DNA from: Solirubrobacteraceae bacterium
GTDB taxonomy: Bacteria; Actinomycetota; Thermoleophilia; Solirubrobacterales; Solirubrobacteraceae
Length of the DNA: 64,000 bases
Reading direction: 5' to 3'
NCBI GenBank assembly: GCA_016463765.1
Contig: JAEMQS010000004.1
Location: forward strand, 1 to 64,000
Positions 1 through 64,000 of this stretch are shown here, one piece after another. The notes beneath the pieces were generated by a model. That model worked only from the letters and a program-made list of their open reading frames with translations, did not search any database and was not told the DNA's origin. How positions within the stretch are numbered: the first letter of the stretch is position 1; the number at the start of each line of letters is the position of its first letter. The position numbers and the translations under genes were made by a program.

Positions 1-313
1 CGTACTGGATCCCGATGACCTTGTGGTCGGTGTTGATCCGGAAGTAGTCCTTCCAGGACGTCGCGCCGTGCGCCGAGTGGTCCTCGGGCCGGGTCGGCCG
101 GCCGGACGCCCAGTAGATCCAGTAGTCGAAGGCGCCCATCCCGCCGAGGAAGAACAGGGGGAAGCTGATGAGCATGACCTGCACCCAGCCGATCCCCGTG
201 ACCTCGGAGGCCGAGAAGCCGTTGGCCGACCACAGCAGGAGCCACGACAGGGCTCCGGCCAGTGCGGTGTAGAACGCCGCCCGGTACCAGCCGGGGGCTC
301 GCAGGTGGGCCAT
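1..313 (-). CDS. coxA: Cytochrome c oxidase subunit I, N-terminal part (cut by window edge)
   Basis: Catalytic subunit of a proton-pumping heme-copper oxidase in the inner membrane; only about 104 N-terminal residues are visible. They end in TDHKVIGIQY, the conserved motif that opens the first core helix of subunit I. Before it lies an extension of about 85 residues with two hydrophobic segments, a form I recall from Thermoleophilia. The ATG has a GGGAGC ribosome site and lies 19 nt after the stop of the cytochrome-c-fused subunit II gene, so the two form an operon. The oxygen-reducing site is outside the window. Confidence 0.88.
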   Translation of the reverse strand, partial: MAHLRAPGWYRAAFYTALAGALSWLLLWSANGFSASEVTGIGWVQVMLISFPLFFLGGMGAFDYWIYWASGRPTRPEDHSAHGATSWKDYFRINTDHKVIGIQY

Positions 314-332
314 CACGGTCGGTTCGCTCCCA

Positions 333-1478
333 TCACTTCGCCGCCGTCTCTTCGAGGTACGCAGTCAGCGCCTCGAGTTCGGGCTCCGTCAGCGTGTCGC
401 CGTAGTTCGCGGGCATGATGCCCTCGGTGTACCCCTCGGCGATGTCCTTGTTCGGGTCCACGATGGCCTCGGTGATCTGCTCGGTGGTCCAGCCGTCGAG
501 CACGTCGTCGAGGTTCGGGCCCGCGGCGCCGGTGGCGCCCGCGTCGCTCAGCACGTGGCAGGCGGCGCAGGCGGTGGCCTCGCCGTTGCCCTCGTTGAAG
601 AGCGTCTTGCCGATGGCGGCCTGATCGCCGGCTCCGGCCTCGTCGCCGCCGCCCTCGCCGGCCGCCGCGCCGCCGCCGGCGGCCATGCCGCCGGCCTGCT
701 TGCGCTTGAGCCACGCGTCGAAGCGCGCCTGGGTGACGACGGTGACCTTCTGGCGCATCAGCGCGTGGCCGACGCCGCAGAGCTCGGCGCAGACGATCGA
801 GTACTCGCCGGGCCGGTTGGGCGTGACGCGGTAGCTCGTCGTGATGCCGGGGACCGCGTCGATCTTCATGCGGAACTCCGGCACCCAGAAGTCGTGGATG
901 ACGTCGAGCGAGCGGACGTCGAACTTGACCGAGCGGCCGACCGGCAGGACGAGCTGGGCGGCCTTGACCTCGCCGCCCTCGACCTTGGGGTAGCCGAAGG
1001 TCCAGGCGAACTGCTGGCCCGTGACGTCGACGACGAGCTCGGGGCCGTCGGCGGCGGCCGGGGCCTCCTCGATGTCGCGCAGCGTGATGTACGCGTACGT
1101 GCAGAGCGCGATCAGCAGGAGCGCCGGGATCGTGGTCCACACGATCTCGAGCCCGGTGTTGCCGTGCACGTTGGGACCGTCGGTCCCCTCTTCGCCCGGC
1201 CGTTCGCGGAACTGCCAGACGCAGTACAGGACGATCGTCGTGACGAGCACGAAGAACGGCACCGACGTGATGATCAACACGTGGTACACGGTGTCCACGT
1301 CCTCGGCCTGGGTGGAGGCCTGGACGGGGAACCAATCAATTAGAAGTCCGAGCGCGATGCCGAGAGCCGTTGCGACAAGACCGATCACCATGAGCGGGAA
1401 CACGTGGATGCGTCCCCGCTCGGGCCGGTTGCCGGACTGGCCGTCCGCCACCTCCTCAGACATGGTCTCCTCAGCCAT
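333..1478 (-). CDS. coxB: Cytochrome c oxidase subunit II fused to a cytochrome c domain (caa3 type)
   Basis: Accepts electrons and passes them to subunit I. It is 381 residues with hydrophobic segments near 29-49, 66-88 and 113-133. The CuA domain carries H195, C230, E232, C234, H238 and M241. A Gly/Ala-rich linker (about 263-285) leads to a C-terminal class I cytochrome c domain with CAACH at 304-308 and a likely Met ligand at 355. The fused heme domain replaces a separate cytochrome c donor. ATG at 1478 follows a TAGGAT box by 9 nt; the internal ATG at 1463 has a good GAGGAG ribosome site and is an alternative start. Followed by subunit I. Confidence 0.95.
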   Translation of the reverse strand: MAEETMSEEVADGQSGNRPERGRIHVFPLMVIGLVATALGIALGLLIDWFPVQASTQAEDVDTVYHVLIITSVPFFVLVTTIVLYCVWQFRERPGEEGTDGPNVHGNTGLEIVWTTIPALLLIALCTYAYITLRDIEEAPAAADGPELVVDVTGQQFAWTFGYPKVEGGEVKAAQLVLPVGRSVKFDVRSLDVIHDFWVPEFRMKIDAVPGITTSYRVTPNRPGEYSIVCAELCGVGHALMRQKVTVVTQARFDAWLKRKQAGGMAAGGGAAAGEGGGDEAGAGDQAAIGKTLFNEGNGEATACAACHVLSDAGATGAAGPNLDDVLDGWTTEQITEAIVDPNKDIAEGYTEGIMPANYGDTLTEPELEALTAYLEETAAK

Positions 1479-1487
1479 GTGCGGATC

Positions 1488-1493
1488 ATCCTA
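1488..1493 (-). promoter_or_regulatory. -10 box for coxB
   Basis: TAGGAT on the minus strand lies 9 nt before the ATG of the fused subunit II gene. It predicts a transcript with almost no leader. No convincing -35 was seen. Confidence 0.5.
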
Positions 1494-1568
1494 AGCAGGA
1501 CGAGCGACGGACAGCAACGATTGATTGACGCGCCCAGCAAACACGGCGCTTTTCGCTGTCCCACGTAG

Positions 1569-1595
1569 GAGCGGGACGGCATCGCCGTCCCGCTC
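1569..1595 (-). terminator. Hairpin after the AraC gene
   Basis: Perfect 12-bp inverted repeat (arms 1569-1580 and 1584-1595) with a 3-nt ATC loop, between the AraC stop and the coxB start. It has no U-run, but position and stem strength suggest a terminator insulating coxB. Confidence 0.65.
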
Positions 1596-1612
1596 GAGGG
1601 GTCAGAAGGGTG

Positions 1613-2020
1613 CTACGCCGCGACGGCGCGGCCGATTGGCGGGAGCCCCGCAGAGGGCTCTCGCACGAAGCGACCTTCGGCCCGGTACGCGGACGGCGCC
1701 ACACCGTGGTGCCGACGGAACGCCTTCGCGAACTGCGCCGGCTGGCGGTACCCGACGCGGTGCGCGACCTCGCGCACGGTCGTGCCTCGCGAGGCGAGCA
1801 GCTCGGCCGCGCGCTCCATCCGTACCGCGGTCAGGTGCTCCCGGAACGTCGTATGGCCGATCTCGGCATACGCGCGCTGGAGCTGGCGGCGGGATGAGGC
1901 GACACGCCGGGCGATGTCGTCGAGCGACAGATCGGAGCCGTACTCGGCGCCGACGATCGCGGTGGCGTCCTCGAACAGGGCCGTGCGGTGACGGATGGTT
2001 GCTGGTCGTTGCACAGGCAT
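1613..2020 (-). CDS. AraC-family transcriptional regulator (DNA-binding domain only)
   Basis: DNA-binding regulator of 135 residues, about the size of the two-helix-turn-helix AraC domain plus short tails and without a sensor domain. The first helix-turn-helix is near residues 35-60 (LSLDDIARRVASSRRQLQRAY) and the second near 83-110, with the family signature VGYRQPAQFAKAFRRHHGVAP. The ATG at 2020 is chosen over a TTG one codon upstream because GAGG lies about 5 nt before it. It sits between two cytochrome oxidase blocks, so control of respiration is possible but not shown. Confidence 0.9.
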   Translation of the reverse strand: MPVQRPATIRHRTALFEDATAIVGAEYGSDLSLDDIARRVASSRRQLQRAYAEIGHTTFREHLTAVRMERAAELLASRGTTVREVAHRVGYRQPAQFAKAFRRHHGVAPSAYRAEGRFVREPSAGLPPIGRAVAA

Positions 2021-2107
2021 CAACCTCAGTACGCCCGCGTCAAGGGAAATGGATGCATTCGCGCCTCCAAGGGTGCCAAGGTGGCGCGTGCACGCTCATG
2101 ATAGTGC

Positions 2108-2136
2108 TTGACGGCACGAGGTCGGAGGCATAGATT
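2108..2136 (+). promoter_or_regulatory. Sigma-70 type promoter for the CBS-domain gene
   Basis: TTGACG at 2108-2113 and TAGATT at 2131-2136 with a 17-nt spacer. The start site would fall near 2143, giving a leader of about 34 nt that contains CAGGAG before the ATG at 2177. This is one of the few classical -35/-10 promoters in the window. Confidence 0.7.
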
Positions 2137-2176
2137 GAGTCAATAGTTGCAAACTTCGGGCAGGAGAACCAGGACC

Positions 2177-2599
2177 ATGCGGGTACGGCAGGCGATGAGC
2201 GACGTGGTGCTCACGATCGGACCGGGGCACACGCTCCGCGCGGCCTCGCGGCTCATGGCCGAGCGCAACGTCGGCGCCGCGGTGGTCGTCGACGCCGACA
2301 TGCCGGGCCACGGCATCCTCACCGAGCGTGACGTGCTGCGGTCCCTCGGGGCCGGGGAGGACCCCGACACCGAGCTGGTGTCCGACCATCTGACGGACAA
2401 GCTCGTGTTCGCCGAGCCCGACTGGTCGCTCGAGGAGGCGGCCGTCGCGATGGTCCGCGGCGGCTTCCGGCACCTCATCGTCATGGACCGCGGCGACGCC
2501 GTCGGCGTCGTCTCCGTGCGCGACATCGTGCGCTGCTGGAGCGACGACGGCTCGATCTGCGACATGCCGGAGTCGGCGCGCCGGTTCGTCACGGCCTAG
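2177..2599 (+). CDS. Tandem CBS-domain protein
   Basis: Stand-alone pair of CBS domains in 140 residues (about 8-60 and 73-125). CBS pairs usually bind adenine nucleotides and act as energy sensors or regulatory subunits. The second repeat shows the usual GFRHLIVMDRGDAVGVVSVRDI pattern in two parts: GFRHLIVMD then GVVSVRDI. Start chosen at ATG 2177 because CAGGAG lies about 10 nt upstream and a clear promoter precedes it. It converges with the small oxidase subunit gene. The target is unknown. Confidence 0.88.
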   Translation: MRVRQAMSDVVLTIGPGHTLRAASRLMAERNVGAAVVVDADMPGHGILTERDVLRSLGAGEDPDTELVSDHLTDKLVFAEPDWSLEEAAVAMVRGGFRHLIVMDRGDAVGVVSVRDIVRCWSDDGSICDMPESARRFVTA

Positions 2600-2640
2600 G
2601 AAGACAAGCCACGGCCCTGCCCGGGCCGGGGGAGGAGACG

Positions 2641-2668
2641 CGGGGACGGCGCAGGACGGCCGTCCCCG
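2641..2668. terminator. Bidirectional hairpin between converging genes
   Basis: Arms CGGGGACGGC (2641-2650) and GCCGTCCCCG (2659-2668) with an 8-nt loop, between the CBS gene stop (2599, plus) and the subunit-IV-like gene stop (2682, minus). A weaker hairpin lies at 2612-2628. Confidence 0.6.
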
Positions 2669-2681
2669 TCTGACGTCTGGG

Positions 2682-2918
2682 CTAGTGCCCGTCGCCGTGG
2701 TCGAGCGGCAGGTGCTTGTACTCGTCGATCGCGTCCCGGATCCAGAAGAACAGGGTGCCGATCGTGAGCGCGAGCCCGCCGACGAGGGCCCACCACTGCC
2801 ACGTGATGCCGATGAGCGCCATCGTGATGCCGATGGTGAGCAGCAGCGGCTGAATGCTGCCGCCGGGAAGGTGGATGTCCTCGCCGGCCGGCGGGACGTT
2901 GGACTCTTCGGTGCTCAT
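2682..2918 (-). CDS. Small cytochrome c oxidase subunit (subunit IV-like)
   Basis: Protein of 78 residues with an acidic N-terminus and two closely spaced membrane helices (about 22-40 and 43-61), ending in an acidic His-containing tail. This is the layout of small bacterial oxidase subunit IV proteins of actinobacteria. It lies in the oxidase cluster just after heme o synthase, and its ATG overlaps the stop of the 36-codon gene by ATGA, so the two are translationally coupled. The name rests on size, topology and context, as motifs are weak. Confidence 0.65.
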   Translation of the reverse strand: MSTEESNVPPAGEDIHLPGGSIQPLLLTIGITMALIGITWQWWALVGGLALTIGTLFFWIRDAIDEYKHLPLDHGDGH

Positions 2919-3025
2919 GAGACGTAGATGGCGGCGGCGACGAACGTCATGCCGAACATGACGAGCACCACGGCGGTCGCGATGAGCGCGGTCCGGATGT
3001 TCTGTTTTGCGAGACGGCGATCCAT
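2915..3025 (-). CDS. 36-residue single-helix membrane protein in the oxidase cluster
   Basis: Very small gene: basic start (MDRRLAKQNIRTALIA), one hydrophobic helix and end at YVS. The pattern of basic residues, N-RTAL, then a Gly/Met/Phe helix ending near a Tyr recalls the N-terminal anchor of the copper chaperone Cox11/CtaG, but the copper-binding domain is absent. A TAGAAT box lies 10 nt before its ATG and its stop overlaps the next start (ATGA), which together support a real gene. It could be an oxidase assembly factor or structural subunit. Confidence 0.6.
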   Translation of the reverse strand: MDRRLAKQNIRTALIATAVVLVMFGMTFVAAAIYVS

Positions 3026-3035
3026 GAGAGGCGCG

Positions 3036-3041
3036 ATTCTA
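3036..3041 (-). promoter_or_regulatory. -10 box for the 36-residue gene and subunit-IV-like gene
   Basis: TAGAAT, one mismatch from consensus, 10 nt before the ATG at 3025. It predicts an mRNA with a leader of only a few nucleotides covering both small genes. Confidence 0.55.
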
Positions 3042-3070
3042 TCGGTGGACGGGACAGGGCGACGTGCGGC

Positions 3071-3979
3071 TTACAGCTGCGCGTCGAGCACCATCGCGCA
3101 GAACAGCAGCGCGAGGTACGCAAGAGAGAAGAGGTAGAGCTTCAGGGCCGTCTGGCGGTCCTGGCGGCGGTACAGCAGCACAGCGCCGGCGATGAAGGCG
3201 AAACCGAGCACGAGCGACGACGCCAGGTAGACGAGGCCGAACGCGCCGGCGCAGAACGGCAGCTGCGTCACGGCGTACAGCAGGAGCGTGTAGAGCAGGA
3301 TCTGCTTGCGCGTCTCCGCCTCGCCGCGCACGACGGGCAGCATCGGGATGCCGACCTTCGCGTACTCGTCCTTCATGAGCAGCGAGAGCGCCCAGAAGTG
3401 CGGCGGCGTCCAGAAGAACACGATCGCGAAGAGGTAGAGCGACGTGCCCGAGATCTCGCCCGTGACGGCGGCCCAGCCGACGAGGGGCGGGAACGCGCCC
3501 GCCGCGCCGCCGATGACGATGTTCTGCGCCGAGCGGCGCTTGAGCCAGACGGTGTACACGCCGACGTAGCCGACGAACCCGGCGAGCGCGAACGAGGCCG
3601 CCAGGACGTTGATCGTCAGCGACATCAGCACGAACGACGCGACCGCCAGGCTGATCCCGTAGGCCAGCGCCGCGTTGGGCGCCACGCGGCCGGAGGGGAC
3701 CGGGCGATTGGCCGTGCGGGCCATGAGCGCGTCGACGTCGCGGTCGTACCAGTGGTTGACCGCGCCGGCGCCGCCCGCGGAGAGGTAGCCGCCGATGACG
3801 GTGAGCACCACGAGGCCGATCGACGGATCGCCGGCGACGTACATCGTGGCCACGGTCGTCAGCAGCAGCAGCGACTGGACCTTCGGCTTGGTCAGCTCGA
3901 CGTAGTCGGCGACGGTCTGCCGGAGGCGTGAGCGCGCGGGGGCGACGACGGCCTGGGTGGGAACGGAACGGGCTTCCAT
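3071..3979 (-). CDS. ctaB: Protoheme IX farnesyltransferase (heme o synthase)
   Basis: Transfers a farnesyl group to heme b to make heme o, the precursor of heme a for the oxidases encoded around it. It is a UbiA-type integral membrane prenyltransferase of 302 residues, the usual length. The first Asp-rich motif is NHWYDRDVDALMARTANRP (75-93) with D79 and D83 as Mg-diphosphate ligands; the ELTKPKVQ motif near 29-36 also fits. It follows the terminator of the ctaD operon and has its own likely -10 (TAGCCT, 4002 to 3997) inside that hairpin. Confidence 0.96.
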   Translation of the reverse strand: MEARSVPTQAVVAPARSRLRQTVADYVELTKPKVQSLLLLTTVATMYVAGDPSIGLVVLTVIGGYLSAGGAGAVNHWYDRDVDALMARTANRPVPSGRVAPNAALAYGISLAVASFVLMSLTINVLAASFALAGFVGYVGVYTVWLKRRSAQNIVIGGAAGAFPPLVGWAAVTGEISGTSLYLFAIVFFWTPPHFWALSLLMKDEYAKVGIPMLPVVRGEAETRKQILLYTLLLYAVTQLPFCAGAFGLVYLASSLVLGFAFIAGAVLLYRRQDRQTALKLYLFSLAYLALLFCAMVLDAQL

Positions 3980-3998
3980 GGTGGGACGGCCGGCGCAG

Positions 3999-4027
3999 GC
4001 TACCGCGCGACCAGGTCGCGCGGTAGC
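3999..4027 (-). terminator. Hairpin between ctaD and ctaB
   Basis: Perfect 12-bp inverted repeat (3999-4010 and 4016-4027) with loop CCAGG, just after the ctaD stop. It has no U-run. On the minus strand it overlaps TAGCCT, a possible -10 box for ctaB, so it may end one transcript and mark the start of the next. Confidence 0.65.
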
Positions 4028-4046
4028 GGAGACGCCGAGATGGGTC

Positions 4047-5741
4047 CTACGAGCGGGCGGGCTCGCGGTCGTCCGACACGATGCCGGACTGGCGCTCGAC
4101 CTGGCGACGGATGTCCTTCATCGGCTCGATCGAGCGGACGCGCGGCACCTCGTCGAAGTTGTTCTGCGGCGGGGGCGACGGCGTGAACCACTCGAGCGTG
4201 TTCGCGAGCCACGGGTCCGGGCCGGCGACTGCGCCCTTCTTCAGCGACCGGATGAAGTTGTAGAAGCTGATGAAGATGCCGATGCCGAGGACGAAGGACC
4301 CGGCCGTGGAGATCTGGTTGTAGAGCTCCAGATTGCCGATGTCCTGGTACTCGTAGATGCGGCGCGGCATGCCGTCCAGACCGAGCGAGTGCTGGATGAG
4401 GAAGGTCATCGTGAAGCCGACGTACATCGTCACGAGCGAGATCTGCGCCAGGCGCTCGTTCGGCATCCGACCCGTCATCTTCGGGAACCAGTAGTAGAGG
4501 CCGGAGAAGATGGCGAAGACGGCGCCGCCGACGATGACGTAGTGGAAGTGCGCGACCACGAAGTACGTGTCGTGCAGCTGCCAGTCGATCGGGAAGATCG
4601 CCAGGAAGATGCCGCTGATGCCGCCGATGAGAAACAGCGACAGGAACGCGGCCGCGAACAACAGCGGCGGCTTGAAGACGATCGTGCCACGCCACAGCGT
4701 GGCAATCCAGTTGAACATCTTCACGCCGGTCGGGATCGCGATGAGGAACGAACTCAGCATGAAGAAGATGAGCACGACGGACGGGCTCGGCGTCGTGAAC
4801 ATGTGGTGCGCCCAAACGAGCAGACCGAGGAAGGCGATGACCACGGTCGCGGCGGCGATCGCCTTGTAGCCGAAGATCGGCTTGCGGGCGAAGACCGGCA
4901 GGACCTCGGAGATGATCCCGAACGCGGGCAGGACCATGATGTAGACCTCGGGGTGACCGAAGAACCAGAAGAGGTGCTGCCACAGGAGCGGGTCGCCCTG
5001 GCCGGGCACGAAGTACGTCGTGCCGAAGTGCCGGTCGGTCAGCAGCATCGTCGCCGCGCCCGCGATGACCGGCAGCGCCAGGATCAGCAGGATGGCGTAG
5101 ATGAGGATGGTCCAGACGAACAGCGGCATGCGGCCCCAGCCCATGCCGGGCGCGCGCATGTGCGCGATCGTCGCGTAGAAGTTCACCGCGCCGACGAGGG
5201 ACGAGAGGCCCGTGAGGTGGACCAGGAAGATCCACGCGTCGACGCCTCCGCTGGGTGAGTAGGCGGCGCCGGACAGCGGGGCATAGGCCGTCCACGCCAC
5301 CTCGGGCGGCGAGAAGAAGATTGACGCGTAGAAGACGATGCCGCCCGAGAGCAGCAGCCAGAACGACAGCGCGTTGAGCTTCGGGAACGACATGTCCCGC
5401 GCGCCGATCATGAGCGGCACGAAGTAGTTGCCGAAGCCCGCCATGATCGGGACGACGAACAGGAAGACCATCGTCGTGCCGTGGATCGTGAAGAGGGCGT
5501 TGTAGACCTCCGGCGAGAGCAGCGTGTTGTTCGCCGCACCCAGCTGGAGGCGCATCATCAGCGCCTCGATGCCACCCAGGACAAAGAACACCAGGGTGGT
5601 GACGATGTACATGATCCCGATCTTCTTGTGATCGGTGGTGGTGACCCAGGAGGTCCAACCCTCAGAAGGGCGCTCGACCTTCGACGCGAGGACCTGCGGG
5701 ACCCCGGTCGTGGACTGCGCTGTGGTGTCAACTACGGCCAT
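4047..5741 (-). CDS. ctaD: Cytochrome c oxidase subunit I (aa3 type)
   Basis: Catalytic subunit that reduces oxygen and pumps protons, 564 residues with about 12 membrane helices. Heme a ligands are H87 and H400, heme a3 ligand H398, and CuB ligands H263, H312 and H313, with the cross-linked Y267 in GHPEVY. The TTDHKKIGIMY opening motif is at 35-45. A good AGGAAGAG ribosome site precedes the ATG, and the gene starts 12 nt after the ctaC stop. It is a second subunit I, distinct from the one at the window start, so the cell has at least two heme-copper oxidases. Confidence 0.97.
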   Translation of the reverse strand: MAVVDTTAQSTTGVPQVLASKVERPSEGWTSWVTTTDHKKIGIMYIVTTLVFFVLGGIEALMMRLQLGAANNTLLSPEVYNALFTIHGTTMVFLFVVPIMAGFGNYFVPLMIGARDMSFPKLNALSFWLLLSGGIVFYASIFFSPPEVAWTAYAPLSGAAYSPSGGVDAWIFLVHLTGLSSLVGAVNFYATIAHMRAPGMGWGRMPLFVWTILIYAILLILALPVIAGAATMLLTDRHFGTTYFVPGQGDPLLWQHLFWFFGHPEVYIMVLPAFGIISEVLPVFARKPIFGYKAIAAATVVIAFLGLLVWAHHMFTTPSPSVVLIFFMLSSFLIAIPTGVKMFNWIATLWRGTIVFKPPLLFAAAFLSLFLIGGISGIFLAIFPIDWQLHDTYFVVAHFHYVIVGGAVFAIFSGLYYWFPKMTGRMPNERLAQISLVTMYVGFTMTFLIQHSLGLDGMPRRIYEYQDIGNLELYNQISTAGSFVLGIGIFISFYNFIRSLKKGAVAGPDPWLANTLEWFTPSPPPQNNFDEVPRVRSIEPMKDIRRQVERQSGIVSDDREPARS

Positions 5742-5753
5742 CTGGTGCTCTTC

Positions 5754-6692
5754 CTAGGGGGTCGGGTTGACGGCGGAGTCTTCGGTGACCTGGTCCTCTT
5801 CGGTGGGGAACAGCTGCTTGCGCTGCTCGACCACGTCACGGTTCCCGGTCTCGATCGCGCGCTTCTTCCCCGCGAGCCAGGCTTCGAATTCCTCGGGGGT
5901 CACGGCGCGCACGTTCGCCAGCATGTTCGCGTGGTTGCGCCCGCACAGCTCGGCGCACTGGCCGCGGAAGGTCGTCCCCGCCTTGTCCGCCGGGACCTTG
6001 AACCACGTGTAGTTCGTGTGCCCCGGCACGGCGTCGAACTTGCCGCCGAGCTCCGGGATCCACCAGGAGTGAATGACGTCCTGGGCCTTGATCTCCAGGG
6101 TGACCGTCGTGCCGGTGGGGACGACCATGTCGGTGTAGGAGAAGACGTTGTTCAGGCGGTTGTCGTCGCCGTCGGCGTAGGTGTAGCGCCAGAGGTACTG
6201 CTGGCCGTTGACCTGGATGCGCAGCGACTTGCCGTTCGGCGGCTGGCGGTCTCCGGACGCGGCGTTCGCGACCTGGACGACGCCCGGGCCGTCGTAGCCC
6301 GCCGCGTCGGAGTCCGGCGGGTTGCGGATGTCGCCGAGCATGGCGAACGTCACACCGCCGAGGACGACGAGCAGGACGGCCGCGCCGACGGTCCACCCGA
6401 TCTCGAGCCGGGTGTTGCCGTGGATCTGGGCCGCGACCGCGCCCTTGCGGTGGCGGTACTTGACGAGGGAGTACACAAGCACGCCCTCGACCGCGAAGAA
6501 GATGATGAAGGCCAGGACCAACACGATCTTGTAAAGCGTGTCGATGTCATCGGCATTGGGTGAGCCGCCGGACTCAGGGGTCAGGAGATCGGCGGAGGCT
6601 GCGCCGGCGAAGACCAGGAGTCCAAGGCCGGCGAGCGTGAGCGCCGCGAGCAAGGTCCGGCGCAGGTTGGGATACGTCGCTGTCGGTGCCAA
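5754..6692 (-). CDS. ctaC: Cytochrome c oxidase subunit II (no cytochrome c domain)
   Basis: CuA-carrying subunit that hands electrons to ctaD. From the TTG at 6692 it is 312 residues: a clean signal peptide (residues 1-34, cleavage near GAASA-D), two membrane helices, then the CuA domain with VIHSWWIPELGGKFDAVPGH and the CAELCGRNHANM ligand loop. I chose TTG 6692 because a perfect TACAAT box lies 10 nt upstream and the signal peptide begins properly. ATG 6788, which overlaps the previous stop as ATGA, would add 32 Arg-rich residues and place the -10 box inside the gene. Operon with ctaD. Confidence 0.9.
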   Translation of the reverse strand: MAPTATYPNLRRTLLAALTLAGLGLLVFAGAASADLLTPESGGSPNADDIDTLYKIVLVLAFIIFFAVEGVLVYSLVKYRHRKGAVAAQIHGNTRLEIGWTVGAAVLLVVLGGVTFAMLGDIRNPPDSDAAGYDGPGVVQVANAASGDRQPPNGKSLRIQVNGQQYLWRYTYADGDDNRLNNVFSYTDMVVPTGTTVTLEIKAQDVIHSWWIPELGGKFDAVPGHTNYTWFKVPADKAGTTFRGQCAELCGRNHANMLANVRAVTPEEFEAWLAGKKRAIETGNRDVVEQRKQLFPTEEDQVTEDSAVNPTP

Positions 6693-6702
6693 AGCGGCGG
6701 GG

Positions 6703-6708
6703 ATTGTA
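6703..6708 (-). promoter_or_regulatory. -10 box for ctaC-ctaD
   Basis: TACAAT on the minus strand, 10 nt before the TTG at 6692. It lies inside the reading frame if ATG 6788 is used, so it is evidence for the shorter ctaC. No -35 seen. Confidence 0.55.
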
Positions 6709-6787
6709 TTCCTCGGGCGGCGGACCGCGCGGTCACGTGGCGCCCGGCCCGTCGTCGCGGGCGAAAATCGGCGCGTGCGCGGGGGCA

Positions 6788-7579
6788 TCAGCTGCCGGTG
6801 AACCGGGCGGGACGTCGCTCGGTGAACGCGGCGACGCCCTCGGCGAAGTCCGCGGTGCGCCCCATCTCACGCTGGATGTCGGCCTCGAGTTCGAGCTGCG
6901 CGGTGAGCTGGGCCTGCGACCAGGCGTTGAGCTGGCGCTTGATGCCGGCGTGCGCGAGCGTGGGACCGTCGGCGAGGCGGTCGAGCAGCGCGGCGCCTTC
7001 GGCCGCGAGGTCCGCGCCGGCGACCACGCGGTTGACGAGACCCCATTCGGCGGCCTGCGTGGCACCGATGCGCTCGCCGAGCATCGCCATCTCCGCTGCG
7101 CGCCCTACGCCCGCGCGCGCGGGAACAAAAGCCGATGCGCCGCCGTCGGGGACGAGACCGATGTTCACGAACGCCAGCAGGAAATAGGCTGACTCTGCGG
7201 CGACCACGAGGTCGGCCGCGAGCGCAAGGGAGCAGCCGACGCCCACGGCGGGGCCGTTGACGAGCGCCACGACGGGCTTGGGCAGCTCGCGCAGGCCGAG
7301 GATGACCGGGTTGTAGCGCTCACGCAGCGAGGCGCCGAGATCCGGGTCGTCGCCCTCCGCCGGACCGCCCACCTTCAGGTCGGCGCCCGAGCAGAACGCG
7401 CGCCCGGCGCCGGTGAGCCCGACGGCGCGGATCGCGGGGTCCGCGGCGACCTCTTCGAGCGCGGCCTGCAGGTCGCGGCTCATGACGTCGTTCCAGGCGT
7501 TCAGGGCGTCGGGACGGCGCAGCTCGATGGTCGCGACGGCGCCGCGCCGCTCGATGGCGACGGTGTCAAGGGGGGACAT
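6788..7579 (-). CDS. Enoyl-CoA hydratase/isomerase family protein
   Basis: Crotonase-fold enzyme of 263 residues that probably hydrates or isomerises an acyl-CoA double bond in the cytosol. It has the two oxyanion-hole segments: RAFCSGADLK (about 60-69) and NGPAVGVGCSLALAADLVVA (about 108-127). Acidic catalytic residues are hard to place by eye, so the exact reaction is open. The gene is leaderless (TAGGAT 6 nt before ATG) and diverges from the amidotransferase gene with only 19 nt between the starts. Confidence 0.92.
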   Translation of the reverse strand: MSPLDTVAIERRGAVATIELRRPDALNAWNDVMSRDLQAALEEVAADPAIRAVGLTGAGRAFCSGADLKVGGPAEGDDPDLGASLRERYNPVILGLRELPKPVVALVNGPAVGVGCSLALAADLVVAAESAYFLLAFVNIGLVPDGGASAFVPARAGVGRAAEMAMLGERIGATQAAEWGLVNRVVAGADLAAEGAALLDRLADGPTLAHAGIKRQLNAWSQAQLTAQLELEADIQREMGRTADFAEGVAAFTERRPARFTGS

Positions 7580-7585
7580 TGCGCC

Positions 7586-7591
7586 ATCCTA
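7586..7591 (-). promoter_or_regulatory. -10 box, leaderless enoyl-CoA hydratase gene
   Basis: TAGGAT ends 6 nt before the ATG at 7579, placing the transcription start on or beside the start codon. Confidence 0.6.
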
Positions 7592-7598
7592 CGGCGGG

Positions 7599-8321
7599 AT
7601 GAGCAGACCACCGGTCATCGGGATCTGCGCGCCGGTCGTCCGGGCGCGCTGGGGGCCGTGGGACGACGAGGCCCTCGTCCTCCCCGCCGGGTATGTCCGC
7701 GCCGTCCACGCCGCGGGCGGCATCTCGCTGGCCCTGGCCCCCGGCCAGCCGGCAACCGCCGAGGAGCTCGTGGCCCTGGTCGACGGCGTCCTGCTGATCG
7801 GCGGGACCGATGTCGACGCGGCCGCCTACGGCGCGTCACCGCACGCGGAGACCGACCCGCCGGACGCCGAACGCGACACCTTCGAGCTCGGGCTCGCGCG
7901 GATCGCGCTCGCGCGCGACGTCCCGCTGCTGGCGGTCTGTCGCGGGATGCAGGTGCTGAACGTCGCCTGCGGCGGAGGGCTCATCCAGCACCTGCCCGAC
8001 GAGGTTGGTCATGGGGACCACCGGCGCACCCGAGGGTCGTTCGCCGACGCCGACCACGACGTCCGGCTGGCGTCCGGCTCGCTGGCGGCGCGCGTGGCGG
8101 GGGAGGAGCTCCACACGGTGAAGTCCCAGCACCATCAGGCGATCGACACCGTCGGCGAGGGGCTGGTCGTCACGGGACGGGCGGTGCGCGACGGGCTGGC
8201 GGAGGCGATCGAGCGCCCGGCGAACCGGTTCGCACTCGGCGTGCAGTGGCATCCCGAGGAGGACCCCGGCAGCCCCGTCATCGCCGCGCTGGTCGCTGCG
8301 GCACGGAACACGCGCGCGTGA
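7599..8321 (+). CDS. Class I glutamine amidotransferase, PuuD-like gamma-glutamyl hydrolase
   Basis: Peptidase C26-type hydrolase of 240 residues, like gamma-glutamyl-GABA hydrolase. The nucleophile Cys lies in LLAVCRGMQVLN and the catalytic His-Glu pair in GVQWHPEEDP; the oxyanion loop is LIGGTDVD. No glutamine-using partner enzyme is next to it, which fits a free hydrolase rather than a synthase subunit. Start at ATG 7599 with GGCGGG just upstream. Its stop overlaps the next start as GTGA. Confidence 0.92.
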   Translation: MSRPPVIGICAPVVRARWGPWDDEALVLPAGYVRAVHAAGGISLALAPGQPATAEELVALVDGVLLIGGTDVDAAAYGASPHAETDPPDAERDTFELGLARIALARDVPLLAVCRGMQVLNVACGGGLIQHLPDEVGHGDHRRTRGSFADADHDVRLASGSLAARVAGEELHTVKSQHHQAIDTVGEGLVVTGRAVRDGLAEAIERPANRFALGVQWHPEEDPGSPVIAALVAAARNTRA

Positions 8322-8986
8322 CCGCGGACGACCCGCTGGCGCGCGTCTACGGCTACCCGTATCCCGCGGGCGAGGAGGACGGGGGCGACGCGCCGCCGCC
8401 CGCCGTCCCCGCGGGCGTGGTTCCGGTCCTTGCCTTCGGCGCGAACGCGAGTCGCCCGGTGCTGCGGGCCAAGCTCGGCGACGCCGGGGCCGGCGTCACG
8501 GCCGTCGCGGTGGAACTGCGCGGCGCCGACATCGTCTACTCGGCGCACGTCTCGCCGTACGGTGCGATCCCGGCGACGCTGCACCCGTCGCCAGGCACGG
8601 TCGTCGCCGCGCGGCTGCTCCTGGTCGAGGCGGTGCTCCTCGCTCGGCTCGACGCCACCGAGCCCAACTACGTCCGCGCCCCGTTCGGCGAGGTCGAGGT
8701 CCCCGGGCTGGGCGCGGTCGCCGCCCACGCGTACCGGTCGCGCCACGGAGCGCTGCATCTCGGCGGGGCGCCGGTGGCCCTCGACGGGGTTGTGGCCCGC
8801 GGACGATCGCTGCGGGCGCTCGGTCAGCGCGACGTCCAGGCCGCCGCGCGGGATCTGCTCGCACCCGGCGCGACGCTCGACGACTTCGTCCTGGCGGCCA
8901 TCGGCGATCCGGCCGTCCGCGCGCGACGCACCGAGTTTCTGCGCGGTCTCCGGGAACCGGCGCAGGACGACGACCCGCAGGGGTAG
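8318..8986 (+). CDS. Gamma-glutamylcyclotransferase-like fold protein
   Basis: Soluble protein of 222 residues. Its start (VLAFGANASRPVLRAKLG), the central YGAIPATLHPSPGTVV and LDATEPNYVR match the order of motifs in the GGCT-like fold: a Tyr/Phe-Gly-Ser/Ala-Asn loop, Pro-Ala-Thr-Leu strand and an Asp-x-x-Glu-x-x-Tyr segment. It overlaps the amidotransferase gene by 4 nt (GTGA), so the pair may act together on gamma-glutamyl compounds. Activity is not proven, since the family includes many non-cyclotransferases. Confidence 0.65.
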   Translation: MTADDPLARVYGYPYPAGEEDGGDAPPPAVPAGVVPVLAFGANASRPVLRAKLGDAGAGVTAVAVELRGADIVYSAHVSPYGAIPATLHPSPGTVVAARLLLVEAVLLARLDATEPNYVRAPFGEVEVPGLGAVAAHAYRSRHGALHLGGAPVALDGVVARGRSLRALGQRDVQAAARDLLAPGATLDDFVLAAIGDPAVRARRTEFLRGLREPAQDDDPQG

Positions 8987-9026
8987 GGTCGCGCGGTCGC
9001 GGCGGGCCCCCTCCGCCGCTCGCTCG

Positions 9027-11462
9027 ATGGACCTGCTCACCGCCTGGCTGATCTTCCCCGTTGTCGCGCTCCTGGTCTGCGGGGGCCTCGGCCTGCTGCT
9101 CTCCCGGGCGTCGGGCGACGCCGTGCCGGGCACGCTGCTGTGCGGCGTCGGGTTCTGCGGGCTCGTCGTGGTCTCCCAGCTCGTGACGGCCTGGTCGTGG
9201 GCGGCACCGGGGACCGTGGGGGTGGTCATCGCGCTCGCCGTCGGCGGTGCGGTGGCCGGGCGCGCGCGTCTGCGGGCGATGCGGCCGGACCTCTGGGCCG
9301 TGGCGGCCGGCGTGGCGACATTCGGGATGGCCGGCGCGCCGGTCGTGCTGTCCGGCGAGGCGACCTTCGCGGGCTACACCGTCCTCGCGGACACGTCGAT
9401 CCACCTCATGGGCGCCGACGCGCTGCTCGAGCGCGGGCGGGACTTCCTGGGTCTCGCGCCGTCCAGCTACCAGGGCGCGCTGGTCAGTTACTACAACGGC
9501 AGCGCCTATCCGTCCGGCGCGCCCACGGCGCTCGGCACCCTCGCGCGCGTCACCGGCGAGGACCCGATGTGGACCTTCTCGCCGTTCATGGCGCTGCTGC
9601 TCGCGTTGCTCGCGCTCTCGCTCTACGCGCTGGCGGGCGCCGCGGTCCGGCGCGGGCCCGTCCGTGCGGCGATCGCGGTCGTCGCGGCGCAGCCGGCGAT
9701 CGTCACGACGTACGCCCTGCAGGGCAGCGTCAAGGAGATCGGCGCGGCGTCGCTGACCGGGCTGCTCGCGGCCCTGGTGCCGTGGTACGCCGAGCGGCGC
9801 GAGGCGGGCGACGGGCCGGGCGCGGTGGCGGTTCTCGCCGTCGTGACCGCGGCGGCGTGCGCGGTCGTCGGGGCCGTGGCGCTCGTCTGGGCGGGCCCAC
9901 TGGTGCTCGTCGCCGTCCTGCTCGGCCACCGCCGCGCGCCGGTGCGCCGCACGGCGGACCTGTGGGTGACCGCCGTGGTGCTCGCGGCGCTCGTCGCGGT
10001 GCTGAGCGTGCAGACGATCAGCGGGATCAACACCTATCTCGACGTGACCAACAGCGGACGGACGCCGGAGGCCCGGACCGGCAACCTCAAGCAGGACCTG
10101 AGCCCGGCGCAGGCCACGGGCGTCTGGCTGCGCGGCGACCACCGCGACCGCCCCGCCGGCGCGCAGCGTGCCGGCACGATCGCGCTCCAGCTGCTCGTCG
10201 GGCTGACCACGCTGGCCGCGGCGGTGCTGCTGGCGCGCAGGCGGATCTGGCCGCCCGTGGTCTTCCTCGCGGTGATGCTGGGCGCGATGGTCGTCCTCGT
10301 CTGGCAGGGGACGCCGTGGAGCGACGCGAAGGCGTACATGATCACCGCGCCCGCGGTGATGTTCACGGCACTCCTCGGCGCCGCCGTGCTCTTCGGCGAC
10401 CCGCAGCTGCGGTGGCCGCGGCGGGCAGCGGCGGCCGGCGTCGCGGGCGTCATCGCGCTGGGCGTGGTGGCGTCGAACGCGCTGGCGTACCGCGAGGTGT
10501 CGCTCGCTCCCCGCGAGCGCTTCGAGGAACTCGCCGCGATCGCCGAGCGGTTCGACGGCCAGGGACCGGCGCTCACGCCCGAGTACGAGGAGTTCGGCAA
10601 GTACGTCCTGCGCGACATCGCTCCCGAGAGTCCGGTCGAGGGGTGGCGCAGCCGGGACCTGCAGCTTGCGACGCCCGACGACCCGCCCGACCTGTTCGGG
10701 ACGTCGGTCGAGCACGGGCAGTTCGCCGACGCCTATGTGCGGCAGTTCCCGCTGCTCGTCTTGCGCCGCGGCTTCTCCGAGAGCCGCGCGCCAGCCGGCT
10801 ACAGCCGGGTGCACGCGGGCCGCTGGTACGACGTGTGGCGGCGCGATCCGGGCGCGGAGGACCTCGTGCTCACGAGCCTGCCGCTGGGGACTGGTCGGCA
10901 GGCCGCCGCTGAGCCGTCGTGCGCCGACGTCCGCGACCTCGCGACCCGCGCCCGTCGGGCGGGCGGCGAACTGGCCTACGTCTCCCGCGCGGTCACCCCG
11001 GTCTTCGCCCCGGGCCGGGTGCGGCACTCCTGGAACTGGCTGACCGACACCGGCGACGAGGACGTGGTGATCCTGTTCGGCCCCGGCCGCGCGGACGGCG
11101 CGGTCCGCGTGCCCGCGGGCGGGACGTACGACGTCTGGATGGAGGCGCGCCTGGGGCGCCCGGCCGAGGTCCTGGTCGACGGCCAGGTCGTCGGCGAGGT
11201 CTCCCGCCGCCTGAACCCGCGCCGGTCGGCCGAGCTCGTCGGGCGCGTCGACCTCGACGCCGGGCGGCACACGATCGAGGTCCGCGTCGGGGGCGGCGGG
11301 GCCGCGCCCGGCATGGGCGGCGTCAACCGGATCATCGGTCCTGTGGCCCTCGTGGCGAGCGACCCGGGAGCCCTCGCGATCACCCGCCTGGCACCCGAAA
11401 GGTGGCGCGACCTGTGTGGTCAGCCGCTCGACTGGATCGCCGCTGTCAGACCCGGGCGTTAG
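9027..11462 (+). CDS. Large polytopic membrane protein with extracytoplasmic C-terminal domain
   Basis: Protein of 811 residues that I do not recognise. The first 500 residues hold about 12-14 hydrophobic helices, with an early loop containing TSIHLMGADALLERG and SYYNGSAYPSGAPT, a layout reminiscent of GT-C glycosyltransferases. The last 250 residues are soluble and beta-rich with GGTYDVWMEARLGRP and AGRHTIEVRVGGG, like a carbohydrate-binding or jelly-roll domain. A role in cell-envelope glycan assembly is an inference. It is followed at once by an HTH gene and a flippase-like gene. Confidence 0.8.
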   Translation: MDLLTAWLIFPVVALLVCGGLGLLLSRASGDAVPGTLLCGVGFCGLVVVSQLVTAWSWAAPGTVGVVIALAVGGAVAGRARLRAMRPDLWAVAAGVATFGMAGAPVVLSGEATFAGYTVLADTSIHLMGADALLERGRDFLGLAPSSYQGALVSYYNGSAYPSGAPTALGTLARVTGEDPMWTFSPFMALLLALLALSLYALAGAAVRRGPVRAAIAVVAAQPAIVTTYALQGSVKEIGAASLTGLLAALVPWYAERREAGDGPGAVAVLAVVTAAACAVVGAVALVWAGPLVLVAVLLGHRRAPVRRTADLWVTAVVLAALVAVLSVQTISGINTYLDVTNSGRTPEARTGNLKQDLSPAQATGVWLRGDHRDRPAGAQRAGTIALQLLVGLTTLAAAVLLARRRIWPPVVFLAVMLGAMVVLVWQGTPWSDAKAYMITAPAVMFTALLGAAVLFGDPQLRWPRRAAAAGVAGVIALGVVASNALAYREVSLAPRERFEELAAIAERFDGQGPALTPEYEEFGKYVLRDIAPESPVEGWRSRDLQLATPDDPPDLFGTSVEHGQFADAYVRQFPLLVLRRGFSESRAPAGYSRVHAGRWYDVWRRDPGAEDLVLTSLPLGTGRQAAAEPSCADVRDLATRARRAGGELAYVSRAVTPVFAPGRVRHSWNWLTDTGDEDVVILFGPGRADGAVRVPAGGTYDVWMEARLGRPAEVLVDGQVVGEVSRRLNPRRSAELVGRVDLDAGRHTIEVRVGGGGAAPGMGGVNRIIGPVALVASDPGALAITRLAPERWRDLCGQPLDWIAAVRPGR

Positions 11463-11465
11463 GCT
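11460..11465 (+). promoter_or_regulatory. -10 box made from a stop codon
   Basis: TAGGCT: its TAG is the stop codon of the 811-residue gene. It ends 6 nt before the GTG at 11472, so the HTH gene can be transcribed as a leaderless mRNA. Confidence 0.55.
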
Positions 11466-11471
11466 CGACGC

Positions 11472-11780
11472 GTGAGCTGGACCTTTCTCACCAATCACAT
11501 GCACGTCCTGCTGTGCATCGCCAAGGATCCGACGACGCGGTTGCGGGACGTCGCCACCGCTGTCGGGATCACCGAGCGCGCGGCGCAGCGGATCGTCGGG
11601 GAACTCGAAGAGTCCGGCTATCTGGTCCGTCGCCGCGAGGGCCGGCGCAACGCCTACGACCTGCGCACCGACCGGCCGCTGCGCCACCCGCTCGAGCAGG
11701 AGCACCTCATCGGTGAGCTGCTGCGCGTGCTGGCCGCGGATCCCGTGCGTGACACGGCCGGCTCGTCGCCCCCGGGGTAG
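11472..11780 (+). CDS. Winged helix-turn-helix regulator, MarR/ArsR-like
   Basis: Small DNA-binding protein of 102 residues. It has a compact winged helix: LRDVATAVGITERAAQRIVGELEESGYLVRRREGRRNAYDL, given here as recognition helix ITERAAQRIVGELEE and wing RREGRRNAYDL. There is no metal or ligand domain. GTG start with a -10 box 6 nt upstream. It lies between two membrane-protein genes and is likely to regulate them or itself. Confidence 0.85.
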   Translation: MSWTFLTNHMHVLLCIAKDPTTRLRDVATAVGITERAAQRIVGELEESGYLVRRREGRRNAYDLRTDRPLRHPLEQEHLIGELLRVLAADPVRDTAGSSPPG

Positions 11781-11783
11781 GCC

Positions 11784-12974
11784 GTGGCCGACGAACGCGC
11801 GGCCGATCCCCGGCACGGTCCCACCCGCGACCGGGAGTCCCGCGTATCCGCGATCGACGAGCCCAAGCCGGCACCCGTCGACCTGCCGCATGACGACGAG
11901 GGGATGGATGAGGAGGCGCCGCAGCTGCGCGTCACGCGCCGCAGCGTGCTGCTGTTCCTGCTGTTCGTCGCCTCGGCGCTGGCGTTCCTCTACTTCGTCC
12001 TGCCCCAGATCGCCGGGCTCGACGAGACGTGGGGCAGGATCGAGGAGGGTGACCCGTGGTGGCTGGCCGCCGCGGCGGTGTTCACCGTCCTCTCGTTCCT
12101 CGGATACGTGACGCTGTTCCGCGGCGTCTTCCGCGATGCGCCGCGCATCGACATGCGCGCGAGTTATCAGATCACCATGGCCGGTCTGGCCGCGACGCGG
12201 CTGTTCGCGGCCGGGGGCGCGGGCGGGCTCGTGCTCCAGGCGTGGGCCCTGCGCGCGGCGGGGATGGCGCGGCGGCGGGTTGCCGACCAGACCCTGGTCT
12301 TCCTCATGCTGACCTACATCGTCTACATGAGCGCGCTCGTGATCTGCGGCTTCGGCCTGCGGTTCGGCGTGTTCAGCGGACCCGACTCGTTCGCGCTGAC
12401 GGTCGTGCCCGCGCTGTTCGGGCTGCTCGTGATCGTCGTGGGCCTGCTGTGCTCGGCGATCCCCACCGATCTGCAGCGGCGGCTCGATGGCTACGCGCAG
12501 CGCACCGGGCGCGTGGGGCGGATCGCCCAGCGGCTGGCCAACGGCCCGGCGGCGATCTCCGCGGGCATCCGCGGCGCCTGGGTGCACGTCCGCCAGGGCG
12601 ACCCGGCGCTGCTCGGCTCCATCGCGTACTGGGCGTTCAACATCATGGTGCTCTGGGCCGCCTTCCACGCGTTCGGCGGGGCGCCGCCCGGAGCGGTGCT
12701 CGTGCTCGGCTACTTCGTCGGCATGCTCGGCAACCTGTTGCCCCTGCCGGGGGGCATCGGCGGGGTGGACGGCGGGATGATCGGCGCGTTCGCCGCGTAC
12801 GGGGTCGACATCGGGACGGCCACCGTCGCGGTGCTCGTCTACCGGGCCTTCGCCTTCTGGCTGCCCACGATCCCCGGCGCCATCGCATACTTCCAGCTGC
12901 GCCACACGGTGCAGCGCTGGCGCGACGAGCGCCGGCAGCAACGCGTCGCCGAAATGCACGCGGCCACGGCCTGA
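11784..12974 (+). CDS. Flippase-like membrane protein (lysylphosphatidylglycerol synthase TM domain family)
   Basis: Protein of 396 residues with about eight membrane helices from residue 53 on, and a charged cytosolic N-terminus. The order of helices and the segment LGYFVGMLGNLLPLPGGIGGVDGG (two parts: LGYFVGMLGNLLPLP and GGIGGVDGG) are typical of the UPF0104/LPG-synthase TM family, in which some members flip lipids. The aminoacyl-transferase domain of MprF is absent. GTG start 3 nt after the HTH gene stop, so likely cotranscribed. Confidence 0.85.
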   Translation: MADERAADPRHGPTRDRESRVSAIDEPKPAPVDLPHDDEGMDEEAPQLRVTRRSVLLFLLFVASALAFLYFVLPQIAGLDETWGRIEEGDPWWLAAAAVFTVLSFLGYVTLFRGVFRDAPRIDMRASYQITMAGLAATRLFAAGGAGGLVLQAWALRAAGMARRRVADQTLVFLMLTYIVYMSALVICGFGLRFGVFSGPDSFALTVVPALFGLLVIVVGLLCSAIPTDLQRRLDGYAQRTGRVGRIAQRLANGPAAISAGIRGAWVHVRQGDPALLGSIAYWAFNIMVLWAAFHAFGGAPPGAVLVLGYFVGMLGNLLPLPGGIGGVDGGMIGAFAAYGVDIGTATVAVLVYRAFAFWLPTIPGAIAYFQLRHTVQRWRDERRQQRVAEMHAATA

Positions 12975-12985
12975 CCCCTACCCAC

Positions 12986-12991
12986 TATACT
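12986..12991 (+). promoter_or_regulatory. -10 box, leaderless trxB
   Basis: TATACT ends 7 nt before the GTG start at 12999. It is the best -10 match among the leaderless genes here. Confidence 0.65.
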
Positions 12992-12998
12992 TTCTGAA

Positions 12999-14045
12999 GT
13001 GACCTCCTCCACCGACCGTATCGAGAACGTCGTCATCGTCGGCAGCGGCCCCGCCGGGTACACGGCCGCGCTGTACACGTCGCGCGCCAACCTGGAGCCG
13101 CTCGTCATCGAGGGGTTCATGTGGGGCGGGCTGCTGCAGCAGACCACGGACGTCGAGAACTACCCGGGCTTCCCGGCCGGGATCATGGGCCCCGAGCTCA
13201 TGCAGCAGATGCGCGACCAGGCCGAGCGCTTCGGCACGCGCTTCATCACCGACGAGGCGTCGAAGGTCGAGCTCTCCGACGAGCCCGGCGGCGTGCACAA
13301 GGTCTGGGTGGGCGACGAGGTCCATCTGGCGCGCACGGTCGTCCTCGCGATGGGCGCCGAGCACAAGAAGCTCGGCATCCCGGGCGAGGAGGAGCTCGGC
13401 GGGCGCGGCGTCTCGTACTGCGCGACGTGCGACGCGGCGTTCTTCCGTGACCGCCGGACGGTCATCGTCGGCGGTGGAGACAGCGCGATGGAGGAGGCGA
13501 TCTTCCTCTCGAAGTTCTCCTCCGAGGTCGTGATCATCCACCGCCGCGACGAGTTTCGCGCGTCGAAGATCATGCTCGAGCGCGCGCGCGAGACCGAGAA
13601 CATCACCTTCATGACGCCGTACGCCGTCGACGCCTTCATCCCGGGTGAGGACGGGGCACTCGCCGTGGCGAAGCTGCGCCACACCGAGGGCGGCGAGGAC
13701 ACAGAGCTCGAGATCGACGGCGCGTTCATCGCGATCGGTCACGAGCCGCAGTCCTCGATCGTCGAGGGTCAGATCGATCTCGACGAGGAGGGCTACGTCA
13801 AGGTCGACGGGCGCTCCACGCGCACGAACCGCCCGGGCGTCTTCGGCGCGGGTGACCTGGTCGACAACACGTACCGCCAGGCGATCACCGCCGCCGGCTC
13901 CGGCTGTCAGGCTGCGCTCGACGCCGAGTGGTACCTGCGAGACACGCCGAGCATCGCGACCCCGCCGAGCCTCGCCGAGGGCGACCTTGCCGAGAAGCAG
14001 TGGGGTCCCACCGAGAACGCCGCGCCGGTCAGCGCCCGCCCGTAG
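12999..14045 (+). CDS. trxB: Thioredoxin-disulfide reductase
   Basis: NADPH-dependent flavoenzyme that reduces thioredoxin in the cytosol, 348 residues. FAD-binding GSGPAG is at 15-20, the redox pair C141/C144 in CATC, and NADPH-binding GGGDSA at 158-163. The motif continues DAAFF rather than the usual DGxFF, a small change next to the active site. The C-terminal tail of about 30 residues beyond the core is rich in Ala/Pro. GTG start is set by the TATACT box 7 nt upstream. Confidence 0.96.
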   Translation: MTSSTDRIENVVIVGSGPAGYTAALYTSRANLEPLVIEGFMWGGLLQQTTDVENYPGFPAGIMGPELMQQMRDQAERFGTRFITDEASKVELSDEPGGVHKVWVGDEVHLARTVVLAMGAEHKKLGIPGEEELGGRGVSYCATCDAAFFRDRRTVIVGGGDSAMEEAIFLSKFSSEVVIIHRRDEFRASKIMLERARETENITFMTPYAVDAFIPGEDGALAVAKLRHTEGGEDTELEIDGAFIAIGHEPQSSIVEGQIDLDEEGYVKVDGRSTRTNRPGVFGAGDLVDNTYRQAITAAGSGCQAALDAEWYLRDTPSIATPPSLAEGDLAEKQWGPTENAAPVSARP

Positions 14046-14053
14046 GGCGGGCG

Positions 14054-14079
14054 GCCGCCGTCACTGCGTCGACGGCGGC
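14054..14079. terminator. Hairpin between trxB and a converging gene
   Basis: Arms GCCGCCGTC (14054-14062) and GACGGCGGC (14071-14079) with an 8-nt loop. It overlaps the last codons of the minus-strand gene and probably stops both transcripts. Confidence 0.5.
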
Positions 14080-14318
14080 GGGACCGGGTTGCGGCCCGGA
14101 GGCTCGCTCAGGCGGCGCATCGACATGACGCGCCAGATGGCGAGGCCGACGACGAGCAGCACGATGACGGCGAGCACCGCGACGCCCACGCCGGTGTTCG
14201 GCAGCAGGAGCCACGCTCCGATCGCGATCACCGGCACGGCGAGCATCACGAGCCACATCGAGAACGGCGCCGGGGCGTCCTTCGCGGACCCCTCGACGGG
14301 CTTCAGAGGATCTTCCAT
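14061..14318 (-). CDS. Small two-helix membrane protein
   Basis: 85 residues: polar N-terminus, hydrophobic helices at about 20-40 and 45-65, then a Pro/Arg-rich tail. No family recognised. It converges with trxB. The only promoter hint is TACGCC 6 nt before the ATG, which misses the final T of the box seen at neighbours. Confidence 0.65.
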   Translation of the reverse strand: MEDPLKPVEGSAKDAPAPFSMWLVMLAVPVIAIGAWLLLPNTGVGVAVLAVIVLLVVGLAIWRVMSMRRLSEPPGRNPVPPPSTQ

Positions 14319-14375
14319 ACGGCAGGCGTACCCGCGCGGCGCGCGGGCAAACGCGGGACGGCCGGGCGGCCGGGG

Positions 14376-14639
14376 TCAGCTCACGCCGCTGCGAGGGCCG
14401 CAGGCCGCGAGGTCGTCGACCAGCTGGCGCGCGAGTTCCGACGTCCAGCGGCCCGACTCGACGAGGCGTTCGAGGAGATCCTCGACCTCGGCCAGCCGGT
14501 CGTAGCCGTCGTCATCGAACAGCAGCGCATCGGCGGCGGCGCGGATGAGCCGCTGCTCGTCGTCTTGGAGCTTTGCCGGGCCGAGGTCCTCAAGGGTCTT
14601 GCGGACACGGCCGTAGGCGTTGGATCGCGCTTCGTTCAT
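14376..14639 (-). CDS. Conserved-looking hypothetical helical protein
   Basis: 87 residues, almost all helical and acidic (RLAEVEDLLERLVESGRW), no membrane segment or motif I can name. The ATG is supported by a TACTCT box 8 nt upstream. Codon use matches the surrounding chromosome. Confidence 0.65.
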   Translation of the reverse strand: MNEARSNAYGRVRKTLEDLGPAKLQDDEQRLIRAAADALLFDDDGYDRLAEVEDLLERLVESGRWTSELARQLVDDLAACGPRSGVS

Positions 14640-14647
14640 CTCGAACC

Positions 14648-14653
14648 AGAGTA
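14648..14653 (-). promoter_or_regulatory. -10 box, leaderless gene at 14639
   Basis: TACTCT on the minus strand, ending 8 nt before the ATG. Confidence 0.5.
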
Positions 14654-14701
14654 CGACGCTCGGCGGTCACCGGCGCAGATCAGCGCTCGACGGTCCGGAA
14701 G

Positions 14702-16177
14702 TCAGGCGCGGACGGCGCCGTCACGCGCCGCCGCCTGGACGCGCCGTGCGCGCGGCGAGTCCTGCGTCTCCACGGCGCCGACCTGCTGGAGCAGCTCTTC
14801 GAGCGATGCCTCGATGCCGACGGCGATCTCGGTGATGTCCGGCAGCGCGTCGTAGTCGGCCAGGAGCCCGAAGTGGACGCTGCCCGCGTACGAGTTGACC
14901 GCGACCGTGAGCGGGCGGCCCTCGTCGAGGAACCCGACGGGCGCGATGCCCTCCAGGCGCCGGCCGAGCACGTAGCGGGCGGTCTGCGGGCCGGGGATGT
15001 TCGTGATCGCCAGGCTGTACGAGTCCGGCGGCGCGCCGAGCCGCGAGGCCTGGGCGAGGATCGTCGGCGGCGCGAAGTCCGCCATGCCCGCGATGAGGTC
15101 GGCGTCCAGCGCGCCCGCGGAGCGCTTGACGCCGCGCATCGCGTCGCGGATGAGACGGACCCGCGCGGCGGCGTCGCCGAGGTCGACGGGCAGCGGCGCG
15201 ACGACCTGGTGCAGGCGGCTGGCGAAGCCCTCGTGCTCGGAGCCCACGCGAATGGAGACGGGCACGGCGGCGTGCAGCTCGACGCCCGCGGTGCGTGAGC
15301 CGCGCTGGTGCAGCCAGTGGCGCAGGCCGCCCGCGACGGTGGCGAGCACGACGTCGTTGACGGTCGCGTCCAGCGCGTCCTTGATCGCGCGGAACTCGGA
15401 GAGCCGCGCGGGGATCGTGACGTACCTGCGGTGCGGGCCGATCGGCTGATCGAGCGGCGCGGTCGGCTTCGGGGTGACGCTGGAGAGCAGGGACCCCGCC
15501 GCCTGCATGATGCCGCCGGCGAGACGGCTCGGATCGGAGATCGCCTCGAGGGTCTGCTTCGGGAGCTCGGCGGCGTCCCGGGCCCGGTCCTCGAGCGCGG
15601 CGGCCGCCAGCTGCGCGGTCGTCGGCAGCGGGCGGGGCTGCCAGCTGTCGTGCTGCGGCGTGCGCCGGGGTGCGCCGGACTCGGCGTCGAGGTCGAACAT
15701 CACCGTCAGCAGGTCGATGCCGTCGGTGCCGTCGACCAGTGCGAGGTGGGTCTTGGAGATCAGCGCCCAGCGGTCGCGGTCGCCGCCCTCGGCACGCAGG
15801 CCCTCGACGACGTAGAGTTCCCACAGCGGCTTGGTCCGGTCCAGCGACTGGCTGAACAGGCGCGCGACCATGCGGTGAAGCTTGCCCAGGTCACCCGGCG
15901 CCGGCAGCGCGGCGTGGCGGATGTGGTAATCGAGGTTGAACGTGGGGTCGTCGACCCAGCGCGCGGTGCCGAGTCCGGCGGGCGGGAACGCGGGACGCTG
16001 GCGGTAGCGGGGGACGACGCTCAGGCGGTTGCGGACGTGCTCGCGCAGCGCGCCGATCTCGGGCGCGGGGCCCTCGAACGTCGCGACGCTGCCGATGAGC
16101 ATGTGCACGCACGCATCCTCGCGGGCGAGGAGTCGCGCGTCCTGAGCGCTCAGCGGATCGAGGTGCTGTTGGGCCAT
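14702..16177 (-). CDS. Wax ester synthase/diacylglycerol acyltransferase family protein with altered active site
   Basis: Bifunctional WS/DGAT enzymes join acyl-CoA to alcohols or diacylglycerol to store lipids. This 491-residue protein has the family layout: N-terminal LSAQDARLLARED, DLDYHIR-like NLDYHIRHAALP, PLWELYVVEGL (117-127) and the C-terminal ITNIPGPQ. The HHxxxDG motif reads H144-L145-A-L-V-D149-G150, so the second, catalytic His is Leu. It may be inactive for esterification or use another mechanism. Start at ATG 16177, from a promoter shared with the divergent SDR gene. Confidence 0.9.
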   Translation of the reverse strand: MAQQHLDPLSAQDARLLAREDACVHMLIGSVATFEGPAPEIGALREHVRNRLSVVPRYRQRPAFPPAGLGTARWVDDPTFNLDYHIRHAALPAPGDLGKLHRMVARLFSQSLDRTKPLWELYVVEGLRAEGGDRDRWALISKTHLALVDGTDGIDLLTVMFDLDAESGAPRRTPQHDSWQPRPLPTTAQLAAAALEDRARDAAELPKQTLEAISDPSRLAGGIMQAAGSLLSSVTPKPTAPLDQPIGPHRRYVTIPARLSEFRAIKDALDATVNDVVLATVAGGLRHWLHQRGSRTAGVELHAAVPVSIRVGSEHEGFASRLHQVVAPLPVDLGDAAARVRLIRDAMRGVKRSAGALDADLIAGMADFAPPTILAQASRLGAPPDSYSLAITNIPGPQTARYVLGRRLEGIAPVGFLDEGRPLTVAVNSYAGSVHFGLLADYDALPDITEIAVGIEASLEELLQQVGAVETQDSPRARRVQAAARDGAVRA

Positions 16178-16187
16178 GGGGCGCGGG

Positions 16188-16194
16188 TAGCATA
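16188..16194. promoter_or_regulatory. Overlapping divergent -10 boxes
   Basis: TAGCAT (16188-16193, plus) ends 6 nt before the GTG at 16200. TATGCT (16194 to 16189, minus) lies 11 nt before the ATG at 16177. Both fit TAnnnT and share bases, so polymerases for the SDR and WS/DGAT genes should compete. Confidence 0.6.
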
Positions 16195-16199
16195 GGCAC

Positions 16200-17063
16200 G
16201 TGAGCACTTCTGCGTCCAAGGCCATTCTCATCACGGGCTGTTCGACCGGTATCGGGAGGGCCACGGCGCAGCGCCTGGCACGGTCCGGTCGCACCGTCTA
16301 CGCGACCGCGCGGAGTACGGACGCCATCGCCGATCTCGAGCGCGACGGCTGCAGGATCCTGCCGCTGGACGTGTGCGACGAGGCGTCGATGGTCGCGGCC
16401 GTGCGCACCATCGAGGAGGCCGAGGGGGCCGTCGGCGCGCTCGTCAACAACGCCGGCTACTCGCAGTCCGGCGCCGTCGAGGACGTCTCGATCGACCTCG
16501 TCCGCCAGCAGTTCGAGACGAACGTCTTCGGCCTCGTCCGGTTGACACAGCTCGTGCTGCCCGGGATGCGCGCGCAGCGGGACGGCCGAGTCATCAACAT
16601 CTCGTCGATGGGCGCGAACTTCACGTTCCCCGGCGGCGGCTACTACCACGCGACGAAGTACGCGCTGGAGGCGATCAGCGACGCGCTGCGCTTCGAGGTC
16701 TCGGGCTTCGGGGTGAAGGTCGTCGTCATCCAGCCGGGGCTCATCAAGACGAACTTCGGCGAGCGGGCGGTCTCGCAGTTGGCCGAGGCGAAGACCGAGG
16801 GCGACGGCCCGTACGACGGCTTCTCCGAGAAGGTCGCGCAGGCCACGCGCGACGTCTACGAAGAGGGCGCGATGGCCAAGCTCGGCGCCGGGCCGGACGC
16901 CGTCGCCAAGGTCATCGAGAAGGCGATCGACGCCGAGAAGCCGAAGGCCCGCTACCGGGTCACGCCATCGGCGCACGCGATGATCGCGCTGCGCGCCGTC
17001 ACGCCGGACAAGGGCTGGGACGCGATCATGCGCGGCCAGTTCCCGCAGCCGGGGAAGAGCTGA
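16200..17063 (+). CDS. Short-chain dehydrogenase/reductase
   Basis: Classical SDR of 287 residues: cofactor motif TGCSTGIG (12-19), NNAG near 83, catalytic Ser in ISSMG and YHATK as the Tyr-x-x-x-Lys pair. The leading Arg residues after beta-2 (ATARSTD) suggest NADP(H). The substrate is unknown; the divergent WS/DGAT-like gene suggests fatty alcohol or ketone chemistry. The 3' end overlaps the converging LLM gene by 38 nt. Confidence 0.93.
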   Translation: MSTSASKAILITGCSTGIGRATAQRLARSGRTVYATARSTDAIADLERDGCRILPLDVCDEASMVAAVRTIEEAEGAVGALVNNAGYSQSGAVEDVSIDLVRQQFETNVFGLVRLTQLVLPGMRAQRDGRVINISSMGANFTFPGGGYYHATKYALEAISDALRFEVSGFGVKVVVIQPGLIKTNFGERAVSQLAEAKTEGDGPYDGFSEKVAQATRDVYEEGAMAKLGAGPDAVAKVIEKAIDAEKPKARYRVTPSAHAMIALRAVTPDKGWDAIMRGQFPQPGKS

Positions 17064-17781
17064 TCGCGGCGCGGACCTCGGCGGCGGTCGGGGCGGCGCC
17101 GAACTTCGTCAGGACCCAGGTGGCGCCGGCGTCGGCCCACGGCCCCGGGTCCTCGCCGGCGGCGATCTGCACCACGAGGTCGAACGCCGGCGCGGGTGGG
17201 AGCTGCGCGGCGATGTCGCGCAGCGCGTCGGGTCCGGGCAGCTCGATGGGGAAGAAGCCGTCCCAGCGGGCAGCCCGTCGAAGCGGCGGCCTGGCCGGGT
17301 ACCGGCCGGCGACCCACACCGGTATGCGCGGCTGCTGCACGGGGCGCGGGAGCAACTCGCCGGCCCAGTAGGCGTCGAGGCGTTCGAGGCCCTCGTCCAG
17401 GAGCTTCGCCCGGGCCTTCGGCTCGGTGACCTCGCCGGGGAAGTCCAGCTCGCCGTGGTTGTCGCTGCCCAGCCCGACCCCGAGGGTCAACCGGCCGCCG
17501 CAGAGGCGGTCGAGGGTGACGGTCTCCCGCGCGAGCTTGTGGACGCGGCGGCGCGACAATGGGGTGACGAGTGGGCCGATCCGCACGCGCTCGGTCCGCA
17601 TCGCGATGGCGCTCAGCGCCACCCAGGGATCGGCCACCTCGCTGCGCGGCGTCGTGTAGCGGACGTGGTCCCAGATGAAGAACCCGTCCCAGCCGGCCCG
17701 CTCGGTCTCGTGGGCGAGCTCGGCGAGCAGGCGGGGGTCGGAGAGCTCGTCGAACGGCGCGACGAAGATGCCACGGCGCAT
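17026..17781 (-). CDS. LLM-class flavin-dependent oxidoreductase
   Basis: Luciferase-like TIM-barrel protein of 251 residues, probably F420- or FMN-dependent. Family features are the GIFVAPFDELSDPRLLAELA start, WDHV near 37, and LCGGRLTLGVGLGSDN (about 90-105). It is shorter than the 300 or more residues usual in the family. The start is supported by TAGCTT 6 nt upstream, which overlaps the stop of ogt. Confidence 0.9.
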   Translation of the reverse strand: MRRGIFVAPFDELSDPRLLAELAHETERAGWDGFFIWDHVRYTTPRSEVADPWVALSAIAMRTERVRIGPLVTPLSRRRVHKLARETVTLDRLCGGRLTLGVGLGSDNHGELDFPGEVTEPKARAKLLDEGLERLDAYWAGELLPRPVQQPRIPVWVAGRYPARPPLRRAARWDGFFPIELPGPDALRDIAAQLPPAPAFDLVVQIAAGEDPGPWADAGATWVLTKFGAAPTAAEVRAAISSSPAAGTGRA

Positions 17782-17787
17782 CCGGCG

Positions 17788-17793
17788 AAGCTA
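17788..17793 (-). promoter_or_regulatory. -10 box overlapping the ogt stop codon
   Basis: TAGCTT: its TAG is the ogt stop codon. It ends 6 nt before the ATG of the LLM gene at 17781, the same arrangement as at 11460. Confidence 0.55.
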
Positions 17794-18384
17794 CCCGAGA
17801 CGGACGCCCTCGATACCCAGCAGCAGCTGCTTGCGCGACAGACCGCCGGTGTAGCCGCCCAGGCCACCACCGGTCGCCATGACGCGGTGGCAGGGCACGA
17901 CGATGGGGATGGGGTTGGAACCCAGCGCGTTGCCGGTCGGCCGGGCGCCCTTCGGTGAGCCCGCGGCCGCGGCGATCTGCGCGTAGGTGCTCGTCTCGCC
18001 GAACGGGATTGCGGCGGTGGCCTGCAGGACGCGGCGCGCGAACGGGGTCGCGAGGCTCCAGTCGATCGGCAGGTCGAAGTCGCGGCGGCGCCCGGCGAAG
18101 TACTCGTCGAGCTCGCGGCGCGCGTCATCCAGCCGCGCCGGCGCCTCGACGATCCGCGGCGACAACCGGCGCGCGAGGCTCTCGAGCACGCGATCGACAC
18201 TTCCGTTGAGGTCCTCATAGGCGAGGCGCACGAGACCGGCCGGCGTCTGGGCCGCGACGAGTCGGCCGGCGGGCGTGTCGATCACGGTGTAGGCCACATC
18301 CGCGTCACCGGATTCCGCGGCGCGGGCGGCGAAGCGCGCGGCGAGCACGGCCGCGTCGACCACGGGTGGGCGCAGCTCGGTCAC
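17791..18384 (-). CDS. ogt: Methylated-DNA--protein-cysteine methyltransferase
   Basis: Repairs O6-alkylguanine by moving the alkyl group to its own Cys, 197 residues. The acceptor is C165 in PCHRV, preceded by the helix-turn-helix with TGNALGSNPIPIVV. The N-terminal 100 residues are the variable domain. GTG start at 18384 overlaps the sigma factor stop as GTGA, so it is translated together with that regulator. A longer start inside the sigma gene is possible but less likely. Confidence 0.95.
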   Translation of the reverse strand: MTELRPPVVDAAVLAARFAARAAESGDADVAYTVIDTPAGRLVAAQTPAGLVRLAYEDLNGSVDRVLESLARRLSPRIVEAPARLDDARRELDEYFAGRRRDFDLPIDWSLATPFARRVLQATAAIPFGETSTYAQIAAAAGSPKGARPTGNALGSNPIPIVVPCHRVMATGGGLGGYTGGLSRKQLLLGIEGVRLG

Positions 18385-18848
18385 GCCGTCACCTCCTCGC
18401 GCAGGCGCGCCAGGCCATCGGCGGCGGCCCGGCGCGACGCCGCTTCGCTGCACGCGAGCACCCGGGCGATCTCGGCGTGCGAGAGATCGACGGCGTAGCG
18501 CAACGTGAGGACCGCCCGCTGGCGCTCGGGCAGCGCACGGACGCGCGCCCAGTGCCCGTCGAGGCCGCCGTCAGGCGTGCTGGGGGCGGCACGGTCCTCC
18601 AGCGACTCGACCGGTACGGGGCGCCGCGCCCGGCCGCGGTGCACGTCGATCGCCTTGCGGTGGGCGATGGTGAACAGCCAGGCCCGCACGTCGGAATCGC
18701 GGCGCAGCCGGGGGTAGGCGCGGAGTGCGGCGATGAAGGTCTCCTGAAAGGCGTCGTCGGCATCGTGTCGTCCCAGTGCGGCCACGAGGAAGCGCAGCAC
18801 GTCGTCGGCGTGCGCGTCCAGCACCCGTTGGAAGGGGTCGTGCGGCAT
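18381..18848 (-). CDS. ECF-family RNA polymerase sigma factor
   Basis: 155 residues with sigma region 2 (about 10-75: DADDAFQETFIAALRAYPRL, WLFTIAHRKAIDVHR) and region 4 (about 105-150: LPERQRAVLTLRYAVDLSHA, ASRRAAADGLARLRE). There is no anti-sigma gene next door. Instead it is coupled to ogt by a GTGA overlap, suggesting control of an alkylation or DNA-damage response. The start region has TACTGG at the leaderless spacing, not a full -10 match. Confidence 0.92.
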   Translation of the reverse strand: MPHDPFQRVLDAHADDVLRFLVAALGRHDADDAFQETFIAALRAYPRLRRDSDVRAWLFTIAHRKAIDVHRGRARRPVPVESLEDRAAPSTPDGGLDGHWARVRALPERQRAVLTLRYAVDLSHAEIARVLACSEAASRRAAADGLARLREEVTA

Positions 18849-18890
18849 CGGTCACCCAGTACAACGCACGGCGGCCCCGCGATGTGAGGT

Positions 18891-20468
18891 TCAGTCCGCG
18901 TGGTCGAAGAACCCGGCGCCGGTCATCGTCCCGAGCAGCCCCTCGTCGACGAGCGCCCGCAGGCGCGGCGCGGCGCGGTACCGGTCCTCGCGGTAGTGGT
19001 CGTGCAGGCCGTCGAGCAGCAGCAGGACGTGATCGAGGCCGATGAGGTCGGCCCAGCCGAGCGGGCCACGCGGATGGTTCAGGCCGAGCACCATGCCGTC
19101 GTCGATGTCCTCGGCGCTCGCCACGCCCTCCCCGAGCGCGAACGCCGCCTCGTTGACGAGCTGCGCGACGATCCGGCCGAGCACCAGCCCCGGTGCATCT
19201 CCGACCCATGCGGTGTGCAGGCCGAGCGACGCGAAGAACGCCTCCGCCGCCGCGGCGGTCCCGTCGGCCGTGGTGGCGCTGCGGGTGAGCTCGACGAGAG
19301 ACCCCGGTCCCAGCGGCGGCAGCGCATGGAACCCGGCTGCGCCCCCCGCGGGATCGATGGCGTGCAGCGGGCCCTCGGCGCACAGCAGCACCCGGTGGCC
19401 GCCCTGCAGCGGCTCCTCGTCCAGGCCTGGGCCGGCATCGATGGCGACGGCCGGCGCGGCGGAGGCGTCGTCGGAGGGGGAGGCGACCTCCCAGCCCGCG
19501 GCGGCCGCCAGCCCGCGCAGCTCAGCGGCGAGCATCGTGTCGCCGGCGATCTGCGCGACGCCGTGGGCCTCCGGCTGCATCCGCGGCGCAGGCGGGTCGT
19601 CCGGGCGGTGGGGCGCCTCGCCATAGCGGTACCACCCTTCGCCCGTCTTGCGGCCGAGCATCCCGGCGGCGACCATCCGCGCGGCCAGCGGCGACGGGCG
19701 CCACCGCGGCTCGCCGTAGCTCAGTGCCGAGAACGACTCCGCGACCGCGAGGTTCACGTCGATCCCGACGAGGTCCATCACCTCGAACGGGCCCATGCGA
19801 AAGCCGCCGCCGAGTCGGCAGATGCGGTCGACGAGCGCGGGGTCGGCCAGCCGCTCGGTGACCACGCGCAGCGCCTCGCCACCGAACGGGCGGTTGCACC
19901 GGTTGACGACGAACCCCGGCGTGTCGGTGGCGTCGATGACCCGCTTGCCCATCGCAGCGCCGGTCGCCCGCGCGAGCGCCAGCGCGTCCGGGGAGCTGCG
20001 CAGCCCGCCGATGACCTCCACGAGCCGCATCGCCGGCGCCGGATTGAAGAAGTGCATGCCGACGACGCGGTCGGGCGCCGGGCAGCCCGCGGCGATCGCC
20101 GAGATGGGGATGGACGACGTGTTGCTGGCGAGGACCCCGGGGGTGATCTCGGCGAGCTGGGCGAACAGCTCGTGCTTGACCTCCAGCCGTTCAGGGGCCG
20201 CCTCGATGACGAGGTCGCACCCGGCGAGGTCGCCGACCGTCGGGGCCGGACGCAGGCGCTCGCGGGCGTTCGTCGCGTCGTGCGTGCTCCAGCGCCCGCG
20301 CTCGACCCCGCGCTCCAGCGCGCCGCCGATCCGGCCGATCGCGGCCTCCGTCGCGCCTTCCGCGGGGTCGAAGAGCAGCGTGTCGGCACCCGCGGCCTGC
20401 GCGGCGAGCTGCGCGATCCCCGCGCCCATCGTCCCGGCGCCGACGACGCCGATGGTCCGCGCGCCCAT
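18891..20468 (-). CDS. 3-hydroxyacyl-CoA dehydrogenase with two C-terminal domains
   Basis: Oxidises 3-hydroxyacyl-CoA with NAD in beta-oxidation. 525 residues: Rossmann domain with GAGTMG (9-14), catalytic motif HFFNPAPAMRLVEVI (about 141-155), a first 3HCDH C-terminal domain (about 180-290) and a second copy after about 420 that includes GLNHPRGPLGWADLIGLD. This double layout resembles PaaH-type 3-hydroxybutyryl-CoA dehydrogenases. The ATG overlaps the stop of the acyl-CoA dehydrogenase gene (ATGA), so the two consecutive beta-oxidation steps are coupled. Confidence 0.93.
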   Translation of the reverse strand: MGARTIGVVGAGTMGAGIAQLAAQAAGADTLLFDPAEGATEAAIGRIGGALERGVERGRWSTHDATNARERLRPAPTVGDLAGCDLVIEAAPERLEVKHELFAQLAEITPGVLASNTSSIPISAIAAGCPAPDRVVGMHFFNPAPAMRLVEVIGGLRSSPDALALARATGAAMGKRVIDATDTPGFVVNRCNRPFGGEALRVVTERLADPALVDRICRLGGGFRMGPFEVMDLVGIDVNLAVAESFSALSYGEPRWRPSPLAARMVAAGMLGRKTGEGWYRYGEAPHRPDDPPAPRMQPEAHGVAQIAGDTMLAAELRGLAAAAGWEVASPSDDASAAPAVAIDAGPGLDEEPLQGGHRVLLCAEGPLHAIDPAGGAAGFHALPPLGPGSLVELTRSATTADGTAAAAEAFFASLGLHTAWVGDAPGLVLGRIVAQLVNEAAFALGEGVASAEDIDDGMVLGLNHPRGPLGWADLIGLDHVLLLLDGLHDHYREDRYRAAPRLRALVDEGLLGTMTGAGFFDHAD

Positions 20469-21628
20469 CAGTTCGGCGTTAAGGCGTTGATGCCCGTCAG
20501 CGCCCGCCCGATGATGAGCTTCTGGATCTGGCTCGTGCCTTCGTACAGCGTCGTCACCCGCACGTCGCGGAAATGGCGCTCGACGACGTGATCGTCGCTG
20601 TAGCCCGCGCCGCCGTGGACCTGGATGGCCTGGTGCGCGCTCTCGACCGCGGCCTCGGTGGCGTAGAGCTTCGCGATGGACGTTTCCAGCGTGCTCGGCC
20701 GGTCCGTGTCCTTCAGCACCGCCGCGCGCCAGACGAGCAGCCGGGCGGCGTCGGTCCGTACCTTGATGTCCGCGAGCATCGCCTGCACGAGCTGGAACGC
20801 CGCGATCGGGCGGTCGAACTGCTCGCGCTCCTTGGCGTACGTCACGGATTCCTCCAGGCACGCCTGGCCGATCCCGACACACCCGGCGGCGACGCTGTAG
20901 CGCCCGGAGTCCAGGGCGCTCATCGCGATCTTGAACCCCTGCCCGATCTCGCCCAGCACGGCGTCCTCGGGGACGTGGACCTCGTCGAGGAAGATCGACG
21001 CGGTGTCGCTGGCGTGCAGGCCCATCTTGCCCTCGATGACCGCGGGCTGGAAGCCGTCCTGCTCGCAGTCGACGAGGAACGCGCCGATGCCGCGGTGGCC
21101 GAGCTCGGGGTCGGTCTGCGCGAAGACGAGCGCGACCTTGCTGTGGTTGCCGAGGCTGATCCACATCTTCGCGCCGCTGATCGACCAGCCGTCGGCCGTC
21201 TTCGTCGCCCGGGTCTTCTGGTTGGCGGCATCCGAGCCGGTGTCCGGCTCGGTCAGGCCGAAGCACCCCAGCCACTCACCGCTGCACAGCTTGGGCAGGT
21301 AGTGGTGCTTCTGCTCCTCGGTGCCCCAGCGCAGGATCGAGCTGCAGACCAGCGAGGTCTGCACGCTGATGACCGTGCGCATCGCCGAGCAGCCACGGCC
21401 GATCTCCTCGACGATCAGCCCGTAGGTGAGGTAGTCGAGGCCCGCGCCCCCGTACTCCTTCGGCACGATCGCCCCGAGGTAGCCCTGGTCGGCGATCTGG
21501 CGCACGAGGTCGACGTCGAAGTGGTGCCGGCGCGCGTTCTCCCGGGCGCGGGGCACGATCTCCCGGTCGGTGAAGGCCCGTGCGGTCTCCCGGACCAGAT
21601 CCTGTTCCGCCGTCAGGTCGAAGTCCAT
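20468..21628 (-). CDS. Acyl-CoA dehydrogenase
   Basis: FAD enzyme that makes the trans-2,3 double bond in acyl-CoA, 386 residues, normal length. It has the FAD motif CFGLTEPDTGSD and the C-terminal signature VHGGAGYSDDHVVERHFRD followed by YEGTSQIQ, whose Glu is the usual catalytic base. Leaderless start with TAGCGT 7 nt before ATG. Operon with the hydroxyacyl-CoA dehydrogenase. Confidence 0.95.
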   Translation of the reverse strand: MDFDLTAEQDLVRETARAFTDREIVPRARENARRHHFDVDLVRQIADQGYLGAIVPKEYGGAGLDYLTYGLIVEEIGRGCSAMRTVISVQTSLVCSSILRWGTEEQKHHYLPKLCSGEWLGCFGLTEPDTGSDAANQKTRATKTADGWSISGAKMWISLGNHSKVALVFAQTDPELGHRGIGAFLVDCEQDGFQPAVIEGKMGLHASDTASIFLDEVHVPEDAVLGEIGQGFKIAMSALDSGRYSVAAGCVGIGQACLEESVTYAKEREQFDRPIAAFQLVQAMLADIKVRTDAARLLVWRAAVLKDTDRPSTLETSIAKLYATEAAVESAHQAIQVHGGAGYSDDHVVERHFRDVRVTTLYEGTSQIQKLIIGRALTGINALTPN

Positions 21629-21635
21629 GGGCGGG

Positions 21636-21641
21636 ACGCTA
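21636..21641 (-). promoter_or_regulatory. -10 box, leaderless acyl-CoA dehydrogenase gene
   Basis: TAGCGT on the minus strand, ending 7 nt before the ATG at 21628. Confidence 0.6.
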
Positions 21642-21675
21642 CCGCGCAGTCGGAGCGGTGTGGCACAGTCCCGGC

Positions 21676-22428
21676 GTGGACGCCGCCGCCCTGAAGGACC
21701 TCGCCCGGGATCAGCTCGGCCGCCAGGCGGCGTTCGTCGGCTTCGAGATCAAGCAGCACGCCGGTGCGCTCGAGCCGGGGGAGGAACCGCGCACCTTCGC
21801 GATGGGGATGCTCGGACGCCGGGGCCGGCTCGTCCTGCTCACCGACCGGCGCCTGCTCCTCGCCCGCGGGTGGTCGCCGATCCCGCGCTCGAGCCGGGTC
21901 GACGCGTGGCCGCTCGACGAGCTGACCGATGTCGAACGGCACACGATGTCGTCCACCTTCACGTTCGGCGAGCGCGGGAGCGTCGGGCTGATGCTCGCGC
22001 CCGAGGAGGCGTCCGACGCGATCATCGGCGACCTGCGCGCACGGCTCGGCCGGCCGGACGCCGAACCCGCGCGGGAGGACCTCGCGGCGCTGGCCCAGCG
22101 CAAGCTCGGAGGGAAGCTCGCCTACGCGGTCGAGCACGACCTCGCAAAGGTCGCCGACCGGCTCGGTCCCGACGAGGAGGTCCAGCGGCTGGCGTTCGTC
22201 AGCGACGAGGATGGTGGGCTGCTCCTCGCGCTGACCGCCGAGCGGATGATGCTCGCCCACGCCGCAGTGCGCGCGGGCCGGGACCGCTGGTTGGAATGGC
22301 CGCGCGAGGACGTGCGCGCGGTCGCTCGGGATGGCATCGTGCTCGTCGTGGAGGCCGGCGACGAGACGCTGCATCTGGGGTTCGCCAGCGAGGACCGCTG
22401 CGACGAATTGGAAGCGGTGCTGCGATGA
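21676..22428 (+). CDS. Protein with two bacterial PH-like domains
   Basis: 250 residues, soluble. The segment FAMGMLGRRGRLVLLTDRRL (about 37-56) is the usual strand pattern of bacterial PH-like domains, and a related pattern recurs at about 170-195 (LAFVSDEDGGLLLALTAERMM), so it is probably a tandem. Function unknown. GTG 21676 chosen by frame and domain start. It begins a plus-strand operon: the next gene overlaps by ATGA. Confidence 0.65.
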   Translation: MDAAALKDLARDQLGRQAAFVGFEIKQHAGALEPGEEPRTFAMGMLGRRGRLVLLTDRRLLLARGWSPIPRSSRVDAWPLDELTDVERHTMSSTFTFGERGSVGLMLAPEEASDAIIGDLRARLGRPDAEPAREDLAALAQRKLGGKLAYAVEHDLAKVADRLGPDEEVQRLAFVSDEDGGLLLALTAERMMLAHAAVRAGRDRWLEWPREDVRAVARDGIVLVVEAGDETLHLGFASEDRCDELEAVLR

Positions 22429-22796
22429 CGCACCGCCCGCCGCAGGAGCAGGCGGCCACCGCCCGCGCGATGGGCCACGTCGCCTACCAGCACTGCGAGA
22501 CGTGCGGCGCGCGCGCGGCGTTCCTGCGCGTGCTCTGCCCGGTGTGCGGGTCGACGGACCTGACCGTCCACCACAGCGCCGGCCGCGGCGTCGTCTACAG
22601 CACGACGACCCTGCGCACGCGCGAGGGCGCGCGCGACGTGTCCCTCATCGACCTCGACGAGGGCGTGCGCGTGATGGGGACGGTCGCCGGCGTCCCGCCC
22701 GAGGACGTCGCCATCGGTCTTCCGGTGCAGGGCGCGCTCGACCCCGAGGGCGGCGACGAGCCGCGCGTGATCTTCACGGTCGAGCGCGATGGCTGA
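22425..22796 (+). CDS. DUF35 OB-fold protein with zinc ribbon
   Basis: 123 residues: a rubredoxin-like zinc ribbon (CETCG and CPVCG) followed by an OB-fold (GVVYSTTTLRTREG, VRVMGTVAGV). Proteins of this family bind acyl-CoA and form complexes with thiolase-like partners. The gene overlaps both neighbours (ATGA with the PH-like gene, 8 nt with the thiolase gene), so it is very likely the subunit of the next protein. Confidence 0.92.
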   Translation: MTHRPPQEQAATARAMGHVAYQHCETCGARAAFLRVLCPVCGSTDLTVHHSAGRGVVYSTTTLRTREGARDVSLIDLDEGVRVMGTVAGVPPEDVAIGLPVQGALDPEGGDEPRVIFTVERDG

Positions 22797-23943
22797 TCCA
22801 CTGCGTGCGGCGGTCGCGATCGCCGGGGTGGGGGACGCCGGGATCGGTGAGGCGCCGCCCGGCTCGAGACCGCTCGACCTCATCGGAACGGCCACGGTCG
22901 CCGCGCTCGCCGACGCCGGGCTGACGACCCGGGACGTCGACGGGCTCTTCACCGCGTCGGCGTACTACGGGATGCCGAACCTCAACGTGGGCGAGTACCT
23001 CGGCATCCGGCCGCGCTTCTCCGACAGCACGAACCTCGGGGGCGCGTCGTTCCTCAGCCACGTCGGCCATGCCGCCGCCGCGATCACGGCGGGCCTGTGC
23101 GAGGTCGCGCTCATCGTCTACGGCTCGACGCAGCGCAGCGACGGCGGGCGGTTGAAGAGCGTTGCCGAGGCGTTCCCCGACGAGCAGCTCTACGCGCCGC
23201 GCTACCCGATCACGCAGTACGCGCTCGCGGCGGCGCGCCACATGCACGAGTTCGGCACGACGCGCGAGCAGCTCGCCGAGGTGGCGGTCGCGGCCCGGGC
23301 GTGGGCGCGCCTGAACCCGGACGCGTTCGCCCGCGACGAGCTCTCGATCGATGACGTCCTCGGCTCACGGATGCTGTGCGACCCGCTGACCGTGCGCGAC
23401 TGCTGCCTGGTCACCGACGGCGCCGGCGCGGTCGTGGTCACGTCGACCGAGCGGGCCCGCACGCTGCGCCGTCCACCGGCCGTGGTCCTGGGCTTCGGCG
23501 AGGCGCACTGGCATCGCAACATCAGCCAGATGGCCGACCTGACGGTCACCGCCGCGACGGACTCCGGCGCCCGGGCGTTCGCCATGGCCGGGCTCGGGCC
23601 CGCAGACGTCGACGTCCTGCAGCTCTACGACGCCTTCACCATCAACCCGATCCTGTTCCTCGAGGACCTCGGGTTCTGCGCGAAGGGGGAGGGCGGGCCG
23701 TTCGTCGCCGGCGGACGGATCGCGCCGGGCGGTGCGCTGCCGGTGAACACCAACGGCGGCGGGCTCTCCTACTGCCATCCCGGCATGTACGGCATCTTCA
23801 CCCTCATCGAGGCGACGCGCCAACTGCGCGGCGAGGCCGGCGACCGCCAGGTCCCGGACGCGCAGGTCGCGCTGGCCCACGGCAACGGCGCGGTGCTCAG
23901 CGCGCAGTCGACGGTGCTCCTGGCGGCCGACGCGGCGGCGTAG
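22789..23943 (+). CDS. Thiolase-like protein (SCP-x/lipid-transfer type)
   Basis: 384 residues with the thiolase fold. The region that normally carries the nucleophile Cys reads GGASFLSHVGHAAAAI and has no Cys; C-terminal motifs are NTNGGGLSYCHPGM and LAHGNGAVLSAQST. Without the nucleophile a normal thiolysis is unlikely. With its DUF35 partner it resembles the Ltp2-type retro-aldolases of steroid side-chain breakdown, which is an inference. No steroid ring-degradation genes are nearby. Confidence 0.88.
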   Translation: MADPLRAAVAIAGVGDAGIGEAPPGSRPLDLIGTATVAALADAGLTTRDVDGLFTASAYYGMPNLNVGEYLGIRPRFSDSTNLGGASFLSHVGHAAAAITAGLCEVALIVYGSTQRSDGGRLKSVAEAFPDEQLYAPRYPITQYALAAARHMHEFGTTREQLAEVAVAARAWARLNPDAFARDELSIDDVLGSRMLCDPLTVRDCCLVTDGAGAVVVTSTERARTLRRPPAVVLGFGEAHWHRNISQMADLTVTAATDSGARAFAMAGLGPADVDVLQLYDAFTINPILFLEDLGFCAKGEGGPFVAGGRIAPGGALPVNTNGGGLSYCHPGMYGIFTLIEATRQLRGEAGDRQVPDAQVALAHGNGAVLSAQSTVLLAADAAA

Positions 23944-23946
23944 ACT
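23941..23946 (+). promoter_or_regulatory. -10 box before gene at 23958
   Basis: TAGACT (its TAG is the thiolase stop codon) lies 11 nt before GTG 23958, predicting a leader of only a few bases. Confidence 0.45.
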
Positions 23947-23957
23947 CGGCACGAGCC

Positions 23958-24209
23958 GTGGAACTCGCCACCGTCATGCTCGTGCTGTTCGTCCTGTTCA
24001 TCGTGGGCATCGTGCTGCTCGGCTTCTACCACCCCAAGTCGGGTGCGGAGGTGCTGCGCTGGCAGCCGACGCGGGCGCCCGAGCAGGAGGAGATCGACGA
24101 GCTCGAGGACCTCACCCAGCTGCTCGAGGCCACGAACGCGAAGCGCCGCGCTCGCGGGATGCCGGAGCGCACGGTCGAAGACGTCGAGAACGAGCTGCGC
24201 GGAGGCTGA
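23958..24209 (+). CDS. Small membrane-anchored protein
   Basis: 83 residues: one N-terminal membrane helix (about 5-24) then a charged helical tail with EQEEIDELEDLTQLLEATN and RGMPERTVEDVENEL. Probably a bitopic inner-membrane protein with a cytosolic tail. No family known to me. It lies 7 nt before the next gene and is probably cotranscribed with it. Confidence 0.7.
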   Translation: MELATVMLVLFVLFIVGIVLLGFYHPKSGAEVLRWQPTRAPEQEEIDELEDLTQLLEATNAKRRARGMPERTVEDVENELRGG

Positions 24210-24216
24210 CGCACGT

Positions 24217-24720
24217 ATGAGAATCCTGATGGTCGGCGGCGGATGCCGCGGGCTGGACCTGACCCGGGACCTGGCCGCCGACGGGCACGCCGTCCGCGTC
24301 GTGACGCGCGACGAGGGGCGGCGCGCGGAGATCGAGCAGGCCGGCGGCCAGCCGTGGATCGGCGACCCCGACCGGATCGGCACGCTGCGCTACGCGCTCG
24401 ACAACGTGACCCTGCTGCTCTGGCTGCTGGGCACCGCGAAGGGCACGCCCGAGCAGGTCGCCGACCTGCACTCCGGGCGGCTGAACATGATGCTCGAGCG
24501 CACCACCGACACCACGGTCCGCGGGGTCGTCGTCGAAACCGGTGGCACGCTGCCTCCGGAGGTCGCCGCGAGCGCCATCAGCGAGATCGAGCGGGCCAAC
24601 CGCGTCAACGAGATCCCGTACCGGCTGCTCGACGCCGACCCGTCGGACCGGGCCGGATGGCTCGAGGCCGCCCACGCGGCGATCGACGACCTGCTGCTGC
24701 CCCGCGCGTCAGTCCAGTAG
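24217..24720 (+). CDS. NAD(P)-binding Rossmann-fold protein
   Basis: 167 residues starting MRILMVGGGCRGLDLTRDL, a nucleotide-binding beta-alpha-beta unit with GGGCRG in place of GxxGxxG, followed by RVVTRDE. It is short for an epimerase and lacks a Tyr-x-x-x-Lys pair. It may be a truncated SDR-type reductase or a regulator that senses NAD(P). The 3' end overlaps the converging Nudix gene by 12 nt. Confidence 0.75.
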   Translation: MRILMVGGGCRGLDLTRDLAADGHAVRVVTRDEGRRAEIEQAGGQPWIGDPDRIGTLRYALDNVTLLLWLLGTAKGTPEQVADLHSGRLNMMLERTTDTTVRGVVVETGGTLPPEVAASAISEIERANRVNEIPYRLLDADPSDRAGWLEAAHAAIDDLLLPRASVQ

Positions 24721-25227
24721 CGGCGCGACGCGTTCGAGCAGGTCGGCGAGCATCCGGGCGGTCGCGCCCCAGATGACGTCCTCGCTGCCGGCGATCCCGT
24801 ACACGTCGGTGGTGAATGGCACGCCGCGACGGACGAGCCGGCGGCGGTCGTGCGCGTCGCGCAGCGTGCGCAGCGGCAGCTCGAGCACGCTGTGGACCTC
24901 ATCCGGCGACGGCGTCCAGCCGTGGCCGGCGTCGATCATCCCGACGAAGGGGTACACCGCGTAGCTCGTCACGAACGTCCCGACCGGGCTCAGTGCGCCG
25001 AGCAGCTCGACGGCGGTGGGGGACAGGCCGATCTCCTCCTCGGCCTCGCGCAGCGCCGTGAAGCGCAGATCCTCGTCGGTGTCGTCCTGGCGGCCGCCGG
25101 GGAACGAGATCTCGCCCGCGTGCCGGCGCATGTCCTCGCGGCGCTTGGTGAAGACGGCATGCAGCTCGCCGTCGTGCAGGTACAGGGGCACGAGCACCGC
25201 AGCGTCGGTGCGGCCGTGCACGTCCAT
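24709..25227 (-). CDS. Nudix hydrolase, CoA pyrophosphatase type
   Basis: 172 residues. The Nudix box is GGRQDDTDEDLRFTALREAEEEIGL, seen as Gly then REAEEEIG, with metal-binding Glu residues. The segment before it, RRHAGEISFPGG, is the signature of CoA/acyl-CoA diphosphatases. It may recycle CoA in a region rich in acyl-CoA enzymes. Confidence 0.93.
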   Translation of the reverse strand: MDVHGRTDAAVLVPLYLHDGELHAVFTKRREDMRRHAGEISFPGGRQDDTDEDLRFTALREAEEEIGLSPTAVELLGALSPVGTFVTSYAVYPFVGMIDAGHGWTPSPDEVHSVLELPLRTLRDAHDRRRLVRRGVPFTTDVYGIAGSEDVIWGATARMLADLLERVAPLLD

Positions 25228-25279
25228 GGCGGCCGCAGCGGCCGGATCCAGCAGGACGCCCCGCAGGGCGCCGGCGAGC

Positions 25280-25684
25280 TCAGCGCGCGAGCTGGGCCCG
25301 CTCGACGCGCTCGTGGAACATCACCTCACCGTCAAGCGTGCGGTGGATGGGGCACTTCGCGGCGATGACGCGCAGGCGCTCGACGCGCTCGTCGTCCATC
25401 GTCTCGGGCATCCTCAGCACGAGCTCGAACTTCGTCGGGCACCCGCGCTCGGCAGGCGAGTACTCGCAGTCGACCTCGACGCCGGACAGGTCCCAGCCCT
25501 TGCGCTGGGCGTACATCTGCATCGTGATGGCGGTGCACGACGCGAGGCTCGCGGCGAGCAGTTCCTGCGGGCTGGGCCCCAGGTCGGTGCCCCCGACGTC
25601 CTCGGGCTCGTCGACCGTCAGCTGGTGCTGGCGCACCTTCACCGTGTGGCGAAAGCCAGACTGACAGGAGGATGTGGCGCGCAT
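25280..25684 (-). CDS. OsmC-family peroxide-reductase-like protein
   Basis: 134 residues with the OsmC fold: GPSPQELLAASLASCTAITMQMYAQRKG in two parts, the second Cys-bearing (ASLASCTAITMQMYAQRKG), and a distal Cys in VIAAKCPIHRTL. These two Cys reduce organic hydroperoxides in OsmC/Ohr. ATG 25684 is chosen because TAACAT lies 7 nt upstream. A palindrome (25703-25717) just before the promoter may be the operator. Confidence 0.88.
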   Translation of the reverse strand: MRATSSCQSGFRHTVKVRQHQLTVDEPEDVGGTDLGPSPQELLAASLASCTAITMQMYAQRKGWDLSGVEVDCEYSPAERGCPTKFELVLRMPETMDDERVERLRVIAAKCPIHRTLDGEVMFHERVERAQLAR

Positions 25685-25691
25685 ACCCGAA

Positions 25692-25697
25692 ATGTTA
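25692..25697 (-). promoter_or_regulatory. -10 box, leaderless osmC-like gene
   Basis: TAACAT on the minus strand ends 7 nt before the ATG at 25684. Confidence 0.55.
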
Positions 25698-25702
25698 GCC
25701 CT

Positions 25703-25717
25703 CTGACGCACTGTCAG
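25703..25717. promoter_or_regulatory. Operator-like inverted repeat before the osmC-like gene
   Basis: CTGAC and GTCAG separated by 5 nt, just upstream of the -10 box. A repressor site is plausible; no regulator gene is adjacent. Confidence 0.35.
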
Positions 25718-25730
25718 GGGCGGGGCGACG

Positions 25731-26288
25731 TCAGCCGCGGGCGCCGAAGTTGTTCACGTACGTCGCCGCGCCGTTGGCGGCCGTCACGCCGCGGACGGGC
25801 GCGCCGTCGGAGATGCCGATGCCGATGTCGCGGAACCTGCCGTTGAGGATGTTCTTGCGGTGCCCTGGGCTCTTCATCCAGGCGCGGACGATCTTCGCCG
25901 GTGTCTGGGCGCCGCCGGAACCCCAGGCGAGGTTCTCGCCGACGATCCAGCTGCGGCCGCTGCGCAGGTAGTCGCCGCGCTTGATGCGGTCGAGCATCGT
26001 CGAGCCGCCGGGGCTGACGTGGTCGAAGAAGCGCTCGCTGACCATCAGCCGTGCGTAGTTCTGCGCCGTCGAGCGCAGCTCCGGATGTTCGCGCAGCGCG
26101 CTGAGCCCGCGGCTCGTGCGCTCGTCGTTGAGCAGGCAGAGCGTCGCCTCACGGGCATCGCTGAGCGCCATGGTGTCCGGGCTGTCGTCCTGTCCTTCGC
26201 AGTCGGCGGCGACGCCGGCGGCGGGGGCGAGGAGGCCGAACGCGAGGGCGGCGGCCAGAGCAGTGGCTGTGCGGGTGAGACGCTGCAT
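25731..26288 (-). CDS. Secreted CAP/SCP-domain protein
   Basis: 185 residues: signal peptide (about 1-28, ending GVAAD), then a CAP domain with FFDHVSPGGSTMLDRI, GENLAWG and SPGHRKNILNGRFRDIGIG. These contain the conserved His/Glu cavity residues. Bacterial CAP proteins are extracellular with mostly unknown substrates. A GGGAGGG run ends right at the ATG. Confidence 0.92.
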   Translation of the reverse strand: MQRLTRTATALAAALAFGLLAPAAGVAADCEGQDDSPDTMALSDAREATLCLLNDERTSRGLSALREHPELRSTAQNYARLMVSERFFDHVSPGGSTMLDRIKRGDYLRSGRSWIVGENLAWGSGGAQTPAKIVRAWMKSPGHRKNILNGRFRDIGIGISDGAPVRGVTAANGAATYVNNFGARG

Positions 26289-26469
26289 CCCTCCCAGAAT
26301 CGGCCCGGCTCGGCCGATCAGATGCCTTCTTGAGGTTCAAACCCGACAACTGTCCAGTTCTGCTCAAGAAACCGTGGTACATCGGTCCAGATCGCTGGTA
26401 ACCGGTCTGGATCTTGGTACCCGGAACGGGGGATTGCGGGCGGTCCGTATCCTTCCTGCGGCAGGCTGG

Positions 26470-26543
26470 CGGGGCGTAGCTCAGCCTGGCAGAGCGCCGC
26501 GTTTGGGACGCGGAGGTCGCCGGTTCAAGTCCGGCCGCCCCGA
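26470..26543 (+). tRNA. tRNA-Pro (UGG anticodon)
   Basis: 74-nt cloverleaf. Acceptor CGGGGCG pairs with CGCCCCG, anticodon stem CCGCG/CGCGG encloses loop TTTGGGA with anticodon TGG, and the T-loop is TTCAAGT. CCA is not encoded. TATCCT at 26448-26453 is a likely -10 box 16 nt upstream. Confidence 0.97.
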
Positions 26544-26553
26544 TGCAACGAGG

Positions 26554-26581
26554 GCCCCGCGCCGCAGGTCGCGCGCGGGGC
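26554..26581 (+). terminator. Hairpin after tRNA-Pro
   Basis: Arms GCCCCGCGC (26554-26562) and GCGCGGGGC (26573-26581), 10-nt loop, 10 nt after the tRNA and just before the end of the converging transglutaminase gene. Confidence 0.65.
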
Positions 26582-26586
26582 TCGCG

Positions 26587-27414
26587 TCACGCGGCGCGCA
26601 CCTCGAAGTCCGTGAGGGTCAGCGGGCCGAACGACGTGATGAGCGCGACGTCGACCGCGTCGCGGCCGCGGCCGACGACGACCCGCCCGGTCCGCGGCTG
26701 GTTGTTGCGCGCGTCGAAGGTGTGCCAGCGGCCGTCGAGGAAGACCTCGAACCACGCGGCGAAGTCCATGGGCTCCGGCGGCGGCTCGACGCCGATGTTC
26801 GGGATGTAGCCGAACACGTACCGCGCGGGGATGTTCAGCGCGCGGCAGAAGCTGATGGCGAGATGCGCGTAGTCGCGGCAGACCCCCTGGCCGGCGCGAT
26901 TGACGTCGGCCGCGGTCGTCCACGGGTTCGACGACCCCGGCAGGAACTCGAGATGGTTGTGGACGTAGTCGACGACCGCCTGCACGCGCGCCCACCCCGG
27001 CTCGAGGCCGCCGAAGCGCTGCCAGGCCTCGTGGCCGAGCTCGTCGGGCAGGCAGAACCGGCTCGGCATGATGAAGCTCAGGGTCTCGTCCGGCAGCGCC
27101 TCGACCGGGATCTCGCGCGCGTCCAGATCGATCACGTCGCACGGCCGCGCGAGCGTGACCTCCGCGTCGTAGCGCAGGGTGAACTGGCCGGCGGGGACGT
27201 CGATGCGCTCACAGCGGTTGCCGTAGTGGTCGACGTAGCCGTGGTGGCGGGCCGGCGCGTCCCAGCGCTCGCTGCGGATCGTCAGCCCCGGCTGGAGGAA
27301 CGGCATGACCTGCACGATCGCCGAGGCCGGGTGGTGGGCCTCCAGCCCGAACGTGCACCCGACGGAGAGATCCAGGCCTGCGTCGTGATGGCCAGGATGC
27401 GGGGGCGTCGTCAT
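26587..27414 (-). CDS. Transglutaminase-like cysteine protease family protein
   Basis: 275 residues. N-terminal beta domain (1-110), then the transglutaminase-like core with nucleophile Cys in GQGVCRDYAHLAISFCRAL and the His/Asp of the triad in RWHTFDARNNQPR. Such proteins act as proteases or amidases; no partner gene is nearby. Start at ATG 27414 with GGGAGC about 9 nt upstream rather than a longer form. Confidence 0.92.
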   Translation of the reverse strand: MTTPPHPGHHDAGLDLSVGCTFGLEAHHPASAIVQVMPFLQPGLTIRSERWDAPARHHGYVDHYGNRCERIDVPAGQFTLRYDAEVTLARPCDVIDLDAREIPVEALPDETLSFIMPSRFCLPDELGHEAWQRFGGLEPGWARVQAVVDYVHNHLEFLPGSSNPWTTAADVNRAGQGVCRDYAHLAISFCRALNIPARYVFGYIPNIGVEPPPEPMDFAAWFEVFLDGRWHTFDARNNQPRTGRVVVGRGRDAVDVALITSFGPLTLTDFEVRAA

Positions 27415-27459
27415 GTCTGCTCCCAGGATGGCAGCATCGCGCAGCGCCGTCGGGCCGAC

Positions 27460-27465
27460 TACGCT
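27460..27465 (+). promoter_or_regulatory. -10 box for a 25-codon gene
   Basis: TACGCT ends 7 nt before the ATG at 27473, the same geometry as the leaderless promoters of full-size genes. Confidence 0.5.
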
Positions 27466-27472
27466 TGCGCGC

Positions 27473-27550
27473 ATGTGGCCCATCATTCTCACCGTCGTCG
27501 TCCTCGTCCCGCTGCTCGTGTTCGCGTGGACGAAGACGCGGGCGCGCTGA
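27473..27550 (+). CDS. 25-residue membrane microprotein
   Basis: Encodes MWPIILTVVVLVPLLVFAW followed by TKTRAR: one hydrophobic helix and a basic C-terminus, a typical single-pass microprotein (N-out, C-in by the positive-inside rule). Support comes from a leaderless-type -10 box 7 nt before ATG and a clean stop 12 nt before the end of the converging SpoIIAA-like gene. Function unknown. Confidence 0.5.
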   Translation: MWPIILTVVVLVPLLVFAWTKTRAR

Positions 27551-27562
27551 CCTCGCGCGCGG

Positions 27563-27943
27563 CTACTCGGCGGGCGTGAAGCCCTCCGCGGCCCAGGCCT
27601 TCGCCTCGGCGAGCTGGGCGACGCGGAACACGCGGGCGTGGCCGGGCATGACCAGGCTCAGCGCGCGGATGGCCGGCTTGGCCCAGCCGACGTTCGTGAC
27701 GATCGCGATGCGCTCGAACGACGCCGGGTGGCTGAGGCCGAGCTTCAGATCGGCCTTCATCGCGTCGTCGTCGTACTCCTCGAACTCGGGTCCGAGCATG
27801 TAGACCATGCGGACCTTGCCGTACTTGTCGATGGCGCGCTCGATCGCGGGGACGAGGACGTCGCGATAGTCCTCCTCCTCGACCTCGTCGACGGCCTCGA
27901 AACCCAGGACGCCCGATGGCATGTCGGAAAGCAGGCGGATCAT
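27563..27943 (-). CDS. SpoIIAA-like (STAS-fold) protein
   Basis: 126 residues matching the SpoIIAA-like family: SGVLGFEAVDEVEEEDYRDVLVPAI, given here as GVLGFEAVDEV and EEDYRDVLVPAI, then KVRMVYMLGPEF and ERIAIVTNVGWAKPAIRAL. The family is widespread and poorly understood; it is not a sporulation marker. ATG 27943 chosen because TACAGT lies 7 nt upstream; a GTG two codons earlier is alternative. Confidence 0.85.
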   Translation of the reverse strand: MIRLLSDMPSGVLGFEAVDEVEEEDYRDVLVPAIERAIDKYGKVRMVYMLGPEFEEYDDDAMKADLKLGLSHPASFERIAIVTNVGWAKPAIRALSLVMPGHARVFRVAQLAEAKAWAAEGFTPAE

Positions 27944-27950
27944 GAGCACG

Positions 27951-27956
27951 ACTGTA
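27951..27956 (-). promoter_or_regulatory. -10 box, leaderless SpoIIAA-like gene
   Basis: TACAGT on the minus strand, 7 nt before the ATG at 27943. Confidence 0.55.
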
Positions 27957-27973
27957 CGTCCTCAGGGCGCGGG

Positions 27974-27979
27974 TAGCAT
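27974..27979 (+). promoter_or_regulatory. -10 box for tRNA-Arg
   Basis: TAGCAT, 12 nt before the first base of the mature tRNA. The same spacing is seen at tRNA-His. Confidence 0.5.
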
Positions 27980-27991
27980 CACCGCGTGCTT

Positions 27992-28065
27992 GCCCCCGTA
28001 GCTCAGCTGGATAGAGCAGCGGCCTTCTAATCCGCAGGTCCCAGGTTCGAATCCTGGCGGGGGCG
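27992..28065 (+). tRNA. tRNA-Arg (UCU anticodon)
   Basis: 74-nt cloverleaf: acceptor GCCCCCG with CGGGGGC, anticodon loop CTTCTAA with anticodon TCT (reads AGA), T-loop TTCGAAT. The last anticodon-stem pair is a C-T mismatch. CCA is not encoded. Confidence 0.96.
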
Positions 28066-28182
28066 TGGGTGGTCGTGCGTCGCCTGGGGGGTCACCCCTC
28101 ATGCGCTCCGACCCGCCCCAGGGGACTCTTGCTGCACACGCAGGGCCATCCGGGCTCTCGCGCCACCCCAGGAGAACCCCCC

Positions 28183-29454
28183 ATGTCCCCCTTCACGCTC
28201 ACCCTCGCGTCTCGTTCCCGCCGCGCTGCGCTCTGCGCCGCCATCGCCGCATGCGCCGTCGGCGGTCTCGCCGGTGAAGCCGCGGCGACGCAGATCAACG
28301 GCGACATCTCGACCTTCACCGTCAGTGACGGCATCGAGGCCGGCCAGGCGCCGCTCAACGGTCCAGACGTCTACCAGGTGGAGGTGGCGGTGGTGAATGG
28401 AGAAAGCGTGTGGAAACTGACCACTGACTCGCCGATTCGCCTGATCGCCGGCGCCTGTACCCGGATCAGCGGGGCGAACAACGTCGCGGGGCCGTCGGAG
28501 GTCCACTGCAAGCGCGCCGCCGAGCCCGGTGAGAGCCGCGCGATCCTCGGTGGGGGCGACGACAGCTTCGTCGCCGCGCCCGGGTTCCCCGACCGCCTGC
28601 GCCTGGTCGGCGAAGACGGCAACGACACGCTCACCGGCGGCGAGGCCGACGACGTCCTCAACGGCGGCGACGGCGACAACGTGCTGACCGGCAACGGCGG
28701 CAACGACAGCCTGACGCTCGGCAACCCGCCGCGCACGCAGTTCGCCAACATCCCGAACGGGACCAACACGATGACGGGCGGCCCGGGCAACGATTTCATG
28801 TTCGGCGCCGACGGCAACGACGCCATCGACGGCGGCGACGGCAACGACTCGCTGGGCGGTGGCCGCGGCATCGACGTCATCAGCGGCGGCGAGGGCGACG
28901 ACAGCCTCAACGGCACCGAGGACGCGTTCCAGAAGCGTGATTCGCTCACCGGCGGCGGCGGGACCGATCAGTTCACCGCGGACATCCTCGACCAGGTCTT
29001 CGCCCGGGACGGCATCGCCGAGCGCATCGGCTGCAAGCCGGTCCGCTTCCTGACCGACCCGCTGGCGTTCGCCGAGGTCGACCTGAAGGACATCATCGCG
29101 TTCGGCGACCCGTGCCCGGTGGTCCTGCGCGCGCCGAAGAACGAGACGCCGTCGGGCGCCATCCGGTCCTCGACGGTGAAGGTCTCGTCCGGAGTGGCGC
29201 GCGTCTCGGTGCGCTGCACCACGACGAAGGCATGCACCGGCACGGTCCGGATGCGGCTGGCGCGCAAGGGCTCGACCACCGTCCGCGCGACCTACCGCGT
29301 GGCCGGCAAGAAGACGCGCACGCTGTCGCTGAAGCTGCGCGCATCCGACGCGTCCAAGGTCACCACCAAGGGCGTGAAGGCGACCGTGACGCTGACCGAG
29401 AAGGGCAAGGCCGGCGACAAGACGGTCACCCGCGCGGTGACTGCGAAGCGGTAG
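28183..29454 (+). CDS. Secreted RTX-type calcium-binding repeat protein
   Basis: 423 residues. Signal peptide at about 1-35 (ends GEAAA). Residues about 140-250 hold several GGxGxDxLx nonapeptides such as GGDGDNVLT, GGPGNDFMF and GGEGDDSLN, which fold into a calcium beta-roll. The C-terminal 100 residues are a Lys/Thr-rich Ig-like beta domain common in secreted actinobacterial proteins. ATG 28183 has AGGAG upstream. It is probably an extracellular or surface protein, exported by Sec rather than a type I system, of which there is no sign here. Confidence 0.88.
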   Translation: MSPFTLTLASRSRRAALCAAIAACAVGGLAGEAAATQINGDISTFTVSDGIEAGQAPLNGPDVYQVEVAVVNGESVWKLTTDSPIRLIAGACTRISGANNVAGPSEVHCKRAAEPGESRAILGGGDDSFVAAPGFPDRLRLVGEDGNDTLTGGEADDVLNGGDGDNVLTGNGGNDSLTLGNPPRTQFANIPNGTNTMTGGPGNDFMFGADGNDAIDGGDGNDSLGGGRGIDVISGGEGDDSLNGTEDAFQKRDSLTGGGGTDQFTADILDQVFARDGIAERIGCKPVRFLTDPLAFAEVDLKDIIAFGDPCPVVLRAPKNETPSGAIRSSTVKVSSGVARVSVRCTTTKACTGTVRMRLARKGSTTVRATYRVAGKKTRTLSLKLRASDASKVTTKGVKATVTLTEKGKAGDKTVTRAVTAKR

Positions 29455-29470
29455 GCACGTCGCAACGCGA

Positions 29471-29499
29471 GCGCCCTCGCCGGGTTCCGGCGGGGGCGC
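29471..29499 (+). terminator. Terminator after the RTX gene
   Basis: 13-bp stem (29471-29483 with 29487-29499, one T-G pair) and GTT loop, 17 nt after the stop and followed by TTCC. It also separates the converging protease-nuclease gene. Confidence 0.75.
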
Positions 29500-29512
29500 T
29501 TCCGCGGAAGCG

Positions 29513-31411
29513 TCAGGCCACGAACGTGATGTCGGCGTAGTCCGTCAGCGGCGCGGCGAGGGATTCGGGCTGGCGGCGCAGCGGGTCCCGGCTGGAGAGG
29601 CGGTCGAAGCTCAGGCCGGCGAGCTTCTCGATCTCGCTGATCGGCCGCTGCCAGGTCTCATGGGCCCCGAAGACGAACTCCTCCGGGGCGAGGTAGGTCT
29701 CCTGACTCATGAGGTACCCGGTGGCCGTGAGCTTGCGGGTGTCGTCATGGATGAACGCGATGACCTTCCAGAACCGCAGCGGGATCTGGGTGCCGAAGCG
29801 CGTGGGGTCGTCGTCCCGCAGGACGGGGCCGGTGATGACGGAGATCCGCATCTGGTCCTCCACGCAGTGCTGGAGGGCGTAGTCCTCGAGGCCGAGCCAG
29901 ATACCGGCGTTGAACGGCTGCATCTGGGGGACCGCGTTGGTGTAGTGCATCGAGTCGCGATTGCCGCGTTCGGCGAGTTCGACCGGCCCCCAGATCGGAT
30001 CCTCGCGGCGCGTCATGTGGCCGCGTGCGAAGCGGGGCGGGTCGCCGTAGACGTCGTCGGCGCCGTCGCCGGGCAGCAGCTGCGCGTCACGGGGGATCCG
30101 CGGGTCGATGAGCCAGGAACGCCGTCTCGCGCTCTTCTTCTGATCGCCGCTGATGTTGACGGCGCTCCAGAGGCACAGGCGCCGGGACTTGCTCATGGCG
30201 ACGGAGAAGTGCTCGTACTTCAGCTCGCCGGTGCGCTTCCCTCGAGGTCCGTGCATGAGGACGTCCCGGGGAGCCGTCGTCTTCTCGGGCAGGTTCACGC
30301 GGACGGCTGCGCCGGCGCCGAGGAAGGCGGGGTCGAAGCCCTCCCGGTCCTCGTACTCCGACACCGCCGCTTCGAGCGGGTCGGCGGCTCGGCCGCGCTT
30401 CCGTTCGGCGGGGTCGGCGGGGATGCTGGCGCGTGAGCGGCGCTTCACGCGCGCGAGGGCGTCGAGCAGCGCGGTGGGCTTGACGGCGTGGTTGGCCTCG
30501 CCGGGGATCCCGGAGAAGTGCAGGCCGACGGCGTTGCCCTCCATGTCCAGGACCGCCGAGCCGGAGCTGCCGCGCAGGGTCGAGGCGTCGTGCGTGAAGT
30601 ACCACGGCTTCGTGTCCACGACCAGAGCCTTGCCGGGGGACACGCGCTTGACGTCGAAGATGTCGCCGAAGACCCCCTTCGCGTCGGTGTCATCGAGCAT
30701 GCCGCCGGTGTCGCGGGAGGGGAAGCCGACGACGGCGATGTCCATCTCGCTGCGCGGGTCCGTCCGGCTCAGCGGGATGGGCTCCGGCATGCGGTCGTCC
30801 GGCCTGAGCTCGAGGAACGCGATGTCGGGGGCGGACGTGTCGTGCTCAGCCATGAACAGGACGCGGGCGACGTCGATGTCGAGAGGGCGGGACCGGCCCG
30901 TGGGACGGTGCTCCTCGCGGAAGTCGAGTCGGGTCTGGATGGGGCGGCCGGTGGCGGGCGTGACGATGGCGCCGTAGCCGCGGCCTTCTCGCCGCGCGAA
31001 GTTCTCCGCGACGTGGCGGTTGGTGACGACGGTGCGGTCGGCGATGAGCCAGCCTGTCCCGCCCCAGCCGAAGGCCGGGTGGTCGCGGAACTCGATGCGG
31101 CCGACGGAGGCCACGCGGGGCTCGAGGCGCGCGCGGGCCGACAGCAGCCGGGCCGCCAGGGTCTTGCTCCGGGGCGGGACGATCCGGCCGTTGCGGACGA
31201 GCAGCGCGGGTCGGGTGAACTGCAGGATGACCGCTTCGGTCCTTGGCAGCGGGAGTCGGCCCTCACCGCCGGGCGACGCGATGACGGCTCGTACGAGATC
31301 CGGGGTGGTACCCGCCTCGGCGGCGCCGGGGAGCGGGCTTCCCGACTCGACGATGGCGGACAGCTCTCGGACGACGGGGGTGTCGCGGAGGACGTCGGTC
31401 AGCTGCGGCAT
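29513..31411 (-). CDS. Trypsin-like protease fused to DNA/RNA non-specific endonuclease
   Basis: 632 residues with two enzymes in one chain. Residues about 112-320 are a V8/trypsin-like protease: H133 in TNRHVAE, D196 in APDIAFLEL and Ser283 in GSSGSAV. Residues about 400-600 are an EndoG/NUC1-type nuclease: ARGHMTRRED with H465, and NAVPQMQPFNAGIW with the metal Asn. The first 50 residues form a small helical domain like the adaptor domains of bacterial conflict proteins. There is no signal peptide, so it should act in the cytosol. ATG 31411 has AGGAG. Suggests a self-processed, regulated nuclease. Confidence 0.9.
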   Translation of the reverse strand: MPQLTDVLRDTPVVRELSAIVESGSPLPGAAEAGTTPDLVRAVIASPGGEGRLPLPRTEAVILQFTRPALLVRNGRIVPPRSKTLAARLLSARARLEPRVASVGRIEFRDHPAFGWGGTGWLIADRTVVTNRHVAENFARREGRGYGAIVTPATGRPIQTRLDFREEHRPTGRSRPLDIDVARVLFMAEHDTSAPDIAFLELRPDDRMPEPIPLSRTDPRSEMDIAVVGFPSRDTGGMLDDTDAKGVFGDIFDVKRVSPGKALVVDTKPWYFTHDASTLRGSSGSAVLDMEGNAVGLHFSGIPGEANHAVKPTALLDALARVKRRSRASIPADPAERKRGRAADPLEAAVSEYEDREGFDPAFLGAGAAVRVNLPEKTTAPRDVLMHGPRGKRTGELKYEHFSVAMSKSRRLCLWSAVNISGDQKKSARRRSWLIDPRIPRDAQLLPGDGADDVYGDPPRFARGHMTRREDPIWGPVELAERGNRDSMHYTNAVPQMQPFNAGIWLGLEDYALQHCVEDQMRISVITGPVLRDDDPTRFGTQIPLRFWKVIAFIHDDTRKLTATGYLMSQETYLAPEEFVFGAHETWQRPISEIEKLAGLSFDRLSSRDPLRRQPESLAAPLTDYADITFVA

Positions 31412-31476
31412 GAGCGTCTCCTGGCGAGGCTCGCTGAGCGATCCGTGCCCGATGGTCGGCGGGTGTACCACGCAGG

Positions 31477-31505
31477 ACCATGCCCGAGTTATCAGCGGCG
31501 GTCAA
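31477..31505 (-). promoter_or_regulatory. Promoter for the protease-nuclease gene
   Basis: TTGACC (31505 to 31500) and CATGGT (31482 to 31477) with a 17-nt spacer; the predicted leader is about 60 nt and contains AGGAG. The -10 is weak. So the gene is probably transcribed on its own, not from the BLUF operon. Confidence 0.45.
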
Positions 31506-31537
31506 GCGTCCTCGGGCCAGCGCGCGGGCGGCGACCG

Positions 31538-31960
31538 TCAGCCGTTGGTCTGCGCCTGCAGCAGTGCCAGCCAGCGCCCCATCAACAGCGTCGCCTGATC
31601 GCGGCGCACGGTGTGGTCGCGCAGGGTGCGCAGCTCGTCGATCTGGACGAGCGGGTTGCTGTCGTCCGTCACGCCGCCCATGAACCAGTCCCCGTAGATC
31701 CGGTCGTTGACCGTGCCGATGGTGATCAGCTGCGGGTCGTGGTGGCGGGTGTCGTCGGCGATGCGCACGTACGTCCGCAGCACTGCGAGCTCCGGGCCTT
31801 CCAGGACCTGAGCGAAGTGGCCGCCCCGGGCGCTCAGCGCCCCCGTGATGCCCAGGGGCTCGTTGTGGCGCCGCGCGCTCTCGAGGATCGCGGCGATGTC
31901 GTCGTCCGTGAGGCCCTGTTGGGCCTCACTGGCATAGAGCAGCCGCAGGAGGATGGTCAC
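31538..31960 (-). CDS. BLUF-domain blue-light sensor
   Basis: 140 residues, a stand-alone BLUF domain that binds FAD and changes hydrogen bonding in light. Key residues are present: Y9, N33, Q51 in GHFAQVLEG, and W92/M94 in YGDWFMGG. There is no attached output domain, so it must signal through a partner. GTG start with GAGG upstream, 19 nt after the DAHP synthase stop and on the same strand, so probably cotranscribed with it. Confidence 0.92.
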   Translation of the reverse strand: MTILLRLLYASEAQQGLTDDDIAAILESARRHNEPLGITGALSARGGHFAQVLEGPELAVLRTYVRIADDTRHHDPQLITIGTVNDRIYGDWFMGGVTDDSNPLVQIDELRTLRDHTVRRDQATLLMGRWLALLQAQTNG

Positions 31961-31979
31961 GCGGCCATCCTCGCAGGCG

Positions 31980-33404
<1,425 letters not shown>

Positions 33405-33602
33405 TCACCAGTGCTTCAGCGCGCCGCCGGCGACGAGCGCGGCGAGGAGGCCGATGACGAGCAGTGTCAGGGCGATCATCGACAGCGTCTCGGCGTCGAC
33501 GCGGCGGTGCAGGCCGAGGACGGTCGCGAGCGCGATGCCTCCGACCGCGGTACCGGTGATCGTGACGGCCGCAAGGACCTCCGGAGACGCGAACGCGAGC
33601 AT
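33405..33602 (-). CDS. Small two-helix membrane protein
   Basis: 65 residues with helices at about 8-28 and 41-60 joined by HRRVDAE. No family recognised. ATG 33602 is supported by TACATT (33621 to 33616), 13 nt upstream. It is followed by DAHP synthase on the same strand but separated by that gene's own promoter. Confidence 0.6.
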   Translation of the reverse strand: MLAFASPEVLAAVTITGTAVGGIALATVLGLHRRVDAETLSMIALTLLVIGLLAALVAGGALKHW

Positions 33603-33615
33603 TCTGGTGGCGCGC

Positions 33616-33621
33616 AATGTA
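33616..33621 (-). promoter_or_regulatory. -10 box for the small membrane gene at 33602
   Basis: TACATT on the minus strand, 13 nt before the ATG, predicting a leader of about 6 nt. Confidence 0.45.
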
Positions 33622-33680
33622 CAAGAAGCACTGAGCGCATGTCGGCTCAAGCAGGACGCTGCACGGGCGATCGCTCGGCC

Positions 33681-34583
33681 ATGAGGCTCCTGCTCGCTCT
33701 GGTCGCCGTGCTCGCGCTGGCGCCGCCGGCCGCGGCCCCGGCCGCGCCGTTCCAGGCGAAGGTCCGCATCGCGAACGCCGACGGCGAGAAGATCGCCTGG
33801 TACGACCGCGGCAGCGGCCCGCCGCTGGTCCTCGCGATCGGCACCGGCTCGACGATGGCCGAGTGGGACCCGGCGCTGCTCGCCCTCCTGGCCCGTGAAC
33901 GCCGCGTGATCGTCTTCGACTACCCCGGCGTGGGCCGGTCGTCCAAGCTCAGGGGTTCGGTGACGTTTGCCGGCCTGGCCGACACCACCGACGCGTTCAT
34001 CCGCGCGATCGGGCTGGAGGAGGCCGACGTCCTCGGTTGGTCGATGGGCGGATTCGTCGCGCAGCAGCTGGCGATCCGCCATCCCGAGCGCGTGCGCCGC
34101 CTCGTGCTGGCAGGGACGAACCCGGGTGGGGATCAGGCGGTGCTCGGGGACGACGACGATCAGGAGACCGACAGCGACCCGGATCCGTCAGAGGAGGCGG
34201 TGCTCCGCGTCCTGTACCCGCGCACGAAGGCCGGCCGCGCGGAGGGGCGCGCGTTCCTGCGCCGGCTCGAGGACGCGAGCGAGTCCGGTGAGATCCCCGA
34301 CGACTTCGAGGTGCCCGCGAGCACCGTGCGCAAGCAGGTGGCCGCCGAGGACCCGTGGCTGCGTTCCAACGCCAACGCCGACGCCCTGAAGCGGCTGCGT
34401 GTCCCGACGCTGGTCACGGGCGGCAACCTCGACCCGGTCGTGCCACCGATCAACGCACGGCGGCTGGACGCGCTCATCCCAGGGGCGCAGCTGCGCCTCT
34501 TCGCCGACTCCCACGCCTTCCTCTTCAGCGAGCGGGCGCGGTTCGCGCCGGCGGTGCTGGACTTCCTCGACGCGCCGCGCTGA
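33681..34583 (+). CDS. Exported alpha/beta hydrolase
   Basis: 300 residues: signal peptide (about 1-22, ending PAAAPA), then an alpha/beta hydrolase core with nucleophile Ser in LGWSMGGF (about 120-127), Asp in GGNLDPVVPP and His in ADSHAFLF. An acidic insertion (DDDDQETDSDPDPSEE) lies in the lid region. Substrate unknown. The 3' end overlaps the converging SDR gene by 59 nt. Confidence 0.9.
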   Translation: MRLLLALVAVLALAPPAAAPAAPFQAKVRIANADGEKIAWYDRGSGPPLVLAIGTGSTMAEWDPALLALLARERRVIVFDYPGVGRSSKLRGSVTFAGLADTTDAFIRAIGLEEADVLGWSMGGFVAQQLAIRHPERVRRLVLAGTNPGGDQAVLGDDDDQETDSDPDPSEEAVLRVLYPRTKAGRAEGRAFLRRLEDASESGEIPDDFEVPASTVRKQVAAEDPWLRSNANADALKRLRVPTLVTGGNLDPVVPPINARRLDALIPGAQLRLFADSHAFLFSERARFAPAVLDFLDAPR

Positions 34584-35469
34584 CGAGCGCGACGCTGCCC
34601 TCCCACAACTCGCGCCCGAGCTCTGGATCCTGTGCCTGGGCGGACGGCCGGCCGTCGCGAGTCAGTTCGATGTCGCGGCCTGGGTGGGTCGGATCGAACG
34701 CGAGCCGGGCGAGCTCCGCCGCCGACGCCGCCGCAGTCGTCGCGCCCGGGATCAGGCGGCTGATGAGCGGGGTCGCGGCCACATAGGCGCGGCGGACGGG
34801 CGCGGGGTAGTCCCGGGAGAGGTCCGTGTCGCTCATGAGGCCGGGGTCGAACGTGTGCACGGCGATATGGGCGTCCGGGCGCAGAACGGGGAGCCGGCGC
34901 CGCAGTTCGAGCGCGGTGGCGACATTCGCCAGCTTCGACGTCGCGTAGGCGACCTGGCCGGAGCCGGCACCGGGCTTGGCGAGGGCCTCCGGGCAATCCC
35001 AGCGCGGCGGCGGGAAGCCGAAGTTGCGCACGCGCTGGGCCTTGTGGGTCCCGCTGCCCACGATGACGATGCGCCCGTCGGCCGTGAGGGCGGGCAGGAG
35101 GCCGAGCAGCAGTGCGAAGTGGCCGAGGTGGTTGGTCGCAAACGTCGCCTCGTAGCCGTCGGCGGACACGTGCGTGCGGTCGGTGAACTGCGCGCCGGCG
35201 TTGGCGACGATCGCGCCGAGCGGCGGGAGTCCGGCCGCCGCGAGGAGGGCGGGGAACGCGCGCACTGATCCCAGGTCCGCCAGGTCGAGGGGGAGGGTGA
35301 CCGCGCCGGCGCCCAGAGCACGGACGGTGGCCGTGCCGCGCGCGCTGTCGCGGGCGGGCACGACGACGGTGTGGCCCAAGGCCGCGACGCGCATCGCCAC
35401 CGCGCGCCCCAGCCCGGCGGTGGCGCCGGTGATGACGACCGTCGTGGGAGCTACCGTAGGATCGTTCAT
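34525..35469 (-). CDS. Short-chain dehydrogenase (retinol dehydrogenase/protochlorophyllide reductase-like)
   Basis: 314 residues from ATG 35469. It has TGATAGLG for cofactor, ANAG, catalytic Ser in VIVGSGTHK and YATSK as the Tyr-x-x-x-Lys pair. The long loop after the Ser (QRVRNFGFPPPRWD) is typical of WWOX/retinol dehydrogenase-like SDRs. Divergent from a MarR gene whose predicted operator overlaps its TAACGT -10 box, so MarR repression is likely. Confidence 0.9.
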   Translation of the reverse strand: MNDPTVAPTTVVITGATAGLGRAVAMRVAALGHTVVVPARDSARGTATVRALGAGAVTLPLDLADLGSVRAFPALLAAAGLPPLGAIVANAGAQFTDRTHVSADGYEATFATNHLGHFALLLGLLPALTADGRIVIVGSGTHKAQRVRNFGFPPPRWDCPEALAKPGAGSGQVAYATSKLANVATALELRRRLPVLRPDAHIAVHTFDPGLMSDTDLSRDYPAPVRRAYVAATPLISRLIPGATTAAASAAELARLAFDPTHPGRDIELTRDGRPSAQAQDPELGRELWEGSVALVSAARRGSPAPPARTAPAR

Positions 35470-35475
35470 ACTACG

Positions 35476-35496
35476 AACGTTAGCAACGCAAACGTT
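35476..35496. promoter_or_regulatory. Putative MarR operator with two AACGTT copies
   Basis: The palindromic hexamer AACGTT occurs at 35476-35481 and 35491-35496, starts 15 nt apart, between the divergent SDR and MarR genes. The left copy overlaps the SDR -10 box (TAACGT, 35482 to 35477), which ends 7 nt before the SDR start, so binding there would block it. Confidence 0.5.
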
Positions 35497-35497
35497 T

Positions 35498-35950
35498 ATG
35501 TCACAAACAAATATCGACCTGGCGCTCACCGGTCTGCTCATGGACCGGGTCGTCCGCCTCGGCGCGGCGCACTATCCAAAGGTCTACGGCGAGCTCGGGA
35601 TCTCCAAGCCCGCCCTGGTGGCGCTCGTCGCGATCGCGGCGGCCGGCCCGCTGCGGCAGGCCCGGCTCGCGGACGCCTCGGGCATCGACCGGGCGTCCCT
35701 GGTGGCGGTGCTGAACGAACTGGAGTCAGCCGGGCTGGCGACCCGCGGGCCGGACCCGGACGACCGTCGAGCTCACGCCGTCTCGGTGACCGCTCAGGGA
35801 CGCAAGGTGCTGGCCCGCGCCCGGGAGCTCGCTGCGCAGGACGGGTTCTTCTCGGTGCTCAGTACGGATGAGCGCGCGACGCTCAACGCGCTGCTACAGC
35901 GGCTCATCGCCGCACACGCGCCTGCGGCCGATGCGGGCCGCACAGGCTGA
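35498..35950 (+). CDS. MarR-family transcriptional regulator
   Basis: 150 residues with a winged helix: RQARLADASGIDRASLVAVLNELES for the helix-turn-helix (seen as ARLADASGIDRASLVAVLNE) and ATRGPDPDDRRAHAVSVT for the wing with the DDRR motif. Likely a repressor of the divergent SDR gene and of itself through the AACGTT repeats. Confidence 0.93.
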   Translation: MSQTNIDLALTGLLMDRVVRLGAAHYPKVYGELGISKPALVALVAIAAAGPLRQARLADASGIDRASLVAVLNELESAGLATRGPDPDDRRAHAVSVTAQGRKVLARARELAAQDGFFSVLSTDERATLNALLQRLIAAHAPAADAGRTG

Positions 35951-36001
35951 CCGCGCGCCCACCGCGGCGCTCATCGGCACCGAGGTGGGCGCTGGTGTCG
36001 G

Positions 36002-36205
36002 TCAGCGCCAGGGCAGCCGGGGAAAGCGCGGCGGGCTCCAACCGGCGTCGTCGGGCCGACCGCTCGGCCCATCGGGGACGACGAACGCAAACGACGTGGC
36101 CGCCGGCACGAACCCCGTCGCGTCGACGGCGGGCGGGGCGCCCTTGTCGGCGGTGATCAGCGCGGTGTCCGGCCCGGCGGGAACGAAGCCTGTGGGATCG
36201 GTCAT
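36002..36205 (-). CDS. 67-residue protein with a repeated TGFVPA motif
   Basis: Small protein with TGFVPA at residues 5-10 and again at about 30-35, and a Pro/Arg-rich end. It starts inside the amidase stop (ATGA overlap), so it is translated with the amidase. No signal peptide, no known family; it may be an accessory or tag-like peptide. Confidence 0.5.
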   Translation of the reverse strand: MTDPTGFVPAGPDTALITADKGAPPAVDATGFVPAATSFAFVVPDGPSGRPDDAGWSPPRFPRLPWR

Positions 36206-37821
36206 GCGGCGTACCTCTCGGGCTGGAGCTCGTGGTAGTCGGTGTTGTGCTGGTAGTTGATCGCGATCTGCAGGAGCTTCCCGTCGGTCCATGGCAGGCC
36301 GCTGATCTGCGCGCCGACCGGCATGCTCGTCTCGGGGCTGAGGCCGGCCGGCACCGACAGCGACGGGAAGCCCGTCGAGTTCCAGATGCCTCGGACGGTG
36401 CCCGGGCCGAACCGCCCAAGGTCGCCGGACTCGTTGAGGGAGCCGTCGCCGCGCTTGGGCGTCTCGGCGACCTGGCACGGCTGGATGATCGCGTCACAGC
36501 CCGCGAACAGCTCCTGCAGGCCGGCGACCCACTGGCCGCGGCGGATCTCGGCCTCGTAGCGGGCGATCGCCGTGACGTTGTTGGCGTTCGCCTGGTTGTT
36601 GGCGACCGAGGTGCGGTTCGCGGTGGAGTACAGATCGCCCTTGGCGGCGAAAAGGTCGCGGTGCAGCAGGACCGACTCGGGGCTCGGGCCCGGCACGGAG
36701 GGCGCCGGCGGCATCTCCTTTTCGACGATGGTCGCGCCCATCGCGACCACTTCGCCGAGGAAGCGCTCCCACACGGCGCGGACACCGGGCGCGAGCGTGT
36801 CGATCGGCGGGAGGTTCGGGGTCGTCGCGAAGGTCATACCCCGGAACGGCTTTGCCCCGCCGGTCGGCTTGACCGGGTACAGCGTGGGCGGCGGCGGCGC
36901 CGCGTACGTGGTGATGTCGAGCGGGTCGCGCCCGGCGAGCACCGTGAACATCAGTGACGCGTCAATCGCGCTGCGGACCAGCGGACCCACGTGGTCGCTC
37001 GCCCGGTTGCCGGTCACGATGCCGCGCGTGCTGACCCGTCCGTACGTGCCCATGATCGTCGTCAGGTTGCACGCCGAGGCCGGGCGGCGAAGGCTGCCAC
37101 CCGAGTCGGTGCCGAGCGCGACGGGCACGGTGCGTCCGCCGACCGCCGAGCCGCTGCCGTTGCTCGAGCCGCCGGGGCTCTTCGTCGGGTCGAAGGGGTT
37201 GCCCGCGGTCTGCGGGGAATTGCCGCTCGCGAACTCCTGGGTCTTCGTGTGTCCGAGCAGGACCATGCCGTGGAGCTTCGCCCGCTCCCAGGCGAAGGAG
37301 TCCGACGGCGCGACGTTGTCGGCGAGCGCGAGGCTGCCCGCGGTCAGCGGCTTGCCGCCCACGGCGATGATGTCCTTGAACCCGATTGGGATGCCGCACA
37401 CCAGTGACGGCGGCCCGTAGCGCAGGACGGTGCCGAGCGACAGCCGCCGATCGGCCGCGGCTGCGGCGGCCATCGCCTCGTCGGCGTAGACGCGAGCCCA
37501 CGCGGTGAGCTCGCCGTCGCGCTCCTCGATGCGCTCCAGGCAGGCCTTCGTGAGCTCGCGGCTGGAGAGGCGACGCGACCACAGCAGGGCGATCGCCTCG
37601 TGCATCTCGAGGTCGGCGGGGTTGCCGCCCTTCGCGGCGACCTTCTTGGCGTCGGGGAGCGCGGCCTCGGCCTGTGCCTGGCTGAGGAACGCACCTGTGG
37701 CGGTGGCGCCTGCCGCGACCGCGGCGGCACCCGCGAGGAACCGGCGGCGGTCGACGCCGACGCCGGGAGTGGGGTCCTCCCCGGCGGCGAGCGCAGGGGA
37801 GTCAGGAGGGTGAGTGTCCAT
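36202..37821 (-). CDS. Tat-exported amidase (amidase signature family)
   Basis: Hydrolyses an amide bond using a Ser-Ser-Lys triad, 539 residues. A twin-arginine signal is at 25-31 (RRRFLAG) before a hydrophobic Ala-rich stretch. Lys150 is in GFKDII, the Gly/Ser loop at 218-227 carries the cis-Ser, and Ser244 in GTDSGGSLRRPA is the nucleophile. So a folded enzyme is exported. The 67-residue gene follows by ATGA overlap. Confidence 0.95.
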   Translation of the reverse strand: MDTHPPDSPALAAGEDPTPGVGVDRRRFLAGAAAVAAGATATGAFLSQAQAEAALPDAKKVAAKGGNPADLEMHEAIALLWSRRLSSRELTKACLERIEERDGELTAWARVYADEAMAAAAAADRRLSLGTVLRYGPPSLVCGIPIGFKDIIAVGGKPLTAGSLALADNVAPSDSFAWERAKLHGMVLLGHTKTQEFASGNSPQTAGNPFDPTKSPGGSSNGSGSAVGGRTVPVALGTDSGGSLRRPASACNLTTIMGTYGRVSTRGIVTGNRASDHVGPLVRSAIDASLMFTVLAGRDPLDITTYAAPPPPTLYPVKPTGGAKPFRGMTFATTPNLPPIDTLAPGVRAVWERFLGEVVAMGATIVEKEMPPAPSVPGPSPESVLLHRDLFAAKGDLYSTANRTSVANNQANANNVTAIARYEAEIRRGQWVAGLQELFAGCDAIIQPCQVAETPKRGDGSLNESGDLGRFGPGTVRGIWNSTGFPSLSVPAGLSPETSMPVGAQISGLPWTDGKLLQIAINYQHNTDYHELQPERYAA

Positions 37822-37969
37822 GGGCGGACACCCCAGCGGGATCCGCCGGGGTCGGCCAGGGACCGGCGGAAAGAAGCAGGACGCATTGCCCTGCATTCCG
37901 TTTGGACACGCGGTCGAAAACGGGAATCGCGTCGCCCGTCAGGCGGAAGCGATCACTGTGCACGCGCGG

Positions 37970-38506
37970 TCACGCCGCGTCGCGCCACTTCACCGAGCAG
38001 CCGCGCGGCTGGGTCTCGGCCTCCGCGACGGCGCGGCCGGAGAGCACATCGTCGAGCGCGGCACGCAACCACGCGGCGTCGGCGGCCGGGTCCTGGTGGT
38101 CGCCGTCGGGTGCGCCGCGGTAGACGAGCCGGTGGTCGCCGTCGAGCACGAACACGTGTGGCGTGACCTGCGCGTCAAGGGCGGCGGCCACCTCCTGCGT
38201 GGGGTCGTGCAGGTACGGGATGGGCCACGCCTGATCGCGGACGAACTGCGCCATGCGCTCCGGTGAGTCGGCGGGGTAGCGGGTGCTGTCGTTCGCGTTG
38301 ATGGCCAGGAACCTGACGCCCCGTGACGCATAGCCCTCGGCGACGGCCCGCAGTCGCGGGTTCCACGCCACGACGTATGGGCAGTGGTTGCACGTGACGA
38401 CCAGGACGGTCGCCGGTGGAGCCGGGCTGAGCGGGACCGTATGCTCGATCCCGTCGGTGTCCGCCAGCGTGAAGGCCGGCGCGGGATCGCCGATGGAGAA
38501 GGCCAT
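37970..38506 (-). CDS. Redoxin-family protein (thioredoxin fold)
   Basis: 178 residues, AhpC/TSA-Redoxin type, with the CNHC pair in VVTCNHCPYVVAWN (about 38-51), then FLAINAND and cis-Pro in VTPHVFVLD. No signal peptide. Likely a cytosolic thiol peroxidase or disulfide reductase. Leaderless: TAGCGT lies 7 nt before ATG. Divergent from the BI-1 gene. Confidence 0.9.
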   Translation of the reverse strand: MAFSIGDPAPAFTLADTDGIEHTVPLSPAPPATVLVVTCNHCPYVVAWNPRLRAVAEGYASRGVRFLAINANDSTRYPADSPERMAQFVRDQAWPIPYLHDPTQEVAAALDAQVTPHVFVLDGDHRLVYRGAPDGDHQDPAADAAWLRAALDDVLSGRAVAEAETQPRGCSVKWRDAA

Positions 38507-38513
38507 GCCACCC

Positions 38514-38519
38514 ACGCTA
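38514..38519 (-). promoter_or_regulatory. -10 box, leaderless redoxin gene
   Basis: TAGCGT on the minus strand, 7 nt before the ATG at 38506. Confidence 0.6.
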
Positions 38520-38545
38520 GAGACCCGTCCCAGGAAGGACGCCCG

Positions 38546-39193
38546 GTGACCGACCAGACCGCCATCTTCGCCCCCGCCGGAGCCCGCGCGAGCACCGCGA
38601 CGATCTTCGGCCAGGTGATGTTCCTCGTCGCGATCGCGATCGGGTTCCTCGCCCTGGGGACGTACGTCGGCCGCGACCTCGCCTACGGGACCGCGCGCAT
38701 CCTGTCGTTCGCCGGCTTCGGGATGCTGCTCATCTCGGGCTTCGGCGGCGAGCGCTTCCGCGTCGGGCCGTTCGCGCTGGTCTGGCTGTTCGCGACGGCG
38801 CTCGTGATCGGCCTGGGCCTCGGGCCGATCCTCTACCTGATGATCGAGGAGAACCCCGCGGCCGTCACGCAGGCTGCGGGCGGCACCGCGCTCATCGTCG
38901 CCGCCATGGGCTCGCTTGGGTTCGTACTCAGCAAGGACCTCGCCGCGTGGATGCGGCCGCTGTCGTTCCTGGTCTTCGCCGCGGTGATCGTCAGCCTCGT
39001 GATGCTGCTGTTCACCTCGGGCGGCAACCCGATCATCAGCCTGGTGATCCTGGTCCTGTCGGCGGTGCTGATCATGGTCGACTTCAACTACGTGCGAAAG
39101 CACGCGACCGAGGACGACGTGATCTGGCTCGCCACCGGCATCTTCGTCTCGATCGTGAACATCTTCATCTCGCTGCTGAACCTCAGCCGGTAG
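38546..39193 (+). CDS. Bax inhibitor-1/YccA family membrane protein
   Basis: 215 residues with seven hydrophobic helices and the typical end of the family (VDFNYVRKHATEDDVIWLATGIF, here noted as the Asp-containing loop and the last helices). Bacterial BI-1 proteins are calcium-leak channels or interact with FtsH. GTG start with AGGAAGG about 8 nt upstream. It is the last chromosomal gene before tRNA-His. Confidence 0.88.
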   Translation: MTDQTAIFAPAGARASTATIFGQVMFLVAIAIGFLALGTYVGRDLAYGTARILSFAGFGMLLISGFGGERFRVGPFALVWLFATALVIGLGLGPILYLMIEENPAAVTQAAGGTALIVAAMGSLGFVLSKDLAAWMRPLSFLVFAAVIVSLVMLLFTSGGNPIISLVILVLSAVLIMVDFNYVRKHATEDDVIWLATGIFVSIVNIFISLLNLSR

Positions 39194-39203
39194 GTCCACG
39201 CGC

Positions 39204-39209
39204 TACCGT
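39204..39209 (+). promoter_or_regulatory. -10 box for tRNA-His
   Basis: TACCGT, 12 nt before the tRNA. It stays intact on the left side of the integrated element, so tRNA expression is preserved. Confidence 0.5.
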
Positions 39210-39221
39210 GTGCTCCGACGC

Positions 39222-39295
39222 GGTGGGCGTAGCTCAGTTGGTAGAGCTCCTGGTTGTGGTCCAGGCGGTCGCGGGTTCAAGTCCCGTCGCTCACC
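39222..39295 (+). tRNA. tRNA-His (GUG anticodon), integration site
   Basis: Cloverleaf with acceptor GTGGGCG/CGCTCAC (one G-T pair), the extra G at -1 facing discriminator C, anticodon stem CCTGG/CCAGG and loop TTGTGGT with anticodon GTG. T-loop TTCAAGT. CCA not encoded. Its 3' half from the anticodon loop on is the attachment site of the element. Confidence 0.97.
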
Positions 39296-39299
39296 CCTC
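39254..39299 (+). repeat. attL: left copy of the 46-bp attachment repeat
   Basis: Identical over 46 bp to 53540-53585. It begins TTGTGGTCCAGG in the anticodon loop and ends CACCCCTC, so the tRNA is rebuilt after integration. Sequences beyond both ends differ. Confidence 0.95.
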
Positions 39300-39302
39300 G
39301 TG

Positions 39303-39324
39303 AAGGCCCGCTCCGGCGGGCCTT
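39303..39324. terminator. Terminator at the left end of element A
   Basis: Arms AAGGCCCGC and GCGGGCCTT with loop TCCG followed by T. It lies between tRNA-His and the integrase stop, so it can serve both strands; it is element-borne since it is inside attL. Confidence 0.8.
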
Positions 39325-39337
39325 TCGCGTTGAGGGA

Positions 39338-40609
39338 CTACCGCTGGGCCGCAGCCACGAGACCTTCCGCAGAGCCACTGGTGCCCGCTGGTGCCCATTC
39401 CTCGCCGTTGACGAGGGCCTTCAGGCGCTCGCGCTCGCCGTCCCGGCGGCTCATCTGGCGGGCGTAGATCCGCAGTGTGAGCGTGGGGTCGGTGTGCCCG
39501 AGCTGGCCGATCACGTACGCCGGGTCTTCGCCCAGGGCGACGAGGATCGAGGCGAACGTGCGCCTGAGGCTGTGAGGCGTCAGGCGTTCGGGCAGCGGTT
39601 CGGAGTTGCGCTTGGCCAGCCGCTCGTTGGCGTTCTTGACGGCGGGCTGGAGGATGCGGCGCCGGACGTTCGTCTCGGACTGCCGGCCTCCGGTGCCCGT
39701 GGCGAACACGAGCGCGCCACGCGGGACGTCGCCGAGGGTGGCCCGGTAGGCGGCCAGCTCGTCGCGCAGCGCGGGCAGCACGTTGACCACGCGAACCCCG
39801 GCGTCGGTCTTCGACTCGCGAACCGTGATCGTCCCGCGCGCCAGGTCGACGTCGCCCCACGTGAGGTCCAGCATCTCGCCGATGCGCAGGCCCGCATAGG
39901 CGAGCGTGGCCAGCAGCGCCCGGCGCTGACCCTTGCGCTCCCGGGCCGCCTTGTCGAGCGCCTGGGCGCCGTCGAGCAAGGCCCCGATGTGGTCGGCGCG
40001 GTCCAGCCAGGAACGGGTCGGCTTGTCGGCCGGGAGCCTGCGGCGCTTCCCCTTGGCGGGGTTGCGCTGAAGGTGGCCGTACTCGACCGCGGCTTCCAAG
40101 ACGCCCGAGAGCACGTCCAGCGTCTTGTTGATGGTCGTGTTCGACAGCCGACGAACCTCGCGCGCTTCGTCGCCCTCACCGAGCGTCTTCGTCTCGGCGG
40201 CCTTGCGGCGTGCGTATCGGTCGACCTCCTCGACGGTGATCTGGTCGACCCTCATGGCGGCGAAGTGCGCCAGCAGGTGCTCGGTCAGCGCCCACTCCAG
40301 GTACTCGATCGTCCTCGGCCGCAGCCCGGCAACCTTGCGACCCTCGAGCCACTCGGACGCGAAGACGTGGAACGTCGGGATCTCGACGGGCTCGGGTGGG
40401 GTTGAGGCGTCGGGCGGTGCCCACTGCCCGCGGCGCACGTCGGCCAGCACGTTGGCCAGCTCGATCTCGGCCAGGCGCTTGGTGCACCCGTCCGAGGAGT
40501 AGCCGACGTGCTGGAACCGGCGCTTACCGTGGGCGCGGAACCTGATCCCGTAGGAGGTGCCCCGCGAGGTGCGCTTCTCGACGACCGTGCCCGTGGCAGG
40601 TCTAGCCAT
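39338..40609 (-). CDS. int: Tyrosine integrase of element A
   Basis: 423 residues. An N-terminal AP2/SAM-like region (TSRGTSYGIRFRAHGKRRFQ) and core-binding domain precede the catalytic domain with Arg in YAGLRIGEMLDL, HSLRR in LTPHSLRRTFAS, His in LGHTDPT and the nucleophile Tyr in LRIYARQM. The gene ends 38 nt from attL, the normal arrangement for site-specific integration into a tRNA gene. ATG 40609 chosen at MARPATG; upstream in-frame sequence is Pro-rich and unlikely. Confidence 0.96.
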   Translation of the reverse strand: MARPATGTVVEKRTSRGTSYGIRFRAHGKRRFQHVGYSSDGCTKRLAEIELANVLADVRRGQWAPPDASTPPEPVEIPTFHVFASEWLEGRKVAGLRPRTIEYLEWALTEHLLAHFAAMRVDQITVEEVDRYARRKAAETKTLGEGDEAREVRRLSNTTINKTLDVLSGVLEAAVEYGHLQRNPAKGKRRRLPADKPTRSWLDRADHIGALLDGAQALDKAARERKGQRRALLATLAYAGLRIGEMLDLTWGDVDLARGTITVRESKTDAGVRVVNVLPALRDELAAYRATLGDVPRGALVFATGTGGRQSETNVRRRILQPAVKNANERLAKRNSEPLPERLTPHSLRRTFASILVALGEDPAYVIGQLGHTDPTLTLRIYARQMSRRDGERERLKALVNGEEWAPAGTSGSAEGLVAAAQR

Positions 40610-40770
40610 GATGCTCCCTTCGATCGCGGCGATCGGGCAGGGCCACGGCACGGGGAGCACGCACGGCGGGAGCCGGTAGCGTGCCGCGCGCGCCGGGGGC
40701 GTCTACCCCGTCGCCGGGCCCGGGGCGTTGGCGCGCCGCCGGGCCACTTTGTGCACTTGCACGCCGCACC

Positions 40771-41124
40771 CTACGCCGCCAGGCCCTTGATCGGCAACAG
40801 CGGTATGCCTTCGCGTGTCGTTGCCACGCGAGGGCGCCGGGCGACGACCCTCGGGGCGTGGGGAGGTGCCGCGCCGCGTCGCCGCATCGCCTCTTCGGCG
40901 CGGCTCAGGTCGAACCGCCAGGGAGCTTTCGGCGTGTCCGCGAGCTTGACGCCGCCGAGCTCGGCGGCGTGCTCGTAGACGAAGGCCGTCGACACGCTGA
41001 GGTGGCTGGCCAGTGCCTTGACGTCGACCAGGCCGCCGGCCCTTGACGGCTGGTGCTCTCGTTGAAGCGCGACAACGCGCCGAGCGATGGCCTCGATGTC
41101 GTCGGGGTGCAGGCGCGCGGTCAT
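40771..41124 (-). CDS. HTH protein, excisionase-like
   Basis: 117 residues. VDVKALASHLSVSTAFVYEHAAEL is the helix-turn-helix (seen as ALASHLSVSTAFVYEHAAEL), followed by a PWRFDLSRAEEAM wing, matching AlpA/excisionase-type DNA-binding proteins. Start at ATG 41124 overlaps the previous stop (ATGA). Position just before int fits a recombination directionality factor; transcriptional control is the alternative. Confidence 0.75.
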   Translation of the reverse strand: MTARLHPDDIEAIARRVVALQREHQPSRAGGLVDVKALASHLSVSTAFVYEHAAELGGVKLADTPKAPWRFDLSRAEEAMRRRGAAPPHAPRVVARRPRVATTREGIPLLPIKGLAA

Positions 41125-41978
41125 CGTCCGACCTCGCGTGCACCCGGTGCACAGGTCGCCGGCCATCCCCCGGGGAGGTAGAGCGGGGTGCCAGGACGCC
41201 CGTTCTCGCTCGGCCTCTCGCCGACCCGCTCCATGATGCCTGCGGTCACGAACCCACGGAGCAGCCGGTTGGCCTGGCTCTTGCTGACGCCGCACCAAGC
41301 GCCGAACTCACGAGCCGAGCACGCCAGCGGGCTGCCAGCGCGGACGCCAGCCCAACCCAAGCCGAACCAGAGAAAGAGCCCCTCGTACGCAAGCTGGACG
41401 GTCGATCGCGGGTCGGTGGGCGGTCCGACGAACGGGATGTCGACGGGGTCGAACAGTCCCGCCTCCCACAACAGCCGCTTCAGCCAGAGCGCCAGCAACG
41501 CATTCGACGCGCCACCGCGAGAGGCCGGTCGCGACTCATGCTTCCCGACAGCGATCGATCGGGCCGCCTCGCCGAGCGAGCACCAGTCCTCGTCGCCGTG
41601 GCAGCACACGTACCGCGGCTCGGCGCGTTCGTCGTCAACCACCGTCGCGATGCACGCTGGACCGTCGTGCCCGGGAAGTCGGCACGGGAAGTTGTTGCCG
41701 TACCCGTCGACCCCGAAGAACCTCTGGAGGGCACGCACCGCCACGTGGTCGATCTCGAGCCGGTTCCCGCAGTACTTGACCCGATGGTGGCCAGGAACTC
41801 GGTATCGGCCACCGAGGATGAGATGAGGTCCTGGGACAAGAGGAGCGACAAGCGGAGCCAAGTCATCGAGGGGTAGTGGCGACGAAGAACGGCGGAACGA
41901 CTCGTCGACGAGACGCAGTTCCGCTCCTCTAGTCGCTCCACTTGTCCCAACCCCGTGATTGGCGGGCTGGGCGCTCAT
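41121..41978 (-). CDS. Zinc-finger replication-like protein with C-terminal winged helix
   Basis: 285 residues. The middle part, CRLPGHDG then YVCCHGDEDWCSLGE (about 100-140), has the Cys/His pattern of a CHC2 primase-type zinc finger. The C-terminal 100 residues read as a winged helix (SAREFGAWCGVSKSQANRLL). There is no visible primase polymerase domain, so it may be a replication initiator or primase accessory. ATGA overlaps link it to both neighbours. Confidence 0.6.
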   Translation of the reverse strand: MSAQPANHGVGTSGATRGAELRLVDESFRRSSSPLPLDDLAPLVAPLVPGPHLILGGRYRVPGHHRVKYCGNRLEIDHVAVRALQRFFGVDGYGNNFPCRLPGHDGPACIATVVDDERAEPRYVCCHGDEDWCSLGEAARSIAVGKHESRPASRGGASNALLALWLKRLLWEAGLFDPVDIPFVGPPTDPRSTVQLAYEGLFLWFGLGWAGVRAGSPLACSAREFGAWCGVSKSQANRLLRGFVTAGIMERVGERPSENGRPGTPLYLPGGWPATCAPGAREVGR

Positions 41979-42340
41979 GAGAAATCACCCCATGGGTCGT
42001 ACGCCGTCTGTCGTCGGCCGACGTCACGTTGCGGCGCGGGCAGCGACAGAGCCTCAGTCGCCCGCGGTGTCGAGGGCGACACCCCGCTCGGTGCCGTGCT
42101 TTGCGCAGCGGGTTCGGCGACCAGAACGTAGACGGCCATCTGCGACCGCCTGGCCGACGAGTCGATCACGTAGCCGGATTGCCGCACCTCGTCGATGCGA
42201 GCCGGCAGGCGCAGAATCGGCCTCCCACCGTCGAACGTGTCCGGGCCAAGAAAGTCGGCCTGGGTGATTCCGGTGCGGCCCCGGATGCGGAGGGCGCGCA
42301 GGACGCGGTCTCGCTGCGAGGGACGTCGGTGCGCGGTCAT
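41975..42340 (-). CDS. Phage-type winged helix DNA-binding protein
   Basis: 121 residues from ATG 42340. RDRVLRALRIRGRTGITQADFLG and DGGRPILRLPARIDEVRQSGYVID follow the pattern of a small winged helix common in prophages (seen as GITQADFLGPDTFDGGRPI). It is coupled to both neighbours by ATGA overlaps. Probably a transcriptional regulator of the element. Confidence 0.7.
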   Translation of the reverse strand: MTAHRRPSQRDRVLRALRIRGRTGITQADFLGPDTFDGGRPILRLPARIDEVRQSGYVIDSSARRSQMAVYVLVAEPAAQSTAPSGVSPSTPRATEALSLPAPQRDVGRRQTAYDPWGDFS

Positions 42341-42966
42341 CGGCCGGCCCCCGCGCGCTCGCGGTCGATCACGGTGCCGCAAGGGAGCGTGACGAGGCGG
42401 TAGACGCGGTGCCCCTCACGTGCACCGAAATCGTCGATCACCCAGCCCTCGTGCCGAAGGGTCTGGACCATCTCGGCGACCGGCGGATCTCCTGGGCGCC
42501 AGCCGAACGGCGTGGTCATGCCCTGGGCGTCTCCGAGCGGAAACGCCGCGTGTCGGATCAGCCCGAGGCGAACGAACGGCAGCAGGTGGCGCCGTCGCTC
42601 GTCTGGGTGGGCTGGTGAGTCATCGTCGGAACTGGGGCCGGCGCGCGTGGCGCCGGTTCCCCGACGCGATGCGGGGCGTCCGCCTCTCGGGCCTCGACGC
42701 GGCCGGCCGCCGCCGTGCTGCTTGCGCGGACGGTAGCCACAGAGCTTGGTGACCGTGCGCATCTCGGCGACCCGCCAGGCGACAGTCAACGGCTGCTTCG
42801 GGGAGCGCCGGCCGGAGGCGTCTCGCACGGTGAATCGTCCGGTCGGCGTGACGTCGACCGTGGCTGCGGTGGTCGTTCCGAGGGAGCGGCGCGCGAGTTC
42901 CTGCGGCGTCGGCTCGTCGGGGTGCGGCTCGTAGAGCGACCGATCGCTCTGGGAAGGCTGCTTCAT
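42337..42966 (-). CDS. Element protein of unknown function, first gene of the coupled chain
   Basis: 209 residues: acidic, Pro-rich N-terminus (YEPHPDEPTPQELARRS), a basic low-complexity middle with RKQHGGGRPRRGPRGGRP, and a C-terminal segment PPVAEMVQTLRHEGWVIDDFG resembling the end of the downstream winged helix. Start ATG 42966 has GGAGG. The basic core suggests nucleic-acid binding. It opens a four-gene chain joined by ATGA overlaps. Confidence 0.6.
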   Translation of the reverse strand: MKQPSQSDRSLYEPHPDEPTPQELARRSLGTTTAATVDVTPTGRFTVRDASGRRSPKQPLTVAWRVAEMRTVTKLCGYRPRKQHGGGRPRRGPRGGRPASRRGTGATRAGPSSDDDSPAHPDERRRHLLPFVRLGLIRHAAFPLGDAQGMTTPFGWRPGDPPVAEMVQTLRHEGWVIDDFGAREGHRVYRLVTLPCGTVIDRERAGAGR

Positions 42967-43001
42967 GTCGTCCTCCGTGTCCTGCTCTTTGCTTGTCGAC
43001 G

Positions 43002-43007
43002 AAGCTA
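43002..43007 (-). promoter_or_regulatory. -10 box for the coupled chain of element A
   Basis: TAGCTT on the minus strand; the predicted leader of about 29 nt contains GGAGGAC before ATG 42966. Weak -35 candidates only. Confidence 0.35.
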
Positions 43008-43058
43008 ACTCGCCACCCGGACATTCAGTCAGGGACTGTGAACCAAAGTGCAGAAGCG

Positions 43059-43098
43059 CCGACGCCCGGCGCAACCGCATGGGTTGGCCGGGCGTCGG
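43059..43098. repeat. Long near-perfect hairpin between divergent element genes
   Basis: 12-bp arms (43059-43070 and 43087-43098) continue inward as CAACC/GGTTG around loop GCATG with one bulged G, giving a 17-bp stem. No gene ends here, so it is not an ordinary terminator. ACTGTG at 43035-43040 and CACAGT at 43139-43144 form an outer inverted pair around it. Confidence 0.55.
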
Positions 43099-43173
43099 TC
43101 GCAGCAAAGTCGATCGGAGGTCGACGTGCGCAGTCTTACACAGTTGCGTGACGCTACGCAGGTCTCGGGCATC

Positions 43174-43179
43174 TATGGT
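43174..43179 (+). promoter_or_regulatory. -10 box, leaderless gene at 43186
   Basis: TATGGT ends 6 nt before ATG 43186. Confidence 0.55.
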
Positions 43180-43185
43180 CGGGCC

Positions 43186-43539
43186 ATGCTGCGTGGTCTG
43201 CTCAAGGAGCATCCCGTGATGACGCTCGTACTCGCCGTGGCTCTCGTCGGCTCGGGCGCATGGCTCTACGGCGAACTTCGGGATCGCGAGCTGATCGATC
43301 GCTACTGCCGCTACGGAAGCGTCAGTGCCGCGCAGCTCGAGACGTGTCGTGAGCACGTACGCGCTGACGAGATCCGCGAGCGCGGCACCGTCGCCGCACG
43401 GTACGCCCGCGACGAGATCGACACCTGCGGTTCGCGCGCAGGTCGCTTCTGCGAGGGCCAGCGCGTCGGTACTCGATCCAGCCCCAGCAACGAGAGCGGG
43501 ATCTTCTCTGACGACAGCGGGGTGTTCGCCGACCCGTAG
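43186..43539 (+). CDS. Single-pass membrane protein with Cys residues and GIF/GVF tail
   Basis: 117 residues: one membrane helix (about 11-29), a charged helical part with several Cys (RYCRYGS, ETCREH, DTCGSR, RFCEGQ) and the C-terminus SGIFSDDSGVFADP. The G-I/V-F repeats also end the 1541-residue protein encoded next door on the other strand. Leaderless start. Function unknown; the Cys may form disulfides outside the cell. Confidence 0.65.
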   Translation: MLRGLLKEHPVMTLVLAVALVGSGAWLYGELRDRELIDRYCRYGSVSAAQLETCREHVRADEIRERGTVAARYARDEIDTCGSRAGRFCEGQRVGTRSSPSNESGIFSDDSGVFADP

Positions 43540-43607
43540 CGAGGCCGTGTACGCCCTCAGTACGCCCGCTGCGGCCGAACCGTGCCCACGGGGAGGTCGC
43601 GCCCGCG

Positions 43608-43931
43608 CTAAGCGGGAGAGGGCGCGCAGCGGCGGCCGAGCTGCCAGCCTGCGAGAAGGCACTGCAAGAGCAGCGGTGTGACCTCGTCAAGGAACTCGAT
43701 GCGAGCGTCTCCCAGGCGGCCGAGGTCCAGGAAGCTCTCGGCGCGGAGGTTGTCCGCGAGCGTTGCGACCGCGATGGCCAGGAAGTCGCCGTCGACCCCG
43801 ATGCGCGAAGCGGCCCGATGTACCCCGTCGAGCGGGATGCTGCCGGCACCGGAGTCCGACCACTCCTCCAGCAGCGCGGTGGCTTCGTCGAAGGCCCTCC
43901 ACACGTCGTCCATCCGCAGTTCTGCTGCCAT
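43608..43931 (-). CDS. Hypothetical protein coupled to the giant gene
   Basis: 107 residues, mostly helical and acidic, no recognised motif. Its ATG overlaps the stop of the 1541-residue gene (ATGA), so the two are made together; it may be a chaperone or partner of that protein. Confidence 0.65.
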   Translation of the reverse strand: MAAELRMDDVWRAFDEATALLEEWSDSGAGSIPLDGVHRAASRIGVDGDFLAIAVATLADNLRAESFLDLGRLGDARIEFLDEVTPLLLQCLLAGWQLGRRCAPSPA

Positions 43932-46900
43932 CAGTCGAACACCCCTCCGCCGGTCGTTGAGCTTCCCGATTGCGCACTCGTCGTGCCGAAGATCCCGTCG
44001 CCACCGCCGCCACCGAAGACGCCTCCACGCGCGCTCGCCGACCGAGGCCGCCGCCGACGTCCGCGTCGAAGCCCTGCGCGAGTCTCGATCCGGGCGATCT
44101 GTGCACGCAGGCGGTCGCCCTCGGCGGTGCCGCCCTCACCGCGGGATTGCAGCGCCCGCAATGCGACCTTGGCCGCATCGAGCTCCGGGTAGTCGGTGAC
44201 CTGCTGGACGCGAGCCATCGACTGAGAGTCGGTGAGTCGCAGCGGCGTGGTCAGCGCGTGGGCGAACCGGCCCGCGGAACCATCGGGGCGGCCGTCCTGG
44301 AAGCGATCGACGCGCGCACGCTCGGCCCGCGAGATGGGGCGCAGGGGACGGTCGCCGAGAAGCGGGAGGCTGTCGCTGCCCTGCATTTCCGGGCCGCTGA
44401 GGGCGTCGTCCGCGGCACGGAGGGCGGGGCTGAGCCGCAGCGTGTCTCGCGTGACGATGCGGGCGCCCTCGTCGAGCCCGATCTGCGGGTCGGCGCCGAA
44501 CGCGGTGAACACGCCGTTGGTGTTGAGCTTCGCACCGCGCTCCGTCTCCCCGAGCAGCGTCGTCAGCAGTGAGCCAAGGATCGGACTCAGCAGGCCGAGG
44601 CTGCCCGAGCGCGGATCGCTGAACAGGTCGAAGATCGGCGAGGTCAGCGGCGACGCCCTGCCGACGTCGAAGTACCCGAGCTGACCGTCGCGCTCGAAGT
44701 AGACGCGGCCGCCGAACTGGCTCAGCAGCTCGCGCCGGATCGCCCGCTCGACCTCGTCGCGGGTGTAGCCACTGCGGTTCTCCTTGAGGAACCGTGAGGA
44801 CAGCAGGTCGACGACCTCGTCGTTCTGCATCTGCGCGACCTGGCGGACGATGTTGGCGGCCACCGGGTGCTTGACGGGGAGCGTGTATAGCGCGAGCTTC
44901 GTCGCGAAGCGCATGAAGCCGTAGAACAGGAGGAACGAGCGCCCCAGCCGACGCTCGGTGACCGTGTAGCGCGTCCAGTTGCCGAGCATGTCGTCGACGT
45001 GCTCCGCGTATCGCGCGATCTGCGGCTCGAGCTCGCGCAGCCGTGCGCGCTTGGCGTCACCGGCCGGCATCGCCAGAGCGTCGGCCAACTCTTGGGCCTC
45101 GGCGACCGCACCGTTGAACGGCCGGTGAAGGTCGCGCTCCAGGCGGCCGAAGAACGCGTTGCGACGGAAGTAGTCGTTCTGGCGCTGGTCCAGCTTGCGG
45201 TTCCAGGTCAGCGGGTTCAGGCGGCTCTCGCGCGCCCCGTTGACGGCATCGCTGTCGACGAACGACTGGTAGAAGCCGGCGAGCTTGTTGTCCGTCGCCG
45301 CGCCGAAGTGCGGTGAACGCGTGAGGTCGCTGAGCGGCGCGCTGCCGAGGAACTCGTCGACCATCGCGAGCGTCTCGGCGTCCGCGCCTTCGGCCTCGAT
45401 CTTCTTGCGCCAGCGCCGGTAGGGAGCGGTGGCGACGCGGCCCCTGGAGCCCGGCAGGCTGAGCACCACGTTCGAGGCGACCTGGATCGGGACGAAGACC
45501 GGCGACGTGTTGAGGATCGCCGCGGACGTGATGCCCTGAGCCTTCTGTAGTCCGCGACGCAGCGCACTGCCGGGGGTCGTCGCGGCACGCAACTCGTCGC
45601 TCACCGCGCGCGGGACGACTACGAACGTGGGACCGCCCTGGACGAACACGCTCGGAGTCCCATCGAGGGTCACGGTCGCGCGCTGGAGCGCCTCATGAAT
45701 CGCCGGATCGTCGACGCCTCCCTCGCCAGCGCGTGCCGACTGAGCGTCTCGGTCGGGTGCTGCGCGGCGGATGATGTTGAGGTCAACGACGTGCCAGTCG
45801 TCCGGGTTCAGCCCCTCGCGGTTGATGTAGTCGTGGGCCTGCCGGAGCGTGAGGCCGCGCGCGTCGGCCGGGCTCGACGACTCCAGGATGTCGGTGACCG
45901 TGTTCCAGTTCACCGTGCGCTTGATCGTGCGGAGCAGGCCGCCGTCGTAGGCCCCGGGCGTGGTGTCGTAGCGGCCCTCGTCGAACAGTCGGTAGCGAGT
46001 GGCTTTCGGGCCGGCGATCGCCCGGCTTCCGCCAGGGGCGTGGTCGCTGTGCCGCTCGCGGCCTGAGGGTCGGTGCTCGACGTAGACCGGGGTCTGTAGG
46101 CCAAGGCGCGCGGCTGCGTCCTGGGTGCGCTGAAGGAACGCCTCCCCGGCCTCGGTGGCGAGCCGGTCTGCTTCGGCCTCGGTGATGTCCCCGTCTGCGG
46201 TTCGCGCCTCAATGCGAGCGATGTCCTGCTCGAAGCGGCGATGCTCTCCGAGGGTGCGCCCAACCGGCATCCAGCGGCGCATCTCGGCTCGATGGCCGCC
46301 GAGCCCCGTCTCATCGCCGTCGAGGATGCGGGCGTCGCGCGCGACCTGCTTGTCGGCGAAGTCACTGACCGCCCCGAGGGCCTGCATCAGCGTGTCGTCG
46401 TCGTGGGCGAGGATGCGGTCGAGACGTGCCAGCTCGTCGGCGTCGCGTCCCGGCGTCTGGCCCTTGCCGCGGTCACGTCGCGCGGTCGCCTTCTGGGTCT
46501 CGTGGGTCGCCTCGGCCTCGCGCAGGCGAGCCGCGGTCGCCTTGACCCTGCGCTGGGCGCTGGCCAGCGCCTCGGCGGCGTCGCTGGCGCCCTTCGCGCC
46601 CGCTGCGTACGCGCCTTCCGTGCGTGCTCGCGCGTTGCCCGCCCGCTGCGCGTCGCGTTCGGCAGCCACGCCGCCGACGTTGCGCGACAGCACTTCAGCG
46701 CGGCCCTGGGCGACATCGACCGCGGTGCGCTTCTGCTTCAGGTCGCGACGCGCGGCGTTGTGGCGCCGTCGGGCCTGAGCAACGGTCTTCGCGCTGCCCT
46801 GTACGTCGCTGCCCTCCGGCAACCGGTTGACCTCCACCTGGTCGCGGCGAAGCTGCAACACCTCGCGAGTCGTCGCGACATCGCGGGAGGTCAGCGCCTG

Positions 46901-48556
46901 GAGCGCCAGCGACTCCAGGTCGGTCGCGAGGCGGTTGCGGGCGGCCTTCTTGGTCGCCGGGATCGCCAGGACGTTCCCGCCGCCGGCCGCGCGCAGCATC
47001 TCCCGCCTTTCGGCGCGGACGCCATCGCGCCCGCGGACTTCCGCGTCCTGAAGCCCGCGAAGGCGCGTCAGGCCGCGGGATGTTCGATCGGCTGTCGCCT
47101 TGCGTTGGTCGCGGGACTGGAGACGAAGCGACGCCTTCACGACCTCGCCATCGCCTGGGGCAAGCCCGGACATCCCAACGTCGCTACCGGCCCGACGACG
47201 GGCGACACGCTCCCGGCGAGCATCGACCTGGCGTTGACCAGCGGCGACGAGCAGGTTTCCGCTCACGCGCTGATCGCGGACCTGCGTCGGCCCTGCGCCC
47301 AGGCGCAGCACGGGGCGGGGCGCGTTCATCACGCCCGCGCCCGCAGGTGTCGCCGCCTTGACCCCGGCGCCGAGCAGACGCCCGACTCCCGCGCCGAGGG
47401 TCGCGGCATCCAAGCCGACCTGAAGCCCGGCGCCCTCCTCGCGCACCTGGCGGCGGAACTCCCCGGCATCGCCGCGCATGAGTGGGGAGTACAGCCGTGA
47501 GTACGAGTCCTTCGTGTCTTCCCACGCACCCGCCGGATCGGTGACTGCGTCGATCGCTCCCGGGATGAAGCCCAGAGCCGTTGCAGCCGCGGCCTTGGCC
47601 GTTGACTCCGTCGTTGCGCCGGGAGCTTCGACGAACGCACGCCCCGTATGAACTGGGGCGGTCGCCAGGCGAGCCCACTTGCGCGCGCTGCCGCCGTGGC
47701 CGGAGAAGACCGAGTCGGCCGCCGACGCCGCGGCCCGCTCGATGGGGAGGGTGACGCCCATCGCGCGAACCTCGAGCTTCGGATCAGCCTCGGAGGCCCG
47801 CGGCCGGGAGTCCAGGAGGTTCTTCTCCTGCGCGTCGTACAGCCCGATCTTCTCGCTCCGCGAGTAGGGCCTCCCGTCCTCGCGCGAGACGAGCGAGCCT
47901 TCCACGGCCTGCGCCTTCGCCGTGTCCACCGCGCCCGCGAGCTTGTTCAGCGCGCGACGGGTGTCGCGGTCGCCGAGACGACGCAGCCCCGACTCCGTGT
48001 TCGACGGGTCGAGCTCGCGCTGAAGGGCGAGCTGCGTGCGCCCACCAGAACCACGCCGATCGCGGATGCCCTTCTGCACCGCGTCGGTCGTCATGTCGAT
48101 GATCGTCTGGCGCTGGCGCGGCGTGTACCCGTCCTTCAGCACCGGCAGCCGCGGCAGCCTGACCTTCGGCCCTGCCTTCTCCGCGGCCTTCCTGGTCTTC
48201 GCGCGCGCCCTACGCCGCGGCTTGGAGAAGTCGGCCTTCTGGAGCGGCCCGTTGCCGAGCGCCGGGGAGACGGGCGGCTTCGGTGCGGGACGCGACGGTG
48301 CGCGGCGCCGCGGCCGGCGGCGCGGTGTCGGAGGCCCGGCCTTCGGGCTACCGGGCGCTCCAGCAGGCGCGCGCTTGCCGACCCCGGCGACGGCCTGGCC
48401 GACGCTGCTCTTCGACTTGGCCTTTCGACGACGACGGGATCGCCGTCCCGAATCGGACGGTGAGTCACCGCGTGGGCCGCTTGGAAGGGTGTACGCCACG
48501 AGTCCAGATTGGACGTCCTGCCGGTCGTACCGCAGGCCCCTCTCGACACCGTGCAC
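43931..48556 (-). CDS. 1541-residue polyvalent or virion-type protein
   Basis: One third of the element. Residues 35-130 are very basic and Pro/Arg-rich. About 520-760 are long charged helices. From about 980 on come SVFVQGGPTFVVVP, TSPVFVPIQVASNVVLSLPG and RYTVTERRLGRSFLLFYGFM with hydrophobic stretches, an order that recalls the membrane-associated domain (LPD38-like) of phage polyvalent and ejected proteins. It ends in a Gly-rich tail with GVF, GIF, GVF. GTG start is uncertain; a 17-bp palindrome covers it. No capsid or terminase genes are present. Confidence 0.75.
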   Translation of the reverse strand: MHGVERGLRYDRQDVQSGLVAYTLPSGPRGDSPSDSGRRSRRRRKAKSKSSVGQAVAGVGKRAPAGAPGSPKAGPPTPRRRPRRRAPSRPAPKPPVSPALGNGPLQKADFSKPRRRARAKTRKAAEKAGPKVRLPRLPVLKDGYTPRQRQTIIDMTTDAVQKGIRDRRGSGGRTQLALQRELDPSNTESGLRRLGDRDTRRALNKLAGAVDTAKAQAVEGSLVSREDGRPYSRSEKIGLYDAQEKNLLDSRPRASEADPKLEVRAMGVTLPIERAAASAADSVFSGHGGSARKWARLATAPVHTGRAFVEAPGATTESTAKAAAATALGFIPGAIDAVTDPAGAWEDTKDSYSRLYSPLMRGDAGEFRRQVREEGAGLQVGLDAATLGAGVGRLLGAGVKAATPAGAGVMNAPRPVLRLGAGPTQVRDQRVSGNLLVAAGQRQVDARRERVARRRAGSDVGMSGLAPGDGEVVKASLRLQSRDQRKATADRTSRGLTRLRGLQDAEVRGRDGVRAERREMLRAAGGGNVLAIPATKKAARNRLATDLESLALQALTSRDVATTREVLQLRRDQVEVNRLPEGSDVQGSAKTVAQARRRHNAARRDLKQKRTAVDVAQGRAEVLSRNVGGVAAERDAQRAGNARARTEGAYAAGAKGASDAAEALASAQRRVKATAARLREAEATHETQKATARRDRGKGQTPGRDADELARLDRILAHDDDTLMQALGAVSDFADKQVARDARILDGDETGLGGHRAEMRRWMPVGRTLGEHRRFEQDIARIEARTADGDITEAEADRLATEAGEAFLQRTQDAAARLGLQTPVYVEHRPSGRERHSDHAPGGSRAIAGPKATRYRLFDEGRYDTTPGAYDGGLLRTIKRTVNWNTVTDILESSSPADARGLTLRQAHDYINREGLNPDDWHVVDLNIIRRAAPDRDAQSARAGEGGVDDPAIHEALQRATVTLDGTPSVFVQGGPTFVVVPRAVSDELRAATTPGSALRRGLQKAQGITSAAILNTSPVFVPIQVASNVVLSLPGSRGRVATAPYRRWRKKIEAEGADAETLAMVDEFLGSAPLSDLTRSPHFGAATDNKLAGFYQSFVDSDAVNGARESRLNPLTWNRKLDQRQNDYFRRNAFFGRLERDLHRPFNGAVAEAQELADALAMPAGDAKRARLRELEPQIARYAEHVDDMLGNWTRYTVTERRLGRSFLLFYGFMRFATKLALYTLPVKHPVAANIVRQVAQMQNDEVVDLLSSRFLKENRSGYTRDEVERAIRRELLSQFGGRVYFERDGQLGYFDVGRASPLTSPIFDLFSDPRSGSLGLLSPILGSLLTTLLGETERGAKLNTNGVFTAFGADPQIGLDEGARIVTRDTLRLSPALRAADDALSGPEMQGSDSLPLLGDRPLRPISRAERARVDRFQDGRPDGSAGRFAHALTTPLRLTDSQSMARVQQVTDYPELDAAKVALRALQSRGEGGTAEGDRLRAQIARIETRAGLRRGRRRRPRSASARGGVFGGGGGDGIFGTTSAQSGSSTTGGGVFD

Positions 48557-48567
48557 CAGTGGTGCAC
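48551..48567. promoter_or_regulatory. 17-bp palindrome over the start of the giant gene
   Basis: GTGCACCA-G-TGGTGCAC, perfect around the central base, and it includes the predicted GTG start. A dimeric repressor or ribosome-site control is likely. Confidence 0.5.
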
Positions 48568-48589
48568 AGTGATGCGCGAAACCGCCTGC

Positions 48590-49036
48590 TCAGTCGTCGC
48601 GAAGGCCGACGACGAGCGCGTGCAACTCCATCTCGGTCATGTCCCCGTCGTCGTGCTCGCGCGCCACGTGATCCATCGCCCGCTGCACCGTTGGGAACGT
48701 CTCCCCGCACCCCAAGCACCCAGTCGGCGACGGCAACTGCGCAACGCGCTCGCGCTCTGCCCGGTCAGCTTGCGCAGCACCGTCGGAGTCGCCCCGCGCG
48801 CGTAGGAGATCGGCGTGACTGCCTCGCCGAGCCAGGACGCTCATGGCCACCTGCCAGCCGCTCCACGCGACAACGAGGACGACCGCCCATCCGCCGAGAA
48901 CCATCGCTGGGCCACCGTTGGCCTCCAGGGCCGTCCCGTCGAACACCAGCAGAATCCCAGCAATCACGAGGGCAACGACCGCAAGGCCGCCGAACCCGAG
49001 GCACACACGCGCCACCTGCGTAGCCAACCAGACCAT
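48590..49036 (-). CDS. Membrane protein with C-terminal C2H2-type zinc finger
   Basis: 148 residues: two membrane helices (about 10-30 and 45-65), a charged linker, and CLGCGETFPTVQRAMDHVAREH, a Cys2-His2 finger. A membrane-tethered finger could bind DNA or the giant protein made next. ATG 49036 is set by TACGGT 6 nt upstream. Confidence 0.7.
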   Translation of the reverse strand: MVWLATQVARVCLGFGGLAVVALVIAGILLVFDGTALEANGGPAMVLGGWAVVLVVAWSGWQVAMSVLARRGSHADLLRARGDSDGAAQADRAERERVAQLPSPTGCLGCGETFPTVQRAMDHVAREHDDGDMTEMELHALVVGLRDD

Positions 49037-49042
49037 TGCGCG

Positions 49043-49048
49043 ACCGTA
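49043..49048 (-). promoter_or_regulatory. -10 box, leaderless zinc-finger gene
   Basis: TACGGT on the minus strand ends 6 nt before ATG 49036. It should drive the zinc-finger, giant and 107-residue genes. The divergent promoter at 49489 has the same hexamer. Confidence 0.55.
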
Positions 49049-49237
49049 CCTGACCGATAACGAGCGCGCGATGCGGCGGGCCACATACGGGACTCCGGCG
49101 GCCGTTCATGAAACCAGAAGGCGGTGCATTGTGGGGTGGTCGCGAACGGCCACGGAGGGGACAGAGACTCCAGGGACCGACCTCCAGCTTCGCCGCCCCC
49201 CAGGGGGGGTCTGTGCCTCTGCCTCGTGCCTGTTTCA

Positions 49238-49351
49238 CCGGGCATGCCCGGCGCGGCACCGCCCCCGATCGGTGGGCGGGCGAAGCACGCGCGCTGAGCT
49301 CAGCCGAACGCTTCACACATGTTGGGTGGCACAGGTCGATCGACCTGTGCC
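49238..49351. repeat. Cluster of three perfect palindromes in a 440-bp gene-free stretch
   Basis: The stretch 49049-49488 has no gene. It holds CCGGGCATGCCCGG (49238-49251), GCTGAGCTCAGC (49293-49304) and a 24-bp palindrome at 49328-49351 with half-site GGCACAGGTCGA. Candidates are a replication origin, a partition or conjugation site, or a master-regulator operator between divergent promoters. Confidence 0.6.
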
Positions 49352-49488
49352 GGGATCGGTGCCGTTCATCGTGCGCAAGGGGCGCGCTCGAGCCTGCGCG
49401 CATGCAGCGAGGGTGGCCGGCGACCGAACGCTTGCGCGTCGTGCCGAGGTCGCCATGCATGCGCCTAATGCACAGCAGAACTAGACCA

Positions 49489-49518
49489 TTGACAAGCCGC
49501 AATCGGCTCGTCTACGGT
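49489..49518 (+). promoter_or_regulatory. Strong sigma-70 promoter of element A
   Basis: TTGACA (49489-49494), 18-nt spacer, TACGGT (49513-49518). The leader of about 63 nt folds into GCCCCGG/CCGGGGC (49533-49561) before the GAGG ribosome site of the gene at 49588. Confidence 0.7.
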
Positions 49519-49587
49519 CGAAGACGTAAGAAGCCCCGGCACGGCTGCAACCGCCCGGGGCATGACACCAACGAATTGAGGTCGTTG

Positions 49588-49824
49588 ATGCACTCCGAAG
49601 GTACCGACCTACTGGCCCACGCGCTAGCCGATCTGCTCGACGACATGCGCCGCTGTGCCGACCTACTCGACGACATCGGCGACCCTCACGGCGTCGGCGA
49701 CACGCTCGCGGAGATCGCAGAGGAGATCGGCGAGGAGATCGCCGACGACATCCTGATCGCCGACTTCCACGCGTTCCTCGCCGACGTCTCGCCCGACGAC
49801 TTCCGCATCGCCGATGGCGAGTGA
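49588..49824 (+). CDS. Small acidic element protein
   Basis: 78 residues, strongly acidic (LAEIAEEIGEEIADDILIADFH), helical. It has the size and charge of DNA-mimic anti-restriction or anti-repressor proteins, but no motif proves it. Driven by the best promoter of the element and overlapped by the next gene. Confidence 0.65.
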   Translation: MHSEGTDLLAHALADLLDDMRRCADLLDDIGDPHGVGDTLAEIAEEIGEEIADDILIADFHAFLADVSPDDFRIADGE

Positions 49825-50008
49825 GCGGCCGTCACCCGATCGCGTAGCGCGAACCCCGGGTGACCGGCTCGTCTACAGCCAGACCGTCGAGGACCGCATG
49901 CTGGCCGCGGCCCTGGCCGTCCTCCAGCGCCGCCACCCGGGATCGCACTTCGAGGTCGTGCCCAAGGTCGGCGACGGCCGCAGCGTCATGACGGACACCC
50001 AGGCTTGA
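49814..50008 (+). CDS. 64-residue element protein
   Basis: ATG lies 11 nt inside the previous gene. Sequence has HPGSHFEVVPKVGDGRSVMT and no known family. Followed by a strong terminator, so the pair forms a short early transcript. Confidence 0.6.
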   Translation: MASERPSPDRVARTPGDRLVYSQTVEDRMLAAALAVLQRRHPGSHFEVVPKVGDGRSVMTDTQA

Positions 50009-50026
50009 TCGGAGAAGGCAGAAGCA

Positions 50027-50064
50027 CCAGAGCCGCCGCGGCATAGGCCCCGCGGCGGCTCTGG
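50027..50064 (+). terminator. Terminator after the two-gene early transcript
   Basis: Perfect 15-bp stem (50027-50041 and 50050-50064) with 8-nt loop, 19 nt after the stop. Confidence 0.75.
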
Positions 50065-50185
50065 CAGGTCTCGACGTGGCGGAACGGGCACCAGCGGAAC
50101 CGCCGGTGCCCAACCGCGCCGACCCGATGCACGCCACGCCGCGCGAACACGAGCGATTCGCGCGCTCTGACCGCTTGCTGCGCTC

Positions 50186-50464
50186 TCAGGACGTCGCGTG
50201 CCGGCGACGCACCGCCGGCCAGTCTGCGGCCGCAAGCGCCGTGGCGAAGACGAGCGGTCCCGACCACTGTCCGCCCCTCGGCGCCACGATGCCCCGCGCG
50301 TTCAGGTCGGCGGCCACCGCCCGAGTCGACGCGCCGGCCAGGAGCGACGTTGCGATGCCGACTGCCGTAGGCGACCGCTCGAGCCGCGGACCGGGCCGCT
50401 CGCTCTCCCGGACGCCGAGTGCATCCCAGACCGCGCACATTCGGTTGGCGGCCTGGTCGCTCAC
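50186..50464 (-). CDS. Small protein with serine-recombinase-like DNA-binding segment
   Basis: 92 residues. STRAVAADLNARGIVAPRGG followed by QWSGPLV matches the recombinase-domain pattern (Ala-x-x-Leu-Asn-x-x-Gly-Ile then Gly and Trp) of large serine recombinases; the catalytic domain is absent. GTG start overlaps the previous stop (GTGA). Either a fragment of a recombinase or a small DNA-binding protein. Confidence 0.5.
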   Translation of the reverse strand: MSDQAANRMCAVWDALGVRESERPGPRLERSPTAVGIATSLLAGASTRAVAADLNARGIVAPRGGQWSGPLVFATALAAADWPAVRRRHATS

Positions 50465-50685
50465 GATGCCAGGGCCGTGACGCGTCGATCGCCGGACAGC
50501 AGGCCGACCTTGACCCCACGGATGAACGACGCGAACAGCTCCTCACGCCGGAGGTCCGCCGGGCTGTAGCCGCCACGGTCGAAGTAGTCGCCCTCCAGCA
50601 TGTCCAGCCACGAATCGCAGACGTCGGCCAGCTCGTCGGGCGGGATCTCCGCAAGCTCGTGGATCGCGTCAACGAGGGATTGCAC
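50461..50685 (-). CDS. Hypothetical acidic protein coupled to the recombinase-like gene
   Basis: 74 residues, GTG start, acidic and helical (IPPDELADVCDSWLDMLEGD), then RGGYSPADLRREELFASFIRGV. No family known. Stop overlaps the next start as GTGA. Confidence 0.5.
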   Translation of the reverse strand: MQSLVDAIHELAEIPPDELADVCDSWLDMLEGDYFDRGGYSPADLRREELFASFIRGVKVGLLSGDRRVTALAS

Positions 50686-51321
50686 GCCGTGGACGATGGC
50701 GGCCCGGCCGGACGCGCCTTACACGTGCTGGCTGGCGCGCGTGGCGCAAGGAGTCGCGGGCGAGGCCGCCCTGAGTACCCAGCCGCCGGGTCGCACCGTG
50801 TCTCGCGCGGGCGTGGGTCGGCGACCAACGGCCGAGGATACGCCCGCTCTGGGCGACGGGCAGGACCGCCCGCTTGGGCTCTGGGCGTGAACAGGAGATC
50901 ACCCGAGATGAGGTTGCGGCACATCCCGTCGCGCGGCGCGGACCGTCAGGCGCCGTTGGGCGTCAGCGCGGATGGGACCGCCTGCTGCATCCTGTGAGAG
51001 CATCCGCCGATAGCTGACAGGGCTACCCGAACCGAGGCGAGCCGCATCGCTCGCGAGCGAGCCGCAGTGAATCCGTCCGGCATCGGTGCCGCGTGCGTCG
51101 GCGTCGCTGCCCGACAACCGAACCAGTAGCCGACACCCGCGCGCGTTGGGCTCGCTCGCGCGCGGAGATGCCGCACTGGCAGACGGTCGGCATTGGCTCC
51201 GGACACCCATAGCCAGGGGACGGGTCGCGGCTTGGCGCGCAACCTCGCCTGTGCCTCGCGCGCGAGAACCGACCGCACCAACCGCCGGAAGCCTGGCCGC
51301 TGGTTGGCCGAGGGCTGCCGT
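50686..51321. other. 636-bp stretch without a convincing gene
   Basis: Open frames here are rich in Arg/Ala/Pro and lack a start signal or domain. A 12-bp palindrome CGCTCGCGAGCG lies at 51048-51059, but such GC palindromes are common in this DNA. Confidence 0.5.
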
Positions 51322-51657
51322 TCAGATTCGGTGCAGCGAAGATGCGTCGATCATCTGCGCGGCATTGAGCGCGGTCAGAAGATCCACGTACCTCTTTCGT
51401 GCCCCACTCAGTTGCGCCGGCATCTCGTTCCCGAGGTGAACGGTTACCGTCAGCCAGTCCGGCGCGTCGGTCCACGTAGTGCTGTCGGCGACCTTCTTGT
51501 CTGCGAGCTGCCATGTCGCGGTTTGGCCGCCAAGGTTGATGTTGAGGGCGACCAGCGCACGAGCGTCGTAGTCGTCTTCCGGCGGGTCGCCGCCGTACAC
51601 GACGAGGACATCGTGTCGCCCCAACTGTCGGATTCCGTGCTCTTCGATGTAGGCCAT
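51322..51657 (-). CDS. Hypothetical element protein
   Basis: 111 residues from ATG 51657: MAYIEEHGIRQLGRHDVLVV, then acidic DPPEDDYDARAL, DAPDWLTVTVHLGNEMP and a helical end. Alternating beta and helix pattern, no family known. Lower GC than neighbours. It precedes the divergent cargo unit. Confidence 0.55.
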   Translation of the reverse strand: MAYIEEHGIRQLGRHDVLVVYGGDPPEDDYDARALVALNINLGGQTATWQLADKKVADSTTWTDAPDWLTVTVHLGNEMPAQLSGARKRYVDLLTALNAAQMIDASSLHRI

Positions 51658-51800
51658 CGATACGGAACGTTCGATTGCACCGTCGTTTCTCCTCCAGGGC
51701 CCGACGGCGTGCGAGGCTCTGGGCTCGACTACGCGATGCTTGCGAACGTGCCACACAGGATCTGCGCACCCCGTCGCACCGCCGCCTCTGGTAGCGCACG

Positions 51801-51806
51801 TAGACT
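51801..51806 (+). promoter_or_regulatory. -10 box, leaderless cargo gene
   Basis: TAGACT ends 6 nt before GTG 51813. Confidence 0.55.
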
Positions 51807-51812
51807 GGCAGC

Positions 51813-52385
51813 GTGGATACTCCGAGACATGGCGATGTGGTGCAGCTCGTGACGGACACGCCCTCGGAGGATGTGCACGACGCGGCGGAGCATTCGCGAG
51901 CCGTGGCCGAGGCGATGCGGCATCTGGCGGATCAGCAGTACGACCGCGCGGAGCGGCTGCGGGCTGCTGCCAGGCAGACCTTCTTGTGGGTGTCGGCCCT
52001 TTTCACCGTGACGCAAGTCGTCGCGCTCTCTGCATTCGGAGAGGACAAGATCACCCCAGGCGAGCAGCAGTCGCTCATGTGGATCGCCATTGTCGGTGCC
52101 AGCTTCCTCCTGGTGACGTTGCTCCTGACGATCGGCACGGACCGCCTGCGAAAGGTCGCCGACATTGCGCCCGATGATCTCGTGAGGGCGGCCGACGACG
52201 CAGTCGAGTCCGGGGACCACTTCGGCGACGCGCTCGTCGCCATGTACCACCTGACGGCCACTCGGCGAGCAGAGGCGGTCAAGGAGCGACGCGAGTGGCT
52301 CTATTCGGTTACGGTCTTCGCAGCGATCACGGTCACCGTATTGGTCGGCGAGATCGTCTACGCGCTCATCATTCGCCTCCACTAG
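51813..52385 (+). CDS. Three-helix membrane protein of the cargo unit
   Basis: 190 residues: amphipathic cytosolic N-terminus with AEAMRHLADQQYDRAERLRA, helices at about 57-76 and 88-107, a cytosolic stretch, and a third helix at about 164-187. The layout resembles 2TM/3TM effector domains such as SLATT, but no signature is certain. GTG start is leaderless. It is 13 nt before the next gene and the two run opposite to most element genes, next to attR, where accessory genes usually sit. Confidence 0.65.
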   Translation: MDTPRHGDVVQLVTDTPSEDVHDAAEHSRAVAEAMRHLADQQYDRAERLRAAARQTFLWVSALFTVTQVVALSAFGEDKITPGEQQSLMWIAIVGASFLLVTLLLTIGTDRLRKVADIAPDDLVRAADDAVESGDHFGDALVAMYHLTATRRAEAVKERREWLYSVTVFAAITVTVLVGEIVYALIIRLH

Positions 52386-52398
52386 GGGTCTCACTGCC

Positions 52399-53400
52399 TT
52401 GACAGACCAAGACGCTGCGGCGCCGGCAAGTGCCGACGACGCTGACGCTGACGAAGTTGCCACGGATGCGGTTGAGCCACCTCCGCGCAGAGGGACGGCG
52501 AAGCGTCGCAAGCTCGGCGGGGTAATCGAGAAGTACCGCAACGTCACCGGTACGACCGACATGATGGTGACCCATGATCAGCGGTACGCGGAGCGACTGC
52601 TGCTCCAAGGCGAGGGGCTGACCGACCGAGGCGGACCTGCCGATGTGGTGCTGGACCTGGTGCGCGACTGGGTCAGGGCGATCAAGGCCGTAAACCCGGG
52701 CGCCAACCCGGTCCTGGAGCGGCTGGTCCCGACCAGCTCGATGGAGATCGTCCTCCATCCGCCCGATGAGGAGATCGTCGATGCCGGGCGCCGGCAGGCG
52801 TACTTCGAGGACACCGATTCCCTCGACGTCGCCTTGCCCGAAACGACCCTTGCGATCGCCGCGATCACGACCGTTCTGACCGCGGAGCCGGAAGCTGGCG
52901 CTGAGGCCGCGAGGACGATCGGTGTCACCGCGGCCGATGCTATTCGCGACCTCGCAGCGGACCTGGCTGACAGGGAGATCGAGGCGACCATTGGGCTCGG
53001 CAGTGATAGCGCGACCAAGATCGAGCCCGAGCATCTGTTGCGGGTGGTGGAGCAGCTCGACGCCACGTCCGAGCTCCCACCGGTGACCGTGACGGTGGTG
53101 GGAGTCCTCAACGGCGCGAACTCGCGTGGCGACGGCCAGTTCGAGATCGAGACCGACGCTCAGGTGCAGCTCGACCCGGCGTTCGGGCGCCGCAAGAAGG
53201 CCGGCGATGTTGTGCAGGGGGCATTGACGCCAAAGGCGCGCCGCGAGATCCGCAAGGACAACCTTTGGGACCGCCACGTCGAGGCTCGCGTGCAACTGGT
53301 TCGGCGACAGCGAGGCCCCAAAAGCACTCGTATCGAGAGCGTGCGCCTGATGTCGGTATCCCCGCGGCCGGGCTACTCCTCGGAAGAGCTCGAGGATTAG
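52399..53400 (+). CDS. Soluble partner protein of the cargo unit
   Basis: 333 residues from a TTG start. Acidic N-terminus, a basic patch RRGTAKRRK (about 30-38), a helical middle, and a C-terminal beta-rich domain (VTVTVVGVLNGAN ... LWDRHVEARVQLV). I do not recognise it. Terminated by a hairpin before attR. With the membrane protein it looks like a self-contained two-gene system, possibly defence or toxin-immunity. Confidence 0.65.
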   Translation: MTDQDAAAPASADDADADEVATDAVEPPPRRGTAKRRKLGGVIEKYRNVTGTTDMMVTHDQRYAERLLLQGEGLTDRGGPADVVLDLVRDWVRAIKAVNPGANPVLERLVPTSSMEIVLHPPDEEIVDAGRRQAYFEDTDSLDVALPETTLAIAAITTVLTAEPEAGAEAARTIGVTAADAIRDLAADLADREIEATIGLGSDSATKIEPEHLLRVVEQLDATSELPPVTVTVVGVLNGANSRGDGQFEIETDAQVQLDPAFGRRKKAGDVVQGALTPKARREIRKDNLWDRHVEARVQLVRRQRGPKSTRIESVRLMSVSPRPGYSSEELED

Positions 53401-53485
53401 GCGGGCACCAGTGCCAGAACTCGGCTGAAACGAGCCGAAATCGACCCAACGCACCGTCGGGTTTGAACCGCGCGCTTCGGTCGCC

Positions 53486-53517
53486 AACCCCCGGAATCAG
53501 TGATGATCCCGGGGGTT
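53486..53517 (+). terminator. Terminator of the cargo unit
   Basis: 14-bp stem with one mismatch (53486-53499 and 53504-53517), loop GTGA, followed by TT. Confidence 0.75.
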
Positions 53518-53539
53518 GCCTCTCGTTTCGGCACCACGC

Positions 53540-53585
53540 TTGTGGTCCAGGCGGTCGCGGGTTCAAGTCCCGTCGCTCACCCCTC
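53540..53585 (+). repeat. attR of element A / left att site of element B
   Basis: Second identical copy of the 46-bp repeat. It is only the tRNA 3' half and lacks the 5' half, so no functional tRNA is here. An integrase gene begins its neighbour region on the right side. Confidence 0.95.
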
Positions 53586-53615
53586 AAGAAGCCCCCGGAA
53601 CCCCGGGGGCTTCTT
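53586..53615 (+). terminator. Original terminator of tRNA-His, displaced by integration
   Basis: 13-bp stem AAGAAGCCCCCGG/CCGGGGGCTTCTT with loop AACC and following TCGTTC, directly at the end of the att repeat. Before integration of A it would have followed the tRNA gene. Confidence 0.8.
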
Positions 53616-53688
53616 TCGTTCTGGGGTCCGGTGTGATAGCCGAGGGTCCCGAATGAACTAACTCTCACCTAACGCCAGCGGAGGGGAA

Positions 53689-54912
53689 TCAGGCGGCATC
53701 GGCGTCTGCGGGGCGCAGCGGATGAGCCTTCCTCGCGGCGCGGATCTCCTTTGCGGCGTCGATTTTCGGCTTGCCCTCGTACATGTCAATCAGGTGTCCG
53801 TAGGTGCGAAGCGTCTGCTCGGCGCCGTGCCCGAGCTGCGATGCGACGTAGTGGATCGTGTGGCCTTCGGCGAGCAGCAGCGACGCGAACGTGTGCCGCA
53901 GGTCGTACGGCCGCGAGTGTGGGAGCTTGGCGATCTTGAGCCCCGGGAGCCAATGGCGATTGCGCCAGTTGTCCCAGTCGGACTTCCTCCAGGGGTTGCC
54001 GTCTGCCGGAGGGAAGATCCAGCGCTCGGTCGACTTCGGGCAGGTCTTCTGCCACGACTTGAGGTCAGCCGCGAGCGGCGTGAGGAATCGCACCACGCGG
54101 CTTGGGCCGGTCTTGGTGCTCTTGATCGCCCCGCCGGTCAGGTCGCATGCGCGGGAGACGAGCAGCGTCTTGTCATGCACGTCGTCCCAGCGCAGGGCCA
54201 GCGCTTCGGCAGGGCGAAGGCCGGAGTAGGCGAGCACGGAGACCAGAGCCAGGTCTCGCTCGCGGACGGCCTGCGGGAGTCGCTCGATGGTGTAGGACTT
54301 CCGCGCACGCTGCCCAGGCTTGGACCCGGCGACGATGGTCGGTGTGGCGGAGGCGATCGCGACGCGAAGCCGCTCCACCTCGTACGGCGACCATGCCCGA
54401 ACGGGTTCGGAGTGTGCGCGGCGCTTGGGACGCACTGCGCGAGCGGCGTTGTACTCCAGCTCGCCGAGTTCGCAGGCGTAGGCGAGGATCCCGCCGAGCA
54501 GGGAGTGGGCCTCGCGCAGCGCCTTGGTGCCCGCGCCGGCGCGCTCGCGCTCGGTGCGCCACTGGGCGACGAGCGGGGCCGTGATCTCCCGCAGCGGGAC
54601 GTCATTGAACGTGTCCTCCAGGTGGGCGCTCCAGAGGTTCGCGTACGTCCGGCGGGTGGCGCTCGCCAGGTCAGCCGTCCGTTCGGGCGACCAGGTCTCG
54701 GCGACGAATGTGCCGAGCGTGCGCGAGCTGTTCAGGGTGTGCAGCGTTCCGAGCTGCTTGCGGCGCTTGACTTCGGCTTCCCACTGCTCGGCGTCGCCCT
54801 TGCGGTCGAAGCTGCGCGTCCGCTGGCGGCCGTGTACGCGCCAGTGGACTTCCCACTTGACGCTCGGCTTGCCGGTGCGCTTGCTGATTCGTTGAATGCG
54901 GTGGATCGACAT
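53689..54912 (-). CDS. int: Tyrosine integrase of element B
   Basis: 407 residues. Basic AP2-like N-terminus (WEVHWRVHGRQRTRSFDRKGDAEQW), core-binding domain, and catalytic Arg in YSGLRPAEAL, LRHTFAS, LGHGAEQTLRTYGH with the nucleophile Tyr. Shine-Dalgarno GGAGGACG before ATG. It differs clearly from the integrase of A yet targets, by position, the same site. Confidence 0.96.
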   Translation of the reverse strand: MSIHRIQRISKRTGKPSVKWEVHWRVHGRQRTRSFDRKGDAEQWEAEVKRRKQLGTLHTLNSSRTLGTFVAETWSPERTADLASATRRTYANLWSAHLEDTFNDVPLREITAPLVAQWRTERERAGAGTKALREAHSLLGGILAYACELGELEYNAARAVRPKRRAHSEPVRAWSPYEVERLRVAIASATPTIVAGSKPGQRARKSYTIERLPQAVRERDLALVSVLAYSGLRPAEALALRWDDVHDKTLLVSRACDLTGGAIKSTKTGPSRVVRFLTPLAADLKSWQKTCPKSTERWIFPPADGNPWRKSDWDNWRNRHWLPGLKIAKLPHSRPYDLRHTFASLLLAEGHTIHYVASQLGHGAEQTLRTYGHLIDMYEGKPKIDAAKEIRAARKAHPLRPADADAA

Positions 54913-54999
54913 GGGGACGTCCTCCGGTGGGTCGGATGTGCTGAGCGGATGCGTGTTGGGCGCCGAGCGGGTGACGCGTCGGCGAAGAGCCGCGAGAGC

Positions 55000-55392
55000 C
55001 TAGGACGGCCGGCCGCCCGTGAGGATGGCCTGTGTCGCGCGGCTCGTTCTGGCCTTGGCTCGCCGGGCTCGACGGGTCGCCTGCGCGGGCGTGAGCGTTG
55101 CCAGCGGGCAGCCTCGGTCGCGCCACGCGTCGACGGCTGCCGGGGTGGTTTGCCAGCGGTTGCCGATCCGCTCACCTGTGAGCAGTCCGGCGTTCATGGC
55201 GCGCGCGACGCTCTTGGGGTGCATGCGGACGCGCTCGGCCACATCCTTCGTCGTGAGGTACTCGGGCGCGGCGCCCGGAAGGTACGGCGCGAGCGCGCGA
55301 GCGAACTCGGCGCCGAGCTTGGGGTCGCGCTGCAGCGCGTGGGCGAACTCGCTCAGCAACGCGGCTCCGAACGTACTGTCGCTGGTTGCCAT
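55000..55392 (-). CDS. Helix-turn-helix protein, excisionase-like
   Basis: 130 residues with YLTTKDVAERVRMHPKSVARAMNAG and NRWQTTPAAVDAWRDRG (MerR/excisionase-type fold, seen as TTKDVAERVRMHPKSVARAM). C-terminus is basic. It lies next to the integrase, as a directionality factor would. Confidence 0.8.
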   Translation of the reverse strand: MATSDSTFGAALLSEFAHALQRDPKLGAEFARALAPYLPGAAPEYLTTKDVAERVRMHPKSVARAMNAGLLTGERIGNRWQTTPAAVDAWRDRGCPLATLTPAQATRRARRAKARTSRATQAILTGGRPS

Positions 55393-55404
55393 CGCGGGGA
55401 TGCC

Positions 55405-55515
55405 TCAGCGCGTCTCGCTGGCTTCAGAGTGCAGCGCGGCGGCGACTTGCGCCGCCAGCGTGACGATGTTCCGGGAGCTTGGGCGAGTGGTGGGCTTGTC
55501 GAGTGTCGTGGGCAT
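55405..55515 (-). CDS. 36-residue hypothetical protein
   Basis: Short open frame just upstream of the HTH gene with an amphipathic helix at the end (RNIVTLAAQVAAALHSEASE). No ribosome site; it may be a leader peptide or not a gene. Confidence 0.25.
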   Translation of the reverse strand: MPTTLDKPTTRPSSRNIVTLAAQVAAALHSEASETR

Positions 55516-55826
55516 CGCGTTGTGGGTGTCGACACGGGCGGTCCGCTCTGCGAGGTGGTGGCCGCACGTGTGACATCTGCGCAGGCGCCACCAGCGGCAC
55601 GAGGGCGTTTCAGGTGCGCGGTGCCGCCGGACCGCAGCCGATTCCGCACGCCGAAGGCGTGCCAAGATCGCGGAGGTTCAGGCGGCCCGCGCACGTACGT
55701 GTCACGCCATCGATCCGGCCTGCACGGCGCCCGGCGCCGCGCCACGGGACCCGCGCTCAGCGGCCCGGTAGGCGGCCAGCAGGCTGGCCGCTGGTCTATG
55801 AGGGAGGGGCTGCGGTCCGGGCGCCG
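55516..55826. other. 311-bp stretch with nothing recognised
   Basis: Between the 36-codon frame and the antitoxin gene. Frames on both strands are Arg-rich and lack signals. Confidence 0.5.
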
Positions 55827-56054
55827 CTAGGCAGCGGCGCGGCGCAGCATGTCGGCGACGACTTCGCCGATGTCGCGTCCCTCGCGTGTGGCCCGGTCGC
55901 TGAGGTTCGACAGCGTGGCGGGGTCGACGGAGACCTCGATGATCGTCTCGATGTCGGCGCGTGGGGCGAGCCGCTGTCCGCCGGAGGGGTTCTCCTCGAT
56001 CAGGCGGTCGAGATCGTCGCTTGTCGGATCGTCGGGCATTGCTTCTCTCCTCAT
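55827..56054 (-). CDS. BrnA-like ribbon-helix-helix antitoxin
   Basis: 75 residues: acidic start, then IIEVSVDPATLSNLSDRATREGRDIGEVVADML, whose beta strand and two helices (seen as SVDPATLSNLSDRATREG and DIGEVVADML) match ribbon-helix-helix antitoxins. It follows the toxin-like gene by 9 nt, the gene order of brnTA. Expected to bind the toxin and repress the promoter at 56355. Confidence 0.7.
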   Translation of the reverse strand: MRREAMPDDPTSDDLDRLIEENPSGGQRLAPRADIETIIEVSVDPATLSNLSDRATREGRDIGEVVADMLRRAAA

Positions 56055-56063
56055 GATGAACGC

Positions 56064-56348
56064 TCAGCGCCTGGATTGGTAGTCGGCGATCTGGCGGTCG
56101 CTGGACTCCCATCCGGTCATCACGTGCCAGCGCGTGGGATCGGACTCGTCGGGCTGAAGCACAATCGTCAGGAATCTGGCGGCGCCGGTCGGGCCGATCG
56201 CGTAGATCGAGCCGGCCACGCGGGCGTGGGGGTTGTCACGGATAAGCGGCCCGTTCGCAATGACCTCTTCGACTTCTCCGGTCGTGACGTCCCGCGCCGC
56301 CAGCTTCGTGCGGGCGAGGACGTTGAACACGAGATGGAGGATCAGCAC
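56064..56348 (-). CDS. BrnT-like toxin (RelE fold)
   Basis: 94 residues. SLIRDNPHARVAGSIYAIGPTGAARFLTIVL and WHVMTGWESSDRQIADYQ fit the BrnT/DUF4258 pattern: Arg-x-x-Ile-Gly-x-Thr-x-x-Gly-Arg then Trp-x-Val, Ala/Ser and a final Tyr. BrnT-type toxins cleave RNA. Leaderless GTG with TACGTT 6 nt upstream. Confidence 0.65.
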   Translation of the reverse strand: MLILHLVFNVLARTKLAARDVTTGEVEEVIANGPLIRDNPHARVAGSIYAIGPTGAARFLTIVLQPDESDPTRWHVMTGWESSDRQIADYQSRR

Positions 56349-56354
56349 GGGGCG

Positions 56355-56360
56355 AACGTA
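56355..56360 (-). promoter_or_regulatory. -10 box of the toxin-antitoxin operon
   Basis: TACGTT on the minus strand, 6 nt before GTG 56348. Confidence 0.5.
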
Positions 56361-56426
56361 GACGCGGGACCGGACAAGCGCCAGGAGGTCGATGACACCG
56401 GTGGATGGGGCATGGCGGAGGCCACA

Positions 56427-56450
56427 CCCTCAGGGCTCGTTCCCTGAGGG
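56427..56450. terminator. Hairpin between SSB and toxin genes
   Basis: Arms CCCTCAGGG and CCCTGAGGG, 6-nt loop, 17 nt after the SSB stop. Confidence 0.6.
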
Positions 56451-56466
56451 CGTGATGGTGTCCGGT

Positions 56467-56820
56467 CTAGAAGGCGACCCCGTCGACTTCGGGCTCGCGG
56501 TCGCCAGCCTCACGCGGGGCGTTGAGGAACTCGATGTGCCCGACGACCGTGTGCTTGTTGCGCTTCGCGTCGCTGTCCTTGTCGGTCCACTCGTTGAACT
56601 CCAGGCGGCCTGCGACCCCGACCAGCCAGCCCTGCTTGAGAACCGTCGCGGCGGCCTCACCGCTGGCGCCGTAGCTCAGGACGTCGATGTAGCCGACCTC
56701 CTGCCCGCGGCCCATGCCGTCGACGGCGAGGCGCAGCTCGCAGACCTTCGTCTCGCCGCCCGGCAGGGAGCGGAGCTCGGGGTCCTTGGTGAGCCGGCCG
56801 GTGATGCTCATGCTGTTCAT
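56467..56820 (-). CDS. ssb: Single-stranded DNA-binding protein
   Basis: 117 residues, OB-fold: MSITGRLTKDPELRSLPGG, YIDVLSYGASGEAAATVLKQG, VGVAGRLEFNEWTDKD. It lacks the long acidic tail of housekeeping SSB, as mobile-element SSBs often do. ATG 56820 has AGGAG. Points to replication or transfer of element B. Confidence 0.92.
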   Translation of the reverse strand: MNSMSITGRLTKDPELRSLPGGETKVCELRLAVDGMGRGQEVGYIDVLSYGASGEAAATVLKQGWLVGVAGRLEFNEWTDKDSDAKRNKHTVVGHIEFLNAPREAGDREPEVDGVAF

Positions 56821-57031
56821 GGTGGTGCTCCTTGCCCGCTCTGGGGCGGTGGTTTGACCGACACCCCGAACGACCGGCCCGAGATCCGACGAGCGCGACA
56901 ACGCCGGACGCAGGAGCGGCTTGCGCGCCCGGAGGGCCGGGCCGACAATCAGGGGTGAAGGCGGACACGCCCCGACACGCGAGGTGTGCCCCTCTCACGT
57001 TCTGGTGGCCGCTATTGGAGAGGCCGCGCAC

Positions 57032-57541
57032 TTATCTCTGCGGGGTGAGGTAGGTCTCGATTCCCGCGCCGGCTGCGAGCAGCACCGCGATCGCGAGGCA
57101 GACGCGCCCGAGCGCGCCGATCGACGACCCGCGTCTCTGCGAGCACACGAGCAGCACGCATCCGCATCCGAGCGCGAGCATCTCGAGCGGCAGGTGTGGC
57201 AGGAACGGCAGCAGCCGTGTCCCGTAGGCGCCGCCTGCGGCGCCGATCAGCGCGACATTCGCGGCCACGACGACCGTGGTCACGCCGTTGGCGATCACTC
57301 GGGCAATCCAGCCCAGCGGCGCCATCAATGCCGCGAGCACGGGGACCATGCAGACGCGCAGGTTGTTCTGGAAGATTGACCATGCCACCGGGCCGGTGCC
57401 CGCGTGGCCGGCGAGCTCGAACCGCAATTCGTCACGTACGACCTCGGCCAACCCGGGCGCCGCCGCGACGAGGACCGCCGGGCCGAGGAGCGTCGTGCAG
57501 AGCGCGAGCGCGATGAGCGCCGTGGCGCGCGGGAGCGTCAT
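57032..57541 (-). CDS. SpoIIM-like membrane protein
   Basis: 169 residues with four to five membrane helices; the motif IFQNNLR (about 56-62) and LPHLPLEMLALG resemble the Asn-Asn and Pro-His-x-x-x-Glu motifs of the SpoIIM/DUF95 family. Not a sign of sporulation. Its ATG overlaps the stop of the ParA-like gene (ATGA), so the two act together. Confidence 0.7.
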   Translation of the reverse strand: MTLPRATALIALALCTTLLGPAVLVAAAPGLAEVVRDELRFELAGHAGTGPVAWSIFQNNLRVCMVPVLAALMAPLGWIARVIANGVTTVVVAANVALIGAAGGAYGTRLLPFLPHLPLEMLALGCGCVLLVCSQRRGSSIGALGRVCLAIAVLLAAGAGIETYLTPQR

Positions 57542-58266
57542 CGTAGGAGCTCCAGCAGGAGACCGTGCGCGAGCTCGCGGATCGGGGCGTTACCGGCGAG
57601 CCCGTGCAGCCGGCTGACAGAGACGGCGGGGGAGACGATCGACAGCAGCGGCGTCGCGTCGGGCCGCGCGGCGGCGTCGCCAGTGGGGTCGCAGAGCACG
57701 AGGCCTTGCGCCCGTACCGAGCGTGCCGCGGAGGCCGCTGGAGAGCTGAGCACGGCGGCGGCTACTCTCAGGTCACGCCGCGCGTCGGCCACCCAGATGA
57801 CGCGGTCGGCGAGCTCGGCGGCATCGAAGGCGGGGCTTCCGACACTCCCGGCGTCGATGACCGTGAGCGTCTGCTCGGCACGGGCCGCATCGAGCAGGTC
57901 GCGCAACGCCATGTCGATCGGTTCGGGCGCGGGGCATGCGGCTGGAGCGCAGACGGTTACCCCGTCGCGCGCGTACAGCGACCCGGCCGGGACGATCCCC
58001 CTCGCACGCGCGTCGGCGAGATCGGCCAGCGACACCCTGGTCTCTTGGCCTAAGTGCGCGGCAAGCCCGCCGACATGCCCCGCGTCTGCGAGGAACACCC
58101 GCCCATGGGCCAGCACAGCACGGGCCGAGGCGAGTTCAACGGCGACGGTGGTCGTCCCGGCTCCGCCGTGTAGCCCGCAGATCGCGACGACCGCCCCGTG
58201 TGTCTGCGCGCGGCCGGGGTGCGTGTGTGATTGACGAGCGGCGTCAGTCCCGCAGAGCGTCTCCAT
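57538..58266 (-). CDS. ParA/TadZ-like P-loop protein
   Basis: 242 residues. The nucleotide loop GLHGGAGTTT (about 30-39) matches the deviant GGxGxTT of CpaE/TadZ rather than the GGxGK of classical ParA. Asp in VFLADAGHVGG and VIDAGSV are the other motor motifs. Coupled to the SpoIIM-like gene. In Tad-like secretion loci such a pair accompanies CpaF, TadB and TadC, which are missing here. Confidence 0.75.
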   Translation of the reverse strand: METLCGTDAARQSHTHPGRAQTHGAVVAICGLHGGAGTTTVAVELASARAVLAHGRVFLADAGHVGGLAAHLGQETRVSLADLADARARGIVPAGSLYARDGVTVCAPAACPAPEPIDMALRDLLDAARAEQTLTVIDAGSVGSPAFDAAELADRVIWVADARRDLRVAAAVLSSPAASAARSVRAQGLVLCDPTGDAAARPDATPLLSIVSPAVSVSRLHGLAGNAPIRELAHGLLLELLR

Positions 58267-58705
58267 GCGGGTTGGTGGCCGCGCTCGCCGGTCTCGCGCA
58301 GATGTCGAAGACTGTCGTCGCGCGGCGGCCGTTCAAGGCGCGCGCCGTGGTGGGCGGAGCGTCCCGCGCGGAACGCTGGCCGCTACGAGGCTCGGTGGAA
58401 GTCGCCGTCGCAGTGCCGCCAGGCGCCGCGGCCCTTCGTCTTCGCGTCCTGGCGGCTGCCTGGTAGGCGGCGGTGCGGGTGAACGGTTTGCCGTCGTAGA
58501 CGTAGACGTCCGCCCATCCGCTCCCGACCATCTTGCGGTTGATGTCGCCGTCGGTGGAGACGTAGGCGACCATACGCCCGTTATCTGCTGCCATCAAACC
58601 ACGGATCTGGCCTGGCCCCGGGCGCGTGGCGGATCTTGCGTTGCGAACGGCGTTCGCAACGGTCTCGGTGTGCGGTAAGAAGCATGCTCGTGTGAGTTGG
58701 AGCAA
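58244..58705 (-). pseudogene. Truncated thermonuclease (SNase-type) fragment
   Basis: Residues 43-90 of this frame (about 58436-58579) read GRMVAYVSTDGDINRKMV, GSGWADVYVYDGKPFTRTAAY, the C-terminal half of an SNase domain. The N-terminal half with the catalytic Asp/Arg is absent upstream and the C-terminus is unrelated Arg/Ala-rich sequence. So probably a decayed gene. Confidence 0.5.
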
Positions 58706-59046
58706 GCAACGGCTGCTCTCGTGCGCCGACGTCGGCGGCTTCAGGCGGCGCTCGGAAGAGCGTGTCGATCTCTGGTATCGGGTCGTGCCTGCAAGAGACG
58801 CGGATGGACCTCGCCATAGCGTCCCGTAGCAATCGTGGCTAGGGGGTAGGTACCGATAGCGTTCGGGCGGCGGCTCGCCCGGGATTCGAGCCCCCGAGCG
58901 GGTGCGGACGTGGTTCCGTAGACGTGGCTTCGGCCCTTCAGGGTATCCGTCGCAGCATGATGGAAGCTGCCCCTACTAGTGCACCCGGAAGCTCCCTGTC
59001 CCTCAACGCAACAGGACCGGCGACACCGGGAACACGCCCTGCCAAC
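58706..59046. other. 341-bp boundary stretch
   Basis: No gene. It should contain the right end of element B, but there is no copy of the tRNA-His repeat. A T-arm-like string GGGATTCGAGCCCCCG at about 58886 is too short to be a tRNA. Confidence 0.4.
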
Positions 59047-60357
59047 CTAGGCAGGGCCCCGGGCGCGATGCACCGCCGCTGGCGGGCGACGACCCCGTGC
59101 CGGCACAGCCGCCGGCTCGGGGCGCCAGAGCCACGCGGCCGCGACCACCGCCAGCATGGCGACGGTCCCGAGCAGTACGGAAACGGTGTCGATGCCCAGG
59201 AGCGCGCCGAGCACCCCGGCGATCGGATACGTCGCAAGCCAGCACGCATGCGACAGGGAGAACTGCGCAGCGAACAGCGCTGGGCGATCGGCACGATCCG
59301 CGGATCGCTGGATGAGCCGTCCTGCAGGGGTCTGGATGAGCGAGAGGCCGATGCCCATCGCGAGCCAGATCGCCAGTAGCGGCACGTAGCCGGGGACGAC
59401 GGACAGCACGCCGAGGCTCCCCGCGACCACGAAACCCCCGGCGAGCATCGCGCGACGGTCGCTGGTCCGCTCGAGGACACGCGGCATGGCCAGCGCCACG
59501 GCCATCGACCCGGCACCCGCGGCAGCCAGGGCCACGGCGACCTCGGACGGGCCGAGGTCGAACCGGTCCCGGACGAGGACCACGGTGTTGACGATGACCA
59601 TCGCACTGCCGGCGGCCGCGGCGAGGTTGAGCGCCAGCAGGCCGCGCAGGCGCGGGGTGCCGAGGTATGCGCGGATGCCCTCCGTCGCCCGGGCGACCAG
59701 CCGGGCGCGTGGCGCGGTGCGTCGGGGCGCATCCGGCACCGCGGTCGTCAGCACGAGCAGCGCGGACGCGCCGAAGGCCACGGCATTGAGCACGAACAGC
59801 TCGCTGAAGGCCACCACCAGCAGGAGGACGCCCGCCAGCACGGGGCTGAGTAGCTCCTGCAGGTCGTAGGCCAGGCGGGACAGGGACAGCGCCGCGGTGT
59901 AGCGCTCCTCGTCGGGCAGCACGTCGGGGATGGCCGCCTGGAAGGCCGGGGTGAAGCCGGCCGAGCAGGCGTTCAACGCGAACACCAGCACCAGGACCTG
60001 CCAGATCTCGGTCACAAAGGGCAGGAGGAGGACAACGCCGGCGCGCGCGATGTCGAGGCCGACGAGCAGGCGGCGCCGGGGCAGCCGGTCGGCGAACGCG
60101 GCCGCGATCGGCGCCAGCACGACGTAGGCGACCATCTTCAGCGCGAAGGCCGCACCCAGGACCGCGCCCGCGTTGCGTCCCGACAGCTCGTAGGCCAGGA
60201 GGCCGAGCGCGACGGTCGAGACGCCGGTGCCGACGAGCGCGACGACCTGCGCGGCGAACAGGCGGCGGTACGTCGCGTCTGCGAGCGGCTCCAGCAGCCG
60301 CGCCGGAGGGGTGTCCGGGCCGCCGTGGGCAGGTGCGGGGTGAGCGCCGTCAGCCAT
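59047..60357 (-). CDS. MFS exporter (EntS/MFS_3-like)
   Basis: 436 residues, 12 hydrophobic helices, with the loop motif ADRLPRRRLLVG (about 88-99) after helix 2 typical of MFS transporters and a central loop at about 205-220. The substrate cannot be read; the ArsR context suggests metal or metallophore export. It overlaps the small protein gene by 8 nt, in one operon with arsR. Confidence 0.9.
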   Translation of the reverse strand: MADGAHPAPAHGGPDTPPARLLEPLADATYRRLFAAQVVALVGTGVSTVALGLLAYELSGRNAGAVLGAAFALKMVAYVVLAPIAAAFADRLPRRRLLVGLDIARAGVVLLLPFVTEIWQVLVLVFALNACSAGFTPAFQAAIPDVLPDEERYTAALSLSRLAYDLQELLSPVLAGVLLLVVAFSELFVLNAVAFGASALLVLTTAVPDAPRRTAPRARLVARATEGIRAYLGTPRLRGLLALNLAAAAGSAMVIVNTVVLVRDRFDLGPSEVAVALAAAGAGSMAVALAMPRVLERTSDRRAMLAGGFVVAGSLGVLSVVPGYVPLLAIWLAMGIGLSLIQTPAGRLIQRSADRADRPALFAAQFSLSHACWLATYPIAGVLGALLGIDTVSVLLGTVAMLAVVAAAWLWRPEPAAVPARGRRPPAAVHRARGPA

Positions 60358-60730
60358 CCTTGCTGTTCGCCGGGGCGTCTTCCTTGAAGCGCGCGTAGCG
60401 CCGGCCGGCCGATCGTTCGTAGTAGATGCGCGTGGGGAGCGCGACTGACGAGTGCGACTGCATGTGCGCGATGTCGAAGTACTGCGCGTCCGCCGGGCGG
60501 ATCGTGAAGGTCAGGGCGCCGCGCTCGGCGCTCCCGAACGGCTCGAGCACGAGGCGGTCGTCCTCGACCACGGTGAGCGTCCCGTCGGCGTAGGCCATCG
60601 TCGAGAGGCCCGGAGGAGGGTCGGGCGCCTGGCCTGGGCCCAGAAACAGGAACAGGAGCACGCTGCAGCCCGCCGCGACGCCCAGCAGGGCGGCGTTGCG
60701 CCGCCACGTCGTCCCGCGCGGTCGGCTCAT
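60350..60730 (-). CDS. Membrane-anchored protein with HMxxH motif (paralog 1)
   Basis: 126 residues: N-terminal anchor (about 14-33) then an extracytoplasmic domain ending DIAHMQSHSSVALPTRIYY, ARFKEDAPANS. The anchor is followed by GTLTVVEDDRLVLEPF. The 19-residue stretch is identical in the protein at 61860. His-Met-x-x-His and the Met/His content suggest metal binding. ATG overlaps the ArsR stop (ATGA). Confidence 0.7.
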   Translation of the reverse strand: MSRPRGTTWRRNAALLGVAAGCSVLLFLFLGPGQAPDPPPGLSTMAYADGTLTVVEDDRLVLEPFGSAERGALTFTIRPADAQYFDIAHMQSHSSVALPTRIYYERSAGRRYARFKEDAPANSKDG

Positions 60731-61098
60731 GCGCTTGCCGCGGCTTCGGCGGCCACGGCCGACTCGGTGGCATCCTCGCGGTGCTCCTGGTGGTGGCGGA
60801 TCGCGGCGAGGAGCGCGGGGAGGTGGTGGCTGTACAGGCGGTAGTGGTGGTGGCGCCCGTCGCGCCGGACGGCGACGAAGCGCAGGTCGCGCAGCACCCG
60901 CAGCTGCTGGGAGGCGAGCGTCTGGCTGAGCTGTGTGGCCTCGGCGAGCTGTTCCACGGTCCGCTCCCCTTCCAGCAGCGCCCACAGGAGGCGAATGCGG
61001 CTCCCTGTTCCGAACGCGCGCATCGCGTTGGCGAGTGCGTCGGCGTCGTCGTGCGCGAGCGGCGCGGTCGCAGGGCGATGCTCGAGCGGATGGGCCAT
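60727..61098 (-). CDS. ArsR/SmtB-family metal-responsive repressor
   Basis: 123 residues: winged helix with TVEQLAEATQLSQTLASQQLRVLRD (seen as LSQTLASQQLRVLRD) and a wing RRDGRHHHYRLY. The last helix SHHLPALLAAIRHHQEH carries the His pattern of an alpha-5 Zn/Ni/Co site; the alpha-3 Cys site of ArsR is absent. Starts leaderless at 61098. Overlaps the next gene. Confidence 0.88.
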   Translation of the reverse strand: MAHPLEHRPATAPLAHDDADALANAMRAFGTGSRIRLLWALLEGERTVEQLAEATQLSQTLASQQLRVLRDLRFVAVRRDGRHHHYRLYSHHLPALLAAIRHHQEHREDATESAVAAEAAASA

Positions 61099-61105
61099 GT
61101 GCACA

Positions 61106-61143
61106 ACAATAATGCATATGCACAGATGTGCATGCGTTATCCT
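61106..61143. promoter_or_regulatory. Divergent promoters and ArsR operator
   Basis: Minus -10 TATTGT (61111 to 61106) is 7 nt before ATG 61098. Plus -10 TATCCT (61138-61143) is 8 nt before GTG 61152. Between them ATGCACA-GA-TGTGCAT (61118-61133) is a near-perfect palindrome of the length ArsR dimers bind. Binding would block both promoters. Confidence 0.65.
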
Positions 61144-61151
61144 CCCGTTCC

Positions 61152-61742
61152 GTGAGCCGCTGGGCCTACATGCTTCGTGCTGCCGCATTCCTCACGGGAG
61201 GCGCGTACGCCGTCCACCAGTTGCGCTACTTGGTGAGCTTCGGCTCGCACGCTGACGAGGCGCTGCACCATCACGGCCACGGCTACCTCTCGGCAGTTGC
61301 CCCGCTCGTGACACTCGCGGTGGCCGCCGCCATCGGTTGGGTGCTCTGGTCGGTGATGCGCCCGGCCCGGTCGGACGTGCCGCACGTGCGGTTCCGCCGG
61401 GCGTGGGCGCTGTCCAGCGTGTGCCTGGTCTCGGTCTACACCGTCCAGGAACTTCTGGAGGGACAGTTCTCCCACGGCCACCCCGAGGGGCTGGCGGGCG
61501 TCTTCGGCCAGGGCGGCTGGACGGCTGTGCCGATGGCAATCCTCGTCGGCGTCGTAGTCGCGGCCGTCCTACGGGTCTCCCATGCGGTCGAACGCGCTGC
61601 CCCGCCGGTCCTCCTGGCCGCGCCCCGCGTGGACGCGTGGGTGCCCGGGCTTGTCGTGGTGCCCGCCGGTCCGCTGCCGCGGCCAGCGCTCTCGCCTCTG
61701 GCGCTTCGCCGCGCCGGGCGCGCACCACCCCGCGATCGCTGA
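61152..61742 (+). CDS. His-rich polytopic membrane protein
   Basis: 196 residues with about four helices. An extracytoplasmic loop has HADEALHHHGHGYLS (His clusters) and another FSHGHPEG. The GTG at 61152 fits the -10 box; the earlier GTG at 61128 lies inside the operator. A metal-binding role is inferred from the His clusters. Confidence 0.7.
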   Translation: MSRWAYMLRAAAFLTGGAYAVHQLRYLVSFGSHADEALHHHGHGYLSAVAPLVTLAVAAAIGWVLWSVMRPARSDVPHVRFRRAWALSSVCLVSVYTVQELLEGQFSHGHPEGLAGVFGQGGWTAVPMAILVGVVVAAVLRVSHAVERAAPPVLLAAPRVDAWVPGLVVVPAGPLPRPALSPLALRRAGRAPPRDR

Positions 61743-61859
61743 CTCCAGAGCCGCCCGCCGCCACGGCTGGGCCCTGTCAGCGACGCGCAGCCCCGTGCTG
61801 CGGGTCCGCGCCCCGGCGTCCTGCCGGCGGCGTCACGATCCCTATCCAGGAGCACGCAT

Positions 61860-62318
61860 ATGACCCAGTCCCCGTACACCGAGCCGCCCCGCCGGCCGCG
61901 TAACTCCAAGAAGTCGAACCGTCCGCGCATCATCGCGGCGTCGGTCATCGGCCTCGTCGCCGTCGTCGGGCTCTTCATCCTGTTCAGCGGCAGCGCGGAG
62001 GAGACCGCCGCGCCGCCGGCCGCGATCACGAACGCGACCGCCGACGGTGACGGCACCAACGAGGTGACCTACGTCGACGGCACACTGACGGTCGTGGAGA
62101 ACACCCGCCTGGTGCTCCAGCCGTTCGATAGCAACGAGGCAGAGATGGAGTTCGTCATCCAGGAGGAGGACGCGCCGAACTTCGACATCGCGCACATGCA
62201 GTCGCACTCCTCGGTGGCGCTGCCCACGCGCATCTACTACCAGCGCGAGGGCGACACCCTGCTCGCCAAGTACAAGGAGGACGCGCCCGTCAACAGCCAG
62301 CAGCAGGAGGGTTCGTGA
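61860..62318 (+). CDS. Membrane-anchored protein with HMxxH motif (paralog 2)
   Basis: 152 residues: basic N-terminus, anchor (about 26-44), then GTLTVVENTRLVLQPF and the stretch DIAHMQSHSSVALPTRIYY identical to paralog 1, then KEDAPVNS. So the two paralogs flank the regulator on opposite strands. ATG has AGGAG. Stop overlaps the next start (GTGA). Confidence 0.7.
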   Translation: MTQSPYTEPPRRPRNSKKSNRPRIIAASVIGLVAVVGLFILFSGSAEETAAPPAAITNATADGDGTNEVTYVDGTLTVVENTRLVLQPFDSNEAEMEFVIQEEDAPNFDIAHMQSHSSVALPTRIYYQREGDTLLAKYKEDAPVNSQQQEGS

Positions 62319-63736
62319 CCCGCGCGCTGCGCGCCCTGGGCGCACTCGCGATAGCCGGCGCGGCCTGGCCCGCGGCGGCGGTCGCGCACGGCGTGCAGGG
62401 CCGGGCCGAGACGCCGATTCCGATCTCGGCGTTCTTCTGGGTCGGCGCCGTCGTGCTGGTGATCTCGTTCATCGGGCTGGGCATCGGCTGGTCGCAGTCG
62501 AAGTTCACGACGATCCCGTGGCGGCCGGTCGCGCCTGGGTTCGAACGGGTCGTGTCCTCGCGCGTCGTCGTGTGCGCCGGGCGGGCGCTGGTCCTGGGGG
62601 CCTTCGCCCTGCTGTTCGCCGCCGCGGCGTTCGGCTCGACCCGGTTGAACTCGAATATCGCTCCGGTGGCGATCTTTGTGTGCTGGTGGGTGGGCCTCGT
62701 CCCGTTCAAGGTGCTGTTCGGCAACGTGTGGGACCAGATCAACCCGTGGCTGACCATGGCCCGCCTGCTGCGGCTGCACGACGAGACCAAGCGCGAGCTG
62801 CCCGGCTGGGTCGGGTGGTGGCCGGCGGCGCTGCTGCTCATCGGCTGGGCGTGGATCGAGCTGGTCTATCCCACGACGGCCCGTCCGCGGCTGATCGCGG
62901 GCTGGATGGCGGCCTACACGCTGCTGACGCTCGCGGGGATGTGGCGCTACGGCGTCCGGCGGTGGCTCGACAACGGCGAGATGTTCAGCGTCTACACGTC
63001 GGTCCTCGCCACCATGTCGCCGTGGGAGCACCGTGAGATCGACGGCCGGCGGCGGCTCGGCCTGCGCCCGCCGATCGTCGGCGTGACGTCGCTCGACGAG
63101 CGGCCGGCGCAGGTGGCGTTCATCGGGGCGCTCGTCGCCACGGTGAGCTTCGACGGCCTGAGCGGCAGCGACTTCTGGGCCCGCCGGGACGTCACCGCCG
63201 CCGAGCGGCTGATCGACCTCGGGATCGAGGGGTTCACTGCGGGCATCATCGTCGCGACGATCGGGCTGCTCGTCACCCTGACGGTGGTCATCGGCGCCTA
63301 CCAGGCGGCGGCGTGGCTGTCTGCGCACATCGGGCGGTTCCCCGACGTGGGGGCCGCCGGCTCGGCGTTCATCCACACCCTGGTGCCGATCGCGCTGGCG
63401 TACTTCGTCGCGCACTACTTCACGCTGTTCGTGTTCTCCGGGCAGGACATCGTGCGGTTGATCTCAGACCCGTTCGGGAGCGGGGCGGACATCTTCGGCA
63501 CCGCCGAGTTCCGCATCGACTTCCAGGCGGTATCGCCGAACGCGATCTGGGCCGTCCAGGTCGGAGCGATCGTGATCGGTCACGTGATCGGGCTCGCCCT
63601 CGCGCACGACCGTGCGGTTGAACTCAGTCCGACGCACCGGCTCGCGGTCGCCTCGCAGGGACCGATGCTGGTGCTCATGGTCGCGCTCACCGTGCTCGGT
63701 CTGTGGTCGCTGTCGGAGGGGATGGCGCGCATCTGA
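62315..63736 (+). CDS. Large polytopic membrane protein, AHG-start family
   Basis: 473 residues with a signal-like start ending AVAHGVQGR, then about 12 helices. The AHGxxGR start and PIPISAFFW are like an actinobacterial family that is sometimes labelled fenitrothion hydrolase, from memory; no enzyme activity is visible. Contains FxVAHYFTLFVFSGQD with a conserved-looking His. GTG start overlaps the paralog 2 stop as GTGA. Confidence 0.7.
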   Translation: MTRALRALGALAIAGAAWPAAAVAHGVQGRAETPIPISAFFWVGAVVLVISFIGLGIGWSQSKFTTIPWRPVAPGFERVVSSRVVVCAGRALVLGAFALLFAAAAFGSTRLNSNIAPVAIFVCWWVGLVPFKVLFGNVWDQINPWLTMARLLRLHDETKRELPGWVGWWPAALLLIGWAWIELVYPTTARPRLIAGWMAAYTLLTLAGMWRYGVRRWLDNGEMFSVYTSVLATMSPWEHREIDGRRRLGLRPPIVGVTSLDERPAQVAFIGALVATVSFDGLSGSDFWARRDVTAAERLIDLGIEGFTAGIIVATIGLLVTLTVVIGAYQAAAWLSAHIGRFPDVGAAGSAFIHTLVPIALAYFVAHYFTLFVFSGQDIVRLISDPFGSGADIFGTAEFRIDFQAVSPNAIWAVQVGAIVIGHVIGLALAHDRAVELSPTHRLAVASQGPMLVLMVALTVLGLWSLSEGMARI

Positions 63737-63766
63737 GTTCGGGTCGCGGCACGTGGGTCGTGCATC

Positions 63767-64000
63767 TCAGCGGCCGAAGACCATCTGGTCCAAGGGGGAC
63801 CAGAAGGCTCTTCGTGCCGCTGCGGATGCCTTCAGCGGAGCGAAGTGGTCGGAGATCGACGGCTCGGTGACCCGGACGAGCCGTCGATCTTCAACGTTGG
63901 CCGCAGCGCTGACCATCTCCTGGGCGGGCGCTTCGCCGACCACCCCGTCGTTCGCGCCGGCGAGGGCGCGAAGGGCCAGATTCGCGCCAAGCTCGTCGAG
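63767..64000 (-). CDS. C-terminal end of an unknown protein (cut by window edge)
   Basis: 77 codons and a stop are visible on the minus strand with normal codon use; the sequence has EMVSAAANVEDRRLV and ends AFWSPLDQMVFGR. A perfect 14-bp inverted repeat (63853-63890) lies inside it, which is unusual in a coding region. Family unknown. Confidence 0.5.
   Translation of the reverse strand, partial: LDELGANLALRALAGANDGVVGEAPAQEMVSAAANVEDRRLVRVTEPSISDHFAPLKASAAARRAFWSPLDQMVFGR
63853..63890. repeat. Perfect 14-bp inverted repeat
   Basis: AGATCGACGGCTCG (63853-63866) and CGAGCCGTCGATCT (63877-63890), 10-nt loop. Could be a terminator if the partial frame is not a gene, or an RNA hairpin in its 3' end. 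Confidence 0.5.

Follow-up and report, generated by a model that had tools for sequence, protein, structure and literature searches.

A giant protein of short-tailed-phage type in a tRNA-integrated element without detected head genes, probably a phage satellite

The window, a 64,000-nucleotide stretch of a Solirubrobacteraceae genome (GenBank assembly GCA_016463765.1, contig JAEMQS010000004.1), holds an integrated element, element A, measuring 14,286 bp start-to-start between two 46-bp perfect direct repeats, attL (39254-39299, plus strand) and attR (53540-53585, plus strand). attL begins inside the tRNA-His gene (39223-39297, plus strand; GTG anticodon, ARAGORN) and covers its 3′ end; this integration target is still complete. 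The integrase reported in a preliminary description of the locus is confirmed as a 440-residue tyrosine integrase (39338-40660, minus strand; Pfam PF00589, 5e-20; PHROG, 5e-58), which shares 51% identity with the integrase encoded at a primase-bearing locus of genome G100. The adjoining 117-residue HTH protein (40771-41124, minus strand), for which a longer frame starts at 41298, matches PHROG_66 weakly (0.003), suggesting the excisionase- or regulator-like function proposed for it. A 285-residue replication-type protein (41121-41978, minus strand) combines a Cys/His zinc-finger-like and a winged-helix-like region, both recognized by eye. It corresponds to the primase-like zinc finger gene described earlier; the gene is present, no Pfam or PHROG family matches its product, and a relative with 37% identity lies in an 8.6-kb element of genome G001, from the same genus as the window genome. 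It is followed by a 135-residue winged-helix protein (41975-42382, minus strand; HTH_39, 0.001; PHROG_21071, 2e-6) with homologs in a phage contig (G814, 54% over 79 residues) and in the G446 prophage (36% over 70 residues).

The giant gene occupies 32% of element A, the third that had been claimed, and lies between two smaller genes on the same strand. A 107-residue acidic protein (43608-43931, minus strand; ORF with coding score) starts beside its stop codon, and a 164-residue protein with a putative membrane segment and a C2H2-like zinc finger (48590-49084, minus strand; no confident Pfam or PHROG family match) is encoded directly upstream. Toward attR lie a 74-residue small acidic ORF (50461-50685, minus strand; ORF with coding score) and a 144-residue ORF call (51322-51756, minus strand). 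A 92-residue frame at 50186-50464 gives a match (6e-4) to the Recombinase domain of serine recombinases and is probably a resolvase remnant. At the attR end, two adjacent genes on the plus strand encode a 190-residue membrane protein (51813-52385) and a 333-residue protein (52399-53400), likely forming a two-gene cargo operon. Satellites often carry defence cargo at the attR end; the pair at 51813-53400 yielded no PADLOC or Pfam match of note, and PADLOC identified no defence system in the scanned cargo proteins.

Directly after attR, the segment 53689-56820 encodes another tyrosine integrase (53689-54912) and carries, besides an excisionase-like gene (55000-55392), two small ORFs and a gene for an SSB with 36% identity to a prophage SSB. 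This segment probably represents a further element inserted at the tRNA-His that element A uses. No third att copy occurs in the 52 kb of contig that remain, so the integrase at 53689 is left without a bounded element.

The giant gene (43931-48556, minus strand) starts with GTG and encodes 1541 residues without internal stops. Because long spurious ORFs are common in DNA of 70% GC, we compared element A with 200 dinucleotide shuffles. Its longest stop-free run spans 1552 codons, whereas the shuffles gave a median of 428 and never exceeded 707, and GC by codon position follows the pattern of coding genes. These results bear out the 1541-residue gene. Elsewhere in the window, an 876-residue frame (31953-34583, plus strand), whose first part is apparently spurious and whose end overlaps a hydrolase-like gene, exemplifies the long chance ORFs found at this GC content.

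The N-terminus of the giant protein is basic, as described earlier, and Pro-rich, with 27% K+R and 15% P in the first 150 residues. The C-terminal hydrophobic region noted before is present as weak segments (Kyte-Doolittle 1.3-1.5). As to the long helices noted before, an AlphaFold2 model of residues 795-1400 is mostly helical at low confidence (pLDDT 46), too poor for a fold search. Family alignments define this same region, residues 795-1400 (44357-46174, minus strand), as the conserved C-terminal region, with the motif NWTRYTVTERR..FYGFMRF..LYTLPVKHP; a second conserved segment comprises about residues 303-422 (47290-47650, minus strand).

The giant protein has no sequence match in Pfam, PHROG, NCBIfam or PDB, and single-sequence searches of IMG/VR, GTDB genomes, a phage collection and PDB were negative. 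Among 100 related genomes searched, one clear homolog emerged, a 1412-residue protein in G005 (27% identity over 608 residues). Profiles built from the window and G005 pair, and their successors, extended the family to G240, G371, G383, G446 and IMG/VR contigs. Within the order, 6 of the 232 genomes searched carry a member; among 396 genomes sampled across the phylum, none besides the window does, and further IMG/VR scans added phage fragments only. Members range from 1304 to 2456 residues. Plasmid matches at E = 4-8 were noise, Fic and methyltransferase matches in PDB at E about 1 were discarded, and borderline matches in L003 and L004 were not recovered with better profiles.

The preliminary description likened the giant to polyvalent proteins, and this part was not supported. 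Scans of the window giant and six relatives against Pfam returned no LPD family, with sub-threshold noise only; with no LPD or enzymatic domain detected, the polyvalent identity was dropped. A confident match to a non-phage family was also looked for and did not occur. Two large relatives show additional features. In the 2456-residue giant of L032 (4955-12325), visual inspection suggests a resemblance of one stretch to an ADP-ribosyltransferase, as in T4 Alt-like injected enzymes, which Pfam did not confirm. The 2147-residue giant of the G383 prophage (L018, 7404-13847) has sub-threshold matches to NlpC/P60 and to glucosaminidase close to its C-terminus and is perhaps fused to a cell-wall hydrolase, judging from these matches.

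The other suggestion, a phage-ejection-type protein, is supported by homology and gene position. Over 732 residues, the window giant shares 40% identity with a protein from a 45.9-kb viral contig, on which terminase, portal, capsid, adaptor and nozzle proteins are encoded as well. The family is present in eight short-tailed-phage genomes, prophages or fragments (G371, G383, G446, L030, L031, L032, L066 and L068). Six of these combine the giant with terminase, portal, major capsid, adaptor and nozzle genes, namely G371, G383, G446 and the IMG/VR contigs L030, L031 and L032 (41-46 kb), while contigs L066 and L068 hold capsid, nozzle and giant. Family scans in giant-bearing phages identified terminase (2e-15), portal (3e-14), capsid (6e-39) and nozzle (3e-12), and the nozzles of G383 and G005 are also supported by such scans. 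In seven of the eight, the late genes run from nozzle through one or more small proteins and a 400-560-residue protein to the giant; in G383, whose late block includes nozzle and giant, the middle protein was not resolved. A lysozyme-like gene follows the giant in the phage genomes examined that reach that far.

T7-type ejection genes follow the same small, middle, large order, with gp14 and gp15 preceding the larger gp16 (PMC8954989). Because the late-block position of the giant matches this order, the phage homologs are most simply read as ejection proteins in the position of T7 gp16, a presumed function that we derive from gene position and neighbours. The T7 gp14/gp15/gp16 and P22 gp7/gp20/gp16 blocks share with these phages the late position after the nozzle, the small-middle-large gene order and a very divergent large last protein; the giant is mostly helical in its low-confidence model. 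The giant family differs from the T7 and P22 ejection proteins in being larger (1304-2456 residues), in belonging to actinobacterial hosts and in also being carried by elements without head genes, and neither PHROGs, Pfam nor PDB gave a sequence match to characterized ejection proteins. If this assignment is true, T7/P22-style ejection gene blocks extend to phages of Thermoleophilia.

Scans of element A with Pfam, PHROG and tblastn using related-phage proteins revealed no terminase, portal, capsid or nozzle match, in agreement with the earlier claim that terminase, portal and capsid genes are lacking. When all proteins called in the related phages were compared with the element by tblastn, only the giant gene, the HTH gene and the integrase matched. 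By its gene content, element A is neither an intact prophage, with head, portal and terminase genes between its att sites, nor a capsid-forming PICI, with its own capsid, portal and terminase. What it has in common with satellites is its discrete nature, an integrase with att sites, a size below that of the 41-46-kb related phages and an incomplete set of particle genes. It is about one third as long as those phages, and one third of helper size is the usual satellite ratio (PMC10803314).

No packaging gene and no pac or cos site was identified in element A. Its proteins, several of them from small ORFs without assigned function, gave no family match to TerS, Rpp, Cpm or Sid type genes, and neither AlpA nor a capsid-size gene was identified. 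DNA similarity to the phage contigs lies mainly in the giant gene, and a shared packaging site is not evident. In the window genome, whose assembly is 89% complete, searches for TerL and nozzle gave no match, and a helper prophage of this type was not detected. A terminase search that scored 1.5e-120 in the G371 control detected none of this type in the window, G240 or G005 genomes.

The search for the giant gene in other small integrated elements, suggested in the preliminary description, identified two more cases. Three giant-bearing elements are therefore integrated at tRNA genes between perfect att repeats and contain no terminase, portal or capsid gene: element A (14.3 kb, tRNA-His, 46-bp repeat), the G240 element (19.7 kb, tRNA-Arg, 48-bp repeat) and the G005 element (28.5 kb, tRNA-Gly, 51-bp repeat). 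In tblastn searches with all proteins called in the related phages, the giant was found in all three; setting aside integrases, one HTH gene and one helicase-like gene, the only further matches were in the G240 and G005 elements. The G240 element additionally retains the 491-residue phage neighbour of the giant; giant and neighbour are 35% and 37% identical to the corresponding pair of the G446 prophage. The G005 element carries, besides the giant, a nozzle and a small tail-protein match; a second gene, adjoining the nozzle, matches a minor tail protein. Its giant shares 59% identity with the L066 giant, its nozzle 22% with the L066 nozzle and about 31% with those of G371, G383 and G446, and the two genes stand in reversed order compared with the phages, giant before nozzle. 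Since giant and nozzle track different phages, the G005 element looks assembled from more than one source, the two genes apparently having come from different phages. Little is shared among the three elements besides the giant, so they do not constitute a single satellite family.

Phylogenetic analysis with L066 and L068 included, which agreed with the tree made before their addition, pairs each element giant with a phage giant: window with L030 (100/99), G240 with G446 (100/100) and G005 with L066 (100/99). A single clade of the three element giants is rejected (AU p = 3.9e-5). The element giants keep 83-86% of near-invariant columns, against 77-89% in the sister phages, and branch lengths of element and sister phage are similar (1.01/0.71 for the window, 0.65/0.76 for G240 and 0.53/0.37 for G005).

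We regard element A as probably a phage satellite. The proposal of a satellite that supplies its own ejected protein is the best fit to the att sites, integrase, replication-type gene, lack of head genes and three cases. The main rival explanation, which we consider unlikely, is a decayed short-tailed prophage in which head, portal, terminase and lysis genes have been lost and the giant, integrase and att sites kept by chance. The giant gene clearly derives from short-tailed phages; the G383 prophage likewise uses a tyrosine integrase at a tRNA gene (tRNA-Leu, 22-bp repeat, copies 43.2 kb apart), and the resolvase-like fragment and orphan ORFs of element A hint at some decay. Sampling was by the giant gene, hence every element found carries it; three separate wrecks would also show separate phage affinities, the phages themselves are mosaic, and the G005 element, which has two or more tail genes, may be a prophage that has undergone heavy deletion. 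Against decay, both att repeats are perfect, and the giants are full length, keep their conserved columns and have branch lengths similar to those of their sister phages, which favours the satellite reading. The phage neighbours of the giant are gone on both sides in element A without tblastn-detectable remnants, the lysozyme and middle protein leaving no trace, and flanks that differ from the phage flanks in this way point in the same direction, as do the failure of the three giants to form one clade and the same outcome in three elements with giants from different phages. The discordant identities of giant and nozzle in G005, together with their reversed order, also favour a satellite, and the integrase and replication-type protein of element A are similar to ones found in other non-phage or satellite-like elements.

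Two further readings assign the giant a different role. In one, which we find improbable, element A would be a satellite or defence island and its giant a weapon, a mismatched ejection protein that, built into the particles of invading short-tailed phages, makes them non-infectious and so protects the host. P22 virions with Sf6 gp16 alone contain the protein and form no plaques (PMC10883804), and element A has the giant without its usual partner. However, the giant with partner in G240 and the giant with nozzle in G005 suit working particles better than poisoning, and PADLOC matched none of the other cargo proteins. The second reading, highly improbable in our view, is an integrative conjugative or mobilizable element in which the giant serves as a DNA-transfer protein of polyvalent type. 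AICEs integrate at tRNA genes in actinobacteria, as element A does at tRNA-His. Polyvalent proteins, moreover, are most common in conjugative elements (PMC5512222). Yet Pfam scans of the element proteins gave no match to FtsK/TraB or relaxase, which would mark an AICE, or to type IV secretion; the giant has no LPD domain, and outside the three elements its relatives are all in phages.

For the satellite, we lean toward a full mechanism in which the element supplies its own ejection protein to the particles of a short-tailed helper of T7/P22-like architecture. We infer helper mobilization, as we do ejection of the phage homologs, excision, packaging, incorporation into particles and an effect on entry. 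With an active helper, element A would excise from tRNA-His by means of its own integrase and HTH protein and replicate with its own replication-type protein, and the helper terminase would package it into heads built by the helper. The giant, made late, would replace or join the helper ejection protein in the particle, its conserved regions mediating this, and would be expelled ahead of or with the DNA when the next cell is infected, forming or gating an envelope-spanning conduit. The likely gain would be control of entry, through altered envelope compatibility or altered sensitivity to resident-phage exclusion; mismatched ejection proteins may also spoil helper particles.

Experiments in P22 provide analogies for both effects. 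Ejection-protein sets from other phages are incorporated into P22 virions and work there, and with the HK620 set SieA exclusion is largely evaded (PMC10883804), which suggests a possible gain at entry. Sf6 gp16 alone is packaged in P22 in particles that do not function, whereas Sf6 gp16 and gp20 together do (PMC10883804); the lone protein suggests a way to harm the helper, and the dependence of gp16 on gp20 would fit the retention of giant and partner as a pair in G240. A P22-like helper also has precedent, as EcCIMP1 is a satellite of Kapi1, a phage likened to P22 (PMC11773190). More tentatively, and at slightly less than even likelihood, the three elements may exemplify a recurrent kind of satellite that captures ejection genes, and sometimes nozzle genes, to provide its own envelope crossing, escaping exclusion or widening host range.

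Comparison with known systems places element A beside several satellite types. EcCIMP1 is likewise small and integrated, carries integrase and excision/replication genes and is moved by a P22-like phage (PMC11773190); unlike for element A, we found no description of a satellite-encoded ejection protein in PICIs of its type. Capsid-forming PICIs and the Streptomyces satellites MulchRoom and MiniFlayer (PMC10690885) resemble element A in encoding part of the virion, but they make their own heads, portal and terminase and borrow tails, whereas element A encodes the giant only. PICMIs, like element A, have no identifiable packaging or capsid-remodelling genes and use full-size helper heads (PMC10803314); they are thought to leave particle composition unchanged, whereas element A would alter it. 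Polyvalent proteins resemble the giant family in size and in their proposed injection with phage or plasmid DNA (PMC5512222), but the window giant has no detected LPD or enzymatic domain.

PICIs redirect packaging or resize heads, and the satellites described in the papers surveyed steal particles, resize heads, redirect packaging or make heads. Our searches of the open-access literature returned no satellite described with its own ejection or injection proteins for DNA entry. If the reading is true, satellites and helpers come into conflict at the entry step, and the copies of the giant in satellites are natural swaps that could reveal the role of the largest ejection protein.

The G001 element that carries the relative of the replication-type gene (L061, 8249-16912) is itself of interest. 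It spans 8.6 kb between 45-bp repeats, with a third repeat copy at tRNA-Gly about 13 kb further on, and encodes an integrase, an HK97-type capsid protein (PHROG, 7e-46) and a weak match to a terminase small subunit. By these genes, it looks like a minimal capsid-encoding satellite in the same genus as the window genome.

Follow-up and report, generated by a model that had tools for sequence, protein, structure and literature searches.

The question raised by this locus is what a predicted metal sensor, an exporter and a group of membrane proteins without family names might do together, and for which metal. The locus occupies positions 59047-63736 of the window, by which we mean the whole 64,000-nucleotide stretch analysed from a Solirubrobacteraceae bacterium, and comprises six called genes. 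The minus strand carries an ArsR/SmtB-family repressor (60727-61098; 123 aa from the ATG at 61098, the first ATG of its frame being 61188), a small anchored HxxxH protein, A (60350-60730; 126 aa), and an MFS exporter (59047-60357; 436 aa; Pfam MFS_1, 118 bits against a cut-off of 33, E 4e-34). The plus strand carries a His-containing membrane protein of 190 aa with the working label DOX (61170-61742), a second small anchored HxxxH protein, B (61860-62318; 152 aa), and a polytopic protein of 473 aa, AHG (62315-63736). Coding ends overlap in an operon-like manner at MFS/A, A/ArsR and B/AHG, the start of A overlapping the stop of ArsR, and given an ArsR start at 61098 the divergent intergenic region is 61099-61169. 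Every part named in the initial annotation was found, and two features of its plan needed amendment. Each operon does hold one copy of the small protein, as it had said, but the other partners are not shared out to both: the MFS exporter lies with A on the minus strand only, and the membrane protein and AHG lie with B on the plus strand only, so the small protein is the sole duplicated part. The ArsR gene with alpha-5 residues is present at the divergent operons and is itself the first gene of the minus-strand one. Across the locus proteins, Pfam and NCBIfam gave names to the MFS protein and ArsR only; protein A had no match in either at E up to 1, and DOX none in Pfam.

The repressor gives the first indication of a signal. 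Its winged helix is recognized by Pfam HTH_5 (E 2e-11, 44 bits, cut-off 22) and by NCBIfam HTH_metalloreg (67 bits, cut-off 55), and its closest PDB sequences are SmtB and NmtR. The alpha-5 residues read S-H-H-x10-H-QE-H, with three of the four positions of DxHx10Hx2[HE] present and Ser replacing the first Asp ligand in an ungapped comparison with SmtB; the complete D-x-H-x10-H-x2-H occurs in three of the four ArsRs found at loci of this type (L080, L081 and L082). Read from 61098 the protein contains zero Cys, which excludes a Cys-type site by sequence provided that this start is correct. Cobalt is a further ion of alpha-5 sites. The excerpt of PMC9241078 gives the zinc and nickel sensor motif as DXHXAXXXXXAXXHXXE(H) and describes sites of this type as preferring Zn or Ni. 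Within 61099-61169 the best short palindrome that might serve as an operator, ATGCACAGATGTGCAT, is within chance (29 of 200 shuffles were equally good). A search for sigma-70 promoters found none. L080 and L082 share the 17-base string ACCTGCACATATGAACG in their divergent gaps, and the window gap has only short strings in common with theirs, for example TGCACA, ATGTGCA and CGTGAGCC.

Proteins A and B are 51% identical (E 8e-27). The initial annotation counted 19 identical residues between them; the identical run is real and is 20 residues long, FDIAHMQSHSSVALPTRIYY, encoded at 60419-60478 (minus) in A and at 62181-62240 (plus) in B. Codons are identical at 16 of these 20 positions, where 0.63 per codon would be expected, so a recent gene conversion between the copies need not be assumed and was dropped as dispensable. 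The motif first written as HMxxH has to be relaxed to HxxxH, the Met being unconserved (HLxxH and other forms occur in relatives). An alignment of 16 diverse members, found partly by profiles that weigh His and so somewhat favouring its invariance, leaves only M1, G74, H112 and H116 invariant. AlphaFold2 run on five sequences predicts a confident domain at residues 70-141 (about 70-141 in B; block means 87 to 94) with the order strand-strand-strand-helix-strand-strand, an OB fold whose helix, placed between strands 3 and 4, bears the H112/H116 pair; the N-terminal part is poorly predicted. Foldseek places SilF and CusF first among PDB structures for this model (E 4e-4), and VIA-align gives SilF a Z of 9.5 with an rmsd of 2.4 over 73 residues, a small lead over the next unrelated OB folds at Z 8.4. 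OB folds are common, and the fold lists include others with Z near 8, such as toxin subunits, all of which we took as fold background. The small-protein profile found nothing credible among PDB sequences, and the small protein had no match on plasmids.

The family profile matched 48 distinct sequences, several of them window-protein copies truncated at the ends of loci, and the motif as written occurs in 38, one of which (L111) appears unrelated. The ten remaining matches comprise four with HxxxH in a form the pattern missed (L167, L173, L174 and L178), one truncated copy of B, and five apparently unrelated transmembrane matches. A first HMM drifted onto transmembrane stretches, and the HxxxH neighbour counts given below rest on the motif or on the A4 model. 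A cupredoxin-like HMM weakly matches B (E 7e-4) and the second small protein of L080 (E 5e-6).

AHG represents a large family that lacks annotation and matches nothing in Pfam, NCBIfam or PDB. It is present in 87 of 101 relatives, in 170 of 399 genomes of the class (E 1e-20) and in 79 of 396 genomes of the phylum; it was found in no viral contig, and its profile returned nothing credible among PDB sequences. In a comparison of 93 rows, with at least two loci (from G087 and G277) represented twice, E182, D280 and H367 are kept in all rows, H423, H431 and M455 in 92 each, and H25, which follows a signal-peptide-like stretch, in 89. A structure prediction from a two-row alignment was unusable (mean pLDDT 38). 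The same-strand gene directly upstream of AHG in the 92 rows other than the window most often encodes a cupredoxin-like anchored protein (43), followed by other genes (24), an opposite-strand neighbour (12), a short secreted family (5), an HxxxH protein (3), a contig edge (3) and others (2). A later set has the cupredoxin-like gene upstream in 20 of 28 rows and leaves out L200-L203, L215, L220 and L234, each an HxxxH locus, a fragment of one, a relative of the HxxxH-clade hosts or a contig end. The DOX family, distinct from DoxX and represented by 17 distinct sequences, precedes cupredoxin-AHG pairs elsewhere. Plasmid records matching AHG number 63, and among the seven examined, which include an archaeon, H367, H423 and H431 are kept in all. 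Five of these have an upstream cupredoxin-like gene with an HxHG or HxHx motif by eye (Pseudonocardia, M. dioxanotrophicus, Variovorax, Rhodococcus and M. gallinarum); in Haladaptatus the upstream gene is not cupredoxin-like, and Sulfitobacter has a divergent PCu(A)C gene next to AHG. The M. dioxanotrophicus AHG adjoins copper monooxygenase subunits C, A and B, and CopC with an oxidase subunit lies near another AHG relative. The name fenitrothion hydrolase, considered for AHG relatives, was not borne out by the 30 plasmid records listed, which read hypothetical protein, none, or are unannotated.

The window's AHG belongs to a family whose usual partner is cupredoxin-like, and the HxxxH partner marks a single branch of it. 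A branch with full SH-aLRT support separates the 8 AHG rows (7 loci) that have an HxxxH neighbour from the remainder of the tree; the HxxxH partner is found in 8 of 8 rows of this clade against 0 of 85 others, and none of 500 shuffles clustered as tightly. The tree has no outgroup and thus does not give which partner, cupredoxin-like or HxxxH, came earlier. Because five of its HxxxH loci had entered through the small-protein search, the class was searched again with AHG alone; the six best hits were the window, G250:C156, G121, a G390 fragment, a G001 remnant and the G277 HxxxH locus. G285 and G250:C182 rank lower, among cupredoxin-partnered loci, and the AHG of G366:C242 (37% identical, from the same family as three HxxxH loci) has no adjoining HxxxH gene.

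Eight HxxxH-AHG loci were collected in all: the window, G004:C33, G390:C52, G121, G250:C156, G250:C182, G285 and G277. With relatives' genes called by a simple codon-score script and short contigs (L081, L085 and L087) that could conceal further genes, two HxxxH genes lie near AHG in six of the eight (all except G004:C33 and G390) and ArsR is present in four (the window, G390, G121 and G250:C156). In G390, from another family of the order, a cupredoxin-like gene and an MFS homologue (locus L081) diverge from ArsR, the membrane protein, HxxxH and AHG, where the contig ends; compared with the window, the cupredoxin-like gene replaces protein A on the MFS operon and ArsR sits on the AHG operon. 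This repetition of the window's gene set indicates that the locus type is conserved and not unique, and the alpha-5 ArsR, the small proteins and AHG recur together as a set. The close relative G001 (about 98% identity to the window on the left flank, 94% on the right) has undergone a deletion of about 4.4 kb that removes window positions 58367-62795, its matching blocks overlapping by 9 bases at the junction. A broken AHG remnant is left there and the small protein has no match, so the genes look old and lost in G001 rather than newly gained, and the term island used in the initial annotation is doubtful.

The locus is real and conserved, and the resources consulted contain no description of it; in titles and abstract openings of the open-licence literature we recognized no description of the AHG or HxxxH family. 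We tentatively favour, at a little under even confidence, reading the predicted proteins as an ArsR-linked, inducible extracytoplasmic metal-handling membrane module. The unnamed metal-handling system first proposed thus stays the best reading, one reached by way of neighbours, fold and sensor type. ArsR would repress both divergent operons and be released once its alpha-5 site is occupied by a small divalent ion (Zn, Ni or Co class). A and B, each with one N-terminal anchoring helix, would use H112/H116 on the OB-domain helix to carry metal outside the membrane and pass it to AHG or take it from AHG, in which H367/H423/H431, perhaps with the N-terminal H25, may hold the metal within the membrane; the MFS protein would export the metal or a metal complex. 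In the window's clade the HxxxH protein stands where AHG otherwise usually has its cupredoxin-like partner. This reading is favoured by the cupredoxin-like neighbours and nearby copper genes, the kept AHG histidines, the HxxxH invariant in 16 of 16 members, the SilF/CusF fold match, the ctaG-following lipoproteins described below, the single HxxxH clade and the three complete alpha-5 sites. Several observations weigh against it: the window ArsR's Ser, ArsR in only four of eight loci, the unusable AHG model, the small CusF lead among folds that are common, a palindrome within chance, and AHG lying away from the small-protein gene in genomes outside the class. The candidate metals may be copper, from family context, and zinc, nickel or cobalt, from sensor type, and this conflict also counts against the reading; as cargo, copper would be about an even call, proposed mainly because copper genes neighbour AHG relatives, with zinc less probable and any other metal improbable.

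The neighbours of individual loci bear on whether cargo and signal are instead the same ion. G121 (L082) has ZnuA, two CobW genes and one Fur-family gene farther on, a setting that also tells against the favoured reading and would suit a module for tolerance of zinc (or nickel/cobalt), in which the partner swap and a gained alpha-5 ArsR would have retargeted an AHG branch of copper type. The best PDB matches of ArsR, the motif complete in three relatives and the cleanness of the clade agree with this. We nevertheless regard it as rather unlikely: CtaG directly follows AHG in that same G121 locus, CopC precedes the HxxxH-AHG pair in G250:C156 (L080), related HxxxH lipoproteins of other genomes come after ctaG in oxidase operons, and alpha-5 sensors are able to bind more than one ion.

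Outside the class, small-protein matches occur in 13 genomes, where 15 loci were read. An HxxxH lipoprotein follows ctaG and oxidase subunit genes in three (L172, L173 and L174; by Pfam in L172 only) and lies near ctaA in four (L162, L164, L165 and L178; by Pfam in L162 and L165, the rest by eye); no oxidase gene was recognized within the 1.5 kb flanks of the remaining eight. AHG is also encoded in 8 of these 13 genomes, elsewhere in the genome, and G004:C80 and G028:C422 have the small protein without AHG. The expectation that the paralog and AHG always co-occur accordingly failed, AHG being far commoner and the small family also found without an adjoining AHG. The SCO1, CtaG, CtaA and oxidase subunit genes around AHG or HxxxH relatives raise the prospect that the pair helps to assemble a membrane copper enzyme of the cytochrome oxidase type and is not a stress system, with ArsR raising it only under competing metals. 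This seems distinctly unlikely, as the stretch read around the window locus, a minority of whose ORFs were run against Pfam, showed no recognizable oxidase gene, and an MFS exporter with ArsR is unusual in oxidase-assembly operons. Least probable of all is that the HxxxH and AHG histidines are structural or catalytic and metal-free and that the MFS protein, whose NCBIfam matches include drug exporters, all below cut-off, exports an organic compound, given that the His residues are kept where almost all else varies and that copper-gene neighbours recur.

Little is known, to our knowledge, of how copper destined for actinobacterial copper enzymes crosses the membrane or is retained there. These results point to a widespread membrane family that finds no counterpart in Pfam, NCBIfam or PDB, together with its usual cupredoxin-like partner, and to a natural partner swap usable to test the role of each part. 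A broader proposal, which we consider rather improbable, is that AHG and a small anchored metal-binding-like partner constitute an undescribed metal-delivery or translocation module across Actinomycetota and Pseudomonadota, and that one Thermoleophilia-like clade swapped cupredoxin for an HxxxH OB-fold protein, partly beside a divalent-metal ArsR, turning a copper module to another metal.

Among known systems, Caa3_CtaG and CopD resemble AHG, which is polytopic with conserved His and has CtaG adjoining some of its genes; kinship with CtaG was rejected (hhalign E 0.15, probability 0.4), and CopD matched 1 of 22 AHG members, at E 0.008. The Cu(I)/Ag(I) periplasmic chaperones CusF and SilF (PF11604) have, like the prediction for the small proteins, a small extracytoplasmic OB-fold domain. 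The window-type proteins differ in being membrane-anchored with a conserved HxxxH on the inter-strand helix, and PF11604 matched 0 of 16 family members at E up to 0.1 and gave no match in the window's own genome. H36 is a further ligand of CusF. Its ligands M47 and M49 are capped by W44 in the excerpt of PMC6235853, and by sequence, not coordinates, the 16-member alignment has no conserved Trp or further Met for such a two-Met site. SmtB and NmtR share their family and alpha-5 site with the window ArsR, which differs in the Ser at the first D and in having putative target genes from families unnamed in Pfam or NCBIfam. The cupredoxin-like AHG partners differ from the HxxxH proteins in sequence, with Cupredoxin_1 reaching only E 0.003, under cut-off, and with most of 48 sequences retaining HxHGY and a Glu; like the HxxxH proteins, they adjoin AHG and carry a single N-terminal anchor or lipoprotein signal.

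The divergent gaps beside ArsR in two loci that pair AHG with HxxxH proteins, L080 (11491) and L082 (10645), come from two families and have 17 identical bases in common, ACCTGCACATATGAACG, a string that is a possible operator. In the close relative G001 about 4.4 kb of the locus has been lost (L008, G001:C1, about 4143065-4146655, versus window 58366-62796); a broken AHG gene is what remains, and where the deletion is joined the blocks that match on either side share an overlap of 9 bases.

The genome that holds the window carries further copies of AHG, the polytopic membrane protein: a second, partnered by a cupredoxin-like protein, is on the contig of the window itself, some 28 kb further downstream (L149, G000:C186:87376-96749), and a third is on C88 (L127) with SCO1 nearby. 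A very short membrane peptide gene, labelled HW, follows AHG in 31 of the 92 non-window rows compared (for example, among others, L127 5416-5589). Single HxxxH proteins, small and membrane-anchored, each lie downstream of a secreted protein of about 850 residues in L078 and L079, and AHG is absent near both. On a Mycobacterium dioxanotrophicus plasmid (L154, 5486-11554), copper membrane monooxygenase genes directly adjoin those for the cupredoxin-like protein and AHG.
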